DNA of 64,000 nt from the NCBI RefSeq assembly GCF_003351405.1, contig NZ_CP031240.1:558001-622000 (forward strand), written 5' to 3'. A model generated the notes under the pieces. The model ran no database searches. It saw nothing but the letters and a program-made list of their open reading frames with translations, and was not told the origin of the DNA. The position numbers were made by a program, and so were the translations under genes. Of the stretch, positions 1 through 64,000 are shown piece after piece. Position 1 is the stretch's first letter. Each line of letters begins with the position of its first letter. The DNA is from Haemophilus haemolyticus. GTDB taxonomy: Bacteria; Pseudomonadota; Gammaproteobacteria; Enterobacterales; Pasteurellaceae.

Positions 1-198
1 ATCGTGTCCGTTAAACCAAATTTGACCCGCGTTGGCTTTTTCCATTCCCATAATAAGCTTGAGTAATGTACTTTTCCCTGCGCCTGAATGCCCAACTAAG
101 TAAGTCATACTTCCCACTGGAAGATGAAAATTCAAGCCTTGTAACGCTGGCTGTGTTGCGCCATGATAGGCTTTAGAAACATTTGAGAACTTAATCAC
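1..198 (-). CDS. ftsE: Cell-division ABC transporter ATPase FtsE (partial, N-terminal part)
   Basis: The reverse strand encodes the first 66 residues of an ABC ATPase, starting at a GTG (198) behind a TAAGGA ribosome-binding site; the window edge removes the rest. A Walker A motif GHSGAGKS is visible. FtsE partners with FtsX at the division septum and links the divisome to peptidoglycan hydrolase activation. It begins 18 bases after the ftsY stop on the same strand, the usual ftsY-ftsE-ftsX order, which supports FtsE over other ABC ATPases. Confidence 0.9.
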   Translation of the reverse strand, partial: MIKFSNVSKAYHGATQPALQGLNFHLPVGSMTYLVGHSGAGKSTLLKLIMGMEKANAGQIWFNGHD

Positions 199-216
199 AA
201 TTTTTCCTTATTCTTT

Positions 217-1563
217 TTATTCTTCTTCATGAACGAATAGTGCCTCAATAAATTCTTTGGCATTAAACTCACGTAAATCTTCAATTTTCTCGCCTACACC
301 GATATAGCAAATAGGCAACTTAAACTGATCGGCTATGGCAAAAATCACACCGCCTTTTGCCGTACCATCTAATTTTGTTAGAGAGATCCCTGTTAAACCG
401 ACAGCCTCATTAAATAATTTCGCTTGGCTAATGGCATTTTGTCCCGTTCCAGCATCCAGCGTAAGCATAATTTCATGTGGTGCAGTTTCGTCATATTTTT
501 TCATAACACGAACGATTTTTTTCAGTTCGTCCATTAAGTTATTTTTATTTTGTAGACGACCCGCTGTATCCGCAATAAGAATATCAATATTGCGTGCAGC
601 CGCTGATTGCATCGCATCAAAAATCACCGATGCAGAATCAGACCCAGTGCTTTGCGCAACAACTGGAATATGATTACGCTCGCCCCAAACTTTAAGCTGC
701 TCAACAGCCGCAGCACGGAAAGTATCGCCTGCTGCGAGCATCACTGATTTTCCTTCAGCCTGAAATTTACGTGCGAGCTTACCAATTGTCGTCGTTTTAC
801 CCACGCCATTTACGCCCACCATTAAAATTACATAAGGTTTCTTCGTAGTATCAATCACAAGAGGCTGCGCCACTGGCTCAAGAATATCCGCCATTTCTAC
901 TTTTAATTGTTGATATAAAAGCTCAGCATCTTGTAATTCTTTTCGGCTTGCATGTTCAGTCAAATTTTTGATGATTTTACTTGTTGTCGGCACGCCAATA
1001 TCCGCAATCAAAAGTTGTTCTTCTAATTCTTCAAACAACTCATCATCAATTTTCTTTCCTAAGAAAAAACTACGAAAACCCGCGCCAATATTTTGTTTAG
1101 TTTTCAGTAATCCCTTAACTAAACGACTAAAAAAGCCCCCTTCACTTGGCTTTTCTCGAGTTTCAATTTCAACAACAGGCTGAAGCTCATTTTTAATATC
1201 TTCAACAATTTCAGATTCAACCACGGTTTCTGTAATCGGAAAGTCATCTTCTAAATTTTTTAATTCGATGATGTCTTCGACTGGCTCAAGTGCGGTTGAA
1301 ATTTCCTGTATTTTTTCTTCTTCAACGATTTCATTCGTTTCAATGCTTTCTACTAAAAACGGCTCAGAATCCACCGCACTTTCTACTGTCTCTAATTCAT
1401 ACAGCTCTTCAACTAAATCATGAGTTTCAGGTTTTTCAATAGACGGCTCAATATCTGTAATCTTTTCTTCTTCAATTGTCGGTTCAATTTTAGGTTCATC
1501 TTGCTTTTTATTACGCCCAAATAACGATGCCCAAAATCCACCTTTTTTATTTTCTTCAGCCAT
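217..1563 (-). CDS. ftsY: Signal recognition particle receptor FtsY
   Basis: This 448-residue GTPase docks SRP-ribosome complexes at the inner membrane for co-translational insertion. The C-terminal NG domain (about residues 150-448) shows the G1 loop GVNGVGKTTT, DTFRAAA, DTAGR and TKLDGTAKGG. The first ~145 residues form a highly acidic A domain rich in Glu, Val and Ile, typical of proteobacterial FtsY and variable in length between strains. The gene is followed directly by ftsE and diverges from rsmD across a 96-base gap. Confidence 0.97.
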   Translation of the reverse strand: MAEENKKGGFWASLFGRNKKQDEPKIEPTIEEEKITDIEPSIEKPETHDLVEELYELETVESAVDSEPFLVESIETNEIVEEEKIQEISTALEPVEDIIELKNLEDDFPITETVVESEIVEDIKNELQPVVEIETREKPSEGGFFSRLVKGLLKTKQNIGAGFRSFFLGKKIDDELFEELEEQLLIADIGVPTTSKIIKNLTEHASRKELQDAELLYQQLKVEMADILEPVAQPLVIDTTKKPYVILMVGVNGVGKTTTIGKLARKFQAEGKSVMLAAGDTFRAAAVEQLKVWGERNHIPVVAQSTGSDSASVIFDAMQSAAARNIDILIADTAGRLQNKNNLMDELKKIVRVMKKYDETAPHEIMLTLDAGTGQNAISQAKLFNEAVGLTGISLTKLDGTAKGGVIFAIADQFKLPICYIGVGEKIEDLREFNAKEFIEALFVHEEE

Positions 1564-1659
1564 AAAATGCTCTCTTAACTGTAATCCGATAAAAATGTCG
1601 TTTATTCTAGCAAAAAATCGTCTAAACTAAGCACAATTTTCAATAAAAATCGAATCTTT

Positions 1660-2241
1660 ATGAAAAAAATACAAACGCCAAATACAAAGGGCGAGGTTCG
1701 CATTATTGCTGGGCTATGGCGAGGGCGAAAACTTCCAGTGTTAAATTCAGAAGGCTTACGCCCGACTGGCGATAGAGTGAAAGAAACGCTTTTTAATTGG
1801 TTAATGCCTTATATCCACCAATCTGAATGTTTAGATGGATTTGCGGGGAGTGGTTCATTAGGTTTCGAAGCACTTTCTCGCCAAGCGAAAAAAGTTACTT
1901 TTTTAGAATTAGATAAAACCATCGCCAATCAATTAAAAAAGAATTTACAAACGCTCAAATGCTCATCAGAACAGGCCGAAGTGATTAATCAAAGTAGTTT
2001 GGATTTTCTAAAACAGCCACAAAATCAACCGCACTTTGATGTGGCGTTTTTAGATCCACCCTTTCATTTTAATTTGGCAGAACAAGCAATTAACTTGCTT
2101 TGTGAAAATAATTGGCTAAAACCCAATGCGTTAATTTACGTAGAAACAGAGAAAGACAAACCGCTCATCACACCTGAAAACTGGACGTTATTGAAAGAAA
2201 AAACGACGGGAATGGTGAGTTATCGTTTATATCAGAATTAG
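1660..2241 (+). CDS. rsmD: 16S rRNA (guanine(966)-N(2))-methyltransferase RsmD
   Basis: The 193-residue class I SAM methyltransferase modifies G966 of 16S rRNA. The SAM-binding loop reads [15 protein letters not shown] (about residues 58-72), and the catalytic DPPF motif characteristic of N-methyltransferases is near residue 131. Length fits E. coli RsmD (198). It is divergent from ftsY, as in many gammaproteobacteria, and ends 10 bases before trmL, so the two are probably cotranscribed. Confidence 0.95.
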
Positions 2242-2251
2242 AGAAAAAATT

Positions 2252-2734
2252 ATGTTAGATATTGTTTTATATGAACCAGAGATCCCACAAAATACCGGTA
2301 ACATTATTCGCCTTTGTGCCAATACAGGATTTCGCTTGCACTTAATTGAACCACTAGGTTTCACCTGGGATGATAAACGCTTACGCCGCTCAGGTTTGGA
2401 TTATCACGAATTTGCGGAAATCAAACGTCACAAAACTTTTGAAGCCTTTTTAGAAAGCGAAAACCCCAAACGTCTCTTTGCACTCACAACAAAAGGCAGT
2501 CCAGCTCATAGCCAGGTGAAGTTTGAACTTGGTGATTATTTAATGTTTGGCCCCGAAACTCGCGGCATACCAATGTCAATTTTAAATGAGATGCCTATGG
2601 AACAAAAAATCCGTATTCCAATGACGGCCAATAGCCGCAGTATGAACTTGTCTAATTCTGTCGCAGTAACGGTTTATGAAGCGTGGCGACAATTAGGCTA
2701 TGAAGGTGCAGTAAATTTACCAGAAGTAAAATAA
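2252..2734 (+). CDS. trmL: tRNA (cytidine/uridine-34-2'-O)-methyltransferase TrmL (SPOUT family)
   Basis: This 160-residue SPOUT (trefoil-knot) enzyme 2'-O-methylates the wobble base of certain leucine tRNAs. Family signatures are the N-terminal [19 protein letters not shown], the central FGPETRGIP and the C-terminal [18 protein letters not shown], which form the knot and the SAM pocket. The H. influenzae family member (YibK, HI0766 from memory) has a known crystal structure. It lies 10 bases after rsmD and ends at a hairpin terminator. Confidence 0.96.
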
Positions 2735-2737
2735 ACA

Positions 2738-2781
2738 AAAAATGCGGTTAAAATTTAATAAGATTTTTAACCGCTCTTTTG
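2738..2781. terminator. Bidirectional hairpin terminator between trmL and lpsA
   Basis: Inverted arms GCGGTTAAAA (2744-2753) and TTTTAACCGC (about 2765-2774), with A-rich and T-rich flanks, lie between two convergent genes. The arm resembles half of an uptake signal (TGCGGTTAAAATTT), a common terminator design in this genus. Confidence 0.75.
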
Positions 2782-3552
2782 TTATTTAAATGGAACTTGT
2801 TTTCCGAACATTTTTATTTTCACTCGACCAAATTCATTTTTTATTTTTTCTAAAATAGAAAACTTACGTTGATTTCCGTGTACTCTATCTCTCCCCTCTT
2901 TTAAACTGCTTTCAAAAGGATGATCTGGATGTAATACAAAATCTTGAACGCAAACACCAGGTGAAAGTTGTACTATTTTATAATTCTTGAAATGTAAAAA
3001 ATCCTCAAAAACAAGGGAATCAACCGCCACATCAAGTGGTTTATTTTTTACTAATTCAAGCAAATATTTAGCCCCTTTCGCTGTAACAGTATATCCAGCA
3101 CATCCTGATTGTTTTACCGTAATGGGATAAACATTTCTATCACATTTTACAGATTGTGGTTTTTTAAAGAACATTTTGCCATTTGCTTCTAATTTTAAAA
3201 CATGAATATCATCAGAAATATAATCAATTTCTAATAATTCTTTGGCATTTTCTCCTAGATGAATGTCATCTTCAAAAATATTGATATAGTTTAAATTGTT
3301 CTCTAAGGCTAAATTCCACAAGACAATATGACTTAATGCACAACCAATTTCTCCATCTGATAACTTGGCTTGAGGAGAACGATCTAATGTAATATTAAAT
3401 TTTTTAGCGGTTTCTTCAATAAGATCAGGCGTGATAGCATCAAAAAATGCGAAAGGAATATTCTGCTTACAGAATTCTTCGGTAATATGTTTTCGGCGTT
3501 TTTGTTCAGTAGTTAAACTGATAACGTAATTGTGCTGATCTGTATTATGCAT
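2782..3552 (-). CDS. lpsA: Lipooligosaccharide inner-core glycosyltransferase LpsA (GT25 family)
   Basis: The 256-residue protein is a family 25 glycosyltransferase that adds a hexose to the third heptose of the LOS inner core on the cytoplasmic side of the inner membrane. Visible features are the N-terminal VISLTTEQKRRKHI, the LSDGEIGCALSH block (about residues 64-75), the acidic nucleotide-sugar motif FEDD (93-96) and VDSLVFEDF. From memory, published H. influenzae work found residue 151 decides glucose or galactose addition; here it is Cys (KQSGCAGY), which I recall as a glucose type. No phase-variable tetranucleotide tract is present in the reading frame. Confidence 0.88.
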   Translation of the reverse strand: MHNTDQHNYVISLTTEQKRRKHITEEFCKQNIPFAFFDAITPDLIEETAKKFNITLDRSPQAKLSDGEIGCALSHIVLWNLALENNLNYINIFEDDIHLGENAKELLEIDYISDDIHVLKLEANGKMFFKKPQSVKCDRNVYPITVKQSGCAGYTVTAKGAKYLLELVKNKPLDVAVDSLVFEDFLHFKNYKIVQLSPGVCVQDFVLHPDHPFESSLKEGRDRVHGNQRKFSILEKIKNEFGRVKIKMFGKQVPFK

Positions 3553-3598
3553 AATAAGTAACCCAAATAAATAAAAAGGTGGAACAGTATAATATAAA

Positions 3599-3642
3599 AA
3601 GTGCGGTGAAAAATCATAGAAATTTTCACCGCACTTCTTGAT
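3599..3642. terminator. Paired-uptake-signal terminator between ribB and lpsA
   Basis: AAGTGCGGTGAAAA and the inverse TTTTCACCGCACTT form a long stem just after the ribB stop (reverse strand). Two opposed uptake signal cores make a terminator that also serves as a DNA uptake site. Confidence 0.75.
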
Positions 3643-3643
3643 G

Positions 3644-4291
3644 CTAAATATTATGAGTTAAACGATATTCAACTAAATCTTCAATGGTTAGCACGGAATA
3701 ACCAAATTTTTTCGCAAATTCTACGATCTCAGGGGCGCGAGCCATTGTGCCATCGTCATTCGTGATTTCACAAATCACACCTGCATGTTTAAATCCTGCT
3801 AAACGCGCTAAATCAACAGAAGCTTCAGTATGCCCGCGACGAGTAAGTACGCCACCATTTGCTGCACGAAGTGGGAAAACATGACCTGGGCGATGTAAAT
3901 CTGTTGGAACTGCATTATCTGCAATCGCGGTTTGAATGGTTGTGACTCGGTCTGCAGCAGATACACCTGTAGAAACACCTTTCGCGGCTTCAATCGTCAC
4001 AGTAAAAGCCGTTTTGTTTACGCTATTATTGTGTTCTACCATTGGCGGTAAATTGAGTTGTTGGCAACGTTCATCGGTAATGCATAAACAAACAATGCCA
4101 CTGCCATAACGAATTAATTTTGCCATTTGTTCTGGTGTGATTGTTTCAGCTGGGAAAATTAAATCGCCTTCATTTTCACGATCTTCATCATCTAAAACTA
4201 ATACGCCATTTCCATTTTTGAAGGCATTAATTGCGTTAAGTACGCGTTCTTCAGCGGTATTGCCGAATGGAGATAAAATTGACTGATTCAT
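3644..4291 (-). CDS. ribB: 3,4-dihydroxy-2-butanone 4-phosphate synthase
   Basis: The 215-residue monofunctional RibB converts ribulose 5-phosphate to formate and the four-carbon precursor of riboflavin. The active-site loop [12 protein letters not shown] is near residues 34-45, with the conserved [26 protein letters not shown] and [11 protein letters not shown] further on. The gene stands alone and is preceded by an FMN riboswitch, so expression should fall when FMN is plentiful. An AGGA ribosome-binding site lies upstream of the ATG. Confidence 0.97.
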
Positions 4292-4375
4292 AGTAATTTC
4301 CTAATTTGAGATTTCAATTAAATACCAGAATCAGGGCTGAGAAATGCAAATAAAATGAACGATTTGGGAACCCAA

Positions 4376-6452
<2,077 letters not shown>

Positions 6453-6467
6453 ATCTAGTCCAAAATA

Positions 6468-6497
6468 AAAGCCGACTCATCCGAATCGGCTTTTTTA
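6468..6497 (+). terminator. Rho-independent terminator after nadR operon
   Basis: Stem AAAGCCGA / TCGGCTTT with a short loop is followed by a run of six T residues. It lies 15 bases past the metallophosphoesterase stop and faces the convergent fruA. Confidence 0.85.
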
Positions 6498-6513
6498 CAT
6501 TTAAAGTGCGGTA

Positions 6514-8184
6514 TTATTCCGCATTGTTTTTCGATTTAATAATGGCGTAAACCACACCTGTTGATAAAGCACCAATCGCAATTGCACCAAGATATTTCAA
6601 CGGATCAGATACAAATGGAATGACAAATAACCCGCCGTGTGGAGCTTGTAATGTAATATTTAATCCCATTGAAATCGCACCAGCCACGGCACCACCAATC
6701 ACAGAGCTAATAATGACTCGAATTGGATCTGCTGCCACAAATGGTAATGCACCTTCAGAAATAAAACATAAACCAAGAACAAATGACGCTTTCCCCGTAT
6801 CGCGTTGGCTAACGGTGAATTTATTGCGAGCAATCCAAGTCGCAACTGTCATACCAATTGGAGGAACCATACCCGCGGCCATTGCCGCAGCCATTGGCGT
6901 ATAAACTTGTGATGCAATCAATCCAACCGAAAAAGTGTACGCTGCTTTATTTACCGGTCCGCCCATATCGATACACATCATTGCACCAATAATTGCGCCT
7001 AACACAATCGCATTCACTTCGCCCATTGAAGTAAGCCAATTACTTAGCTCTTTCATAATTTCAGCAACTGGTGGATTGATGAGGTAAATCATCGTCAAAC
7101 CAACGATCATTGAACCTAAGAGCGGTAAAATTAAAATCGGTTTTAATGAAGTCAGGCTTGCTGGCAATCGAATAATCACATTCAGCCCTTTCACCACATA
7201 GCCCGCTAAGAAACCAGCAATAATACCGCCAAGAATCCCTGCACCCGCTTCACTTGCCAGCATCCCCGCAATCAAACCAACTGCAAGTCCTGGACGATCC
7301 GCGATAGAAAATGCAACGTAACCGGCAAACACGGCAATCATTAACTTAAACGCCACGCCACTACCGATATTCATCAACATATTTGGAAGATCCTGTAAAA
7401 CTCCTGTATTTTCAATTACATTAAAACTGAACATAAAGGAAATCGCGATCAATAACCCACCCGCAACCACTAACGGTAACATATGAGAAACGCCCGTCAT
7501 TAAGTGTTTGTACACACCTTTTTTCTCACGACTTTCTTCTTTCGCTCCCGCATTATTTCCACCATCAAAAATTTTAGCTTCTTTAAATGCTTGATCAAAT
7601 TCTTGCTCGGTTTTCTTCAAGGCTAATCCTGTTGAAGTGCGGTACATTGGCTTACCTTTAAATTTATCTAAAGGCACATCAATATCTGCTGCAACAAATA
7701 CCAAATCAGCCGCCGCGACTTCTTCTGCAGTAATTTCATTGCCCACCCCAACTTGACCACGGGTTTCAACTTTTACATTCCAACCTTGTTTTTTCGCATA
7801 GGCTTCAATCGCTTCGGCTGACATAAACGTATGTGCAACCCCAGTTGGACAAGCAGTTACCGCAACAATATTTTTTACACTAGAAACACCTGTAAAACTC
7901 GCCGCACTTTTCGGTGCAACATAATCTGCTCCATTGGCTAAGGCATTTGCCAGCGTGACTTCAGGTGAAATCATGGCGATAGCTTCGCCGATAATAAAAA
8001 CTTTTTTACCGACTAAAGCGGGGTTATTTGGTAATACAGAACCAAATACGAGAACAAGATCTGCTTCGGCTGGTGTTTCTACAATAGAAACATTCGCTTT
8101 TTGCGCAGCCGCTCGAAAAACTTCATGTAATAAATAGGCTTTCGCATCGCCTACATTATCTGATTGGGTTAAAAATAACTTCAT
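6514..8184 (-). CDS. fruA: Fructose PTS permease, EIIBC component FruA
   Basis: FruA transports fructose across the inner membrane and phosphorylates it to fructose 1-phosphate. From the ATG at 8184 it has 556 residues: a degenerate IIB' domain (to about residue 95), the active IIB domain with the phosphocysteine in VTACPTGVAHTFM, a charged linker, then a multi-helix IIC domain with GAMMCIDMGGPVNKAAY and APHGG. A TTG 12 bases upstream is in frame, but the ATG follows GAAGGA at ideal spacing and starts just past the fruK stop (TAGTATG), so the ATG is preferred. Confidence 0.96.
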   Translation of the reverse strand: MKLFLTQSDNVGDAKAYLLHEVFRAAAQKANVSIVETPAEADLVLVFGSVLPNNPALVGKKVFIIGEAIAMISPEVTLANALANGADYVAPKSAASFTGVSSVKNIVAVTACPTGVAHTFMSAEAIEAYAKKQGWNVKVETRGQVGVGNEITAEEVAAADLVFVAADIDVPLDKFKGKPMYRTSTGLALKKTEQEFDQAFKEAKIFDGGNNAGAKEESREKKGVYKHLMTGVSHMLPLVVAGGLLIAISFMFSFNVIENTGVLQDLPNMLMNIGSGVAFKLMIAVFAGYVAFSIADRPGLAVGLIAGMLASEAGAGILGGIIAGFLAGYVVKGLNVIIRLPASLTSLKPILILPLLGSMIVGLTMIYLINPPVAEIMKELSNWLTSMGEVNAIVLGAIIGAMMCIDMGGPVNKAAYTFSVGLIASQVYTPMAAAMAAGMVPPIGMTVATWIARNKFTVSQRDTGKASFVLGLCFISEGALPFVAADPIRVIISSVIGGAVAGAISMGLNITLQAPHGGLFVIPFVSDPLKYLGAIAIGALSTGVVYAIIKSKNNAE

Positions 8185-8185
8185 A

Positions 8186-9127
8186 CTATCCTTCAATCAT
8201 CGTTATTTGTACTTTTTCTAAAATGGGGTCAAGTAAACTCAAATCACTCACACCGACATTACTTTGAGACACCGCAAAAGCGGACACAGCCGTAGCAAAA
8301 GCTAAGGTTTCTGCTTTCGATAAACCTTTTTCAAAACCATAGATTAAACCTGCTACCATTGAATCCCCAGCTCCAACGGTACTCACTACATTTTCACATT
8401 TTGGTGGTTCGGCTTTGAGCACGCTTTCATTATTAATCCATAAAGAACCTTTTGCGCCCATTGAAATAATCACGTTTTCAATGCCTTTCGCTTTGAGTTG
8501 CTGTGCAGCGGCAATAATTTCTTCAAGACTATTTAATGGATGACCAATCCAAGCCTCAAGTTCTCGATGATTGGGTTTTACTAGCCAAGGTTTCGCTTTC
8601 AATCCAGCGGTAAGCGCAGCATTGCTACTATCAAGCACAACTTTTACGCCAGCTTGGTGAAGGTGACTTAACCAATCAGCAAATAATTCAGGAGATACAC
8701 CTCGAGGTAAACTGCCACAAACTGCGACAATGTCATAATCTAAACAATAAGCTAAAGAATCAGTCACAAATTGTTGCCAAACTTGTGGGTTTATTTGATA
8801 TCCCAAGAAATTTAAATCTGTCACATCCGCTTCAGTTTCGGTAATTTTTACATTGATACGAGTTTTGCCATCAACACGGTGGAATTTATCTTCCAAACCA
8901 TGCTTATTAAACATTTGCTCGAAATCAGCTGAATTATCCTCGCCCAAGAAACCGCCTACTGCAACATCAACGCCTAAATCTTTTAGCACTTTTGCGACAT
9001 TAATTCCTTTCCCAGCAGGAAATAAGCCGAGAGTTTCTACGGTATTTACTTCACCAAGTTGGATACGATTTAAACGCCCGACTAAATCATAAGCGGCATT
9101 TAAGGTAATTGTTACGACGCTTGCCAT
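8186..9127 (-). CDS. fruK: 1-phosphofructokinase
   Basis: FruK phosphorylates fructose 1-phosphate to fructose 1,6-bisphosphate, feeding glycolysis. The PfkB-family protein shows the N-terminal VTITLNAAYDL, GKGINVAKVLKDLG, and the catalytic VGAGDSMVAGLIYG near residue 253. I chose the ATG at 9127 (313 residues), one base after the fruB stop and behind AGGTGA, over a GTG nine bases upstream. It is the middle gene of fruB-fruK-fruA. Confidence 0.96.
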   Translation of the reverse strand: MASVVTITLNAAYDLVGRLNRIQLGEVNTVETLGLFPAGKGINVAKVLKDLGVDVAVGGFLGEDNSADFEQMFNKHGLEDKFHRVDGKTRINVKITETEADVTDLNFLGYQINPQVWQQFVTDSLAYCLDYDIVAVCGSLPRGVSPELFADWLSHLHQAGVKVVLDSSNAALTAGLKAKPWLVKPNHRELEAWIGHPLNSLEEIIAAAQQLKAKGIENVIISMGAKGSLWINNESVLKAEPPKCENVVSTVGAGDSMVAGLIYGFEKGLSKAETLAFATAVSAFAVSQSNVGVSDLSLLDPILEKVQITMIEG

Positions 9128-9128
9128 A

Positions 9129-10628
9129 CTATTCACCTAAACCTGATTTGATCACTGCACCGATTCCGTCAATAGCCTGTTGCGCTTCATCGCCCGTTGC
9201 AACAAAACGTAAACGAGTCCCTTTCACCACGCCTAATGCCACAATTTTCATCAAACTTTTAGCGCTCACTAATTGAGAATTACGATCAAGATTCTGAACC
9301 GCCACAGAGGCATTATATTTTTTCACTTCGTTTACTAACACTGCACTTGGGCGAGCGTGCAAACCGTGTTCGTTCTTAATTACAAACACAGCCTCAATGG
9401 CATTTGCCGGTAAGTTATGATCTTCGCTTACCGCTAGTACGTGAATTTGTTCTCCCATAATCTCAATGGTGTCTGGTTCAGATGGTTGCACCGCAGAAAC
9501 ATTCTCGCCCAAGCCATCGGCAATCACTTTGCCCAATGCTTCAATAGCTTGTTTTGCATCTTCCCCTTCTGCCACAAAACGTAAACGATGTCCTTGTGTT
9601 ACACCAAGCGCAACAATCTTCATCAAGCTTTTTGCACTGACGACTTCACTTTCACGAGTAAGATTTTGCACAGTAATTTTCGAAGTGAATTTTTTCACTT
9701 CATTAACCAAATTTGCACTTGGGCGCGCATGTAAACCGTGTTCATTACGAATCGTAAAAGTTCCCACAACGGCACCTTCTACGGATTGAGTTTCAACATC
9801 ACTCGATGAACCCAAAAGTGCGGTTAAAATTTCTGTTGAATTACCATTGAGCAAGGTTGTTTGAACCTCATCATCTAATAAACGCGCTAAAGTTGGATTA
9901 ATTTGATCACTGATAGTTGAAACGGTTATCACGCCTTTTACAGCTTTGCCATTGTGGCTAAAAATCGTTTTGGCACGACTAAATGCCAAGGCATTTTTCA
10001 CATTTCCTACGACAGAATCCGTTACCCATAACCCTTTGCCAAGCGGTAATGCCGCATTATTAATCACCTCAGAAATAAAGCGATTTTCTACCGCACTTTG
10101 CATCTGTAATTGCCCCGCATTAATCGCGACTAAAGTTAATAAACTTTGGGTATCTACGTCTACACTGATATTGGCAGTAGGAATTTCAAATGGCTCAATT
10201 GTCTCGCCCATTAAAATCGCACGAAATTCAGCAACATCGGTTATTTTTGCTAATTTCGCTGCGGTATCTTCATTACTCAAAACGTGAGTAAGTTGACGTA
10301 ATAAGGACAAATGCTCATCAGATCGCGCCGCAATACCAATCACAACATAAGCAATATTTCCTTCGCCCCATTCTATGCCTTGAGGAAATTGAAACACTTG
10401 CACACCCGTTTTCTTTACCATCGAACGAGTATCCAAGGTGCCATGAGGAATAGCGATGCCATTGCCTAAAAAGGTTGAGGTTTGCTGTTCGCGCGCTAGC
10501 ATTCCTTGTAAGTAACCGTTTTCCACATTGTCTGCTTGAACTAATGCGGACGCTGCCATTTCAATCACTTGTTGTTTATCAGCTGCGTTAGCATTTAAAT
10601 GAATGTTGCTTTCCGAAAGTTCTAACAT
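9129..10628 (-). CDS. fruB: Fructose PTS multiphosphoryl transfer protein (EIIA-HPr-HPr)
   Basis: The 499-residue cytoplasmic protein passes phosphate to FruA. An N-terminal EIIA-Fru domain contains the phosphohistidine motif GIAIPHGT (about residues 57-64), followed by a connecting domain. Two consecutive HPr domains follow, each with NEHGLHARPSA (about residues 293 and 422) and SAKSLMKIVALGV. Enterobacterial FruB has a single HPr, so the tandem copy is a lineage trait. The ATG follows AAGGAG. It is the first gene of the fru operon. Confidence 0.96.
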   Translation of the reverse strand: MLELSESNIHLNANAADKQQVIEMAASALVQADNVENGYLQGMLAREQQTSTFLGNGIAIPHGTLDTRSMVKKTGVQVFQFPQGIEWGEGNIAYVVIGIAARSDEHLSLLRQLTHVLSNEDTAAKLAKITDVAEFRAILMGETIEPFEIPTANISVDVDTQSLLTLVAINAGQLQMQSAVENRFISEVINNAALPLGKGLWVTDSVVGNVKNALAFSRAKTIFSHNGKAVKGVITVSTISDQINPTLARLLDDEVQTTLLNGNSTEILTALLGSSSDVETQSVEGAVVGTFTIRNEHGLHARPSANLVNEVKKFTSKITVQNLTRESEVVSAKSLMKIVALGVTQGHRLRFVAEGEDAKQAIEALGKVIADGLGENVSAVQPSEPDTIEIMGEQIHVLAVSEDHNLPANAIEAVFVIKNEHGLHARPSAVLVNEVKKYNASVAVQNLDRNSQLVSAKSLMKIVALGVVKGTRLRFVATGDEAQQAIDGIGAVIKSGLGE

Positions 10629-10653
10629 TCTTGCTCCTTAATAATTTAAAAAT

Positions 10654-10690
10654 AAAGCTGCTGGTGAAATAAATCGACCAGCAGCTTGTT
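10654..10690 (-). terminator. Hairpin between lipoprotein gene and fruB
   Basis: Near-perfect inverted repeat AAGCTGCTGGT / ACCAGCAGCTT lies just after the lipoprotein stop (reverse strand) and is followed by TTTATTTTT. It would end lipoprotein transcription or damp read-through into fruB, whose own promoter has little room (about 70 bases). Confidence 0.7.
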
Positions 10691-10699
10691 GAAAAACAA

Positions 10700-11230
10700 T
10701 TATTTAGATGTACAGGCTTTCAGCAGTGCTTCACTACCTTGCACAATATATTCATCATTTTCACCGCGCTCTTTGCCTTTTTGCAAATCACGCATCGCAT
10801 CATAAATACCTTGAGTCATGCTTTGCGAATCCACTTTTTCCCAACAATTTGCGTTCAAACGTTTAATATTAGCTTGCAATGCTTCCGCATGTAACACGCC
10901 GCTATAATAAGCATATACATCAGAATCATGGCCGCCTGTATAAAGTTTATCCTGAATTTGTTTAACAGGAACTAAAATACGGCCTAAATACCAGTCATTC
11001 GCACCACTTGCAAAATTATCTACAAAGAAATTTTCATTCACGCGACCTTTATATGTCACTACAGTCGCTTCATAAGCAGCCGCATAGGATTTCTGATCGA
11101 TTTTATCTTTATCTAAATCAATCACTTTTTTATCGTTCCCCATAAATGGAATATAGTTAGTAACCGATGACCAAGAAGAACAACCTGCCAACATTAACGT
11201 AAAAAATAAAACAGAGATTTTTTTAAACAT
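10700..11230 (-). CDS. Conserved hypothetical lipoprotein
   Basis: A 176-residue protein with a lipoprotein signal peptide (Lys-Lys, hydrophobic run, lipobox LAGC about residues 15-18) and a polar, mixed-charge mature region without a domain I recognise. I chose the ATG at 11230 because CAGG sits at good spacing; an ATG six bases upstream is also in frame. It is probably anchored in the inner leaflet of the outer membrane or in the inner membrane. Function unknown; a hairpin separates it from fruB. Confidence 0.8.
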   Translation of the reverse strand: MFKKISVLFFTLMLAGCSSWSSVTNYIPFMGNDKKVIDLDKDKIDQKSYAAAYEATVVTYKGRVNENFFVDNFASGANDWYLGRILVPVKQIQDKLYTGGHDSDVYAYYSGVLHAEALQANIKRLNANCWEKVDSQSMTQGIYDAMRDLQKGKERGENDEYIVQGSEALLKACTSK

Positions 11231-11302
11231 AGTCATACCTGATTAAAGTTAATAAAACGTCGCCATTATACTGGCTGAAGGGGATTAAAGAAAGGGCGGT
11301 AA

Positions 11303-12601
11303 TTATTCCGCCTCTTTTACTAAAGACACCAAAATCTGATCGATTTTAAAGTTTTCCGTATCAATCACTTCAAACTTGTATTTTCCGTAAACCACAGAAT
11401 CGGTTTTTTTTGGGATTTTACGTAACATATACATCATAAAGCCACTGATGGTTTCGTAGTTTTCTTCATCTGGGAAAGATTCAATATCTAATACTCGTGT
11501 CACATCTTCTAATGGCGTTGCGCCATCAATAAGCCACGAATTTTCATCACGACTCACAATATATTCTTCTTCGTTAGAAACCAATTCCCCCATAACAATA
11601 CTCATTACATCATTTAGCGTAACAATACCAACGACAAGGGCGTATTCATTTACAATAATCGCAAAATCTTCGCCAGTAGATTTAAACAATTCCAACACTT
11701 CGTAAAGAGAAAGCGTATCAGGCACAAATAGTGCTTTACGGAGTAGTTTGGGATCAGTCAGCACCACATTTTCATTCTGCAAATACATGGTTAGCAACGT
11801 ATGGGATTCTACATAACCTAAGATTTTGTCGAGGCTATTGTCACAAATCACAATTTTAGAATGAGAATCACGAGAAAGCGTATCCATGACTTCTTGGCGA
11901 GAAAAAGTGCGGTCTAAATACACGATATTTTCACGGGTTGTCATGGTGGAAGTCACTGTGCGTGCTTGCATATCGAAAATATTTTCGATGAGATAATGCT
12001 CTTGAGTTTTTAATACACCTGCTTCTGCGCCTGCTTCTACTACGGCGAAAATATCTTCAGACGTCATACCATCTTCACGCACAGTGGAAATGCGAAATAA
12101 GCGGAAAAATACATTAGCAATCGTATCAAAAAACCATACAAGCGGCTTAAAGACAAACATACTGAAATTCATAATGCCGACAACGCGCAATGCCACCATT
12201 TCAGGATAAGTAATGGCAATACGTTTTGGAATAAGATCAGCAAATAAGATAAAGAAACAAGTAACCAACACAAACGCGATTGTAGAAGCGGTTGGTTCAA
12301 TCCAATCGCCCACAAAAGAGCGGCTTAAAATTTCCGCGATATAAGGGCTTAGTGCGCTTTCACCAATTCCCCCGCCAAGAATCGCCACCATATTCAAACC
12401 GATTTGAACCACAGTAATAAAACGACCTGGATGCTCTTGTAATTTAAGCACTTGAAGCGCGCGCACATCCCCTTCATTAGCAAGAGTTTGTAGTTTCAAT
12501 TTACGCGAACCCGCCAGTGAAATTTCTGCAGAAGAAACAACCGCACTAATTAGAATTAAGGCAATAATCGCCAAAATAGTATGAAATAATTCCATAATCA
12601 T
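11303..12601 (-). CDS. CNNM/CBS-domain membrane protein (HlyC/CorC, UPF0053 family)
   Basis: The 432-residue protein has an N-terminal DUF21 (CNNM) domain with about four hydrophobic segments (residues 1-190), two CBS domains (about 200-330), then a CorC_HlyC domain (about 350-432). The family is linked to divalent-cation (Mg/Co) transport or resistance and was historically mislabelled as haemolysin. DLIPKRIAITYPE fits the conserved DUF21 DLxPK motif. It lies just after the DUF1523 gene, with a hairpin terminator between. Start could also be the ATG six bases downstream. Confidence 0.88.
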   Translation of the reverse strand: MIMELFHTILAIIALILISAVVSSAEISLAGSRKLKLQTLANEGDVRALQVLKLQEHPGRFITVVQIGLNMVAILGGGIGESALSPYIAEILSRSFVGDWIEPTASTIAFVLVTCFFILFADLIPKRIAITYPEMVALRVVGIMNFSMFVFKPLVWFFDTIANVFFRLFRISTVREDGMTSEDIFAVVEAGAEAGVLKTQEHYLIENIFDMQARTVTSTMTTRENIVYLDRTFSRQEVMDTLSRDSHSKIVICDNSLDKILGYVESHTLLTMYLQNENVVLTDPKLLRKALFVPDTLSLYEVLELFKSTGEDFAIIVNEYALVVGIVTLNDVMSIVMGELVSNEEEYIVSRDENSWLIDGATPLEDVTRVLDIESFPDEENYETISGFMMYMLRKIPKKTDSVVYGKYKFEVIDTENFKIDQILVSLVKEAE

Positions 12602-12620
12602 TACTCAAAAATATGAAAGA

Positions 12621-12646
12621 AAACGACCGCACTTTGCGGTCGTTCA
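12621..12646 (-). terminator. Uptake-signal hairpin terminator
   Basis: Perfect stem AACGACCGCA / TGCGGTCGTT with a two-to-four-base loop, followed on the reverse strand by TTTTCTTT, ends the DUF1523 gene. The ACCGCACTT core of the uptake signal is part of the hairpin. Confidence 0.75.
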
Positions 12647-12651
12647 GGATA

Positions 12652-13176
12652 TTACTCTTCGCTGTCAAACCAACCGCGAACAAATTGAATAGACAAGAAT
12701 AAAGTAGCTAACAGGAATGCATAGAAAATCCAAGAAACGATTGGATGACTTGGTGTGTCATCTGCAGTAATTTCTTTAATTGAGGTTGCATTGCGATATT
12801 CATCCATCATCGTAATACGCCAACCATAGTATTTAATTTGCACAAGTTTGTTGTCATTACCCAAAGCCTGCGCTTCAGCCTGTAAATTGGCCGATCCAAA
12901 TTTGAAGTAGAACGGGAAACCCCAACGGGTATCTTCATTGCGATACACCATAATTTTGCCATCGTCATTTTGCGTATTGATGTAATACACATCACGTGTT
13001 GGGCCATCAGCTGGATTCGATTTTGTGATGGGACCATCTTTATCAACACGTTTAACTTCTACGCCAGTAACACGCGTCACATCGTAATGAGGAAATACAT
13101 AATTCACCACAGAAAACATAAAACCGTGGAATAAAAAAACAACAATAAATAAGAAATATTTAAAAAACTTTCGCAT
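12652..13176 (-). CDS. DUF1523 family membrane protein
   Basis: The 174-residue protein has an N-terminal membrane segment (about residues 5-28), a periplasmic-type central domain with DVYYINTQNDDGK and RNEDTRWGFPFYFKF, and a second membrane segment near the C-terminus (about 146-166). The layout matches the DUF1523 family, of unknown function. It sits between the tatD-holB-tmk group and the CBS-domain gene on the same strand. Confidence 0.82.
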   Translation of the reverse strand: MRKFFKYFLFIVVFLFHGFMFSVVNYVFPHYDVTRVTGVEVKRVDKDGPITKSNPADGPTRDVYYINTQNDDGKIMVYRNEDTRWGFPFYFKFGSANLQAEAQALGNDNKLVQIKYYGWRITMMDEYRNATSIKEITADDTPSHPIVSWIFYAFLLATLFLSIQFVRGWFDSEE

Positions 13177-13202
13177 ACTTTTCCCTTGTCAGAACTGTGC
13201 AT

Positions 13203-13985
13203 TTATTCTACACGAATTTTAAATAAACGCTCGAAATTTTGCGTGGTGATTCTAGCAAACGTCTCAGCCGAAACACCCTTTAAGGTTGCCACGTATTCAC
13301 AAACTTCTCTCGTATAAGCCGGTTGATTTTCTTTTCCTCGATAAGGCACTGGCGCAAGATAAGGCGAATCCGTTTCCACCAATAATCGATCCATTGGCAC
13401 ATAACGAATAACCTCACGAATCGCTTCGGCATTTTTAAAGGTGACAATGCCAGAACAAGAAATATAAAAACCTAAATCCAACGCTTTTTTCGCAAATTCC
13501 ATAGTTTCCGTAAAACAATGAATAACGCCACCGCACTTTTCAGCATGGTGTTCGCGTAACATTGCAATAGTATCATCGCCCGCAGAACGTGTATGAATAA
13601 TCACAGGCTTATCTAACTGGTTTGCAATATCGATTTGGCTACCAAACACCGCTTGTTGCTCCGCTTTATTGTCCGCGCTGTAATAATAATCTAAGCCAAT
13701 TTCGCCAATAGCAATCACTTTCGGATCTTGCGCCAAACGCAATAAACGTTCTGCGTCATAAGATTCTTCTTCAAAATCAAGTGGGTGAACACCACAAGCA
13801 AGCGAGACATTATTAAATTCGCGTAAAGAGTCATAAGCCTGCTCAAAACGGCTTAAGGTTACACCAATCGCGAGCAAATGTTTCACATCACTCGCGCGCG
13901 CTTTTTCCACCACATCTGCGATATTTTTATGTAAATTTTCATAATCCAAAGCATCTAAATGGCAGTGGGAGTCAACAATGAACAT
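13203..13985 (-). CDS. TatD family metal-dependent hydrolase (YcfH type)
   Basis: The 260-residue TIM-barrel amidohydrolase shows metal-binding DSHCHLD (residues 5-11), the central [14 protein letters not shown] and the late ETDSPYL. TatD proteins are Mg-dependent 3'-5' exonucleases acting on DNA or RNA. It follows holB and tmk on the same strand, the same order as E. coli tmk-holB-ycfH, which supports the YcfH rather than the TatD branch. Confidence 0.92.
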
Positions 13986-14039
13986 AATTATTTTTCCTTA
14001 TACCTAAGGCTTGAACGCCATAGACGATATATCTTTAAT

Positions 14040-15023
14040 TTATTGCGTTTCAAATACTTCTGTGACTAATCGCGTCAAGCCATCTAATAGCATCAATTCA
14101 ACATTCACACCATTAATTGTAATCAAATCTGACCGCACTTTTTGCATAATTTTAATGGCTTGTAATAAACCAAGAGCGGTTTGCTCATCGCTGAATTGTT
14201 CGATACCACGCCCGAGATCAGCCACTTGTCGATAGCTATCAATTTCAAGTTTATGCTTTAAACAATCAGAAAGAAAAGCCAAAATCCAATCCACTTGCTG
14301 AACATAACGTTCTTTATCAAACAACGGAAGCAATTCCAATGGCGAACGTCGGCGATAGAACACCCAAAATTGACGTAAGAAGTTTTTACGCTGTTCAATC
14401 AGCCCTTGTTGTAACGTTTCTAAGGCTAAAAGCGGTCGCCCAAGATTCATCGCAAGTGCGGTCAAAATTTCCTGATTTTCTGCCGCACTTTCTGATTTCA
14501 ACCAATCAACAGCCATCTGTTCATTAGGCACAGACAGGTTCCACACTTGGCATCGACTGTAAATAGTTGCCAACAAACTTGCTGAACTATCCGTTTGAAG
14601 AAAAAAATAAGTATTTGGACGAGGCTCTTCCAATGTTTTCAATAACGCATTGGCAGCTGCTTCCGTTAAACGTTCCGCCCCTTGCACATACACCACTTTA
14701 TTGCCGTTTTGTTGTGCGTGCTGCGCGACAATTTCATTAATGTTGCGTACTTGATCGACGCCAATATCCTTACCGTCAATCGGGCTTAACTCGTGATAAT
14801 CTGGGTGGCTATGGGCTTGCATTAAATGACAAGAATGGCATTGACCACAAGGTTTATCGCCTTGAGCCACACACATTATTTTCTGTGTAAGTGCATCAAA
14901 TAAACGTTCTACACCTAAACCAGAATCCGCTTTAATCAGCACAGCATGATGCCCCAAACCTTCGTCAAAGGTTTGAGAAATTTGATGATAAATTGGCATT
15001 AACCAAGGATAAAGTGCGGTCAT
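14040..15023 (-). CDS. holB: DNA polymerase III subunit delta'
   Basis: HolB is the stator of the clamp loader that places the sliding clamp on primed DNA. It has the AAA+ fold with a degenerate P-loop ([10 protein letters not shown]), a zinc-binding CGQCHSCH cluster and [18 protein letters not shown], the SRC motif being YSRCQ. I start it at the ATG at 15023 (327 residues), which overlaps the tmk stop as ATGA; a TTG at 15044 is in frame but overlaps tmk more. Confidence 0.95.
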
Positions 15024-15652
15024 TTTTCGTTTGATTTCCACCAATTTTTTACCGCTCTTTCGATATCAGCTTGAACAAGTTCAATACTCTGCTCTGCATT
15101 AATCACCACTGCTTTTGGATTATCTTTTACTAACTCTAAATAGCGTGCTCGAGTACGGTGAAAAAAATCTAAATCCATTTGCTCAATACGGTCTAACTCG
15201 CCACGTCCACGAGCTCGCGCTAAACCGACGCTCGGATCTATATCCAAATAAATCGTGAGATCTGGCTCAAAATTGCCTAATACTGTTTCTTTTAAGGTGA
15301 GCATAAAATGCGGATCTAATTGACGTCCGCCACCTTGATACGCCTGAGATGACATATCATGGCGATCACCTACTACCCATTTTCCTTGCATTAAAGCAGG
15401 TTTAATTACGTTATCCACTAATTGAATACGTGCTGCATAAAGCATTAATAACTCTGCTTTCGCTGTCACAGGCTCTTCAGTTTCATGTTTAATTAGATGA
15501 CGTAATTTCTCTGCCAACGGGGTTCCACCAGGCTCTCGTGTAGACTCGACATCTTGAATACCAAGTTCATGCAAAACTCGCACAACAGATTGATGAGCGG
15601 AGCTTTTCCCCGCACCTTCCAAGCCTTCAATGACAATAAATTTTCCTTTCAT
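15020..15652 (-). CDS. tmk: Thymidylate kinase
   Basis: Tmk phosphorylates dTMP to dTDP. From the ATG at 15652 the protein has 210 residues, the family size, with P-loop [10 protein letters not shown] at residues 8-17, the DR(H) motif in [17 protein letters not shown], and the lid region [12 protein letters not shown]. The frame extends 27 codons upstream into mltG, but the ATG at 15652 has a GGAAGA ribosome-binding site and starts the conserved fold. It is coupled to holB by a four-base overlap. Confidence 0.96.
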
Positions 15653-15668
15653 ATTTTCTTCCGCACTT

Positions 15669-16715
15669 TTATTTGGCATTTTTCTGGCCACGATACCAAC
15701 GTAAATATTCTTGCACCGCTTTATTATGTTCATTCAGATTACGAGTAAATTTATGGCCGCCGCTGCCATCGGCAACAAAATAATAAAAGTCCGTTTTCGC
15801 TGGATGCGCCACAGCCTGCAAAGCACTTTCACTCACCATCGCAATCGGTGTTGGTGGTAGCCCCTCAATCATATAGGTATTGTAAGGAGTTATCGTTTCC
15901 AAATCTTTCTTACGAATATTACCGGTATAGCTCTCACCCATTCCATAAATCACCGTTGGGTCAGTTTGTAGTTTCATATTAGCTTTTAAACGGTTAATAA
16001 ATACCGAAGCCACTTGTGGACGCTCCTCTGCAATCCCCGTTTCTTTCTCCACAATAGAAGCCAAAATCAGCATCTGATACGGATCCGCTAATGGGAGATT
16101 TTCATCGCGCTCATTCCACGCTTTATCTAAGGCTTTTTGTAAACGAGTAGCTGAACGTTTTAATAATTCAAGATCAGTCGAGTTTGGCGTGTAGTTATAG
16201 GTATCTGGATATAACCACCCCTCCATGTTATTCCATTCGTAAACGGCTTTTGCAACGGCTGGAATATCCAATAACGCCATAATTTCTTTATCACTTTTAC
16301 CTTGCAAGGTTTGTTTTAAGTGCGGTGCATTTTCAAGATCTTTTCGCCAATCCTTGAAGGTTTTTCCTTCAATCCATTTTACATTGAACTGAACTTCTTT
16401 ACCTGAATTGAGCAAATCGAGTAAATTTTGCATAGTTTTAATATTCTCAAGGGAATAAGTGCCTGCTTTTATTTTATTTAGCTCAGGTTTCAACTTCAGC
16501 AAATAAGGTAATAATTTCCCATCATCAATTAACTTTTCTTGCTCAAAAAGTGCGGCTAATTTTGAACCTGTTGTACCACGTTCAATAGTTAAAAGTTGAT
16601 CTGCCTGCACATTTACCGGTGTTTTAACAAATTCAGTAATTTTGTAATAACCAAAACTCGCCACGCCCGCTAAAATCAAAATTAAAAGTAAAATCGCAAT
16701 TAAAAATTTCTTCAT
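15669..16715 (-). CDS. mltG: Endolytic murein transglycosylase MltG (YceG)
   Basis: MltG cleaves nascent glycan strands at the inner membrane and is thought to set their length. The 348-residue form from ATG 16715 has one N-terminal membrane anchor followed by the YceG domain, with the catalytic glutamate in ASIVEKETG and the downstream [23 protein letters not shown]. An upstream in-frame TTG (16757) is rejected because a terminator hairpin overlaps it. mltG-tmk-holB-tatD is a conserved order. Confidence 0.94.
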
Positions 16716-16745
16716 AAGGTATAAGAAAGAGAAAATAAAAAACAA

Positions 16746-16772
16746 CAAAAGGGGCAATTAAGCCCCTTTCTT
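16746..16772 (-). terminator. Terminator after surA-like gene
   Basis: On the reverse strand, stem AAAGGGGC / GCCCCTTT with a short loop is followed by TTGTTGTTTTTT. It lies between the SurA-like gene and mltG and argues against an extended mltG start. Confidence 0.8.
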
Positions 16773-16784
16773 TTAAACATTAAA

Positions 16785-17726
16785 TCATTTATTAAAATAT
16801 TGAATATCCGCAGTTTTACGTAACGCTTTTACCCAATCTTTATTTGCGTCTTGTAACTGACTGTTCACCAAATGTTCATAGGCTTTTTGCGTATAAGCAT
16901 CCGCCGTGCGGTCACCATCGCGAGTGCCTGTCACTTCCAAAATATGCCAACCGAACTCAGTTTTAAATGGCGCAGAAATTACACCTTGTTTACTTTGTGC
17001 TACGGTCTGTGCAAATTGTGGTGCGTAACTTTCTGGGAACGCATAACCTAAACTACCGCCATTCGCACCGGATAAATAATCTTTCGAATATTTTAAAGCC
17101 GCGTCTGCAAAAGTCATTTTGCCCGCAATAATATCAGAGCGAATTCTTGTTAATTCAGCTTTGGCTTGTGCATCATTTAACATCGGGTTAAGTTTTAACA
17201 AAATATGACGAACTTCGTATTCTTTACCCGTTACTTTTTGTGCAGTGCCTTGCGATTTTGCTTCATCTAACATTTTTTGACCAAGCGCAACTACTTCTTC
17301 ACGCGTCACCGCAACACTTTCATTGATCGCCTTATTACGCACCGCCCCCATCATCATTTGATTGGCAATTTGTTGACGAAATGTATTTAATGAAATGCCT
17401 TGATAATCTAACGCATCCAAAAATTGACCATAAGTTAAACCATTTCTTGCTGCAGTATCTTCCACAACACGATCGATTTCACGCGGATCAATTTTCACAC
17501 CAGATTCTTGAATCGCTTTTTGCACTAAAAGATCATCAATAATTTTATCAAGTGCACTTTGGCGATCGCCTTTTTTACCCATATTTGCACGAACTTGGCT
17601 TTCTAAAATAGGAATACCATCTACCGTTGCTACAACACGTTCCCCTGCTTGAGCCATAGAAGTAAAAGCAACACAACCTAAAGTAGCCAATAAAAAAGAT
17701 TTTAGAATAAATTTTTTCATTTTCAT
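16785..17726 (-). CDS. surA: SurA-like periplasmic chaperone / peptidyl-prolyl isomerase
   Basis: The 313-residue protein has a Sec signal peptide (to about residue 27, FTSMAQAG), a SurA-type N-terminal chaperone domain (VATVDGIPILESQVRANM onward), and one parvulin domain (about residues 165-270: EYEVRHILLKLNP, GGSLGYAFPESYAPQF, FKTEFGWHILEV). E. coli SurA has two parvulin domains; one here fits the shorter Haemophilus form. It should assist outer-membrane protein folding. The gene has its own terminator. Confidence 0.88.
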   Translation of the reverse strand: MKMKKFILKSFLLATLGCVAFTSMAQAGERVVATVDGIPILESQVRANMGKKGDRQSALDKIIDDLLVQKAIQESGVKIDPREIDRVVEDTAARNGLTYGQFLDALDYQGISLNTFRQQIANQMMMGAVRNKAINESVAVTREEVVALGQKMLDEAKSQGTAQKVTGKEYEVRHILLKLNPMLNDAQAKAELTRIRSDIIAGKMTFADAALKYSKDYLSGANGGSLGYAFPESYAPQFAQTVAQSKQGVISAPFKTEFGWHILEVTGTRDGDRTADAYTQKAYEHLVNSQLQDANKDWVKALRKTADIQYFNK

Positions 17727-17795
17727 CTCATCAAAAAAGAGTCAATAACGTTGGTTAGAGTAACAATTCTATTGAAGGTTCACAATAGATAAGAT

Positions 17796-18335
17796 TTATT
17801 TCCCTAGGATAGCAACTTCGTAACAGCCATCTTGTTTTTCAGTGCGAACTTGCACTAGTTCATCGCGGCTTGTTGGCACATTTTTACCTACGTAATCAGC
17901 ACGAATTGGTAATTCACGATGACCACGATCAACAAAAATCACTAATTCAATTTTTGCAGCACGACCAAAATCGGTGAGTGCATCCATTGCCGCTCGAATG
18001 GTTCGACCAGTAAACAATACATCATCAACCAAAATGACAGTTTTATCTTGAATATTCAAATATTGTGATGAACCGCTATAAACTGGCATTTTATCTTCCT
18101 GATCAACCAAAGTTAAATCATCGCGATAAAAAGTGATATCCAGTTCCATTGAAGGTAAATTTATACCACTTAACTCTTCAACTCGACGTTGTAATAATTC
18201 TGCAATTTCCGCGCCACGGCGTTTAATCCCAACAATCACAAGATCATCTAACGTTTGATGTTTTTCAATAATTTCGTGAGAAATACGCGAAATCGTGCGA
18301 AGAAAACGATCGTGGTCGATAATAATTTTTTCCAT
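17796..18335 (-). CDS. pyrR: PyrR: bifunctional pyrimidine regulator / uracil phosphoribosyltransferase
   Basis: The 179-residue type I phosphoribosyltransferase has the PRPP loop [19 protein letters not shown] and an N-terminal [22 protein letters not shown] typical of PyrR. In Gram-positives it binds pyr mRNA; in Haemophilus no pyr genes are nearby, so UPRT activity may be its main role here. I start at ATG 18335; 12 upstream in-frame codons lack family similarity. It is divergent from mazG. Confidence 0.92.
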
Positions 18336-18466
18336 TTTTCCCAGCTTTATCAATAGTATTTCAATGCGCAAAGTATAAAGAAAATACGCCTAAAAAGCGA
18401 CGGTATTTGCACCATTTTTCTTGTTCGTTATACTATCCAAAACATTCCATCAAAGGAAATAAAATT

Positions 18467-19258
18467 ATGCGCTACTCTATTCAAGATTTTATTCAACTCA
18501 TTGCCCAACTTCGTAATCCAAATGGCGGATGCCCTTGGGATTTAAAACAAAATTATGAATCGATGATTCCTTGCTTAACGGAAGAAACTTACGAAGTAAT
18601 CGAAGCAATTGAGAAAAAAGACATTCCAAATTTACGCGAAGAATTAGGGGATTTATTGTTACAAGTCGTTTTCTTCAGCCAGCTTGCTACAGAAGATAAA
18701 CACTTTACTTTTGACGATGTATTGCACGATGTTGCTGAAAAAATTGTGCGCCGTCATCCTCATGTGTTTGGTGATGCAAAAGCGGGGGATGAAACAGAAG
18801 CCCTTTCCCGTTGGAACGAAATGAAAGCCAAAGAAAAACAAGGTAAAAGTGCAGAAACCTCTATTTTAGATAATATACCTCGTGCTTTGCCTTCTCTTAC
18901 GCGAGCGGCAAAATTACAAAAACGTTGTTCAAAAGTAGGGTTTGATTGGGAAGAAATTTCCCCCGTATTTGACAAAGTGCAGGAAGAATTAGAAGAAGTT
19001 CAAGCTGAAATTAACCGCACTTCGATTGCGCAAAATAAAGTGGAAGAGGAAATCGGTGATTTATTGTTCGCAACAGTCAATCTTGCTCGCCATTTAAAAT
19101 GTGATCCTGAAGACGCATTGCGAAAAGCAAATTTAAAATTTGAACGTCGTTTTCGAGCAGTAGAACAAGCGGTTCAACAACAAGGTAAGCAAGTTAATGA
19201 TGTGCCACTTATTGAGTTAGATTTGTTGTGGGATGAAGTGAAAAAACAAGAAAACTAA
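18467..19258 (+). CDS. mazG: Nucleoside triphosphate pyrophosphohydrolase MazG
   Basis: MazG hydrolyses (d)NTPs to monophosphates and is tied to nucleotide-pool cleaning and stringent control. The 263-residue protein carries two all-alpha MazG repeats; the first has [20 protein letters not shown] and [13 protein letters not shown] with metal-binding glutamates, and the second has [17 protein letters not shown]. The ATG at 18467 follows AAAGGA; an in-frame ATG 60 bases upstream lacks support. Confidence 0.95.
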
Positions 19259-19261
19259 TTG

Positions 19262-19304
19262 AAAAGTGCGGTAAAAATTTCTCTCACTTTTTACCGCACT
19301 TTCT
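19262..19304. terminator. Bidirectional paired-uptake-signal terminator
   Basis: AAAAGTGCGGTAAAAA and TTTTTACCGCACTTT form a long stem between the convergent mazG and the DUF535 gene. Both arms are exact uptake signal cores. Confidence 0.8.
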
Positions 19305-19307
19305 TCG

Positions 19308-20183
19308 TTAAAGTTGCTGAATATCCAATGCCATTTGGTCTAACATTTCATAACGTTTACGATACATAGAACGTTTTTTACTTGCAATATCTTCTAATTG
19401 TTTACGTTCAATATCCAAAGGTAATTGCCAATAATTATGGCGATATTCCCCTTGATTCTCTTGCCAGAACTCATCGTAATTAAACAAAATCTTACTGCGC
19501 GCAGAAAGACGATATTTTCCTTGCGCTTTGTGCGGAATGCCCACTAACTCACATTGCCATTTTTCAGCGAGCATTTTGAATGCATTGACTAACAGAAACA
19601 TTGGACGCATACCGTGCAATGCTTTCGTAGCCTGTTTCACAAGCTCTTGAGCATTGTCACTTGAGGGACCTTGAATCGAAGCGATAAGCAATTTATTCGG
19701 GCTCAAAAAAGTGAAAGACGCATCATATACTCGCTCATTATGTTGATTACGAATATTAATAGAAAAATACCCTTCAAAGGGATCGATATGGTTGATACTC
19801 AAAGATAAACGCAAATCATCAGTTAATTGCGTTAACACGATATTTTGTTGTTCTAATAATTGTTGGCAAAGCGAACGTCCCATTTTATCTTCTGCCAAAC
19901 GTAAATTCTCCGTAATCGCCGTTAAACGTTCTGAAGCAGAAAAGCGTTTATCGCAAAAAGTAGTCAGAACAGTATTGATACGATAATAATCTTGTGTAAA
20001 TAAAGGCTGCCATTGAGTTTCTGTATTAAGAAAATCCACTAATTGGCTACATTGCTTTTGATACAACCATTTATAGCCATAATAGCGTAATTTTTCCCGC
20101 ACTTGTTTGAGAAAAGGGCGATCCTTTGAATAAGGATACATTTGAACGTAAGTGGGGAAAATAAAATTATTTTTCGTGGACAT
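19308..20183 (-). CDS. VirK/YbjX family protein (DUF535)
   Basis: The 291-residue protein matches the DUF535 family in overall pattern: an N-terminal basic segment (KWLYQ), a central ASIQGPSS region and the C-terminal YRHNYWQLPLD block followed by a Lys/Arg-rich helix (IASKKRSMYRKRYEML). Enterobacterial members (VirK, YbjX, Mig-14 neighbours) affect envelope integrity and antimicrobial-peptide resistance, but the biochemical activity is unknown. It is convergent with mazG and divergent from lon. Confidence 0.82.
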   Translation of the reverse strand: MSTKNNFIFPTYVQMYPYSKDRPFLKQVREKLRYYGYKWLYQKQCSQLVDFLNTETQWQPLFTQDYYRINTVLTTFCDKRFSASERLTAITENLRLAEDKMGRSLCQQLLEQQNIVLTQLTDDLRLSLSINHIDPFEGYFSINIRNQHNERVYDASFTFLSPNKLLIASIQGPSSDNAQELVKQATKALHGMRPMFLLVNAFKMLAEKWQCELVGIPHKAQGKYRLSARSKILFNYDEFWQENQGEYRHNYWQLPLDIERKQLEDIASKKRSMYRKRYEMLDQMALDIQQL

Positions 20184-20293
20184 AACTCAATATTTTGTGA
20201 AATTTAATAAAATTATCAGTCATTTTAGCGATTATCACTTCATTTGCCAAAATTCTTTTTTGTTTAAAACCCACTTTACAACTCAGATTTTGT

Positions 20294-20334
20294 TATAATC
20301 TTTTCCTTGAATTCCTTTTTCCCTACCCCAATAT
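20294..20334 (+). promoter_or_regulatory. Candidate sigma32 heat-shock promoter of lon
   Basis: CTTGAA (20306-20311), a 14-base spacer and CCCCAATAT (20326-20334) closely match the sigma32 consensus (CTTGAAA, 13-17 bases, CCCCATNT). A separate TATAAT (20294-20299) lies just upstream without a convincing -35 box. The lon ATG is 39 bases past the -10 box, behind AAGAGAGA. Confidence 0.65.
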
Positions 20335-20372
20335 TTACCCAAATTATCGGAAAGAATTAAGAGAGATAAATT

Positions 20373-22787
20373 ATGGCGAAGAATACCCAACGTACGATGC
20401 CCGTATTGCCATTACGCGATGTCGTCGTTTTCCCTTACATGGTGATGCCACTTTTTGTAGGGCGTGCGAAATCAATTAATGCCCTTGAAGAAGCGATGAA
20501 TGATGATAAACAGCTTCTTTTGGTATCTCAAAAAGAAGCAGATTTGGAAGAACCTACCCCTGAAGATTTATTTGATGTGGGTACCATTGCTAACATTATT
20601 CAGTTACTAAAATTACCTGATGGCACAGTGAAAGTGCTAGTTGAAGGTCAAAATCGCGCGAAAATTAACAGCCTTGAAGATGGCGAAAAGTGCTTTTCCG
20701 CAAAAATTACCCCTATCGAAACCACTTATGGTGATGAAAAAGAGTTAGATGTTGCGAAAAAAGCGATACTTTCCGAATTCGAAAATTATCTCACCTTAAA
20801 TAAAAAAATCCCTGCTGATGTATTAAATGCACTTCATCGCCTTGGTGATGCAGATCGTTTATCAGACACAATGGCTGCTCATTTACCGGTAAGTGTTCGC
20901 CATAAACAAAGCGTCTTGGAACTTGCTAACGTGCAAGACCGCTTAGAATATCTGCTTGGTATGATGGAATCAGAAGCGGACATTCTCCAAGTTGAAAAAC
21001 GTATTCGTGGCCGCGTAAAAAAACAAATGGAGAAAAGCCAACGTAACTATTATCTAAGCGAGCAAATTAAAGCTATTCGCAAAGAAATGGATAGTGGCGA
21101 AAATGAAGACACGATTGATGAAGTTGAACAACTTCGTCAAAAAGTAGAAGCGGCTGGCATGCCTGCGGATGTACGCGACAAAGTGGAAAATGAGTTACAA
21201 AAACTCAAAATGATGTCAGCCATGTCTTCTGAAGCAACCGTTGTGCGTAGCTACATTGAATGGATGATCCAAGTGCCTTGGCATCAACGTTCTAAAGTGA
21301 AAAAAGACATTTCGAAAGCACAACAAGTATTAGATGCCGATCACTATGGTTTAGAACGAGTGAAAGAACGTATTCTTGAATATCTTGCAGTACAAGCTCG
21401 TTTAAACAAAGTGAAAGGGCCAATTCTTTGCTTAGTTGGCCCTCCAGGCGTAGGTAAAACCTCTCTTGGTCAGTCTATTGCCAATGCTACTGGTCGTAAA
21501 TATGTACGTATGGCATTAGGCGGTGTTCGCGATGAGGCGGAAATCCGTGGTCACCGTAAAACCTATATTGGCGCATTGCCAGGCAAATTAATTCAAAAGA
21601 TGGCAAAAGTGGGGGTAAAAAATCCATTATTCTTGCTTGATGAAATCGACAAAATGGCATCCGATATGCGAGGCGATCCAGCCTCAGCATTGCTTGAAGT
21701 ATTAGATCCCGAGCAAAACACCACGTTTAACGATCACTATTTAGAAGTGGATTATGATCTGTCTGATGTGATGTTTGTGGCGACATCAAACTCCATGAAT
21801 ATTCCAGGCCCATTATTGGATCGTATGGAAGTTATTCGTCTTTCTGGTTATACAGAAGATGAAAAACTTAATATCGCAATGCGCCACTTATTAGCGAAAC
21901 AAATTGAACGTAATGGTTTGAAGAAAGGCGAACTTACCGTCGAAGAAAGCGCAATTTTAGATATTATTCGCTATTACACTCGTGAAGCGGGCGTGCGTGG
22001 ATTAGAACGTGAAATTTCAAAAATCTGCCGTAAAGCAGTGAAAAACTTATTGGTAAATCCAAAACTTAAATCTATCACGGTAAATTCAGATAATCTGCAC
22101 GATTATCTTGGTGTCAAACGCTTTGAATTTGGCAAAGCCGATACACAAAACCGCATTGGTGAAGTGACAGGTCTAGCTTGGACAGAAGTGGGCGGTGATT
22201 TACTCACTATTGAAACCGCCTCCGTTGTTGGAAAAGGAAAACTCACATTCACCGGTTCGTTAGGTGATGTGATGAAAGAATCTATCCAAGCGGCCATGAC
22301 GGTTGTGCGTGCTCGTGCGGATAAACTTGGTATTAATTCTGAGTTCCATGAAAAACGTGACATTCACATTCACGTGCCAGATGGTGCAACACCAAAAGAT
22401 GGTCCGAGTGCGGGTATTGCAATGTGTACTGCATTAGTTTCTTGTTTAACAGGTAATCCTGTACGTGCAGATGTAGCCATGACAGGGGAAATCAGTTTAC
22501 GCGGAAAAGTATTACCAATCGGTGGATTAAAAGAAAAACTTCTTGCGGCACATCGTGGCGGAATTAAAACCGTATTAATTCCAAAAGAGAACGTTAAAGA
22601 TCTCGAAGAAATTCCAGAAAACGTAAAACAAAATCTTTCGATTCATGCAGTAGAAACCATTGATGAAGTACTTGGTCTTGCGTTAGAAAATCCGCCTGAA
22701 GGCATTGAATTTGTCAAAGTTGAAGCTAAAGCGGCAAAATCACCACGCCGTAAAGCGACCAGTAAGACAACAAGAGCGGTCAATTAA
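20373..22787 (+). CDS. lon: ATP-dependent protease Lon
   Basis: The 804-residue cytoplasmic protease degrades misfolded and regulatory proteins. Domains run as LAN substrate-binding (about 10-200), coiled-coil helical region, AAA+ module with Walker [10 protein letters not shown] and Walker B LFLLDEID, then the protease domain with the catalytic Ser in [16 protein letters not shown] and Lys in [13 protein letters not shown]. The basic C-terminal tail ([12 protein letters not shown]) is strain-variable. A sigma32-like promoter precedes it. Confidence 0.98.
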
Positions 22788-22797
22788 TTGAATGTTT

Positions 22798-22826
22798 TAG
22801 GGCTTGTGAAAACAGGCCCTTTTTAT
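22798..22826 (+). terminator. Terminator after lon
   Basis: Imperfect stem AGGGCTTGT / ACAGGCCCT is followed by TTTTTATC, 11 bases past the lon stop. Confidence 0.7.
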
Positions 22827-22921
22827 CAATATTCACAGCGTCAGCTAAGATTTCATATTGACACAACGTTAATTTGTACTTTTTCTAACTATTCTCACAT
22901 TTAAAACTTGTTAATAACGGC

Positions 22922-24073
22922 ATGCTCAAACTTCCTCCACTTTCCCTTTATATACACATTCCTTGGTGCGTTCAAAAATGCCCTTATTGCGATTTTAATT
23001 CGCACGCACAAAAAGGCGATATACCAGAACAAGACTATATTCATCACCTTCTGAAAGATCTGCAGGCCGATTTACAGCGCTTCAAAGATTCTATTCAACA
23101 ACGAAAACTCCATTCAATTTTTATTGGTGGCGGTACGCCAAGTTTGTTCTCGTCAGAAAGCATTGCGTATCTCTTAAAAGAAATAAAAACGCAGATTGAT
23201 TTTGAAGATAATATTGAAATCACATTAGAAGCGAATCCTGGCACGGTAGAAGCTGAACGTTTTAAAGGTTATGTATCCGCAGGCATTACGCGAATTTCTA
23301 TGGGAATTCAAAGTTTCAATGATGATAAATTACAGCGTCTTGGGCGGATTCATAATGCAGCAGAAGCAAAAAGTGCGGTCAATTTAGCGAAAGTTTCTGG
23401 GCTAAAAAGTTTTAATTTGGATTTAATGCACGGTTTGCCAAACCAAACGTTGGAAGAGGCTTTAGATGATCTTCGCCAAGCTATTGAGTTATCTCCTCCT
23501 CATCTTTCTTGGTATCAGCTTACTATTGAGCCAAATACGATGTTTGCTTACCGCCCACCTAAATTACCAGATGATGATGAACTTTGGGATATTTTTGAGC
23601 AAGGCCACCAACTTTTAACCGCAGCAGGATATCAGCAATATGAAACGTCAGCCTATGCAAAAGCAGGTTTTCAATGTAAACATAATTTGAATTATTGGCG
23701 GTTTGGGGATTATTTAGCCATTGGCTGTGGCGCACATGGAAAACTGACCTTCCCTAATGGCGAGATTACCCGCTTTTCTAAAACCAAGCACCCGAAAGGT
23801 TATTTGCGTGGCGAATATCTTTACGAAGAAAAAAACGTGCCAGAAATTGACCGCCCTTTTGAGTTTTTTATGAATCGCTTTCGTTTGTTAGAAGCAGTGC
23901 CCAAACAAGAATTTGAAGATTACACAGGTTTATCTCAAAGTGCGGTGAAAAATCAAATTGATTTTGCCATTCAACAAAACTATATTGTGGAAAACGCTGA
24001 TTCTTGGCAAATCACTGAGCATGGCAAGTTATTTCTCAATGAACTATTGGAATTATTTTTAACGGAATCGTAG
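22922..24073 (+). CDS. hemW: Radical SAM haem chaperone HemW (formerly HemN-like YggW)
   Basis: The 383-residue radical SAM protein has the cluster motif CVQKCPYCDF (CxxxCxxC) in the N-terminal 25 residues and GGGTPSLF shortly after. It lacks the N-terminal extension and the additional cysteine of true coproporphyrinogen dehydrogenase HemN, so it is better called HemW, which handles haem insertion into respiratory enzymes. Many genomes mis-annotate it as oxygen-independent coproporphyrinogen oxidase. Confidence 0.9.
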   Translation: MLKLPPLSLYIHIPWCVQKCPYCDFNSHAQKGDIPEQDYIHHLLKDLQADLQRFKDSIQQRKLHSIFIGGGTPSLFSSESIAYLLKEIKTQIDFEDNIEITLEANPGTVEAERFKGYVSAGITRISMGIQSFNDDKLQRLGRIHNAAEAKSAVNLAKVSGLKSFNLDLMHGLPNQTLEEALDDLRQAIELSPPHLSWYQLTIEPNTMFAYRPPKLPDDDELWDIFEQGHQLLTAAGYQQYETSAYAKAGFQCKHNLNYWRFGDYLAIGCGAHGKLTFPNGEITRFSKTKHPKGYLRGEYLYEEKNVPEIDRPFEFFMNRFRLLEAVPKQEFEDYTGLSQSAVKNQIDFAIQQNYIVENADSWQITEHGKLFLNELLELFLTES

Positions 24074-24175
24074 CTCATCCGTTAAACCTCTCATTGCTGA
24101 AAAATTACACTTGTTTATTAAATACTCTCGTAATAAAGTAACTCAATCGTTTACTTATTAGAATAAGGAAAAGAA

Positions 24176-24835
24176 ATGAATCAATTAGAAATGAAAAAAC
24201 TCGCCGCACAAGCCGCATTACAATATGTAAAAGCCGACACAATTGTTGGCGTGGGAAGCGGCTCCACGGTGAACTGCTTTATTGAGGCTTTAGGTACAAT
24301 CAAAGATAAAATTCAAGGCGCAGTTGCGGCTTCAAAAGCATCAGAAGAATTATTACGTAAACAAGGTATCGAAGTATTTAATGCAAATGATGTCTCTAGC
24401 TTAGATATTTATGTGGATGGTGCAGATGAAATCAATCCACAAAAAATGATGATTAAAGGCGGCGGCGCAGCGCTCACTCGTGAAAAAATCGTCGCTGCAT
24501 TAGCGAAAAAATTTATTTGTATTGTGGATTCGAGTAAACAAGTGGATGTGTTAGGTTCTACCTTCCCATTACCAGTTGAAGTTATTCCAATGGCTCGTTC
24601 ACAAGTAAGCAGAAAATTAGCCGCACTTGGTGGCGCACCTGAATATCGTGAAGGCGTGGTTACAGATAACGGTAATGTAATTTTAGATGTGCACAACTTC
24701 AGTATTTTAAATCCAGTTGAAATGGAAAAAGAATTAAACAACGTTGCGGGTGTTGTCACTAACGGGATATTCGCATTGCGTGGCGCAGATGTTGTGATCG
24801 TCGGTACGCCTGAAGGCGCCAAAATTATTGACTAA
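24176..24835 (+). CDS. rpiA: Ribose-5-phosphate isomerase A
   Basis: RpiA interconverts ribulose 5-phosphate and ribose 5-phosphate in the pentose phosphate pathway. The 219-residue protein has [14 protein letters not shown], the catalytic DGADEIN (about residues 81-87), [12 protein letters not shown] and the C-terminal VGTPEGAK. A strong ATAAGGAAA ribosome-binding site precedes the ATG. serA follows 29 bases later, probably in the same transcript. Confidence 0.97.
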
Positions 24836-24864
24836 TTCATAATAAAAATCATAAGGAAGTAAAC

Positions 24865-26097
24865 ATGACAAACAAAGTTTCACTCGACAAATCAAAAATC
24901 AAATTCGTATTGTTTGAAGGTGTGCATCAAAGCGCACTTGATACGCTCCACGCGGCAGGCTATAGCAATATTGATTACTATAAAAAAGCACTAGATGGCG
25001 ATGAATTAAAAGAAGCCATTAAAGATGCACACTTTATCGGCTTGCGTTCTCGCACCCATTTAACGGCAGAAATGATTGAAGCCGCACCCAAATTAATCGC
25101 AGTGGGATGTTTCTGTATTGGCACCAACCAAGTGGATCTAAATGCGGCAAAAGCGCGTGGAATTCCTGTATTTAATGCCCCATTCTCAAACACTCGTTCC
25201 GTCGCAGAACTTGTATTAGGCGAGATTTTATTACTTATGCGCAATGTGCCACAGGCTAATTCCGAAGTACATCGTGGCGTCTGGAATAAATCAGCGACTG
25301 GATCTCATGAAGTGCGGGGTAAAAAACTTGGAATTATTGGTTACGGCCACATTGGTTCACAATTAAGTATTATTGCGGAATCATTAGGTATGGATGTACA
25401 TTTCTACGATATCGAAAATAAACTTCCGCTCGGTAATGCCAAACAGGTTCGTAGCCTTGAAGAATTACTCAGTTCTTGCGATGTGGTTTCATTACATGTG
25501 CCAGAGTTACCATCTACCAAAAACTTAATGAACGCTGAGCGTATCGCACAATTAAAACAAGGTGCAATTTTGATCAATGCTGCGCGTGGCACAGTGGTAG
25601 ATATTGATGCGCTCGCTCAAGCCTTAAAAGACGGTAAAATTCACGGCGCTGCCATTGATGTATTCCCAATTGAACCTGCGTCAATTAATGAAGAATTTGT
25701 CTCACCGTTACGCGAATTTGATAATGTGATTTTGACACCACATATCGGTGGTTCAACAGCAGAAGCACAGGAAAATATCGGTTTTGAAGTAGCAGGCAAA
25801 TTTGTCAAATATTCAGACAATGGTTCAACGCTTTCTTCCGTCAACTTCCCAGAAGTATCTTTACCTGAACATGAAGGAACAAAACGCTTGTTGCATATTC
25901 ACGAAAATCGTCCTGGTATATTGAACAAACTGAACCAAATTTTCGTCGGAGCCAACCTCAATATTGCAGCGCAATATTTACAAACTGACCCAAAAATTGG
26001 TTATGTTGTCGTTGATGTAGAAACGAATGATGCATCGCCATTACTGACGAAATTGAAGGAAATAGATGGCACAATTCGTGCGCGTGTACTGTACTAA
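24865..26097 (+). CDS. serA: D-3-phosphoglycerate dehydrogenase
   Basis: SerA catalyses the first step of serine synthesis. The 410-residue enzyme has the substrate-binding segment, the NAD-binding GKKLGIIGYGHIGSQL, the catalytic Arg/Glu/His region (NAARGTVVD, EPAS, LTPHIGGST) and a C-terminal ACT domain (about 335-410: HENRPGILNKLNQIF) that binds serine for feedback inhibition. The ATAAGGAAG ribosome-binding site is strong. rpiA and serA are adjacent as in enterobacteria. Confidence 0.97.
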   Translation: MTNKVSLDKSKIKFVLFEGVHQSALDTLHAAGYSNIDYYKKALDGDELKEAIKDAHFIGLRSRTHLTAEMIEAAPKLIAVGCFCIGTNQVDLNAAKARGIPVFNAPFSNTRSVAELVLGEILLLMRNVPQANSEVHRGVWNKSATGSHEVRGKKLGIIGYGHIGSQLSIIAESLGMDVHFYDIENKLPLGNAKQVRSLEELLSSCDVVSLHVPELPSTKNLMNAERIAQLKQGAILINAARGTVVDIDALAQALKDGKIHGAAIDVFPIEPASINEEFVSPLREFDNVILTPHIGGSTAEAQENIGFEVAGKFVKYSDNGSTLSSVNFPEVSLPEHEGTKRLLHIHENRPGILNKLNQIFVGANLNIAAQYLQTDPKIGYVVVDVETNDASPLLTKLKEIDGTIRARVLY

Positions 26098-26104
26098 ATA
26101 GAAA

Positions 26105-26134
26105 AAAGATCAGGTTAATGCCTGATCTTTTTTG
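26105..26134 (+). terminator. Terminator after serA
   Basis: Perfect stem AGATCAGG / CCTGATCT with a six-base loop is followed by TTTTTT. The convergent ygfZ ends just beyond it. Confidence 0.88.
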
Positions 26135-26139
26135 CTTTA

Positions 26140-26982
26140 TTATTCAGTAATCGAATAAGGTAATTGCACTCGCTCTAACAATATTTCACTATTCGGCAAT
26201 CTAAATTGTTGTTCCGAATCAATGTCGTTATTCATCACAACTTGCAACCATAAAACACCGTCTAAATTGACCGCACTTGTAATCGTTCCTGTTTTTCGCC
26301 AATTTGATTCAATCTGCATTTCAATTTCACTACCAATTTCCACTTCCTGCTGGGTTTGTGCTTTAAAGACAAACATTGCGCGTTTATTTGCACCACGATA
26401 TTTCGCACGAGCCACGGTTTCTTGTCCAATATAACAACCTTTGGTAAAAGAAATTGCTTGCTCAATAGCCTGTAAATTTAACGCTTGTGGGATAAATTCA
26501 TTTTGCGTTTGTGGGCTTAAATTTGGCAATCCCGATTGAATATCGGCTACATCCCAAATTTTTTCATCGCCACTAAAATTCACTGGCAATTCGGTTTCAT
26601 TCAATAAAATTGAACGTTGTCCATCAATTTCCAAGGAAAAGTGCGGTGTAATTTTTCCACATTTTTCACCTATCACGCCAATAATTTGCCAATCACGTAA
26701 ATCAAAACTCACTTTTGAAAACACCGCATATTTTTTCAAGGCATCTAGACCACTTGGCAATAGATCTTTCTTAATAAGCAAAAAGAATTGTTCACTACTC
26801 ACTTTAAATAAACGATAAATTGCATTCATTTTGCCTTTCGGATCACAATGAGCCGTAAGTGTCATTGCGCCACTTGCTAATCGCACAACATCCGTGGTTA
26901 ACTGCCCTTGCAAATATTTTTCTGCATCCGCACCATGTGCCTCAATCAGTTGATATTGAGTAAGAGAAATAAATTGAGACAT
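26140..26982 (-). CDS. ygfZ: tRNA-modifying / iron-sulfur repair protein YgfZ
   Basis: The 280-residue protein belongs to the folate-binding GcvT-like family that supports Fe-S cluster enzymes such as MiaB. The diagnostic KGCYIGQE motif is near residue 180, and the N-terminus has AHGADAEKYLQGQLTTDV. It is somewhat shorter than E. coli YgfZ (326). It is preceded by yicC on the same strand (gap nine bases), suggesting cotranscription. Confidence 0.93.
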   Translation of the reverse strand: MSQFISLTQYQLIEAHGADAEKYLQGQLTTDVVRLASGAMTLTAHCDPKGKMNAIYRLFKVSSEQFFLLIKKDLLPSGLDALKKYAVFSKVSFDLRDWQIIGVIGEKCGKITPHFSLEIDGQRSILLNETELPVNFSGDEKIWDVADIQSGLPNLSPQTQNEFIPQALNLQAIEQAISFTKGCYIGQETVARAKYRGANKRAMFVFKAQTQQEVEIGSEIEMQIESNWRKTGTITSAVNLDGVLWLQVVMNNDIDSEQQFRLPNSEILLERVQLPYSITE

Positions 26983-26991
26983 TCTGCTTTC

Positions 26992-27855
26992 CTATTCTAA
27001 ATTCTGAATTTGCTCACGCATTTGTTCGATAAGCACTTTCAGCTCAACTGCAGAAGCCGTGATATCCGCATTAATGGATTTGGACGCAAGGGTATTGGAT
27101 TCACGATTCAATTCTTGCATCATAAAATCTAATTTACGACCAACCGCACCGCCTTTTTTCAAAATATTCGTGGTTTCTTTCACGTGCATTTGTAAACGAT
27201 CGAGCTCTTCCGCCACATCAACGCGTTGAGCCAATAAAATCATTTCTTGTTCCACACGTTGAGGATCAAGATTAACTTGAGCATCTTCAAAACGCTGCAA
27301 TAAGCGCTCACGTTGCCATTGTAAAACTGCCGGCATTTGTGACCGCACTTTATCCGCTTCCACGACAATAGCATCCAAGCGTTGTTGAATAATATCGTTC
27401 AGTTTTTCACCTTCACGACCACGCATTGCAATAAAATCTGTCAGTAAATCATCAAAGGCTGTCAACAAATCTTGACTAATCGTATCTAAGTCTTGCTCTT
27501 GCGCTTCCACCACACCAGGGTAACGCAACACGTCCGTCAAATTAATTTCACCTTCTCCAGCTTGAGTTTTAATCCATTGCAAAGATTGAATCACTTGATT
27601 CGCAAGCTCTTTATTTAAATTCAATTCTGCATTTGTTCGTTTTTTTGTTTCAATGCGCAAAGAGCATTCAATTTTACCGCGAGTGAGATTTTGACGAAGT
27701 TTCTCACGCAACGTGTTTTCTAATCCGCGAAATTGCTCGGGTAAACGGAAAAAGTTTTCTAAATAACGTTGGTTAACGGAACGAATTTCCCATACCGCAT
27801 CGCCCCAATCTTTTTTCACTTCAAGGCGTGCAAAGGCGGTCATACTGTAAATCAT
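26992..27855 (-). CDS. yicC: YicC family endoribonuclease
   Basis: The 287-residue protein has the YicC N-terminal signature MTAFARLEVKKDWGDAVWEIRSVNQRYL-type start (IYSMTAFAR, EIRSVNQRYLE) and the C-terminal DUF1732 block with KKGGAVGRKLDFMMQELNRESNTLASKS. Recent literature describes YicC as an endoribonuclease that can act on small RNAs. It is divergent from tyrP; ygfZ follows closely. Confidence 0.93.
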   Translation of the reverse strand: MIYSMTAFARLEVKKDWGDAVWEIRSVNQRYLENFFRLPEQFRGLENTLREKLRQNLTRGKIECSLRIETKKRTNAELNLNKELANQVIQSLQWIKTQAGEGEINLTDVLRYPGVVEAQEQDLDTISQDLLTAFDDLLTDFIAMRGREGEKLNDIIQQRLDAIVVEADKVRSQMPAVLQWQRERLLQRFEDAQVNLDPQRVEQEMILLAQRVDVAEELDRLQMHVKETTNILKKGGAVGRKLDFMMQELNRESNTLASKSINADITASAVELKVLIEQMREQIQNLE

Positions 27856-27962
27856 AAGCTCTCCTATGTTGTCTTAGTTGATTCGCTAAGTATTGTAACG
27901 AGATGAACACAGAAAGGGAAAAGAAAAGTGCGGTAAATAATAAAGATATTTTGTATTCTGTT

Positions 27963-28013
27963 ATTTACAGTTTGTAAATATTAAAATAATATCAGTGTAA
28001 ATTTTAAATTACA
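27963..28013 (+). promoter_or_regulatory. Candidate TyrR boxes upstream of tyrP
   Basis: TGTAAATTTTAAATTACA (27996-28013) matches the TyrR box TGTAAA-N6-TTTACA in 11 of 12 fixed positions. A second palindrome, ATTTACAGTTTGTAAAT (27963-27979), has the same half-sites inverted. Both sit in the 67 bases upstream of the tyrP ATG, where TyrR is known to act in enterobacteria. Confidence 0.5.
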
Positions 28014-28029
28014 ACATAAGGAAGCAAAC

Positions 28030-29232
28030 ATGAACAAAACTGTAGGCAGCACACTTCTCATTGCCGGTACGATGATTGGTGCGGGAATGCTGGCTATGCC
28101 ACTCACTTCCGCCGGTATCGGATTCGGCTTTACTTTAGTCTTATTATTAGGGCTTTGGGCATTATTAACTTTTAGCGCACTTTTATTCGTTGAACTCTAT
28201 CAAACTGCAGAAAGTGATGCAGGTATCGGTACACTCGCTGAACAATATTTTGGTAAAGCAGGACGCATTATTGCCACAGCCGTACTAATTATTTTCTTAT
28301 ACGCATTAATTGCCGCTTATATCAGCGGTGGCGGTTCACTACTAAAAGATTTATTACCAGAAAGTTTTGGCGATAAAGTTAGCATCTTATTATTTACCGT
28401 GATTTTTGGTTCATTTATTGTCATCGGCACACATAGCGTAGATAAAATTAATCGCGTGTTATTTTTTGTGATGCTTGCAGCCTTTGCCGTGGTGTTAAGC
28501 TTAATGTTGCCAGAAATCAAATTTGATAACTTAATGGCGACGCCAATTGATAATGCTTTAATTATCTCTGCAAGCCCTGTATTTTTCACGGCATTTGGTT
28601 TCCACGGTTCCATTCCAAGTTTAAATAAATACTTAGGTGGCAACGTAAAAGCATTACGTATTTCTATTTTAGCGGGTTCAGCAATTACCCTTTGCGCTTA
28701 TATTTTATGGCAAATGTCGACTCACGGCTTGCTCACACAAAATGACTTCTTACAAATTTTAAAAGAAGATGCCACCTTAAATGGCTTGGTAAAAGCAACG
28801 CTTGCTATCACTGGCAGTAACATGATCGCAGGTGCGGTAAAATTATTCTCAACTTTGGCGCTGGTTACTTCTTTCTTGGGCGTAGGGCTTGGATTGTTGG
28901 AATGTATCGAAGATTTATTAAAACGATCTTTTAATATTTCTGCAGGGCGTATCTCACTTGGCTTAATGACGTTCATTCCACCACTCGTCTTTGCGCTCTT
29001 CTATCCTGAAGGTTTTATTTTAGCGCTAGGCTACGCAGGTCAAATGTTTGCATTCTATGCCGTAGTATTGCCAGTTAGCCTCGTTTGGAAAGCTCGTCGA
29101 ACTCACACCAATTTGCCATACAAAGTATGGGGAGGAAATATGACTTTAATTATCGTATTGGTATTAGGCGTAATCATTACATCCATTCCATTTGCGATTC
29201 GTGCGGGTTACTTGCCATTTGTCGTGGGTTAA
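28030..29232 (+). CDS. tyrP: Tyrosine/aromatic amino-acid permease TyrP
   Basis: The 400-residue inner-membrane protein has about 11 hydrophobic segments and the aromatic amino-acid/H+ symporter signature GTMIGAGMLAMPLTSAGIGF at its N-terminus. From memory, H. influenzae Rd has two tyrP paralogues, and the second could be elsewhere in this genome. TyrR-like boxes lie upstream and an ATAAGGAAG ribosome-binding site precedes the ATG. It is the last core gene before the accessory island. Confidence 0.92.
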   Translation: MNKTVGSTLLIAGTMIGAGMLAMPLTSAGIGFGFTLVLLLGLWALLTFSALLFVELYQTAESDAGIGTLAEQYFGKAGRIIATAVLIIFLYALIAAYISGGGSLLKDLLPESFGDKVSILLFTVIFGSFIVIGTHSVDKINRVLFFVMLAAFAVVLSLMLPEIKFDNLMATPIDNALIISASPVFFTAFGFHGSIPSLNKYLGGNVKALRISILAGSAITLCAYILWQMSTHGLLTQNDFLQILKEDATLNGLVKATLAITGSNMIAGAVKLFSTLALVTSFLGVGLGLLECIEDLLKRSFNISAGRISLGLMTFIPPLVFALFYPEGFILALGYAGQMFAFYAVVLPVSLVWKARRTHTNLPYKVWGGNMTLIIVLVLGVIITSIPFAIRAGYLPFVVG

Positions 29233-29262
29233 TAATATAAATATCAAAAAACATCATTCAAT

Positions 29263-29334
29263 TAATCTGTACTCCAACAGTTAGACTAAATAAATAAATA
29301 ACTAACTAACTAATTAAGGTACAGATTTTTTATA
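29263..29334 (+). terminator. tyrP terminator, left copy of a repeat bracketing the accessory island
   Basis: Arms ATCTGTAC and GTACAGAT enclose a ~50-base AT-rich loop and are followed by TTTTTTATAAT. The loop contains GACTAAATAA and a tetranucleotide-like tract (TAAA and TAAC units, about three each). The 34536-34590 element is the same sequence with a shorter loop. The 29233-29547 stretch holds no gene; beyond this element it is plain AT-rich DNA. Confidence 0.65.
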
Positions 29335-29547
29335 ATCTTGGGCTGAAAAGAAAAATGTTTTTATGACAAGGAATTTGAATCAATAGACGAGATTATCGAA
29401 TCTTTATATTAGCTATTAAAACGAAGAATAAATCAAATTAAAAATACAATATTCAAAAGAGGGCTTCAGATTATAATCTAAACTTATTAAGCCAACTCAC
29501 ATATCAAATTGTACTATAAGCTGTTGCTTGCCCTTATGAAACCTAAT

Positions 29548-29958
29548 TTATTGATTTTCTTTTAATTTTCTTAATAACGCAATTTCTCTTTCTAACCCAT
29601 TTATAATTTTATCTTTTTGTGCTAATAATTCATCTTTATGGCTTAATATTAATTGTAATTGTTGAATGGTTTTTTCTAAATTTTCATTTCCAATTGCAAA
29701 CAAAAAATTATTTGAGTTGCTTGATTCAGTTACAGTATTATTAAAATAAACTTTCTCAGTTTCCCCCATAGAGAGCAACTCACAAATATCCATATCAAAT
29801 ACTTCAGATATTTGTTCTAAACGAGATAGATTTGAACGCACTTCACCTCGCTCAATTTTCCCATAACCTGTTACCGACATCCCTAATTTATCCGCCATAT
29901 TTTCTTGCGATAACTGGTATTGTTCGCGTAACTGGCGGATTTTTTCATTAATTTTCAT
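29548..29958 (-). CDS. XRE-family transcriptional regulator
   Basis: The 136-residue protein has an N-terminal Cro/CI helix-turn-helix (about residues 3-62: IRQLREQYQLSQENMADKLG, then GYGKIERGEV) and a C-terminal predicted coiled coil (about 95-135: IQQLQLILSHKDELLAQKD, EREIALLRKL) suited to dimerisation. It is divergent from the surface lipoprotein gene, with palindromic AGGTAA/TTACCT sites between them. The same operator precedes the Slam gene, so it probably regulates both. It does not look like a prophage repressor with a peptidase domain. Confidence 0.88.
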   Translation of the reverse strand: MKINEKIRQLREQYQLSQENMADKLGMSVTGYGKIERGEVRSNLSRLEQISEVFDMDICELLSMGETEKVYFNNTVTESSNSNNFLFAIGNENLEKTIQQLQLILSHKDELLAQKDKIINGLEREIALLRKLKENQ

Positions 29959-29972
29959 ACATTGCCCTCTAA

Positions 29973-29999
29973 AGGTAAACCGTTACCTTAATTAGGTAA
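29973..29999. promoter_or_regulatory. Overlapping palindromic operators of the XRE regulator
   Basis: AGGTAAACCGTTACCT (29973-29988) and TTACCTTAATTAGGTAA (29983-29999) share a TTACCT half-site. They lie 15 bases upstream of the XRE start and just upstream of the lipoprotein promoter, placing them for autoregulation and control of the lipoprotein. The second form (TTACCT-N5-AGGTAA) recurs at 32988. Confidence 0.65.
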
Positions 30000-30020
30000 C
30001 TAGCTGTAACTGTTGGTTTA

Positions 30021-30048
30021 TTGTACATAATTTTTGCCAAATTATAAT
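30021..30048 (+). promoter_or_regulatory. Predicted sigma70 promoter of the surface lipoprotein gene
   Basis: TTGTAC (30021-30026), a 16-base spacer and a consensus TATAAT (30043-30048) precede the lipoprotein ATG by about 40 bases. A GAGG ribosome-binding site lies near 30080. Confidence 0.55.
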
Positions 30049-30089
30049 GGTTTTGGATTTTTTCTCCTACTTTTATTTATTGAGGCTCT

Positions 30090-31154
30090 ATGAAATTAAA
30101 AAATGTAACTATTGCAACAGCAATTTTAGCTGTATTAACAGGCTGTGGAAGTAGCGGTGGCGGTTCTAGCACACCAAACACTAATCAACCAACCGCTCAA
30201 AATGAGCAAGCTCGTCAGCAAGTAACTGACGCTAAGAAAGCAGAAGGAACGCGCAAAGCCGAAGAAGCCAGCAAAGCTGAAGAAACTCGTAAAGCTGAAG
30301 AAACTCGTAAAGCTGAAGAAACTCGTAAAGCTGAAGAAACTCGTAAATCCGAAGAAACAAAAACCACACAATCTAAAGCTGAATTTGCTGAATGGCTGAA
30401 ACAATACGATATCCATAATCCTGATTATGATTTTATCGACAAAAATTTTGATAAATCTAAAGATGAAAAACTTGTTGCTGTCATAAATTACAAAAAAAGA
30501 AACGATTCTTTAATTCGTGAATTTGACTTAAATGAGCTTGCTCAAAATGAAATTGTTAATAAAACATTCCCGCAAATAGAAAACTCTGGCCCGAAAACTG
30601 ATCGAAGTGCGAAAGTATATAATCAAAAGTATTCTATTATATATGGCTTATATGTGAAAAATACGTATGATAGTTATAGTCGAGGCATTGATGAGTCTTT
30701 TGGTGCAGGAACTTCTACAGACATTGATGATTATAGTTACGGATTACGTACAAAAGAAACAGGATTACCAACAGAAGGACAAGCTACTTATACAGGTAAA
30801 GCCTTTAATTATGAAAGCAATGGCGATGTAATTTATCATGTTGATTTTGAGAAAAGAAAAGGCTCAGGAAAAATCACAGGTATTCAAAATTATGGTGATA
30901 TAACCTTATCTGAAGCTGATATTAAGGTAAAAAGCCAAACTAGAGAAGTTGGCATACCAAGTGGTGTAGCTTCTTCAGCTATTGCAAATGAACAATACGG
31001 TAGCTATACCGTTAATTTCTATGGACCGCAAGCCGAAGAAATAAATGGAAATGTATATTTTGGATTTAGTCATGGTTCATCAAAACCTAGTTTGGGACAA
31101 TTCAACTCAACAACAATCGGCTTCGGCGGCACTCGCGGTGAAATCACCAAATAA
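30090..31154 (+). CDS. TbpB-like surface lipoprotein (predicted Slam substrate)
   Basis: The 354-residue protein has a lipoprotein signal peptide with lipobox LTGC (Cys19) and a Gly/Ser tether. A charged helical linker follows (about residues 46-95) built on the hexapeptide AEETRK. The middle region is unassigned. The last ~125 residues match the eight-stranded barrel of TbpB-type lipoproteins: GQATYTGKAF, DFEKRKGSGKI, YTVNFYGPQAEEINGNVYFGF and a final GFGGTRGE. Such proteins reach the surface through Slam, encoded 2 kb downstream. Ligand unknown; haem, metal-carrier or host-protein binding are possible. Confidence 0.85.
   Translation: MKLKNVTIATAILAVLTGCGSSGGGSSTPNTNQPTAQNEQARQQVTDAKKAEGTRKAEEASKAEETRKAEETRKAEETRKAEETRKSEETKTTQSKAEFAEWLKQYDIHNPDYDFIDKNFDKSKDEKLVAVINYKKRNDSLIREFDLNELAQNEIVNKTFPQIENSGPKTDRSAKVYNQKYSIIYGLYVKNTYDSYSRGIDESFGAGTSTDIDDYSYGLRTKETGLPTEGQATYTGKAFNYESNGDVIYHVDFEKRKGSGKITGIQNYGDITLSEADIKVKSQTREVGIPSGVASSAIANEQYGSYTVNFYGPQAEEINGNVYFGFSHGSSKPSLGQFNSTTIGFGGTRGEITK
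30276..30347 (+). repeat. Four perfect 18-bp tandem repeats coding AEETRK
   Basis: GCTGAAGAAACTCGTAAA occurs four times without a mismatch (starts 30276, 30294, 30312, 30330), flanked by degenerate copies from about 30230 to 30365. The unit is a multiple of three, so slippage changes linker length without frameshift. Confidence 0.95.
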
Positions 31155-31160
31155 CCGATC

Positions 31161-31230
31161 TGTAGGGGCGAATTACATTCGCCCTGATATTCCACCGATG
31201 TTTTAGAGCAAATGCGATTTACCCCTACAA
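31161..31230. repeat. Small palindromic repeat element (MITE/REP-like)
   Basis: Outer arms TGTAGGGG and CCCCTACA bound a 70-base element containing an inner hairpin GGGCGAAT / ATTCGCCC. TGTAGGGGCGAAT-type sequences recur between genes in many bacteria, so this may be a non-autonomous mobile repeat or its scar. It lies seven bases after the lipoprotein stop. Confidence 0.55.
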
Positions 31231-31231
31231 G

Positions 31232-31267
31232 AAAATGCCGTTTAAAGTAGATTTAAACGGCATTTTT
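31232..31267 (+). terminator. Strong terminator after the surface lipoprotein gene
   Basis: AAATGCCGTTTAAA and TTTAAACGGCATTT form a 14-base-pair stem followed by a T run. It separates the lipoprotein transcript from the downstream two-gene cassette. Confidence 0.88.
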
Positions 31268-31341
31268 ATTATCTAATCAGTTAAAATTGGTTCAGTAATA
31301 CGTTAATATAGTTCACAATTTATTTGAATAATGGTTAAGTT

Positions 31342-32271
31342 ATGCGAGAAAATTACACGGAAGATGAGAAAAAGCGGTATATTACCTCTCAACTTGGTAA
31401 TGAATATTTACAAAAAATGGAGAATATTCATCGAGGAGGGAATAATGCATCTAAAGGGCAACATTATGAAGATCAGTTTATGTTATTTAAGGTATTAGAA
31501 GTAGCAAGTTCAGATAATCAATGGGCTAAACATCGCTTTACACACCAAAATTTCGATTTTTTTGATGATATTTGTTATGAAGATTTTATAACGGGTACGA
31601 AACATAACTATCAAGCCAAAAACTCTTCTCTATCTGCAGCCGATTGGAATGATGAACATTCAGAAAGAGCTAAAAATCAGATAACAATTGACCTTGATTT
31701 TCACGAGGTACAATATTCTCAAAATTATCTAGTCGTTGCAAATGAAAAGAAGGCGTTAGAAAATTTAGCTAAAATTCCTAGTGAATTAAGTGAATATTGT
31801 TCTAGTTTATTTTTCCCTTATTATTCAGATAGATTTATAGATTTTGTGCGTGAAAAATTATCAGGAATGCTAGAAAAATTAACCCAATCAAGTGATCTAT
31901 CAGATCAGGATTTTGCCGCTAAATTATTATCAGGAATTTTAACAAATAGTGATAATCCAAGAACCTTGAAAGAAATTTTTCAAGAAGCGGAAAGTAAAGG
32001 GTATCCTAATCCATTTATCAATCCGAATTATCAAATAAAATTACCTGAATGGTTAAAAACGTTATTATCAAGTAACCAGAAAATAGTTTATCGGTGCCAA
32101 GGGAATTTTCTTATAGTCACCTTTGGTGAATTGGAAATTAAAGTTCCACTTGGAGAAATGGAAAAATTAGATGATAATGATGCAATTCAAATAACTGACT
32201 TACTCACATTAATTACCTATTTAAAGCAACTTTCCGCAAAATCCTTAGTGGGAGGCGAAAAAAATGAGTAG
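31342..32271 (+). CDS. Predicted DUF4297/Cap4-like nuclease-domain protein, first gene of a two-gene cassette
   Basis: This 309-residue protein is not a family I can name with certainty. The N-terminal third has RGGNNASKGQHYEDQF (residues 31-46), FDFFDD (71-76) and YQAKNSS (90-96). That order, a Gly-rich entry, an acidic residue, then Q-x-K, resembles the PD-(D/E)XK dsDNA nuclease domain of Cap4/DUF4297 defence effectors, where QxK replaces ExK. The rest is mixed helical with no recognised sensor domain. It follows a terminator, so probably has its own weak promoter, and overlaps the next gene by eight bases. Codon use is AT-rich with no uptake signal. Function is inferred only. Confidence 0.6.
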   Translation: MRENYTEDEKKRYITSQLGNEYLQKMENIHRGGNNASKGQHYEDQFMLFKVLEVASSDNQWAKHRFTHQNFDFFDDICYEDFITGTKHNYQAKNSSLSAADWNDEHSERAKNQITIDLDFHEVQYSQNYLVVANEKKALENLAKIPSELSEYCSSLFFPYYSDRFIDFVREKLSGMLEKLTQSSDLSDQDFAAKLLSGILTNSDNPRTLKEIFQEAESKGYPNPFINPNYQIKLPEWLKTLLSSNQKIVYRCQGNFLIVTFGELEIKVPLGEMEKLDDNDAIQITDLLTLITYLKQLSAKSLVGGEKNE

Positions 32272-32959
32272 ACAATTTAATATTCCAACTCCACTTGAGA
32301 GTATTGTTAAAACAGAGCTAGAAGGGTTGCTACATAATCATTCCAGCCCTCAAGATTATCAAAGAAACATGACACATCTTGGAGAGTTATTAGCCTCAAC
32401 TTTTGTGAGTAAATTAAGCAAAAATCACAAATTGCTTGCTATTTCTACCGCAGAAGATGCTGATTATTTATTAACAGGGGTACTAAATAAATTAGCAGAA
32501 AATGAGGTACAAACTTCAGTTGCAGTTTTTTGGAATCATCATCACAGATTAGAAAACAAACAAAGTGTAGCGCCGATTTTGCATCAGTATATTCAATCGG
32601 GTTATGAAGATGCAGATACTATTGTGATTGTGAAATCAGTGATTTCGGGCAGTTGTATAGTGAGAACGAACTTATTAGCTATGTTTAATGAGGTAAAACA
32701 AGCGAAAAAGATTTTTGTTGTTTCTCCTGTAATGTATTACAAAGCCCAAAGCGGATTATCTTCTGAATTCCCTCCTGAAATTGCGGAAAAATTCGAATAT
32801 ATCTATTTTGCAATGGATGATGAAAGAACCGTAGAGGGAGAAGTTGTTCCAGGTATTGGTGGGCAAATTTATAAACTACTTGGTATAGATAATCAGCCTG
32901 TTTTAACAGGATATATGCCGAACCTTGTCAAAATGGCTGTACTCTCTTCTTTAAGTTAA
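32264..32959 (+). CDS. Degenerate uracil-phosphoribosyltransferase-like protein, second gene of the cassette
   Basis: The 231-residue protein has a phosphoribosyltransferase-like layout: a core strand and loop DTIVIVKSVISGSCIVRTNL (118-137) where the PRPP loop would lie, and a C-terminal block DDERTVEGEVVPGIGG (185-200) that echoes the uracil-binding VPGLGDAGDR of UPRT enzymes. The acidic pair normally before the PRPP loop is Lys-Ser here, and the Asp of PGLGD is Gly, so catalysis may be altered or lost. A GGAGG ribosome-binding site lies inside the end of the upstream gene, indicating coupled synthesis. It could be a nucleotide sensor or modifying partner; this is inference. Confidence 0.6.
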   Translation: MSRQFNIPTPLESIVKTELEGLLHNHSSPQDYQRNMTHLGELLASTFVSKLSKNHKLLAISTAEDADYLLTGVLNKLAENEVQTSVAVFWNHHHRLENKQSVAPILHQYIQSGYEDADTIVIVKSVISGSCIVRTNLLAMFNEVKQAKKIFVVSPVMYYKAQSGLSSEFPPEIAEKFEYIYFAMDDERTVEGEVVPGIGGQIYKLLGIDNQPVLTGYMPNLVKMAVLSSLS

Positions 32960-32963
32960 AAAA

Positions 32964-32987
32964 CAAGCGACTTCGGTCGCTTTTTTA
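32964..32987 (+). terminator. UUCG-tetraloop terminator closing the two-gene cassette
   Basis: AAGCGAC and GTCGCTT enclose TTCG and are followed by TTTTTT. It ends the cassette five bases after the stop and insulates it from Slam. Confidence 0.9.
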
Positions 32988-33026
32988 TTACCTTAAAAAG
33001 GTAGGTTATAGCAACTATAAAGGTAT
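32988..33026 (+). promoter_or_regulatory. Slam promoter with a second copy of the XRE operator
   Basis: TTACCTTAAAAAGGTAG (32988-33004) repeats the TTACCT-N5-AGGTA(A) palindrome found at 29983-29999 with the same spacing, and another AAGGTA half-site lies near 33020. A TATAAA box (33016-33021) with a weak -35 (TTAAAA) overlaps the operator, fitting repression by the XRE protein. Confidence 0.6.
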
Positions 33027-33081
33027 GGTTCATGTCTTAAGAGGAATTTATAATTGAGCAAATTATTTTCCTGTTGATATT

Positions 33082-34506
33082 ATGAAAAAACTCGCAAATT
33101 TCCTTATTTTCCTACCGTTTGCAACACAAGCGGAAACTTTTCACGCACCTCAACCTGTTTTCTTTGAGAACAATACTTTGCCCAAACAGACTGAACCACA
33201 AATAAAAACGCAACCAAAAACAGAAAATCCGCCAGCCCCTTCGTTTGCCCTTTCTGATGCAGACAGCACCAAAACCAAGCTAGAGAAGTTGATTAACTAT
33301 GGTGTATTAAAACAGCAATGGCATTTGTTGAAGCAGCTACTGCCGTTGTATCAACAGCAGGCGAATTATGATGAAACGCTTTATCGTTACGCAATGGGGG
33401 CGATGTTGCGGGCAGAAAAAGAATACCCACAGGCAATTTCGCTTTATCAGAAGATTTTAGCCGAGAAGCCAGAGTTAGCTTATCCGCGTTTTGATTTGGG
33501 TGTGATGTTATTTGAAAACAAGCAATATCGCCAGGCGAAAGCAGAGTTGGAACGTGCCAAGCCCGAACTTTCACCACAAATGCAGCAGCTTACCGAACGT
33601 TATATGCAAGCAATGGCGGAGCGGCAAAGCTGGCAGCCTGATATGGAGCTACAATATACCCAAACCGATAACGTAAATAACGCCTCTTCTCAGCAAGATA
33701 TTATATTGGGAGGATTGAGATTTAAAAAAGATGCGGAATCTTTACCACAAAAGGCACACGGCTTCCGCTACGGTGTGGGTGTAAACCGAGAATTGAACAT
33801 AGCCGGTAATCATTTTATTACAGCAAATGGTCGCTTTAGTGGCGTGCATTATTGGGATAACCAAGATTACAGCGAAAAATCACTTTATGCTTCGCTTGGC
33901 TATCGTTACCGTTCGGCATTGCAAGCGGTCGGATTTTCCCCATTTTTTGAACAGAACTGGCTCGGTTCACCACGTTATAGCAAAAATTACGGGGTAGTTG
34001 CAGATTTTCGTCGAGAATTGACCGCTTACTGGGCAATTTCAGGATCTTTTTCGCATACGCAAAAACGCTATGCCGATGCTTCTATCGCTCGTCGTCATAA
34101 TGGTTATCTGAACGGTGTTTCACTTACGTTAAGTTATCAAGCCAAGTCGAATTGGTTGCTTTTTAGTGGTGTGGAAGGCAGTGTTGATCATAGCAAAGAT
34201 AAAGCGGAATCTTCTCTTCGCCGTGGGGTGAATATCGGTTCGGTGTGGGAGCTTAAAGAGTTTGTCAGCCGTATTAGCTTACGTTATGTGAAGCGAGATT
34301 TTCGTGCTGAGAACTTTTACTTTCCCACCCAAAAACGCCAAGACAAGGAATATAGCTTAAATGCGTCGGTATGGTATAACCGCTTGCAATGGCAGGGTTT
34401 TGTACCGAAGCTGAATTATCGTTATCGTAAAATTGATAGTAATATCCCTGAATTTTATTCAAGAAAAAGTGAGGAGTGGTTTATTTCTGTGGAAAAAGAT
34501 TTTTAA
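33082..34506 (+). CDS. Slam-type surface lipoprotein assembly modulator (TPR + DUF560 beta-barrel)
   Basis: The 474-residue protein has a signal peptide (cleavage near ATQA-E, residue 19), TPR-like helices (about 70-180: YQKILAEKPELAYPRFDLGVMLFENKQYRQAKAELERA), and a C-terminal outer-membrane barrel with alternating aromatic strands, ending in the outer-membrane signature phenylalanine (VEKDF). This is the Slam architecture; Slam moves lipoproteins such as TbpB to the cell surface. Its likely client is the lipoprotein at 30090. Unlike the neighbouring core, the gene has Actinobacillus-type uptake-signal near-matches. Confidence 0.88.
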   Translation: MKKLANFLIFLPFATQAETFHAPQPVFFENNTLPKQTEPQIKTQPKTENPPAPSFALSDADSTKTKLEKLINYGVLKQQWHLLKQLLPLYQQQANYDETLYRYAMGAMLRAEKEYPQAISLYQKILAEKPELAYPRFDLGVMLFENKQYRQAKAELERAKPELSPQMQQLTERYMQAMAERQSWQPDMELQYTQTDNVNNASSQQDIILGGLRFKKDAESLPQKAHGFRYGVGVNRELNIAGNHFITANGRFSGVHYWDNQDYSEKSLYASLGYRYRSALQAVGFSPFFEQNWLGSPRYSKNYGVVADFRRELTAYWAISGSFSHTQKRYADASIARRHNGYLNGVSLTLSYQAKSNWLLFSGVEGSVDHSKDKAESSLRRGVNIGSVWELKEFVSRISLRYVKRDFRAENFYFPTQKRQDKEYSLNASVWYNRLQWQGFVPKLNYRYRKIDSNIPEFYSRKSEEWFISVEKDF

Positions 34507-34535
34507 GTTCTGAATACTAATAACCGTTTACAGAT

Positions 34536-34590
34536 TGATCTGCACCTAAATGTTGGACTAAATAACTAATTCAGGTGCAGATTTTTTATA
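34536..34590 (+). terminator. Slam terminator, right copy of the bracketing repeat
   Basis: ATCTGCACCT and AGGTGCAGAT pair around a ~26-base loop and are followed by TTTTTTATAAT. It shares GGACTAAATAACTAATT and the tail with the 29263 copy; stem differences are compensatory. Confidence 0.75.
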
Positions 34591-34635
34591 ATTAAACAGA
34601 TGAATTTTGAATGGTGTTATCAAATGATAAATTTT

Positions 34636-35187
34636 TTAATGCGTTTTATGGCTCGTGCTATACAAAATTTTATCCGTATAGGCCAAGGCGATTGCTGACA
34701 CCAAAAAGCCTAAGTGCAATAATAACTGCCACATCATCGTTTTTTCTGGCGTATTGCTTGCGTTCACAAAGGTTTGCAACATATGGATAGATGAAATGCC
34801 GATAATAGACATAGAAAGTTTAACCTTTAATACAGTCGCATTTACATGGCTCATCCATTCAGGCTGATCGGGGTGATTACGCGTACGCAATTTAGATACG
34901 AAAATTTCATAGCCACCGATAGTCACCATCACAAGCAAGTTTGCGATCATCACAACATCAATCAAATTCAACACACCCAACATAATCGTGTTGGAATCCA
35001 TCTCATTGACATTAATCACCAATGCCCATAAACCTTTAATAAACTTATAAGAGTAGATCGCAAGGGTTACAATCAAACCCAAATAAATCGGCACTTGCAA
35101 CCAGCGACTAGCAAAAATTATTTTCGCGATAATATTCGATTGTTCGTTATATTTCGCATAAGGATCAACAGGTTTGTTTTCTTCCAT
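34636..35187 (-). CDS. yqhA: YqhA family inner-membrane protein (UPF0114, TIGR00645)
   Basis: The 183-residue protein has about four hydrophobic segments (near 20-42, 70-95, 120-140, 152-172) and the family block [16 protein letters not shown] with the [10 protein letters not shown] motif. UPF0114 function is unknown. It marks the return to core sequence after the island and is convergent with Slam. Confidence 0.88.
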
Positions 35188-35295
35188 TAGATTTTATTCC
35201 TAAATTAAATAGTGGGTTAAATAAACAAAAAACCGCAAGAAAATAGCAGTTTTTTTGAAAATAGCAATAAAGAAATCGAGTTATTCTTATTTTAT

Positions 35296-36300
35296 TTATA
35301 CATTTGAAGGGGAAGAAATTGATTCTCTCAAAATACAGGTCGGCTCTAACACTAAAGTGCGGTAATTTTCATTGGGTTCTTGTATACGTTGCAATAAAGC
35401 CTCAACAGCAAGCTTACCTAATTCAGCTTTAGGTTGACTGATTGTAGATAAAGAAGGGAAAAGATAACGAGCTAATTCAATATCATCGTATCCCATGATA
35501 GAAATATCTTGCGGAATACGTAAACCTTGATTCTGAATTGCCTGATAAGCGCCAATGGCAATAGTATCGCTACAACAGAAAATAGCCGTCGGTCTATCGG
35601 ATAACGCAAGCAGTTTTTGAGCCCCAACTATCCCTCCTTCAAAATCAAAATGACTTTCTACAATCCAATCAGGATTTAAAACTATATTAGCTTCAGACAA
35701 AGCTTTCTTATATCCCAGCAAACGATTTTTAGCTACTGACTTTCTGAGATTACCCGTAATAATGCCAATTTTCTGGTGTCCCGCATCAACCATAGATTTT
35801 GTTGCAAGATAACCGCCACGTTCTGAGTTCTCTAGAATTTTGTCTGCATTTAACTCGGTAAACCACCAATCCATCACAACTAAGGGCAAAGATACTGTAA
35901 GCTCCATATCCGCTTGAAAACGACTATCTCCGCACATCAGTAATACACCATCTACTTGTTTATGTATTAAGGTTTGTAGATTTTGGTGTAAACGCTTGGC
36001 ATCCCCACCCGTTGTAGCAATAATAAGATTATATTGATTTTTCTGACAATATTGCTCCACCCCAGCCATAACTTCAGAGAAAAAAGGATTATTAGTCGCA
36101 GTAACAAGTAACCCTATCGTTTTTGTCGTTTTTACCTTTAAGCTACGAGCTATATAAGAAGGCGTATAATTAAGTTCAACAACTATACGCATTACCTTCT
36201 CTCGAATTTCGTCACTGACAAAACGAGATCCATTAATCACATGAGAAACAGTAGACGTAGATACTTGCGCCAATCGAGCAATATCTTTCATTGTTGCCAT
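35296..36300 (-). CDS. rbsR: Ribose operon repressor RbsR (LacI family)
   Basis: The 334-residue regulator has an N-terminal LacI helix-turn-helix (residues 1-46: [20 protein letters not shown]) and a periplasmic-binding-like ribose domain (about 60-330). It should bind the perfect palindrome upstream of rbsD and release it on ribose binding. It lies 26 bases after rbsK on the same strand and is probably the last gene of the operon. Confidence 0.94.
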
Positions 36301-36326
36301 AAAACACCTAAAAAATTGACCGCACT

Positions 36327-37247
36327 TTAAACATGAGCCAGAAATTCTAATGTTTCTTGACGAGTAGGAATAGATGGTTGAGCGCCTTTACGTGTTACAC
36401 TAATAGCGGCGGCGGCCTGGCCAAATCTAACGGCATTTTCAAAGGATTGACCTTCTAGCAAGGCTGTAACAAATCCACCATTAAACGTGTCACCAGCAGC
36501 CGTTGTATCTACCGCTTTTACACGGAAACCGTTAATTATACGAGTTTCACCATTTTGGCTAACAAACACACCTTTCTCACCTAATGTAATCATGACACAA
36601 TCAATTCCTTTTTTATGGAAAACTTGCGCAGCTTCCACCGCACTTTGTTCATCACTCACTCGTATACCAGTAAGGATTTCAGCTTCTGTTTCATTTGGTG
36701 TAATGATATCAATCATACTTAATAAGGTATCCGATAAATCTCTCGCAGGAGCAGGATTTAGTACGACTTTCACACCATTTTCTTGAGCAATTTTTGCAGC
36801 GAGCTCCACACCTGAAATAGGCGTTTCTAACTGCATTAATAAATAATTAGATTGAGCAATTTTTGCTTCACTATGCCGCACCAATTTTTCATCTAAATGT
36901 GCGTTTGCTCCACGAGCTAATACGATGCTATTTTCACCTGATTGGGCTACTTGAATAAATGCCATTCCCGTCATTTCTTGAGAAATAGAATGAATATTTG
37001 TCGTATCGATCCCCTCTTGTAAAAATGCATTTTTCATTGTTTCACCTATGACATCAGATCCAACACAGCCAATAAACTCTACATTTGCTCCTAACCGAGC
37101 AGCAGCTACCGCCTGATTTGCACCTTTTCCACCATAGACAAGCTGGTAATTATCACCAGTTAATGTTTCGCCAGGCTTAGAAAAATAAGGAACAGAAATC
37201 ACATGATCAGCATTAATACTGCCAAGAACGATGAGTTTTTTGTTCAT
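36327..37247 (-). CDS. rbsK: Ribokinase
   Basis: RbsK phosphorylates ribose to ribose 5-phosphate. The 306-residue PfkB-family enzyme shows [27 protein letters not shown], and the catalytic [14 protein letters not shown] near residue 249. ATG 37247 follows AAGGAG; six upstream in-frame codons are not counted. Confidence 0.96.
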
Positions 37248-37317
37248 GTTAAACTCCTTGAACAATTAAAATTTGTCTTTATAAATTGAAAGAGACATGG
37301 ATCTGAAGAAACTGGAA

Positions 37318-37364
37318 CTCCCCCCTGCCATTAATGTAGTCTGTCGCATATAAGCAAGGGGGAG
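37318..37364. repeat. GC-rich hairpin between rbsB and rbsK
   Basis: CTCCCCC...TGC and GCA...GGGGGAG form a stem about 10 bp long with a ~25-base loop. It has no T run and sits between the highly expressed binding-protein gene and the kinase, where such hairpins commonly protect upstream mRNA. Confidence 0.6.
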
Positions 37365-37383
37365 ATACAAAGTGATGCAATAA

Positions 37384-38262
37384 CTATTCACTAATTACTT
37401 TTAAATCTACTGGGATTTTTGATTCCACTTTTTCGCCTTTTAAGATTTTATCAGCTGTAACAACACCCAATGAACCAATAAGATCAGGTTGTTGTGCAAT
37501 AGTTGCAGCCATTTTTCCACCTTTCACCGCTTTAACACCATCATCTGTACCATCAAATCCCACAACAAGGACTTTTTTGTTAGATGCTTTAATTGCCCGT
37601 AATGCACCTAATGCCATCTCATCATTTTGAGCAAAAATAGCCTGTACATCTCCTTTTGAGGCAAGCAAATTTTCCGTTACATTCAAACCTTTTGTACGAT
37701 CAAAGTCCGCAGGCTGACTAGCTAATACATTAAACTTATGTGCAGTGATGGCTTGTTTAAAACCTTCACCTCGTTCACGCGCTGCAGATGTACCAGCAAT
37801 ACCTTCAAGTTGGATAACCTTAGCTCCATCACCTAATTTTTGTGCGATGAAATCCCCAGCCATTTTTCCGCCTGCTATATTGTCAGATGCGATATGGCTT
37901 ACTACTTTTCCTTTAGCTGCACCACGATCTAATGTAATAACTGGAATATGATTACGGTTTGCAATCGCCACTGCATTGCCAACGGCTTCAGAATCAGTTG
38001 GATTGATCAATAGTACTTTTGCACCACGCACTGTTAAATCTTCAACATTAGCAAGTTCTTTAGCTGGGTCATTTTGTGAATCAAGCACGACTAATTTATA
38101 ACCTAATTCATCAGCCTTTTTCTGGGCACCATCTTTCAATGTGACAAAAAATGGATTATCTAATGTCGACACGGCCAAAGCGATCGTGTCTTGTGCAGAT
38201 GCTGAACCAGTAACAGCCAAACCTAATAATACAGCAGAAGTAAGAGCGGTTAGTTTTTTCAT
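37384..38262 (-). CDS. rbsB: Ribose ABC transporter periplasmic binding protein
   Basis: The 292-residue protein has a Sec signal peptide (cleavage near GSASA-Q, residue 23) and the periplasmic sugar-binding fold: [47 protein letters not shown] 38262 follows AAGGAG; the 13 upstream in-frame codons overlap rbsC. It delivers ribose to RbsAC. Confidence 0.97.
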
Positions 38263-38281
38263 AATTTCTCCTTGAAGTGAA

Positions 38282-39253
38282 TTACAGTTTTTTCGTACCA
38301 AGATAGTTATCGGCTAAAACGGCAACCAAAATAACCAACGCTTTTGCTATCATCTGATAGTAAGATGAAATATCTAATAAATTTAATGCATTATTTAAAA
38401 AACCAATGATTAATGCGCCAATGAGGGTTCCCATTACACGACCCTTACCACCCATCAAACTCGTTCCCCCAACAACAACAGCAGCAATAGCATCCAATTC
38501 ATAAGATACACCAGCTGTCGGTTGTGCCGAGGATAAACGTGAAGTAACAATTAAACCTGCTAATGCAGAAAGGAAACCACTGACAGCAAAAACAAATACT
38601 TTGATTTTATTGACATTAATACCAGAAAGTTGGGTCGCCGCCTCATTTCCACCTAAAGCATAAATATAGCGACCGATTGGTGTGTGTTTCAAAATATACC
38701 AAGCTACTGCAAACACAGCGCTCATAATCCAAATTGGTACCGGAATACCTAAGGAATATCCAGTACCAATACCAGCAAATATATCCGCATTATCAGAGAA
38801 ACCTGTCGTAATAGGACGACCATCTGTATAAACCATTGTTATACCACGCAGTAAGGTCATGGTAACCAAGGTAGCAATAAAAGCCTGAACTTTTCCCTTT
38901 GCAACAATTACGCCACTTACACCACCAAGAAGTGTTCCAATCAATAAAACAACAGGAACTACTAAAAAAATAGGCAATTCAATACTTACCATTGAGGCTG
39001 CAATAGCGCCAGTCAATGCCAATACAGATCCAACAGAAAGATCTATTCCCGCAATTAAGATAACAAAGGTCATCCCAACTGCAATAATCGCATTAACTGA
39101 AGTTTGACGTAAAATATTCAAAATATTATCTACACTAAAAAAATCAGGATTAATCACTGATACAATTGCGATAAGAATAATCAATGCAATAAAAGAGCGC
39201 TGTTCAATCAAAAATCTTCCTATTTGAAAATTAGATGTTTCATTTTTCATCAT
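38282..39253 (-). CDS. rbsC: Ribose ABC transporter permease
   Basis: The 323-residue inner-membrane protein has about ten hydrophobic segments and the family motif in [24 protein letters not shown] near the C-terminus, which contacts the ATPase. It sits 12 bases after rbsA. A double ATG makes the start uncertain by one codon. Confidence 0.96.
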
Positions 39254-39265
39254 ACTTACCTACTC

Positions 39266-40747
39266 TTATTTACCAATAGCTGCTGCTAATAACTTTTCTT
39301 GTGTTGCCTGTTCACGAGAAAATTCTGCACTAATTTTACCTTCACGCATTACCAACACTCGATCACTCATACCAAGCACCTCTGGCATATCCGATGAAAT
39401 CATCAAAATACTCAAACCATCCTTCTTAAACTCGTTAATAAGCTGGTAAATTTCTTTCTTAGCACCAACATCTACACCACGAGTAGGTTCATCTAAAATC
39501 AACACATTTGGGCGAGTCATTAATCCACGAGCAATTGCCACTTTTTGTTGATTTCCACCAGACAATAAACCCACCTGTTGATCACGACTAGGGGTCTTAA
39601 TATTAAACATCAAAATAAAATCATCGACTGCCATTTTTTCTGCTTGATGACGAATATTGCCTCTGTTAGAAAAATGATCGAGAGATGTTAGCGACATATT
39701 TTCTTTTACCGACATTCCTAAAATTAAACCATCACCTTTACGATCTTCGGATATATACACAATGCCATTATCTAAACCATCTTGAGGAGTGTGATTCTCA
39801 ATATCTTGATTTTTTAACCTCACTTTACCGCTTGTTTTTGGTAATGCGCCGTAAAGTAACTTTCCAAGCTCAGTTCTTCCTGCGCCCATTAAACCGGAAA
39901 CGCCCACAATCTCGCCAGCATGAAGCGTAAATGAAACATCATCAATGCCACTACCACTCAGATGCTCCACACTCAACACACATTCACCTTTTTTTCGTGC
40001 CAAGTGTGGATATTGTTCATCCAAGCGACGACCTACCATCATTTCAATTAAATCGTCTTCAACAATATCAGCTACTACACGCTCACCAATGAATTGCCCA
40101 TCTCTCAGAACCGTTACATCATCGCAAATCTGAAAAATTTCTTTTAAACGATGGGAAATATAAACAATGCCACGATTTTCAGTTTTAAGTTCACGAATAA
40201 CATTAAATAAAGACTCTGTTTCAGTATCGGTTAATGCATCCGTTGGTTCATCCATAATGATTACTTTAGATTCAAAACTGAGTGCTTTTGCAATCTCAAC
40301 CATCTGCTGTTCACCAATAGAAAGTTCTGAGCATAATTTTTTACTACTATGGGTTACACCTAAACGAGCTAACAGTTTATCTGCCTCGGTATACATTTTT
40401 TGCCAATTAATTGCCCCCCATGAGGTTTTAAACTCACGACCAAGGAAAATGTTTTCAGCAATCGTGAGATTGTCGACCAAATTCAGCTCTTGGTGAATAA
40501 TACTAATACCCGCCTCTTGTGATTCTTTTGGGCCTTTAAAGATCACTTCCTTACTGAGATACTCAATAGTGCCAGCATCTTTAGAATAAATACCAGTAAG
40601 CACCTTCATCAAAGTCGATTTACCTGCACCATTTTCACCCATCAATGCCATAACTCGACCAGAATAAACTGATAAACCGGCATTACTTAAAGCCTTCACA
40701 CCAGGGAAAGATTTATCAATGCCAGAAATTTTAAGTAAGGTTTCCAT
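39266..40747 (-). CDS. rbsA: Ribose ABC transporter ATPase (tandem nucleotide-binding domains)
   Basis: The 493-residue protein has two ABC domains. The first has Walker A GENGAGKS, signature LSIGEQQ and Walker B VIIMDEP; the second has a degenerate Walker A (SGLMGAGRT), signature LSGGNQQKV and VLILDEP, the asymmetric pattern typical of RbsA/MglA. ATG 40747 follows TAGGTGA; upstream in-frame codons overlap rbsD. Confidence 0.97.
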
Positions 40748-40760
40748 AATTTCACCTAAA

Positions 40761-41180
40761 TTAAAATGGCACACCAGAATATAAAATTACATTAGCATAA
40801 GGAGAACACTCACCACTTCGAACAATCGCTTTGCTTTGGTGTGTATATTTTTTAAAAGTTTCATGTGATACAAACTCTATCTGAAGCTTATTACCTTGAT
40901 TAGTCTCAATTTGACTAAGTTTAGATAAAAGTGCGGTAAAAATTTCAGGATTTTTTTCTTTAATTTCTTCAGCAATCACTACTCGCTCGACATACATCTC
41001 AGAGATCACTGTATCTAAAGTTTGTAAAAAACTTGGCACTCCTGCAGTTAAGGCCAGATCTATACGTTCCACACTTAATGGAATAGGAAGCCCCGCATCA
41101 CAAATCGTCAAACTTTCTGTGTGACCAAGAGAAGCGATACAACGAGAAAGTTGTGCATTTAATAACATCGTTTTTTTCAT
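40761..41180 (-). CDS. rbsD: D-ribose pyranase
   Basis: The 139-residue RbsD interconverts beta-pyranose and beta-furanose ribose, supplying the ribokinase substrate. It contains [23 protein letters not shown] with the catalytic His and Asp, and ends [15 protein letters not shown] 41180 follows GAGGAA. It is the first gene of rbsDACBK-R, behind an operator palindrome. Confidence 0.96.
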
Positions 41181-41199
41181 ATATTTCCTCTCCCCACCT

Positions 41200-41219
41200 T
41201 TATCGAAACGTTTCGATAA
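41200..41219. promoter_or_regulatory. RbsR operator palindrome
   Basis: TTATCGAAACGTTTCGATAA is a perfect 20-base palindrome 19 bases upstream of rbsD. Its CGAAACGTTTCG core equals the core of the E. coli RbsR operator. Confidence 0.88.
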
Positions 41220-41268
41220 GATAAATATAAAGAACAAAAACAGAAAAACAACTGAGAAATTTCAAATT

Positions 41269-41284
41269 TGAGATATTAATCACA
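41269..41284. promoter_or_regulatory. Candidate CRP site upstream of rbsD
   Basis: TGAGATATTAATCACA matches the CRP consensus TGTGA-N6-TCACA in nine of ten fixed positions. It lies 50 bases from the operator centre region, suitable for catabolite activation of the ribose operon. Confidence 0.6.
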
Positions 41285-41363
41285 AAATTTTTTGATTAGA
41301 TAAAATAAAAAATTCTCCGACCAAATTCACATTCAATCGGAGAATAAATTATTTGAAATTATC

Positions 41364-42938
41364 TTAGTTCAACGTATCCAACCTAGCCAAATCCAGTTGA
41401 TTATTCAATACATCCACCTCTGGCATCGTTTTATTCGCTTTTGCGGAAAGGGTTTTAAATCGTTCTACTTTGCCTACCAAGCCTTGCTGTCCCACAAGTG
41501 CGGTGACCGTGCTGTTGTATTGGTTGCTGACGGTGGAAAGCGTATTGCCGAGCTTACTTAAACGTTCTGCGACCAAGCAAATTTGGTTGTAGATTTCGCC
41601 TGCTTTTTCAGCGATTTCTTTTGCCTCTGCATTACCGCGTTCGATGCGCCACAGGTTTGCTACGGTGCGTAAAATCGGCATTAACGTAGTGTGAGAGACC
41701 ATAATGACATTACGTTCATAACCGTAATTAAATAAGGCAGGATCAGATTTTAAAGCCTCAATATATGCGGGCTCCACCGCAATAAACATAAGAACAAAAT
41801 TCGGGCTACGCATACCAATAAGATTGCTGTAATCTTTTTTATGCAGATCATTAATATGGCTTTTCAATGCGGATATATGTTCTTTTAGTAAACGCTCACG
41901 TTCAAAATCGTCCTCAGAATTCACCGCACTTTCGTAAGCCACCAATGACATTTTGCTGTCAATAATTAAGTGTTTTTCATCAGGTAAATTCAACACAAAA
42001 TCAGGATAATTGCGTCCACCTTGCTCGTCCTTAAAATGCGCTTGCGCGCGGTAATGCACATTTTCTTCAAGTCCAGCCAGTTGCAAAGTTCGTTCTAATT
42101 GCACTTCGCCCCAGTTACCTAAAGTTTTCTTTTCGCCTTTCAGTGCAGAAGTTAAATTACTCGCCTCTTGCGACATATTTAGACCGATTTCTAATACTTT
42201 TTTAATTTCCGCTTCCAAGCCTGCATTACCCTTTACGGATTCGGAGTGAATTTCATTAACACGTTTTTGGAAACCTTCAATTTGCTCACGGAAAGGCTTG
42301 AGCAACGTTTCCAAGGCAGTTTGATTTGATTGACTAAATGAGCGACTTTTTTCATCCAAAATCCGATTGGATAGATTTTGAAATTCCACGCTTAACTGCT
42401 GCTTGGATAGTTCAAAGTTCTGTTGTTGCTCGGAAAAATGTTTTTCTTTTTCTACTAACGTTGTTTTTAATCCTGTTAACTCTTGGGAAAGTGCGGTCAA
42501 TTTTTCGGTTAAATGTTGTTGTTCCTGTTCTTTACGAGATAGTTGGATTTGGCTATGTTGCAACTGGGCATTCAAACTTTCAGCTTGCGCAGAAGCGATC
42601 CCGAAACGTTCTTTTAATGCAGTAATTTGCTCCGCGATGGCGGAATGGCGAGCCTGCTCCTCATCTAATTCTTGGGTAAGATAGTGAATTTTTTCATCAC
42701 GCTCATTGAGTCGAACTAACAAGCCTTGGCTTTCTGTTTGAGCTTTGATGGTTTGCTGCTCTAGCTGATTTTTGATGCTGGTAAGTTCATCAAATTTACT
42801 GGCAAGTTGATTATAATCTTGAGTCGTTTTCGATAATTCTTGATGAAGATATGTATATTTTTGCTGGCGTAGAATAAGCAATAAAATCAATAGAACAACG
42901 GTTGCTAACAAGCTAAAAAGCCACAAATTCTCTGACAT
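41364..42938 (-). CDS. rmuC: DNA recombination protein RmuC
   Basis: The 524-residue protein has one N-terminal membrane segment (about residues 5-24), a long coiled coil (25-220) rich in Gln and Glu, then the RmuC nuclease-like domain (about 240-440) with LGNWGEVQLERTL, YPDFVLNLPDEKHLIIDSKMSL and MFIAVEPAY. RmuC limits inversions at short inverted repeats. The DSK motif fits a PD-(D/E)XK-type core. Confidence 0.93.
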   Translation of the reverse strand: MSENLWLFSLLATVVLLILLLILRQQKYTYLHQELSKTTQDYNQLASKFDELTSIKNQLEQQTIKAQTESQGLLVRLNERDEKIHYLTQELDEEQARHSAIAEQITALKERFGIASAQAESLNAQLQHSQIQLSRKEQEQQHLTEKLTALSQELTGLKTTLVEKEKHFSEQQQNFELSKQQLSVEFQNLSNRILDEKSRSFSQSNQTALETLLKPFREQIEGFQKRVNEIHSESVKGNAGLEAEIKKVLEIGLNMSQEASNLTSALKGEKKTLGNWGEVQLERTLQLAGLEENVHYRAQAHFKDEQGGRNYPDFVLNLPDEKHLIIDSKMSLVAYESAVNSEDDFERERLLKEHISALKSHINDLHKKDYSNLIGMRSPNFVLMFIAVEPAYIEALKSDPALFNYGYERNVIMVSHTTLMPILRTVANLWRIERGNAEAKEIAEKAGEIYNQICLVAERLSKLGNTLSTVSNQYNSTVTALVGQQGLVGKVERFKTLSAKANKTMPEVDVLNNQLDLARLDTLN

Positions 42939-43018
42939 ATATCCCCCTTAAAATGATGCTATAAATTGTAACATAGAAATGTGAGTTAAATTTTAGCTTT
43001 AAGTGCGGTGAAACTATC

Positions 43019-44149
43019 TCACTCACCGCCTTTATCATAGGCAGCATCAGTCAGCGTTTTTAAAAACGCTTCCAACGCATCAATTTCTGCATCAGTAAGC
43101 GGTTTACCTTTAAGATCATTATGGCTTATCGTTGGAGCATATTCCGCTGCCGACCAAGGTTTACCCGTTTCAGGATTTATCTTACGCTCAGGATTGTTAT
43201 GGCTATCCAAAAATAATAATACGGTACGCAGCTCTTTAAATACGCCGTTATGCATATAAGGCGCAGTAACGGCGACATTACGCAATGTCGGTACTTTAAA
43301 TTTGCCTTTTTGAGCAATATCACCTTTCACCATTGGATTATCTAACAATCCATTATCCACCCAATCTTGACCTAATTTATTGTGAGCAATCAGTGCCTCA
43401 TTTTTTGGCACGCCGAGATTGAAATAACGATAATTTGTAAAAGTTTCTTCACGATGATCTTTTTCATTCATCTGATGACAATTACTGCAAGTTGTTTTTT
43501 CTTTATCAAAAAATAACGCCTTGCCTAATGCCTCTTGCTCAGTAAATTTATCTTGCCCTGCCAAGGTGCGGTCATATTTAGAACTGAATTGAGCAAACAA
43601 ATCTAATTGCTGAAATGCAGCCAGTGCCTGTTCCATAATGGCGTAAATTTTCTCATCATCTTGCCAAATTTCTGCGCCCCAATGCTTGGTAATGTAATCT
43701 TTCACTGCCTGATTTTCGGCAATACGTTTTACCACGCTGGCTTTATCTTTCATGCCCATTTCAACAGGATTGATTGGAGGTCCCCCCGCCTGTTCAGCTA
43801 AATGTTTTGCTCGACCATCCCAAAATTGACCGCCAACATAATCCTTAATTTTTTCATCAAAATGAAAATCAGGGGAATATTTTGCATAAATGGCCGTTGG
43901 TGTATTGCGATTACCAAACTTTGTCGGATCATCGCCTTGCGAAACCATTTTATCTATATCATTTTCACGTAAATCCGCAAAAGCGGCTGCAGGCATATGG
44001 CAAGTAGAACAACTCTGTGTTTTATTGTAAGAAAGTGATTTATCAAAAAAGAAAGCCTGACCTAATCCAAGTAATGCGGGATTTATGGGTTCTTCTTGAG
44101 CAAAACAAAAAATAGGTAAGGCAAATAATGACAAGAAATATTTTTTCAT
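43019..44149 (-). CDS. Dihaem cytochrome c peroxidase (MauG/CcpA family)
   Basis: The 376-residue periplasmic protein has a signal peptide (cleavage near CFA-QEE, residue 17) and two haem-binding motifs, CSTCH (about residue 47) and CSNCH (about 212), separated as in bacterial cytochrome c peroxidases. RNTPTAIYAKYSP and VPTLRNVAVTAPYMHNG are family blocks. It reduces hydrogen peroxide using respiratory electrons. It is divergent from norB with a 390-base gap. Confidence 0.92.
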   Translation of the reverse strand: MKKYFLSLFALPIFCFAQEEPINPALLGLGQAFFFDKSLSYNKTQSCSTCHMPAAAFADLRENDIDKMVSQGDDPTKFGNRNTPTAIYAKYSPDFHFDEKIKDYVGGQFWDGRAKHLAEQAGGPPINPVEMGMKDKASVVKRIAENQAVKDYITKHWGAEIWQDDEKIYAIMEQALAAFQQLDLFAQFSSKYDRTLAGQDKFTEQEALGKALFFDKEKTTCSNCHQMNEKDHREETFTNYRYFNLGVPKNEALIAHNKLGQDWVDNGLLDNPMVKGDIAQKGKFKVPTLRNVAVTAPYMHNGVFKELRTVLLFLDSHNNPERKINPETGKPWSAAEYAPTISHNDLKGKPLTDAEIDALEAFLKTLTDAAYDKGGE

Positions 44150-44421
44150 TCTAACTCCATGGGTATAAAAAATAACTGCACTTAGTCAAAGTAAATCTAC
44201 TATTATAAATTTAGACTGTACATAAATTAACTTAAACATTGATATCTTACACCAAACTCAAATTTTTAAACCTTTTCTTACATACTTAAATTAACTACTA
44301 CTTCTGGTAGAGAGGCAATACTTTTGGGAATTGAAAAACTATTAAAACATTTTTTAACTGCGCTTTTTTTGATGACCTCAATCAAAAATAACCTACTAAT
44401 TTAGTCAATTACTTTATTTGA

Positions 44422-44467
44422 GGTATTATTATTGCGTCATAATACCCGATATAATTAGTCGGGTATT
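44422..44467. promoter_or_regulatory. Nested palindromes over the norB promoter
   Basis: GGTATTAT (44422-44429) pairs with ATAATACC (44439-44446), and AATACCCGA (44441-44449) pairs with TCGGGTATT (44459-44467), each with nine-base spacers and a shared middle arm. A TATAAT box (44450-44455) lies within the second. This looks like a repressor operator, possibly NO-responsive, though not a clear NsrR or FNR site. The rest of 44150-44539 is AT-rich without a visible gene. Confidence 0.5.
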
Positions 44468-44539
44468 TTGCTTTATGTAAAATACTTACCTATGATTTTA
44501 AATAGGAAGTTAATTTTTCAATAACCTAGGAGTGATAAA

Positions 44540-46780
44540 ATGGGACAGTATAAAAAGTTCTGGTACCTATTAGTCGCCGTATTGATTGGAGCCTTCTCCA
44601 TCCTCGGTTACTATGGGTTTGAAGTTTATCGTGAAGCACCGCCAATTCCGCAACAATATGTTTCTGAATCTGGCGAAAAAGTGATTACGCACGATGATAT
44701 TTTACATGGTCAAACCGCTTGGCAAACTACAGGCGGTATGCAAGTGGGGTCAGTTTGGGGCCATGGTGCATATCAAGCACCAGACTGGACAGCAGATTGG
44801 CTTCACCGTGAACTAACTAACTGGTTAGACATTACAGCGAATCAAGAGTTTGGTAAAAACTTCGCTGATTTAAATGATGAACAACAAACTTTATTAAAAG
44901 CGCGTTTAACCAAAGAATATCGCGGTAGTAAAGTTGAAAACGGTACCGTTGTGCTTTCGAACACCCGTTTAGCAGCAATGGAAAAAACGGCACAATACTA
45001 CATTTCTTTATACGGTGACGATCCTGCTACTAAAGTCACTCGTGAACACTTTGCCATGAAGGATAATACCCTTCCTGACTTACAAGCGCGTAAAGACTTA
45101 GCTAAATTCTTCTTCTGGACAGCATGGACTGCCTCAGCTGAACGTCCAAATACTCATGCAAGTTATACCAACAACTGGCCACATGAGCCGTTAATCAACA
45201 ACGTACCAACACCAGAAAACGTCATTTGGTCTATTGCAAGTGTCGTATTCCTCATTGCAGGTATTGGTTTCGTGGTATGGATTTGGTCATTCAAAAAACG
45301 TGAAGATGAAAAAGAACCACCAACACCTGAGTTCGATCCACTTACAAAGTTACAACTTACCCCCTCTCAACGCGCATTAGGCAAATATCTCTTTACCGTG
45401 CTTGCATTATTCTTACTGCAAGTAAACTTAGGGGCCATTGTTGCTCACTATACCGTTGAAGGTCAAGAATTCTATGGTATTGATATTTCGCAATATTTTC
45501 CTTATTCATTAATACGTACTTGGCATATTCAATCAGCCTTATTCTGGATTGCGATGGCCTTCCTTGCTGGTGGTTTATTCCTTGCACCAATCATTAATGG
45601 TGGTAAAGATCCAAAATTCCAGAAATTAGGCGTAGATATTCTATACTGGGCATTAGTAGTATTAGTAATAGGTTCATTCACTGGTAGCTACTTAGCGATT
45701 GCTCATATTCTTCCTGAAGAATGGAGCTTTATGTTCGGTCACCAAGGTTACGAATTCATTGACTTAGGCCGTTTCTGGCAAGCGGTGAAATTTGCAGGTA
45801 TCTTATTCTGGTTAGTATTAATGCTTCGCGGTACAGTGAACGCATTCAAACAACCGGGTGATAAAAACTTATTAGCGTTATTCTTCGCTTCTGTTATTGC
45901 AATCGGCTTATTCTATGGCCCTGCATTATTCTACGGCGAGCATACTCACATTTCTGTGATGGAATACTGGCGCTGGTGGGTAGTTCACCTATGGGTAGAA
46001 GGCTTCTTTGAAGTGTTCTCTGTAGCGGCGCTTTCATTCATCTTCGTAAGTTTAGGTTTAGTTTCACGTCGTACTGCGACGGTGGCAACCATTACTGAAG
46101 CAGCGTTGTTCTTAATCGGCGGTATTCCTGGTACGTTCCACCACCTATACTTCGCAGGTGCAACCACACCAATTATCGCAGTAGGTGCGTCATTCTCAGC
46201 ACTTGAAGTGGTTCCATTAGTGTTATTAGGTCATGAAGCTTGGGAACATTGGGCAATGAAACAAAAGGCACCTTGGATGGATCGTTTAAAATGGCCTATT
46301 TACTGCTTCGTAGCCGTTGCATTCTGGAATATGTTAGGTGCGGGTGTATTTGGTTTCTTAATCAACCCACCGATTTCACTCTACTATGTTCAAGGCTTGA
46401 ACACGACTGCCGTTCACGCTCACGCTGCATTATTCGGCGTATATGGCTTCTTAGCATTAGGCTTCGTATTCTTAATCGCTCGTTACTTACGTCCAAATAC
46501 ACCATTTAACGATAAGTTAATGAAATGGGGCTTCTGGTTATTAAACGGCGGTTTAGTACTGATGATAGTATCAAGCTTACTACCTATCGGTGTTATCCAA
46601 GGATATGCAAGTATCTCTGAAGGCTTATGGTATGCACGTAGTGAAGAATTTATGCAACAATCATTATTCGATACCTTACGTTGGGTTCGTTTAGGTGGTG
46701 ACGTAGTATTCATCTTCGGTGCACTAGCCTTCTTCTGGCAAATCTTTACGATGATTTTCTTCAGACCTAAACATACTTAG
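44540..46780 (+). CDS. norB: Quinol-dependent nitric oxide reductase NorB (qNOR)
   Basis: The 746-residue inner-membrane protein reduces two NO to N2O with quinol electrons, detoxifying host nitric oxide. The N-terminal extension (one membrane segment plus a ~200-residue periplasmic domain) defines the single-subunit qNOR; it has no CxxCH haem c motif. The catalytic core has about 12 helices with haem/iron ligands in YWRWWVVHLWVEGFFEVF and PGTFHHLYFAG. I do not recall it in strain Rd, so it may be variably present. Confidence 0.93.
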   Translation: MGQYKKFWYLLVAVLIGAFSILGYYGFEVYREAPPIPQQYVSESGEKVITHDDILHGQTAWQTTGGMQVGSVWGHGAYQAPDWTADWLHRELTNWLDITANQEFGKNFADLNDEQQTLLKARLTKEYRGSKVENGTVVLSNTRLAAMEKTAQYYISLYGDDPATKVTREHFAMKDNTLPDLQARKDLAKFFFWTAWTASAERPNTHASYTNNWPHEPLINNVPTPENVIWSIASVVFLIAGIGFVVWIWSFKKREDEKEPPTPEFDPLTKLQLTPSQRALGKYLFTVLALFLLQVNLGAIVAHYTVEGQEFYGIDISQYFPYSLIRTWHIQSALFWIAMAFLAGGLFLAPIINGGKDPKFQKLGVDILYWALVVLVIGSFTGSYLAIAHILPEEWSFMFGHQGYEFIDLGRFWQAVKFAGILFWLVLMLRGTVNAFKQPGDKNLLALFFASVIAIGLFYGPALFYGEHTHISVMEYWRWWVVHLWVEGFFEVFSVAALSFIFVSLGLVSRRTATVATITEAALFLIGGIPGTFHHLYFAGATTPIIAVGASFSALEVVPLVLLGHEAWEHWAMKQKAPWMDRLKWPIYCFVAVAFWNMLGAGVFGFLINPPISLYYVQGLNTTAVHAHAALFGVYGFLALGFVFLIARYLRPNTPFNDKLMKWGFWLLNGGLVLMIVSSLLPIGVIQGYASISEGLWYARSEEFMQQSLFDTLRWVRLGGDVVFIFGALAFFWQIFTMIFFRPKHT

Positions 46781-46794
46781 TTAGGTTATCCCCC

Positions 46795-46827
46795 AAAGCG
46801 ACTTATGTGAAAGTAGGTCGCTTTTTT
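46795..46827 (+). terminator. Terminator after norB
   Basis: AAGCGAC and GTCGCTT arms with a ~14-base loop are followed by TTTTTTATT, 15 bases after the norB stop. Confidence 0.85.
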
Positions 46828-46916
46828 ATTCTTATCTACCATATCTTATATATAAGCTTACAAAGCTTTTTATATAAAATTAGCATTAATATTACATAAA
46901 CATTAAAAATATTATA

Positions 46917-46956
46917 GGCTGAAGTAGATTAGCAATTATGTTAATCTGCTTCAGCC
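46917..46956. repeat. Long hairpin between norB and the NSS transporter unit
   Basis: GGCTGAAGTAGATTA and TAATCTGCTTCAGCC form a 15-base-pair stem (one mismatch) with a ten-base loop. It lies downstream of the reverse-strand small gene and may end its transcription, although the following T run is imperfect. Confidence 0.6.
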
Positions 46957-47060
46957 CCTTAAATAATATCGAATAATGTTTGTTAATAACCTACACCTTA
47001 ATCAATTGGTTATTTAGCCCAAATTTTTGGAGACAGATTAAAGTGCGGTCAGATTAATGA

Positions 47061-47156
47061 TTATTCTTCTTTTGGTAATCGAATCAGAGCGTAAACCAAT
47101 CCACCCCATACCAAAGCGAGAGACACGATCATCATAATAATTGCACCAGTACTCAT
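47061..47156 (-). CDS. NSS transporter small subunit (MetS-type, 31 residues)
   Basis: A 31-residue peptide is encoded one base after the transporter stop: a Met-start, one hydrophobic helix (IIMMIVSLALVWGGLVYALI) and the C-terminal RLPKEE. This matches small subunits associated with methionine/alanine-type NSS transporters. GGAGAA just before its ATG is a good ribosome-binding site and overlaps the transporter end. It is too short for ordinary gene finders. Confidence 0.85.
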   Translation of the reverse strand: MSTGAIIMMIVSLALVWGGLVYALIRLPKEE

Positions 47157-47157
47157 T

Positions 47158-48684
47158 TTATTCTCCTTTAGTTTCATCAACGGTTAACTTAATTTCGCTT
47201 TTCCATTTTAAGCGAGAAAGGAAGAATGCCACGACAAGCAAGCTAATGGACATCCCCCAACCAAAGGTGTTTACGAACCAGTTTGGATAACCCTCGTAAC
47301 CTTCAGAGAAGACTTTTGCCCCTTCGCTGAAAAGCATGAATGCTAAAACACCACTCGTTAATACAATGCATAAACGCCAGAAGAAACCAACTTTGAAAGA
47401 TGACGTTTCATTTAAGTGATTACCCAATAAACCGAGTTTTTCATTTGCCACAATCGCAATTAAAGAAGCAAACGCTACTGCAACAATACCGAAATAGTTT
47501 ACGAATTTATCGAACACATCTAACATTGGTAAGCCAGTTGTCGTGCCGAATAAAATGACAGAAACGAACATCATTGGTACGCCCACGATAAACGTTACTT
47601 TCCCACGACTAATACGAATTTTATCTTGAATTGCAGAGATAATTACTTCAATTACAGAGATGAATGAAGTTAATGCCGCAAAGGTTAATGATCCAAAGAA
47701 CAATACGCCTAGCACTTCACCAAATGGTGCTTTATTGATGATGATTGGGAACGCAAAAAATGCTAAACCAATTCCGCCTTTTGCCACTTCGCTGACTTCT
47801 TGACCTTGCGCTGTTGCAATAAAGCCTAATGCTGCAAATACGCCGATACCCGCTAACACTTCAAAGCTACTGTTAGCAAAACCTACAACCAAGCCGCTGC
47901 CAGTCAAATCGGATTCTTTTTTAAGATAAGAGGCATAAGTCACCATAATCCCAAAGCCGATTGAAAGAGAGAAGAAGATTTGCCCATAGGCTGCAATCCA
48001 CACACTTGGATTAGAAAGTTTCGACCAATCTGGCGTAAATAATGCATCTAAACCTTTTGTCGCACCTGGTAAGAATAAGGAATAAATCACAAGCGCCATA
48101 AACATCACAACGAGCACTGGCATTAATACAGAAGATGCTTTAGCAATCCCTTTTTGAACGCCCATAGAAAGCACGCCTAACGCAACAATCCACATTGCAA
48201 TTAATGGGCCTGTTACCATACCGACAAATTCAAAACTCACACCGTTTTTAATGTCACCCATTTTTAAGAATTCACCGATGAAGAAATCGATTGGTTTATC
48301 GCCCCATGCGCCAGTGAAAGAAAAATATGTGTAGCTTGCCGCCCAGCCTAATACCACAGCGTAATATAATCCGATGATGACATTCACCATCATTTGCCAC
48401 CAACCAAATACCTCAAAGTGCGGGCTAACACGGCGATAAGAAAGTGGTGCACCACCACGATTGCGGTGACCAATTGCATAATCTAAAAATAAAAGAGGAA
48501 TCCCTGCAGTTAATAACGCGATAAGGTAAGGGATGATAAATGCTCCACCACCATTTTCATAAGTGGTATAAGGGAAACGCCAAATATTACCAAGACCGAC
48601 GGCCGAACCAATCGCTGCCATAATAAATGCACGACGACCAGAAAAAGTCTCACGCTTTTGCGCTTTTTGGGCTGAGTGCGCCAT
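47158..48684 (-). CDS. Sodium-dependent amino-acid transporter (NSS/SNF family, MetP-like)
   Basis: The 508-residue inner-membrane protein has 11-12 hydrophobic segments and the NSS signature [24 protein letters not shown] (helix 1, sodium and substrate site), continued by [11 protein letters not shown] in helix 6. Partnering with a tiny membrane peptide points to the MetPS-like branch, importing methionine or small neutral amino acids. Substrate is not proven. Confidence 0.9.
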
Positions 48685-48929
48685 AAATTATCCTATGTAA
48701 AAAAATTAAAAGAGTTTCAATATAATGAAATCTAATCATCAGTCAATAAATAAGCACAAAGAGCGGTAAAAATTCACTAATTTTTTAATAAAAAGAACAT
48801 AAACATTCAGAACAAGCCTATTTTCACCGCACTTTTTTCGTTTTTTTCGTCCCAAACCCTACCAATGACTCGAAATTTCGCTACAATGCTGAACTTATCC
48901 CAAAATAAAAACAACAGGAAACAAACACA

Positions 48930-50588
48930 ATGACAGGTGCACAACTCATCATGGAGTGCCTGAAATCACACCATGTTACGACTCTTTTCGGCTATCCAGG
49001 CGGCGCAATCATGCCAACCTACGATGCCCTTTATGACGCAGGCTTAGATCACTTACTTTGTCGTAATGAACAAGGGGCTGCCATCGCAGCGATCGGTTAT
49101 GCTCGTTCCACAGGAAAAGTAGGCGTCTGTATTGCAACATCAGGCCCTGGCGCCACCAATTTAGTTACTGGATTAGGCGATGCCATGATGGACTCCATTC
49201 CCGTTGTAGCCATTACCGGTCAAGTTTCCTCCCCATTAATCGGCACGGATGCGTTCCAAGAAGCCGATGTTCTAGGACTTTCTCTTGCTTGCACTAAACA
49301 CAGCTTTATCGTTCAAAGTGCGGATGAATTAGCCGATGTTTTTGCGGAAGCCTTTGAAATTGCCCAAAGCGGACGCCCCGGCCCAGTTCTTATTGATGTG
49401 CCTCGTGATATTCAAGTTGGTAAAGTACCTGTAAATATAAAAGCCTACGTTAAAACACTAGAAAAACCGACCGCACTTTCAGTAGATAAACTCGCTGAAG
49501 CAAAAGAATTATTAAAAAATGCTAAAAAACCGGTGCTTTATGTGGGTGGCGGCGTTGGTATGGCGAAGGCTGTTCCTGCCCTACGCGAATTTTTAACCCA
49601 GACTCAAATGCCATCTGTCTCAACTCTAAAAGGTTTAGGTGCAATTGATCCAAACGATGATGTGTATATGGGAATGATTGGTATGCATGGTACGAAAGCT
49701 GCTAATTTTGCCGTGCAAGAAAGTGATTTATTACTCGTATGCGGTGCTCGTTTTGACGATCGTGTAACAGGTAAACTCGATACCTTTGCTCCTCACGCTA
49801 AAGTGATTCATTGTGATATTGATGCAGCGGAAATTCATAAATTACGCCGTGCAGATGTTGCCCTACAAGGGGATTTAATCCAAGCACTTAATGCACTCAA
49901 ACAAGAGCTTGATATTGAACCTTGGCGTGAACAAATCAGAAATTTCAAAGCAAAATTAGATTTCACTTATCTTGAAAATCAAGGCAATCGCCCGATTGAT
50001 CCTTGGGCATTACTCAACACCCTATCTAATAGAAAACCAAATAATGCGGTAATTTGTACCGATGTAGGTCAGCATCAAATGTGGTCAGCGCAACATATGA
50101 AGCATTTTTCGCCAGAGAACTACATTACTTCGGCAGGTTTCGGCACAATGGGCTTTGGCTTACCCGCTGCTGTGGGGGCAAAAAAAGCACGCCCACAAGA
50201 TGAAGTCATTTTGGTTACGGGTGATGGCTCACTCATGATGAATATCCAAGAATTGGGTTCAATCAAACGTGGCAATTTACCGGTAAAAATTTTGCTATTG
50301 GATAACCAACGCTTAGGTATGGTTCGCCAATGGCAGGATTTATTCTGGAATAAACGTCGCAGTGAAACCATTTTAGATGACAACCCAGATTTTGTAATGC
50401 TTGCTAACGCGTTCGGTATTCCTGCAGAACGTATTGAGTCCGCCGATGATGTGGATGCAGCACTCAACCGATTATTAAACAGCAAAACAGCCTATTTATT
50501 ACAAGTATGTATTCCACCTGATGAATGTGTATGGCCACTTGTGCCACCGGGTGCATGTAACGCGGATATGGTAGAGGAGATGAACTAA
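48930..50588 (+). CDS. ilvG: Acetolactate synthase large subunit (IlvG type)
   Basis: The 552-residue ThDP/FAD enzyme condenses pyruvate or 2-ketobutyrate in valine/isoleucine synthesis. It has the catalytic glutamate in [22 protein letters not shown] at the N-terminus, and the ThDP motif [12 protein letters not shown]...N. Together with the downstream ilvM it makes AHAS II. The frame is intact; I recall it as disrupted in strain Rd. No ILV-rich leader peptide was found in the 245-base upstream gap. Confidence 0.93.
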
Positions 50589-50806
50589 TGAATGAATATA
50601 AACTTGAACTCGTCACTCGCCATCGTCCTGAAGTATTGGAACGCATTTTACGAGTAGCACGCCACCGCGGTTTCACCGTTACAACAATGGAAATGACACT
50701 AATTGAAACCCAAGTGCGGTTAAAAATCACCGTAAAATCTGACCGCACTTTAGATCTATTAGTGAATCAGTTGGCGAAATTGCCAGATGTGCTGGAGATA
50801 AAATAA
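50588..50806 (+). CDS. ilvM: Acetolactate synthase small subunit (IlvM type)
   Basis: The 72-residue ACT-like protein activates IlvG. It begins at the last base of the ilvG stop and contains HRPEVLERILRVARHRGFTV, the conserved IlvM N-terminal block. Two inverted uptake signals lie inside the gene (AAGTGCGGTTAAAA near 50711 and ACCGCACTTT near 50742), so part of the coding sequence is shaped by them. Confidence 0.93.
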   Translation: MNEYKLELVTRHRPEVLERILRVARHRGFTVTTMEMTLIETQVRLKITVKSDRTLDLLVNQLAKLPDVLEIK

Positions 50807-51441
50807 TGAAAAATATACGTTTGTTATTGGAGTTACTTATTACTTTCGTACTATTTGGATGCACTTCATTACAAGATAAAGAACTATCTTCTCAAAAAGA
50901 AGTAATACACTCTTTCTTTATAGCAGAAGACAACATTTATGCTATAGGGCAACTTAATAGTTATCACTTTGCCGGTTCAAAATATAGTGAAACTGGAGAT
51001 TTAATTCGTATCTTACGATCACCTTATGTAAAAAACATATCATCTGTGAAAATTCATTCTATCGCTAAAGATGTTGAAAAAAACAAAGTGAAAGCTACAT
51101 TAACACTATATTTTAATGATAAAGAGCTTACCCAAAAGCAATCTAATGAGCTCTATGGACAAAATTATTACAATATGCAGGAGCATAATATATTTTTTAG
51201 AATGGAAGATGGTGAAATTGTTGATATTAAAAATAAAAATGAGATTTTAAAAAAAGCCAAATTGATTAAACCTTTGGAAACTAAGTACTTAGAATATCGT
51301 CAAGAAAAAAGATTCAGTGCTGAAGCAACAGAGGATAACATTACAGTAGCTGGACGAGCATCAGCGGCAATGATTATTTTTGTACCATTAGCAATTATCT
51401 CATTACCTTTTTATGCAATTCAGTCTTTATCTGGAAAATAA
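50806..51441 (+). CDS. Unknown lipoprotein gene embedded in the ilv operon
   Basis: The 211-residue protein has a lipoprotein signal peptide (lipobox LFGC, Cys19) and a hydrophobic segment near the C-terminus (about 184-205, [17 protein letters not shown]). I recognise no family. Its ATG shares a base with the ilvM stop (TAATG), so it is translationally coupled to the pathway genes although it is not an obvious enzyme. It is more AT-rich than its neighbours, suggesting later insertion between ilvM and ilvD. Confidence 0.75.
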
Positions 51442-51476
51442 AAACAAACCCTAAAATTTACTCGGAGAGATTATTT

Positions 51477-53315
51477 ATGCCAAAACTACGTTCAGCGACT
51501 AGTACACAAGGTCGTAATATGGCAGGCGCACGTGCCTTATGGCGTGCGACAGGAATGAAAGAAAATGACTTTGGTAAACCGATTATTGCGGTGGTGAACT
51601 CTTTCACCCAATTTGTGCCAGGGCATGTTCATTTAAAAGATATGGGACAGCTTGTTGCAGCTGAAATTGAAAAAGCTGGCGGCGTAGCAAAAGAATTTAA
51701 CACCATTGCGGTGGATGATGGTATCGCAATGGGTCACGGTGGAATGCTTTATTCTTTACCAAGCCGTGATTTAATCTCAGATAGCGTGGAATATATGGTT
51801 AATGCGCACTGTGCTGATGCGATGGTGTGTATTTCCAACTGTGACAAAATCACCCCGGGAATGTTGATGGCGGCAATGCGTTTGAACATTCCGACAATTT
51901 TTGTCTCAGGCGGCCCGATGGAAGCAGGTAAAACTAAACTTTCTGATCAATTAATCCGCTTAGATTTGGTTGATGCGATGATTGAAGCAGCCGATCCGAA
52001 TGTGTCAGATGAACGCATTGATGCCATTGAGCGTAGTGCGTGCCCAACTTGTGGTTCTTGCTCAGGAATGTTTACCGCTAACTCTATGAATTGCTTAACT
52101 GAAGCGTTAGGTTTATCTTTACCAGGCAATGGTTCTATGTTGGCGACCCATGCTGACCGCAAAGAATTATTCCTAAAAGCAGGTCGTCAAATTGTTGAGC
52201 TTTGCAAACGCTATTATGAACAAGATGATGAAAGTATACTGCCACGTTCAATCGGTACATTTGAAGCCTTTGAAAATGCCATGAGTTTAGATATTGCGAT
52301 GGGTGGTTCAAGTAATACCGTTTTACACTTATTAGCGGCTGCTCAAGAAGCTGGCGTAGATTTCCAAATGGCTGATATCGATCGCTTATCCCGTGTTGTC
52401 CCTTGCTTAAGCAAAATTGCACCAAATACTAATAAATACCACATGGAAGATGTACACCGTGCAGGTGGCATTATGGGCTTATTGGGTGAATTAGATCGTG
52501 CGGGTTTAATCCATCGCAACACCAAAACCGTGCTAGGAACAACACTAGAAGAACAATTAAATCAATATGATATCATTCGTAACAAAGACGAAGAATTACA
52601 CAAATTCTTCCGTGCAGGCCCTGCAGGCATCCGCACAACTCAAGCATTCTCACAAGATTGTCGCTGGGATACCGTCGATAATGATCGTGTAAACGGTTGT
52701 ATTCGCAATAAAGAAAATGCGATCTCGCAAGAAGGTGGCTTAGCCGTATTATTCGGTAATCTCGCGGAAGATGGATGTATCGTTAAAACCGCGGGCGTAG
52801 ATGAATCTATTTGGAAATTCACTGGCACTGCAATCGTATTTGAAAGCCAAGAAGATGCGGTTGCAGGCATTTTAGGTGGCAAAGTCAAAGAAGGTCATGT
52901 TGTTGTTATCCGTTACGAAGGCCCTAAAGGCGGACCTGGTATGCAAGAAATGTTATACCCAACCAGTTACTTAAAATCGATGGGCTTGGGCAAAAAATGC
53001 GCTTTATTAACGGATGGCCGTTTCTCTGGTGGTACATCAGGCTTGTCTATTGGACACGCATCACCAGAAGCTGCTTCTGGCGGTGCAATAGGCTTAGTAC
53101 GCGATGGCGATATTATCAACATTGATATTCCAAACCGTGCAATTAACTTAGAAATCAGTAATGAAGAACTCGCAGCACGCAGAGCTGAACAAGATCAAAA
53201 AGGTTGGCAGCCTGCTAACCGTGAACGTGAAGTATCTTTCGCATTGAAAGTATTCGGTCACTTTGCAACCTCTGCAGACAAAGGTGCGGTACGCGATAAA
53301 ACATTATTAAAATAA
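51477..53315 (+). CDS. ilvD: Dihydroxy-acid dehydratase
   Basis: IlvD dehydrates the dihydroxy intermediates of valine and isoleucine synthesis. The 612-residue enzyme has Fe-S ligands in [12 protein letters not shown] and [21 protein letters not shown], and the late [26 protein letters not shown] precedes the ATG. It is the fourth gene of the ilvG-M-(lipoprotein)-D-A run. Confidence 0.97.
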
Positions 53316-53325
53316 TTTAACGGTT

Positions 53326-53347
53326 CCCCCTCCTTCATAAGAGGGGG
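53326..53347. repeat. GC-rich hairpin between ilvD and ilvA
   Basis: CCCCCTC and GAGGGGG form a seven-base-pair stem with an eight-base loop. It is the only strongly GC-rich hairpin in the operon and lacks a T run; partial termination or mRNA stabilisation is possible. Confidence 0.65.
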
Positions 53348-53395
53348 ATAAAACAAAGGAAAAACTAACCGCACTTCATCATCAAAACAAACACT

Positions 53396-54937
53396 ATGAA
53401 AAACCTACTCACCAATCCTCAACCTTCTCAATCAGATTATATCAATGCCATTGTTAAACTTGGTTCACGCGTATATGAAGCAGCGCAAGTGACCCCTTTA
53501 CAAAAAATGGGAAAACTTTCTGAACGACTGCACAATAATATCTGGATTAAACGTGAAGACCGTCAGCCAGTAAATAGTTTTAAACTACGCGGCGCTTACG
53601 CCATGATTTCTAGCCTTTCAGCAGAACAAAAAGCAGCTGGCGTAATAGCGGCATCTGCAGGTAACCATGCGCAAGGCGTGGCATTATCAGCGAAACAATT
53701 AGGCTTAAAAGCATTGATCGTCATGCCACAAAACACCCCAAGCATTAAAGTGGATGCAGTGCGTGGTTTTGGTGGTGAGGTGTTGTTGCATGGTGCTAAT
53801 TTCGATGAAGCCAAAGCAAAAGCGATTGAGCTTTCAAAAGAAAAAAACATGACATTTATTCCACCATTCGATCATCCATTAGTGATCGCAGGACAAGGCA
53901 CGTTAGCGATGGAAATGCTACAACAAGTGGCAGATTTGGATTATGTGTTTGTACAAGTCGGCGGGGGTGGCTTAGCTGCAGGTGTAGCAATTTTGCTTAA
54001 GCAATTTATGCCGGAAATTAAAATCATTGGTGTAGAATCAAAGGATTCTGCATGCTTAAAAGCTGCTCTCGATAAAGGCGAACCAACAGATTTAAATCAT
54101 GTTGGATTATTTGCAGATGGCGTTGCCGTAAAACGTATTGGTGACGAAACATTCCGTCTATGTCAGCAATATCTTGATGATATGGTACTGGTCGATAGTG
54201 ACGAAGTGTGCGCAGCAATGAAAGATTTATTTGAGAACGTTCGTGCTGTTGCAGAACCATCAGGTGCATTAGGTTTAGCTGGTTTGAAAAAATATGCAAA
54301 ACAAAACCATATTGAAGGTAAAAATATGGCGGCAATTTTGTCTGGTGCGAACTTGAATTTCCACACATTACGTTATGTATCTGAACGTTGTGAAATTGGT
54401 GAAAACAGAGAAGCTTTATTAGCTGTGACCATGCCTGAACAACCTGGTAGTTTCTTAAAATTTGCTTATGTATTAGGTAACCGAGCTGTAAGTGAATTCA
54501 GTTATCGTTATGCAGATGATAAACGTGCTTGCGTGTTTGTTGGGGTAAGAACGACAAATGAGCAAGAAAAAGCAGATATTATTGCAGACCTCACTAAAAA
54601 TGGTTTTGATGTTGAGGATATGTCTGATGATGATATTGCGAAAACGCATGTTCGCTATTTAATGGGGGGTCGCGCAGCCAATGATAACGAACGCTTATAT
54701 ACGTTCGAATTTCCTGAACAAAAAGGTGCATTATTGAAATTCTTGGAAACGTTGCAAAATCGTTGGAATATTTCATTATTCCACTATCGAGCCCACGGCG
54801 CAGATTATGGAAATATCCTTGCAGGTTTCCAAATTGAAGAACACGAACAAACAGAATTTGAACAGGCTCTTGCCCAACTCAATTATGTTTTTGAAGATGT
54901 GACAGAAAGCAAATCTTATCGTTATTTCTTACGTTAA
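53396..54937 (+). CDS. ilvA: Threonine deaminase (biosynthetic)
   Basis: IlvA converts threonine to 2-ketobutyrate at the start of isoleucine synthesis. The 513-residue PLP enzyme has the lysine motif NSFKLRGAY, AASAGNHAQGVA and the glycine-rich VQVGGGGLAAG loop. Two C-terminal ACT-like repeats (about 335-510) bind isoleucine and valine for feedback control. Confidence 0.97.
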   Translation: MKNLLTNPQPSQSDYINAIVKLGSRVYEAAQVTPLQKMGKLSERLHNNIWIKREDRQPVNSFKLRGAYAMISSLSAEQKAAGVIAASAGNHAQGVALSAKQLGLKALIVMPQNTPSIKVDAVRGFGGEVLLHGANFDEAKAKAIELSKEKNMTFIPPFDHPLVIAGQGTLAMEMLQQVADLDYVFVQVGGGGLAAGVAILLKQFMPEIKIIGVESKDSACLKAALDKGEPTDLNHVGLFADGVAVKRIGDETFRLCQQYLDDMVLVDSDEVCAAMKDLFENVRAVAEPSGALGLAGLKKYAKQNHIEGKNMAAILSGANLNFHTLRYVSERCEIGENREALLAVTMPEQPGSFLKFAYVLGNRAVSEFSYRYADDKRACVFVGVRTTNEQEKADIIADLTKNGFDVEDMSDDDIAKTHVRYLMGGRAANDNERLYTFEFPEQKGALLKFLETLQNRWNISLFHYRAHGADYGNILAGFQIEEHEQTEFEQALAQLNYVFEDVTESKSYRYFLR

Positions 54938-54942
54938 TCTTA

Positions 54943-54974
54943 TAAAAAAGGCGTGATATTTTTCACGCCTTTGT
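54943..54974. terminator. Bidirectional terminator between ilvA and dnaE
   Basis: AAAGGCGTGA and TCACGCCTTT arms with a short AT loop, A-rich before and T-rich after, sit between convergent genes. Confidence 0.85.
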
Positions 54975-54975
54975 A

Positions 54976-57900
54976 TTATTCAAACTCTAATTCCACCGCA
55001 CTTTCGCCAAGTAAATTCACCAATTCCGTCAGAATTTCATCTGTTGGAATAATCGACCATTGCACACCCAAACGTAACAACGCACGACCTTTCGGACTTT
55101 GATAATACACGTTAATCGGCAACGTTCCACCACTAACAGGCTCAAGTAATGCTTTAAGTTGTTTAATGAAACTTGGTGTAATTTGGTACTCAGAAAGACT
55201 AATAGCTAAGGATTTGACATAACGAGAACGAGCCTCATCCAAGGTCATCAACTCGCGCACCGTCATTTTTAAGCCACCAGAGAAATCATCAAAGCTCACC
55301 TGCCCAGAAGCAACAATCACCGTATCTTTTTGTAATTTCTCACCAAATTGTTCTAGGCTTTCACCAAATAATGTTAAATCTAAACGACCTGAACGGTCGT
55401 CCAATGTTGCAATACCTAGACGATTGCCTTTTTTCGTCATCGCAATTCTCGATGCCACAACTAGCCCCGCCACAGTGCTAATTTGCCCACGACGATTTGG
55501 TGCAAGATCTTTTAAGCGAGTTGAAGTGTAATGAGAAAGTTCTTTCAAATAACGACTAACAGGATGGCTACTTAAATAAAGCCCCAAGGTTTCTCGTTCA
55601 CCATCAAGGATTTGTTTTTCGGTATAAGGTGGTGTATTGGCGTAGGCATTTTCCACTTCTTCATGGGTTTCAGTCAGCACACCGAACATATCCGTTTGAC
55701 CCATTGCTTCATCTTTCGCATGCTGATCGGAAGCTCTAAGCGCATCTTCTAAATTCTTAGAAAGTGCGGCGCGATGTGGGCCTAATTTATCAAAGGCACC
55801 CGACATAATTAGGCTTTCAAAGGTACGACGGTTAATTTTTTTCAAATCTACACGAGCGCATAAATCGAATAAATCTTTGAAAATCCCCCCTTCATTTCTT
55901 GCCGTCACAAGTGCTTCAATCGGACCTTCTCCTACCCCTTTAATCGCGCCAATACCATATACAATATCACCTTGTTCATTGACGCTAAAATGGTGTTTAC
56001 CGATATTAATATCTGGTGGCGTTACTTTTAAGCCCATACGTAAACATTCGTCGTACAAACCTACGATTTTATCCGTGTTATCCATTTCAGATGTCATTAC
56101 CGCTGCCATAAATTCTGCAGGGAAATGGGTTTTGAGCCAAAGGGTTTGGTAAGACACCAAGGCATAAGCAGCGGAGTGAGATTTATTAAAACCATAGCCA
56201 GCAAATTTTTCCACCAAGTCGAAAATCTTCATGGATAGCTCGCCATCTACGCCGTTTTTCTCCGCACCTTCTTTAAATACAGAACGCTGTTTTGCCATTT
56301 CCTCTGGCTTTTTCTTACCCATTGCACGACGCAATAAATCAGCCCCACCCAAGGTATAGCCAGCCAGCACCTGCGCAATTTGCATCACTTGTTCTTGATA
56401 CAAAATAATACCGTAGGTTGGCTCAAGAATAGGTTTCAAGCTTTCATGTTGATATTCTGCATCTGGGTAAGACACTTCTTCTCGCCCATGTTTACGGTCA
56501 ATAAAGTTATCTACCATGCCTGATTGTAGCGGACCAGGACGGAACAATGCCACCAACGCAATGATATCTTCAAAACAGTCTGGCTGCAGGCGCTTAATCA
56601 AATCCTTCATACCACGCGATTCCAGCTGGAACACGGCTGTAGTTTCGGAACGTTTAAGTAATTCAAAAGATTCAGGATCATCAAGTGGAATGGCAGCAAT
56701 ATCTACTCGAGGCTTGCCTTCACGCACCATACGAGCATTAATCATATCTAATGCCCATTTAATGATAGTGAGAGTACGCAAGCCTAAGAAGTCGAATTTC
56801 ACAAGCCCTGCATATTCCACATCATTTTTATCAAAGTGAGTAACGGGATGTAAGCCTTCATTATCACAATAGAGCGGTGCAAAATCAGTAATTAAGGTTG
56901 GCGAAATGACCACGCCACCAGCATGTTTACCAGCATTACGCGTCACGCCCTCCAGCTTGCGCGCCATATCGATCAAGGCTTGCACTTCTTCATCGCTATC
57001 GTAGGCAGCCTGTAATTGCGGCTCGGCCTCAAATGCTTTCGCAAGTGTCATACCAGGATCTGGCGGAATTAATTTCGAAATACGATCAACGAAACCATAC
57101 GGATGCCCCAATACGCGCCCCACATCACGAATCACCGCTTTTGCAGCCATGGTTCCAAAGGTAATAATTTGTGATACCGCGCCACGGCCGTAGGTTTCAG
57201 CAACGTGTTCAATCACTCGGTCTCGACCATCCATACAGAAATCCACGTCGAAATCGGGCATAGACACACGTTCTGGATTTAAAAAACGTTCAAATAGCAA
57301 ATCAAACTCTAGCGGATCTAAATCAGTGATTTTTAATGCATAAGCCACTAATGAACCCGCACCAGAACCACGACCTGGCCCAACAGGAATGTCGTTATCT
57401 TTCGACCACTGAATAAATTCCATTACGATCAAGAAATAACCCGGGAATCCCATTTGGTTAATCACATCCAGCTCAACCTGTAAGCGTTCATCATATTTTG
57501 GTCGTTTTTCTAACCGCACTTTTTCATCGGGGAATAAAAAAGCTAAACGCGCTTCCAAACCTTCTTTGGCTTTTTGCACCAAGAAATCTTCTGTAGTCAA
57601 ATCTCCCGTCGGGAATTGAGGTAAGAAATATTGACCGAGACGCAAAGTGACGCTACAACGTTGCGCAATTAATAAGGTATTTTCGAGAGCGGAAGGAATG
57701 TCAGCGAATAACTTGCACATTTCGTCTTCGCTGCGGAAATATTGTTGTGGAGTATAACGTTTTGGACGTTTAGGATCGTCTAAAGTATAGCCATCGTGAA
57801 TCGCTACGCGAATTTCATGGGCTTCAAAATCCTCTGCATTCAAAAACATCACATCATTAGTTGCGACTAGTGGTAAATTGCAACGTTCTGCTAATTTCAA

Positions 57901-58455
57901 AGCCGCTTGAATATAACGTTCTTCATTTGGGCGACCAGTACGGCTTAATGCCAAATAAAAATGATCAGCAAAAAATTCTTGGTAAAAAGCGACCGCACTT
58001 TCAATTTCGGCTACGTTTTCTTTCAACAATTTTTTACCTACATCGCCTTGTGTCCCCCCTGACAAAATAATCACACCCTCGTGATGTTCAATTAACCAAT
58101 CTTGATCAATATAAGGTAAATCGTTATAACCTCGTTGATAAGCCTTTGATAACAATAAAGTAATATTTTTATAGCCTTCATTATTTTTAGCCAGCAAAGT
58201 AAGATCAAAGTATTCATCGCCACACAATGTGCTTTTTACTTTTACATCTGCACCGATAATTGGCTTCATCCCCGAAGAAAGCATTTCGCCATAAAAACGC
58301 ACAACACCACAAAAATTAGTAAAATCTGTTAATCCCATCGCAACCATTTCATTGGCAGCACAAGCTTTCACGAGAGGTTTTACTTTGACGATACTATCAA
58401 TCATCGAAAAATCTGTGTGCGTGCGAAGATGGATGAAACGAGGCTGGGATGACAT
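54976..58455 (-). CDS. dnaE: DNA polymerase III alpha subunit
   Basis: The 1159-residue replicative polymerase has an N-terminal PHP domain ([20 protein letters not shown]), the C-family catalytic region with [15 protein letters not shown] and the aspartate motif [13 protein letters not shown], a tandem HhH/OB region ([20 protein letters not shown]) and a C-terminal tail that binds clamp and tau. Length matches the family. It is convergent with ilvA. Confidence 0.98.
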
Positions 58456-58690
58456 TGAAAATCCTTAAAGTGCGGTTAAATTTTGCCGTAAATATTGAGG
58501 CGGTATTATAGCGAATTTTTCAAATAAATGCCTATGCAACAAACGGCTTTCCTAATTCGCTCGGATAACCGATTGCGTGAACAAAAAATGTTAAGTAGAT
58601 CAAAATTTTGATAATTATCCGTTCCCATTTTGGGTGATTTCGGCTAGTCTAGCAGCGATTTATTTATTTCAAGAGAATAAGGATGATCCT

Positions 58691-60343
58691 ATGACAACTC
58701 TTTTTCATGTAGCGCAAAATTGGTTAAACCAAGATCCTGACGCAGAAACTCGTGCAGAATTAACCGCACTTTTAGATGCAGCAAAAGGCGGAGATAAAGC
58801 GGCTGAAGCAGAATTACACGCGCGTTTTGATGGTCGTTTACAATTTGGTACGGCAGGTTTACGTGGCCGTTTACAAGCTGGCTCAATGGGGATGAACCGA
58901 GTTTTAGTTTCTCAAGCTGCTGGCGGTTTGGCGGAATATTTAAAAGGTTACGATAAAGAACCATCTATCGTAATTGGTTACGATGGCCGTAAAAACTCTG
59001 ATGTTTTTGCCCGCGATACCGCTGAAATTATGGCGGGGGCAGGCGTGAAAGCCTATTTATTACCACGCAAATTACCTACCCCAGTTTTGGCTTATGCTAT
59101 CCAATATTTTGATACCACTGCAGGTGTAATGGTGACAGCAAGCCATAATCCACCGGAAGATAACGGCTATAAAGTATATTTGGGCAAAGCAAATGGCGGC
59201 GGTCAAATCGTTTCACCAGCAGATAAAGACATCGCAGCATTAATTGATAAAGTTGCGGCTGGCAATATCCAAGATTTACCACGTAGCGATAATTATGTGG
59301 TGTTAAATGATGAAGTAGTAGATGCGTACATTGCAAAAACAGCATCATTAGCTAAAGAGCCAGCTTGCGACATTAACTATGTTTATACCGCTATGCACGG
59401 TGTTGGCTATGAAGTTTTAAGTAAAACGCTAGCAAAAGCAGGCTTACCACAACCTCACGTAGTCGCAGATCAAGTTTGGCCAGATGGCACTTTCCCGACT
59501 GTGAATTTCCCAAATCCAGAAGAAAAAGGCGCGTTGGATTTAGCAATTAAAGTGGCAAAAGAAAAGAATGCTGAATTCATCATTGCTAATGACCCAGATG
59601 CAGACCGTTTAGCCGTTGCTGTGCCTGATGCGCAAGGCAACTGGAAATCACTACATGGTAATGTGGTAGGCTGTTTCTTAGGTTGGTACTTAGCAAAACA
59701 ATATCAAGGTAAACAAGGCACATTGGCTTGCTCACTTGTTTCTTCTCCTGCACTCGCTGAAATTGCGAAAAAATACGGTTTCCAATCAGAAGAAACCTTA
59801 ACCGGTTTCAAATATATCGGCAAAGTATCTGGCTTATTGTTTGGTTTTGAAGAAGCATTGGGCTATTTAGTTGACCCAGACAAAGTACGCGATAAAGACG
59901 GTATTTCTGCAACAATCGTGTTCTTAGATCTTGTACGTAACTTGAAAAAGCAAGGTAAAACTTTAGCAGATTATGCTGATGAATTTACCAAAGAATTTGG
60001 TGCTTATGTGAGTGGTCAAATCTCTATTCGAGTAAGCGATCTTTCAGAAATTGGAAAATTAATGGCCGCACTTCGCAACAATCCACCAGCAGAAATCGCT
60101 GGCGTGAAAGTGGCACAATTTATCGACCATACTAAAACAGATCGTCAAAGCGATATCCTTGTATTTAACTTGGAAAATGGCGGACGCTTAATTGCTCGTC
60201 CTTCAGGTACTGAGCCAAAAATTAAATTCTACTTAGATGCGCGCGGTAAAGATCCAAAAGATGCAGATCGCGTATTAGCAGAATTTGATGAAGGTGTTCG
60301 TCACATTCTTCGCCAAGATGCTTATGGCAAACAAGACTGCTAA
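58691..60343 (+). CDS. Phosphohexomutase (phosphoglucomutase/phosphomannomutase family)
   Basis: The 550-residue alpha-D-phosphohexomutase has the catalytic serine loop TASHNPPEDNGYKVY, the metal motif DPDADR and the late phosphate-binding RPSGTEPKIKFY. It belongs to the longer PGM2-like group. From memory, the H. influenzae Rd homologue (HI0740) is linked to LOS sugar supply and called pgmB/yhxB. ATG 58691 follows AAGGATGA; an ATG 57 bases upstream lacks family similarity. Confidence 0.9.
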   Translation: MTTLFHVAQNWLNQDPDAETRAELTALLDAAKGGDKAAEAELHARFDGRLQFGTAGLRGRLQAGSMGMNRVLVSQAAGGLAEYLKGYDKEPSIVIGYDGRKNSDVFARDTAEIMAGAGVKAYLLPRKLPTPVLAYAIQYFDTTAGVMVTASHNPPEDNGYKVYLGKANGGGQIVSPADKDIAALIDKVAAGNIQDLPRSDNYVVLNDEVVDAYIAKTASLAKEPACDINYVYTAMHGVGYEVLSKTLAKAGLPQPHVVADQVWPDGTFPTVNFPNPEEKGALDLAIKVAKEKNAEFIIANDPDADRLAVAVPDAQGNWKSLHGNVVGCFLGWYLAKQYQGKQGTLACSLVSSPALAEIAKKYGFQSEETLTGFKYIGKVSGLLFGFEEALGYLVDPDKVRDKDGISATIVFLDLVRNLKKQGKTLADYADEFTKEFGAYVSGQISIRVSDLSEIGKLMAALRNNPPAEIAGVKVAQFIDHTKTDRQSDILVFNLENGGRLIARPSGTEPKIKFYLDARGKDPKDADRVLAEFDEGVRHILRQDAYGKQDC

Positions 60344-60360
60344 TTAATCGTTTCTAAAAA

Positions 60361-60393
60361 TAAAACGCACTTTGTAGAAAGTGCGTTTTTTAT
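60361..60393 (+). terminator. Terminator after the phosphohexomutase gene
   Basis: AAAACGCACTTT and AAAGTGCGTTTT form a perfect 12-base-pair stem with a four-base loop and a T run. The stem resembles an uptake signal with one base changed. Confidence 0.88.
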
Positions 60394-60468
60394 GAACCTA
60401 ATATCTCTAAAAAATCGACTGTTAGTCATTTAATAAAATGCGATAAATTTTTACCGCACTTTCGATTT

Positions 60469-61650
60469 TTATAAACTAATTTCTAGCTGTTCATAAGCTT
60501 GTTTTACTTTTTCCAACGCTTTTTCAACGGATACATCACGCGCAAGTAAAACGCCTAAGCGTCGATGGCCATTCACTTCTCCTTTACCAAATAATCGAAT
60601 ATTAGTATGAGGTTGTGCCAGTACTTTTTCGATTCCACCAAATTGCACATTTTGTGATTTACCTTCAACAACAATAGCTTTAGACGCCGATGGGCTAATC
60701 AACGTAATTTCTGGGATTGGTAAACCTAAGATTGCACGAGCATGTAAAGCGAATTCAGAAAGCTCTTGAGAAATCAGCGTTACCATTCCCGTATCATGAG
60801 GACGAGGCGATACTTCATTGAAAATCACCTCGTCACCACACACAAACATCTCCACACCGAAAATACCGAATCCACCCAATGCACCGGTAACCTTCTCAGC
60901 AATCGATTGCGCTTTTGATAATGCAATATCCGACATAGCTTGAGGCTGCCAAGATTCCCGATAATCACCATCTTCTTGACGATGACCTATTGGCGCAAGG
61001 AAACTTGTACCATTGATATGGCGTACTGTCAGTAACGTGATTTCATAATCAAATTTGACAAAGCCTTCAACAATTACTCGACCTGCACCTGCACGCCCAC
61101 CTTCTTGCGCGTAATCCCAAGCTTTTTGAATGTCATCTTTAGACTTTAGAATGCTTTGCCCATGTCCAGAAGAAGACATAATCGGTTTCACCACGCAAGG
61201 AATACCAATTTTTTCAACCGAACTTTGAAAGTCCGAAAAATTATCCACAAATTGGTAAGGCGAAGTTGGTAGCCCTAACTCTTCTGAAGCTAGACGACGA
61301 ATCCCTTCACGATTCATCGTAAGTTGAGTGGCTTTTGCAGTCGGCACAACATTAAAGCCGGCTTGTTCTAATTCAACCAAAGTGGCAGTTGAAATGGCTT
61401 CAACTTCGGGAACTATATAGTCAGGCTTTTCTTTTTCAACAAGCGCTTTCAATGCATTACCATCTAACATAGAAATGGCGTATGCACGATGTGCTACTTG
61501 TTGTGCTGGGGCATTTTCATAGCGATCAACTGCAATAACTTCAACGCCTAAACGTTGCAATTCAATCACTACTTCTTTACCCAATTCACCAGAACCCAAC
61601 ATCATTACTTTGGTTGCATTAGGGGTTAATGCTGTGCCAAGTGTTGTCAT
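60469..61650 (-). CDS. purT: Formate-dependent phosphoribosylglycinamide formyltransferase
   Basis: PurT makes formyl-GAR from formate and ATP in purine synthesis. The 393-residue ATP-grasp enzyme has [19 protein letters not shown] near the N-terminus, [13 protein letters not shown] in the ATP domain, [25 protein letters not shown] for metal and substrate binding, and a C-terminal barrel with RRLGVLLA. It begins eight bases after the luxS stop behind TAGGAG, so it is likely cotranscribed with luxS. Confidence 0.97.
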
Positions 61651-61658
61651 GATTTCTC

Positions 61659-62162
61659 CTATTTTAATAACGAATCATCGAGTGCCAAATCTTCATTTTT
61701 ATTCACGCCCACACCGCGTGCGATAACATTTTTTGCAATTTCGTGTGCTTCTTCCAAAGAATGTTCCGTATAAGTACCACATTGATAAATATTTAATTCA
61801 GGGATAGTTGTTTGATCTTGCACACCTAAAATATCTTGCATTGAAGCTAACCAAGCTTGTGCTACTTGCTGTTCATTTGGCCTACCAATCAAGGACATAT
61901 AAAATCCCGTGCGACATCCCATCGGAGAAATATCAATAATTTCAACGCTATCGCTATTTAAATGATCACGCATAAAACCCGCAAACAAATGTTCAAGCGT
62001 ATGAATACCTTTTGAAGGAAGAATTTCTTTATTTGGAATACAGAAACGTAAATCAAAAATGGTAATGTCGTCACCTTTTGGCGTGCGCATCGTTTTTGCA
62101 ACACGTACCGCTGGTGCATTCATTTTGGTATGATCCACTTTAAAACTATCAAGTAATGGCAT
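61659..62162 (-). CDS. luxS: S-ribosylhomocysteine lyase LuxS
   Basis: LuxS cleaves S-ribosylhomocysteine to homocysteine and the AI-2 precursor DPD. The 167-residue enzyme shows the metal-binding [14 protein letters not shown] and the distal Cys in [14 protein letters not shown], plus [18 protein letters not shown] precedes the ATG. Two candidate small RNAs lie divergently upstream. Confidence 0.98.
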
Positions 62163-62232
62163 AAAGTTTTCCTTATAAATCAGTAAATTAAAAATAAATT
62201 TGAATAAATGTTCATTTTTTGCAAATTCTAAT

Positions 62233-62260
62233 GAACTTTATGGCAAGGCTCATTGTCTTA
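62233..62260 (+). promoter_or_regulatory. SigmaE-like promoter of candidate sRNA copy 1
   Basis: GAACTT (62233-62238), a 17-base gap and TCTTA (62256-62260, within GTCTTA) resemble the sigmaE consensus (GGAACTT, 15-17 bases, GTCTRA). The copy-1 RNA would start about four bases later at AAC. Confidence 0.5.
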
Positions 62261-62261
62261 T

Positions 62262-62340
62262 GTAACAAGCAACTTGCAGTTGTTTTAATAAAATTGGTTC
62301 CTTAGGTTATTTGCCCCGCATTTATTGTGGGGCTTTTTTT
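62262..62340 (+). ncRNA. Candidate small RNA, copy 1
   Basis: A ~76-base unit has a 5' hairpin region (AAGCAACTTGC), an AT-rich middle, an anti-Shine-Dalgarno-like GGTTCCTTAGG, and a terminator (GCCCCGCA / TGTGGGGC, then seven T). It has no reading frame of note. A second copy with three or four substitutions starts at 62408. It lies divergent from luxS, where enterobacteria carry the micA sRNA. Confidence 0.6.
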
Positions 62341-62377
62341 ATCCCGAATTTTCATTTAAAAAATTTTCAGAAAATTT

Positions 62378-62404
62378 GAACTTTCTCATAAAGTGCTAGT
62401 CTCA
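62378..62404 (+). promoter_or_regulatory. SigmaE-like promoter of candidate sRNA copy 2
   Basis: GAACTT (62378-62383), a 16-base gap and TCTCA (62400-62404, within GTCTCA) match copy 1 in both boxes while the spacer sequences differ. Conservation of just the boxes supports promoter function. Confidence 0.5.
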
Positions 62405-62405
62405 T

Positions 62406-62484
62406 AGAACAAGCAACTTGCAGTTGTTTTAATAAAATTGGTTCCTTAGGTTATTTGCCCTGCATTCATTGTGGGGCTTTTTCT
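62406..62484 (+). ncRNA. Candidate small RNA, copy 2
   Basis: Repeats copy 1 over ~75 bases. A C-to-T change in the terminator stem (GCCCTGCA against TGTGGGGC) keeps pairing as U-G, and a second change is in the loop, so structure is maintained. The T run is slightly broken (TTTTTCTTG). It ends just before the convergent yqaA stop. Confidence 0.6.
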
Positions 62485-62492
62485 TGCGCATT

Positions 62493-62966
62493 TTATAATA
62501 AGAATGGTGCACTAAAAAACAATAACACAACATAACGAACCAGTTTTCCAAGAAAGATAAAGACGCTACTTGCTACAAAATTTAATCTTAACCAACCAGC
62601 TATAGCGCAAAATAAATCACCAACTACAGGTAGCCAGCTTAAAAGTAAAGTAATCGCCCCATAACGCTTTATCTGATTCATGGCCCATAAAGTGCGGTGA
62701 TTTTTAGGATCAAATTTTGGCATCCATCGCCCAATCCCGTAAGTAGTTAAACTCCCTAATCCATTGCCAAGCGTGGCGAAAAAAACGAGTGCCAATATAT
62801 CTGTACTAAATAAAGATCCCAACACTAATTTAGGTACAGCAAGAGCAACAAACACAACTTCTGAATTACCTGGTAATACTGTTGCACTCAGAAATGCACT
62901 GACAAACATAAGGCATAACGCATGAGTTTGCCAAAAATCAGCGCTAAAAAATGAAAAAATATCCAT
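62493..62966 (-). CDS. yqaA: YqaA family membrane protein (DedA/SNARE-associated)
   Basis: The 157-residue protein has about four hydrophobic segments and the DedA-like pattern GNSEVVFVALAVP, GNGLGSLTTYGIGRWMP and LLSWLPVVGDLFCAIAGWLR. The family is thought to act in phospholipid flipping. Its ATG shares a base with the upstream yqaB stop (TAATG). Confidence 0.9.
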   Translation of the reverse strand: MDIFSFFSADFWQTHALCLMFVSAFLSATVLPGNSEVVFVALAVPKLVLGSLFSTDILALVFFATLGNGLGSLTTYGIGRWMPKFDPKNHRTLWAMNQIKRYGAITLLLSWLPVVGDLFCAIAGWLRLNFVASSVFIFLGKLVRYVVLLFFSAPFLL

Positions 62967-63568
62967 TATCTTGGCGAAATGATTTCTCGTGTACGCACAT
63001 CAAACACGTCCATTCCCGCATTTAATCCCGCCTGCACGCCTAAATCAGCATCTTCAAATACAATACAACGACTTGGATTTGCTTGAATTAATTCCGCACA
63101 ACGTAAAAAGGTTTCTGGATGCGGCTTATGTTCTTTTACATCATCTGCACTGACAATTGCATTAAAGTAAGGTGCGATAGCCAGTTTATCCATCAACATA
63201 TCAATAATTTTACGGTGTGAGCCAGAACCTAGAGCAATCGGCTTTTTTTGATGGAAAAATTTAACAATTTCAAAGGTTGGCAATAACTTTGATTGAGTCG
63301 GAATAAGTTGATAAGACAACTCACGTTTTGCAGCCAGCACATCCTCAATTCGATCAAGTGGCATATTCGCCGCTTTCATCATTTCCCCGGCAATAGTTCG
63401 AACCGTCGCCCCACCTAAGTTATACATAATTTGGCTATCAAATTCATAGCCAAATCGCTCTCCCACCATCGTCCAAGCCTGTGCATGCACGGGCATTGTA
63501 TCGATTAAAGTTCCATCCATATCAAAAATCAATCCTTCATATGGATTGAACATCTCATAATCTAACAT
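62966..63568 (-). CDS. yqaB: HAD-family sugar phosphatase YqaB
   Basis: The 200-residue haloacid-dehalogenase phosphatase has the nucleophile motif IFDMDGTLIDTMP (residues 15-27), ALGSGSHRK (motif II), and the late FEDADLGVQAG (motif IV). E. coli YqaB hydrolyses fructose 1-phosphate and related sugars. AAGGA precedes the ATG. It is cotranscribed with yqaA. Confidence 0.93.
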   Translation of the reverse strand: MLDYEMFNPYEGLIFDMDGTLIDTMPVHAQAWTMVGERFGYEFDSQIMYNLGGATVRTIAGEMMKAANMPLDRIEDVLAAKRELSYQLIPTQSKLLPTFEIVKFFHQKKPIALGSGSHRKIIDMLMDKLAIAPYFNAIVSADDVKEHKPHPETFLRCAELIQANPSRCIVFEDADLGVQAGLNAGMDVFDVRTREIISPR

Positions 63569-63682
63569 TATTACATCCTTACAAATTTTTCACCATTTTG
63601 CTACAAAACTGTGATCTGTGCACTGTTTTATTTCAGTAAAGTGCGGTAAATTAGTGAGCAAATTTTGAACTAATAAAAAGAA

Positions 63683-64000
63683 ATGCGGTTATTTAAGCAA
63701 CTAGAACGTTGGAAAATTCGCAGGCAAATAAATCAATCTATTATTGATATGATATTTCGTTTACGAGATCGATTAGCTCATTACTGGCAAGTTGATGTGA
63801 ATACGCCTCAAGTAGATTTTATGCTGCTACACATTGCTTGCAGCTTAGGTCGAATAGAACGAGGAGGTTGCGTTTCACCACTTTATCCAGAAATGCTTGA
63901 AGAAATTCAAAGTGCGGTCATTTTTCCACAAGTTTTAGCCATCCATCAAGATTTGCTCAAGTTGATGCCGTTTTCCATTCCTGAAGCAGAACAAACTTAT
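63683..64000 (+). CDS. PRD-like domain protein (partial, N-terminal part)
   Basis: The open frame runs from ATG 63683 to the window end (106 codons). After a basic start (LFKQLERWKIRRQ), it has a helical segment and MLLHIACSLGRIERG, resembling the HxxxxxxRI signature of PRD regulatory domains (PTS-controlled antiterminators and activators). No DNA- or RNA-binding domain precedes it. The identification is tentative because the gene is cut. Confidence 0.5.
   Translation, partial: MRLFKQLERWKIRRQINQSIIDMIFRLRDRLAHYWQVDVNTPQVDFMLLHIACSLGRIERGGCVSPLYPEMLEEIQSAVIFPQVLAIHQDLLKLMPFSIPEAEQTY

Follow-up and report, generated by a model that had tools for sequence, protein, structure and literature searches.

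The region adjoining luxS in Haemophilus haemolyticus (positions 62229-62484 of the window, i.e. the whole stretch of 64,000 nt that was analyzed) holds two similar units in tandem, and the question is what they encode, which promoters serve them and on what an RNA transcribed from them might act. A previous sequence-only reading had described two nearly identical units of ~75 bases with unlike upstream regions, and the comparison of the two copies agrees with this description. The bodies 62264-62340 and 62408-62484 are identical at 74 of 77 positions, whereas the 60 bases 5' of each body match at only 22 of 60. The would-be transcribed part has therefore been conserved, while the promoters have diverged except for their boxes, which are GAACTT and GTCTYA with spacers of 16 and 15 bases, as had been proposed. 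Based on the box positions and the point where identity begins, the probable start sites lie near 62266 and 62410, slightly 3' of the 62262 and 62406 proposed earlier. The features of the locus are listed in Table 1.

Table 1 Features of the JA04 locus in the window, and loci of JA04 copies with a second type of promoter
Feature	Position or locus	Strand	Basis
luxS (S-ribosylhomocysteine lyase), divergent neighbour	61659..62162	-	NCBIfam NF002602, 324.5 bits; 71% identity to E. coli LuxS
sigmaE-type -35 box GAACTT, copy 1	62233..62238	+	whole-genome pattern search
sigmaE-type -10 box GTCTTA, copy 1, 16-base spacer	62255..62260	+	whole-genome pattern search
JA04 sRNA copy 1 (putative transcript, ~76 nt)	62266..62341	+	RF02732 match, fold
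5' hairpin, copy 1	62267..62285	+	predicted fold
Seed region UUGGUUCCUUAGGUUAU, copy 1	62294..62310	+	UUCCUUA conservation, mostly unpaired
Intrinsic terminator, copy 1 (stem-loop and T run)	62313..62340	+	predicted fold
sigmaE-type -35 box GAACTT, copy 2	62378..62383	+	whole-genome pattern search
sigmaE-type -10 box GTCTCA, copy 2, 15-base spacer	62399..62404	+	whole-genome pattern search
JA04 sRNA copy 2 (putative transcript, ~76 nt)	62410..62485	+	RF02732 match, fold
5' hairpin, copy 2	62411..62429	+	predicted fold
Seed region, copy 2 (same as copy 1)	62438..62454	+	sequence comparison
Intrinsic terminator, copy 2 (one C-G to U-G)	62457..62482	+	sequence and predicted fold
yqaA-like gene, convergent neighbour	62493..62966	-	48% identity to E. 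coli YqaA, 130 aligned positions
yqaB-like phosphatase gene	62966..63568	-	TIGR02009, 217.2 bits; 42% identity to E. coli YqaB
Second JA04 copies with GTAAA-N5-GTAAA (≤1 mismatch) and TATAAT-like -10	L040-L042, L044-L046, L048-L050, L054, L082, L083, L110		

Judged by the Rfam covariance models, both units are tandem copies of the catalogued small RNA JA04 (RF02732), a family that the earlier reading had not recognized. Copy 1 matches at 62269-62351 with 88.9 bits and copy 2 at 62413-62494 with 95.3 bits, which places both above the gathering cut-off of 81 and agrees with the small RNA reading; the E-values are 9.1e-13 and 3.9e-14 for a scan of the whole 64,000-nt window. Elsewhere in the window, an ordinary FMN riboswitch is found at 4380-4557 on the minus strand (113.3 bits). 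Near-identical tandem units could also represent a repeated DNA element without any RNA gene, and scattered copies elsewhere had been considered earlier. In the 1.92-Mb genome, however, RF02732 matches these two sites and no others, the promoter is fixed, and the terminators of JA04 vary yet keep their stem. In the window itself, a C to T change turns one C-G pair of the terminator into U-G, so that pairing is kept as claimed. A repeated DNA element has next to no probability.

JA04 was detected at E ≤0.01 in 95 of 140 Pasteurellaceae genomes (above the cut-off in 53) by a search with stricter filters that loses weak matches, so that absence means absence as seen by this search. The 14 control genomes gave no match. 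Among contigs of GTDB species, the 20-base JA04 core occurs in 52 stretches, all but one of them under a Pasteurellaceae name. The exception is a record labelled "Pseudomonas stutzeri NCTC11607" (L152), which appears to be a Pasteurellaceae genome of the Rodentibacter group. Loci were fetched for 119 of 123 matches, the remaining four having E-values of ~0.001 to 0.007. A confident set of 117 copies from 24 genera was obtained by excluding G031 (34.9 bits) and G082 (39.2 bits), both without luxS. Two matches are present in seven of the ten genomes of the same genus as the window, one of the seven with a damaged copy, and the tandem state is not universal. G065 is the sole member of this genus without a JA04 match, yet it keeps the porin leader site discussed below. 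In G121 (L093), two sigmaE-type copies lie ~1.35 kb apart and not in direct tandem.

The genomic neighborhood of JA04 is conserved on the luxS side. luxS adjoins 116 of the 119 fetched copies and is divergent in all 116; the exceptions are G013, G031 and G082. The gene order in the window is luxS(-), two JA04 copies (+), yqaA(-) and yqaB(-), compared to luxS(-), micA(+), gshA(-), yqaA(-) and yqaB(-) in E. coli K-12. The yqaA-like protein gave no match to NCBIfam. JA04 is thus located between luxS and yqaA-yqaB on the same strand as the E. coli MicA RNA (RF00078), which is of similar length and likewise preceded by a sigmaE-like GAACT...GTCTGA, but the JA04 locus lacks the intervening gshA. The RNAs themselves differ. 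Their longest common word is 7 bases, and the conserved seed of JA04 sits in the middle of the RNA, whereas that of MicA is at the 5' end. RF00078 was absent among the Rfam matches up to an E-value of 5 in the region 61800-62800, while the same model detected E. coli micA as a positive control with 83.9 bits; identity with MicA was rejected. By gene order and sequence comparison, JA04 sits in the micA position but its body is not MicA, in line with both parts of the earlier proposal. RybB and VrrA are sigmaE-dependent sRNAs of enterics and Vibrio, and their regulatory logic (sigmaE control, action in trans, porin repression) is that proposed here for JA04. Their loci differ from that of JA04, and their sequences were compared through the Rfam scan of the window alone.

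The promoter motifs make an assignment of JA04 to sigmaE very probable. GAACTT-N15/16-GTCNNA is found 5' of 102 of the 117 confident copies (119 fetched), 6-10 bases before the model start, and a count over both strands of the same loci (801,722 nt) gives 105 matches altogether. With one copy taken per genus, the motif is present in 23 of 24 genera with kept boxes and differing spacers, although the search pattern itself fixes most letters of the boxes. In the H. haemolyticus genome, GAACTT-N14-18-GTCTNA has seven matches versus three for a reversed control. Three of the seven lie within open reading frames. The four intergenic ones precede rpoE, rpoH and the two JA04 copies, with RpoE and RpoH identified by NCBIfam. 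Dependence on sigmaE is well established for rpoE and rpoH, and this genome-wide company, like the recurrence across genera, strengthens the promoter type first suggested by the two copies of the window. JA04 would belong to the sigmaE class of sRNAs, presumably transcribed by sigmaE from the place where E. coli has micA.

A different mode of control is on record, since the first description of JA04, from Aggregatibacter actinomycetemcomitans, placed it under Fur regulation (as cited in PMC4144887). The Aggregatibacter RNA belongs to the same sequence and structure family as the units of the window, which in contrast to the first description are in tandem, have sigmaE-type promoters and show no Fur box. 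PMC4144887 describes the orthologue of nontypeable H. influenzae (NTHi) as free of Fur regulation, with no predicted Fur box nearby and no expression in mid-log growth. The silence in mid-log phase is what is expected of a stress promoter, and equally of a silent locus. Six promoters were compared with the Fur box (two from the H. haemolyticus genome, four from the Aggregatibacter group); the best matches reached 10-11/19 versus shuffled means of 11.5-11.8. The Aggregatibacter copy in G014 bears GAACTT-N16-GTCATA. As no Fur-box-like site rose above the shuffles in the sequences of these six copies, Fur control was rejected, and an iron-regulated, Fur-repressed JA04 is considered very unlikely despite the original report.

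The predicted fold of both copies begins with a small hairpin at the 5' end, followed by 27 open bases that include UUGGUUCCUUAGGUUAU and by a terminator with a U run. The fold of copy 1 has an energy of -21.5 kcal/mol (z -2.59), with 4 of 200 shuffles equal or better; that of copy 2 (-18.6 kcal/mol, z -1.82), equalled by 9 of 200, exceeds the shuffles only by a modest margin. The sequence-only reading had pointed to an exposed UUCCUUA in the middle of the RNA. The motif lies at 62298-62304 and 62442-62448, and the folding model also predicts it to be open, with a mean unpaired probability of 0.85 in each copy. Of the 117 JA04 copies, 115 keep it and 97 have the extended form GGUUCCUUAGGUUA. 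In single-sequence folds of 116 copies, its mean unpaired probability is 0.81 (lowest 0.28). A GC-rich stem followed by a T run is present in 111 of 117 copies in 30 different outer five-base forms, a count that is no test of covariation because the search of each copy requires pairing. A consensus fold with each genus represented by a single copy (energy -0.23) was uninformative, since the terminators misalign and trimming at the first T run had truncated some sequences.

The search for targets centered on the leaders of the ompP2 porin genes. The H. haemolyticus genome encodes two adjacent ompP2-type porins (G000:C1:1172526-1176071) with nearly identical leaders, the L197 porin gene having ACAATAAGG where the L205 porin gene has ACCATAAGG. 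Before the ATG, one leader reads AACAACCATAAGGAATACAAATT and the other AACAATAAGGAATACAAATT. Pairing was scored with the JA04 of each genome, skipping identical leaders, and a leader was counted if no more than 10 of its 200 shuffled versions paired as well. This bar was reached in 15 of 23 leader-sRNA rows. Five of six Haemophilus (g1) genomes have ompP2 leaders at -15.6 to -20.9 kcal/mol (0-4 of 200 shuffles), and the sixth, G064, gave -11.6 and -12.8 kcal/mol (14/200 and 9/200). Three leaders of the H. parainfluenzae group range from -16.5 to -16.8 kcal/mol (0-3/200), seven of the Rodentibacter group from -12.5 to -17.4 kcal/mol with five of the seven at ≤10/200, and one leader of g14 is at 4/200. 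The eight rows that missed the bar are from Pasteurella (g35), Caviibacterium (g10), g11, g14 (one), the Rodentibacter group (two) and G064 (one). The earlier suggestion that the RNA acts on ribosome-binding sites or porin mRNAs therefore has in silico support for Haemophilus, the H. parainfluenzae group and most Rodentibacter-group leaders, but not for these eight rows.

Since the seed resembles an anti-Shine-Dalgarno sequence, some pairing with ribosome-binding sites is expected by chance. JA04 might be driven by sigmaE and still act as a broad anti-Shine-Dalgarno mimic on mRNAs with UAAGGA sites, with porins not its main targets. With a 30-nt seed, the two ompP2 leaders (-14.6 and -14.7 kcal/mol) come out narrowly ahead of all 55 genes of the window (best -14.0); among 500 shuffled seeds, 23 match the pairing of one leader and 8 that of the other. 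The rpmG mRNA pairs more strongly (-19.7), sdhE ties (-14.8) and tonB reaches -13.0 kcal/mol, gene names having been given by eye from the translations. The complement of the 17-base seed (wobble, ≤1 mismatch) is not enriched in the whole genome, with 33 matches (two of them self) versus 38 for the reversed control. Among the 29 of these 33 that were read in context (one self), only rpmG and sdhE are located at start codons; tonB was found with a second pattern. YYTAAGGAAY has 21 matches genome-wide (two self) versus 50 for its control. TAAGGAA-N2-12-ATGAARAA has 15 versus 1, both ompP2 genes included, but this pattern enriches any gene with that form of Shine-Dalgarno sequence. Against the broad mimic, complementarity in the porin leaders of Haemophilus is conserved over a longer stretch, with bases beyond the Shine-Dalgarno sequence taking part. 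We regard the broad mimic as an appreciable but minor possibility, and predicted pairing gives a moderate preference to repression of the ompP2 porins by JA04.

A related seed is found in Rna01 of Actinobacillus pleuropneumoniae. According to PMC9577009, Rna01 is encoded between sbcB and eriC, has a sigmaE-type promoter, a predicted single-stranded seed and predicted porin targets, and its deletion led to increased ompP2B in stationary phase (p < 0.10) and an altered outer-membrane profile. By analogy, the deletion result reported there may be counted in support of a porin role of JA04. The Rna01 sequence (locus L274) contains UUUCCUUAGGUAAG, and its seed includes UUCCUUAGGU, the core common to JA04. 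Both RNAs occur in Pasteurellaceae with sigmaE-type promoters but differ in their locus (sbcB-eriC versus luxS) and in their 5' part. A common 10-mer is only modestly unlikely by chance, as 37 of 3000 shuffled pairs share at least 10 bases. Three Rna01-type loci were scanned with Rfam and gave no match at gathering. In the literature searched, no report of a link between JA04 and Rna01 was found, and JA04 goes unmentioned in the main text of PMC9577009.

In these searches, the two RNAs appear in different genomes. Of 140 genomes, 25 contain the exact Rna01 core TNATTTCCTTAGGTAAG, and JA04 was matched in none of the 25, an exclusivity that is inflated by the relatedness of the genomes; in the H. 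haemolyticus genome, the core has no match at ≤1 mismatch. The 47 genomes without a confident JA04 comprise these 25, two with a one-mismatch core and promoter (G090 and G093), and 20 in which the searches found neither. Of 30 fetched core matches (0-1 mismatch), 23 are Rna01-like, 20 with the strict sigmaE motif and three with a GAACTA form, and the other seven lack such a promoter. Porin leaders scored with the Rna01 seed reached the bar of 10 in 200 in none of eight rows, only four of which came from Rna01-bearing genomes.

The strict sigmaE motif is missing in 15 of 117 JA04 copies. All 15 have GTAAA-N5-GTAAA, which we take to be the CpxR box of E. coli, upstream at ≤1 mismatch (10 exact), versus 13 of 102 sigmaE copies (8 exact); the background is 42 exact and 123 at ≤1 mismatch in 783,718 nt of loci on both strands. 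One of the 15, the G028 copy (196716), carries GAACCT, which departs from the sigmaE box at one base, and another, G033, is a single copy with no matchable -10. Each of the remaining 13 is the second copy of a tandem and has a TATAAT-like -10; they come from the Actinobacillus seminis group, Avibacterium, Caviibacterium and Necropsobacter. The eight sigmaE copies with the exact box come from these groups as well, so that the CpxR-like box may have been present in both copies there for a long time. The seed is changed (e.g. GATTCCTTAAGTTA) in the sigmaE copy of the seminis and Avibacterium groups, whereas the sibling keeps the common one. For the sensor kinase, the CpxA_peri Pfam model was dropped as too insensitive in Pasteurellaceae (17 of 140 genomes). 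A protein query from L271 (E 1e-40) found a CpxA-like protein in 123 of 140 genomes, so presence does not discriminate, and some of these proteins may be something other than CpxA, as the best matches of some genera are as low as 34-38% identity. A suggestive case is G026, which alone among seven Avibacterium-group genomes lacks a CpxA-like match and also alone has a single JA04. This sole copy keeps the exact GTAAA-N5-GTAAA box, which counts against a box that needs CpxA.

Tandem duplication could simply have left behind a second copy that has no separate function, and within the genus of the window the tandem is unstable. By eye, G062 (L111) and G063 (L112) each have an apparently fused single copy, upstream like copy 1 and downstream like copy 2, and copy 1 of G061 (L109) is damaged in its seed and terminator. 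On the other side, both copies of the H. haemolyticus genome have intact boxes, seed and terminator, and two matches are the state of most genomes of the genus, the damaged one included. A by-product is considered unlikely. More tentatively, and with less confidence than the readings favored above, the sigmaE seed UUCCUUAGGU of Pasteurellaceae might be interchangeable, carried by either of two RNA genes that look unrelated, JA04 in the micA slot or Rna01 at sbcB-eriC, but not by both. In the four groups with CpxR-type siblings, JA04 might then have been doubled so that one RNA answers two envelope alarms, the first copy through sigmaE, perhaps with help from CpxR, and the sibling through a CpxR-type promoter that lacks sigmaE boxes.

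The best explanation of the locus, which the sequence evidence makes fairly likely, is a tandem of JA04 genes in the micA slot, each with its own sigmaE promoter, whose RNAs probably repress ompP2 under envelope stress. Family membership, the promoter motif and its company in the genome, gene order, seed conservation and a predicted structure were read from the sequences, and from these we infer transcription by sigmaE, the use of Hfq and the repression of ompP2. When outer-membrane folding fails, sigmaE (RpoE) would produce the ~76-nt JA04 from the separate promoter of each copy. The open UUGGUUCCUUAGGUUAU, presumably together with Hfq, would pair across the Shine-Dalgarno sequence of ompP2 mRNA and probably of other mRNAs too, which would block porin translation and unload the envelope.

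While the RNA family is known, the sigmaE assignment across Pasteurellaceae, the micA-slot synteny, the seed core in common with Rna01 and the CpxR-type siblings appear to be new. If the explanation is true, a catalogued iron sRNA would be re-assigned to the envelope-stress response, and Haemophilus and much of Pasteurellaceae would gain a counterpart of MicA and RybB at the expected locus, with the ompP2 porin as a testable main target. One seed core at two loci, together with the CpxR-type siblings, would then be a clean case of sRNA regulon rewiring in which only the locus, only the promoter or only the seed has been retained.
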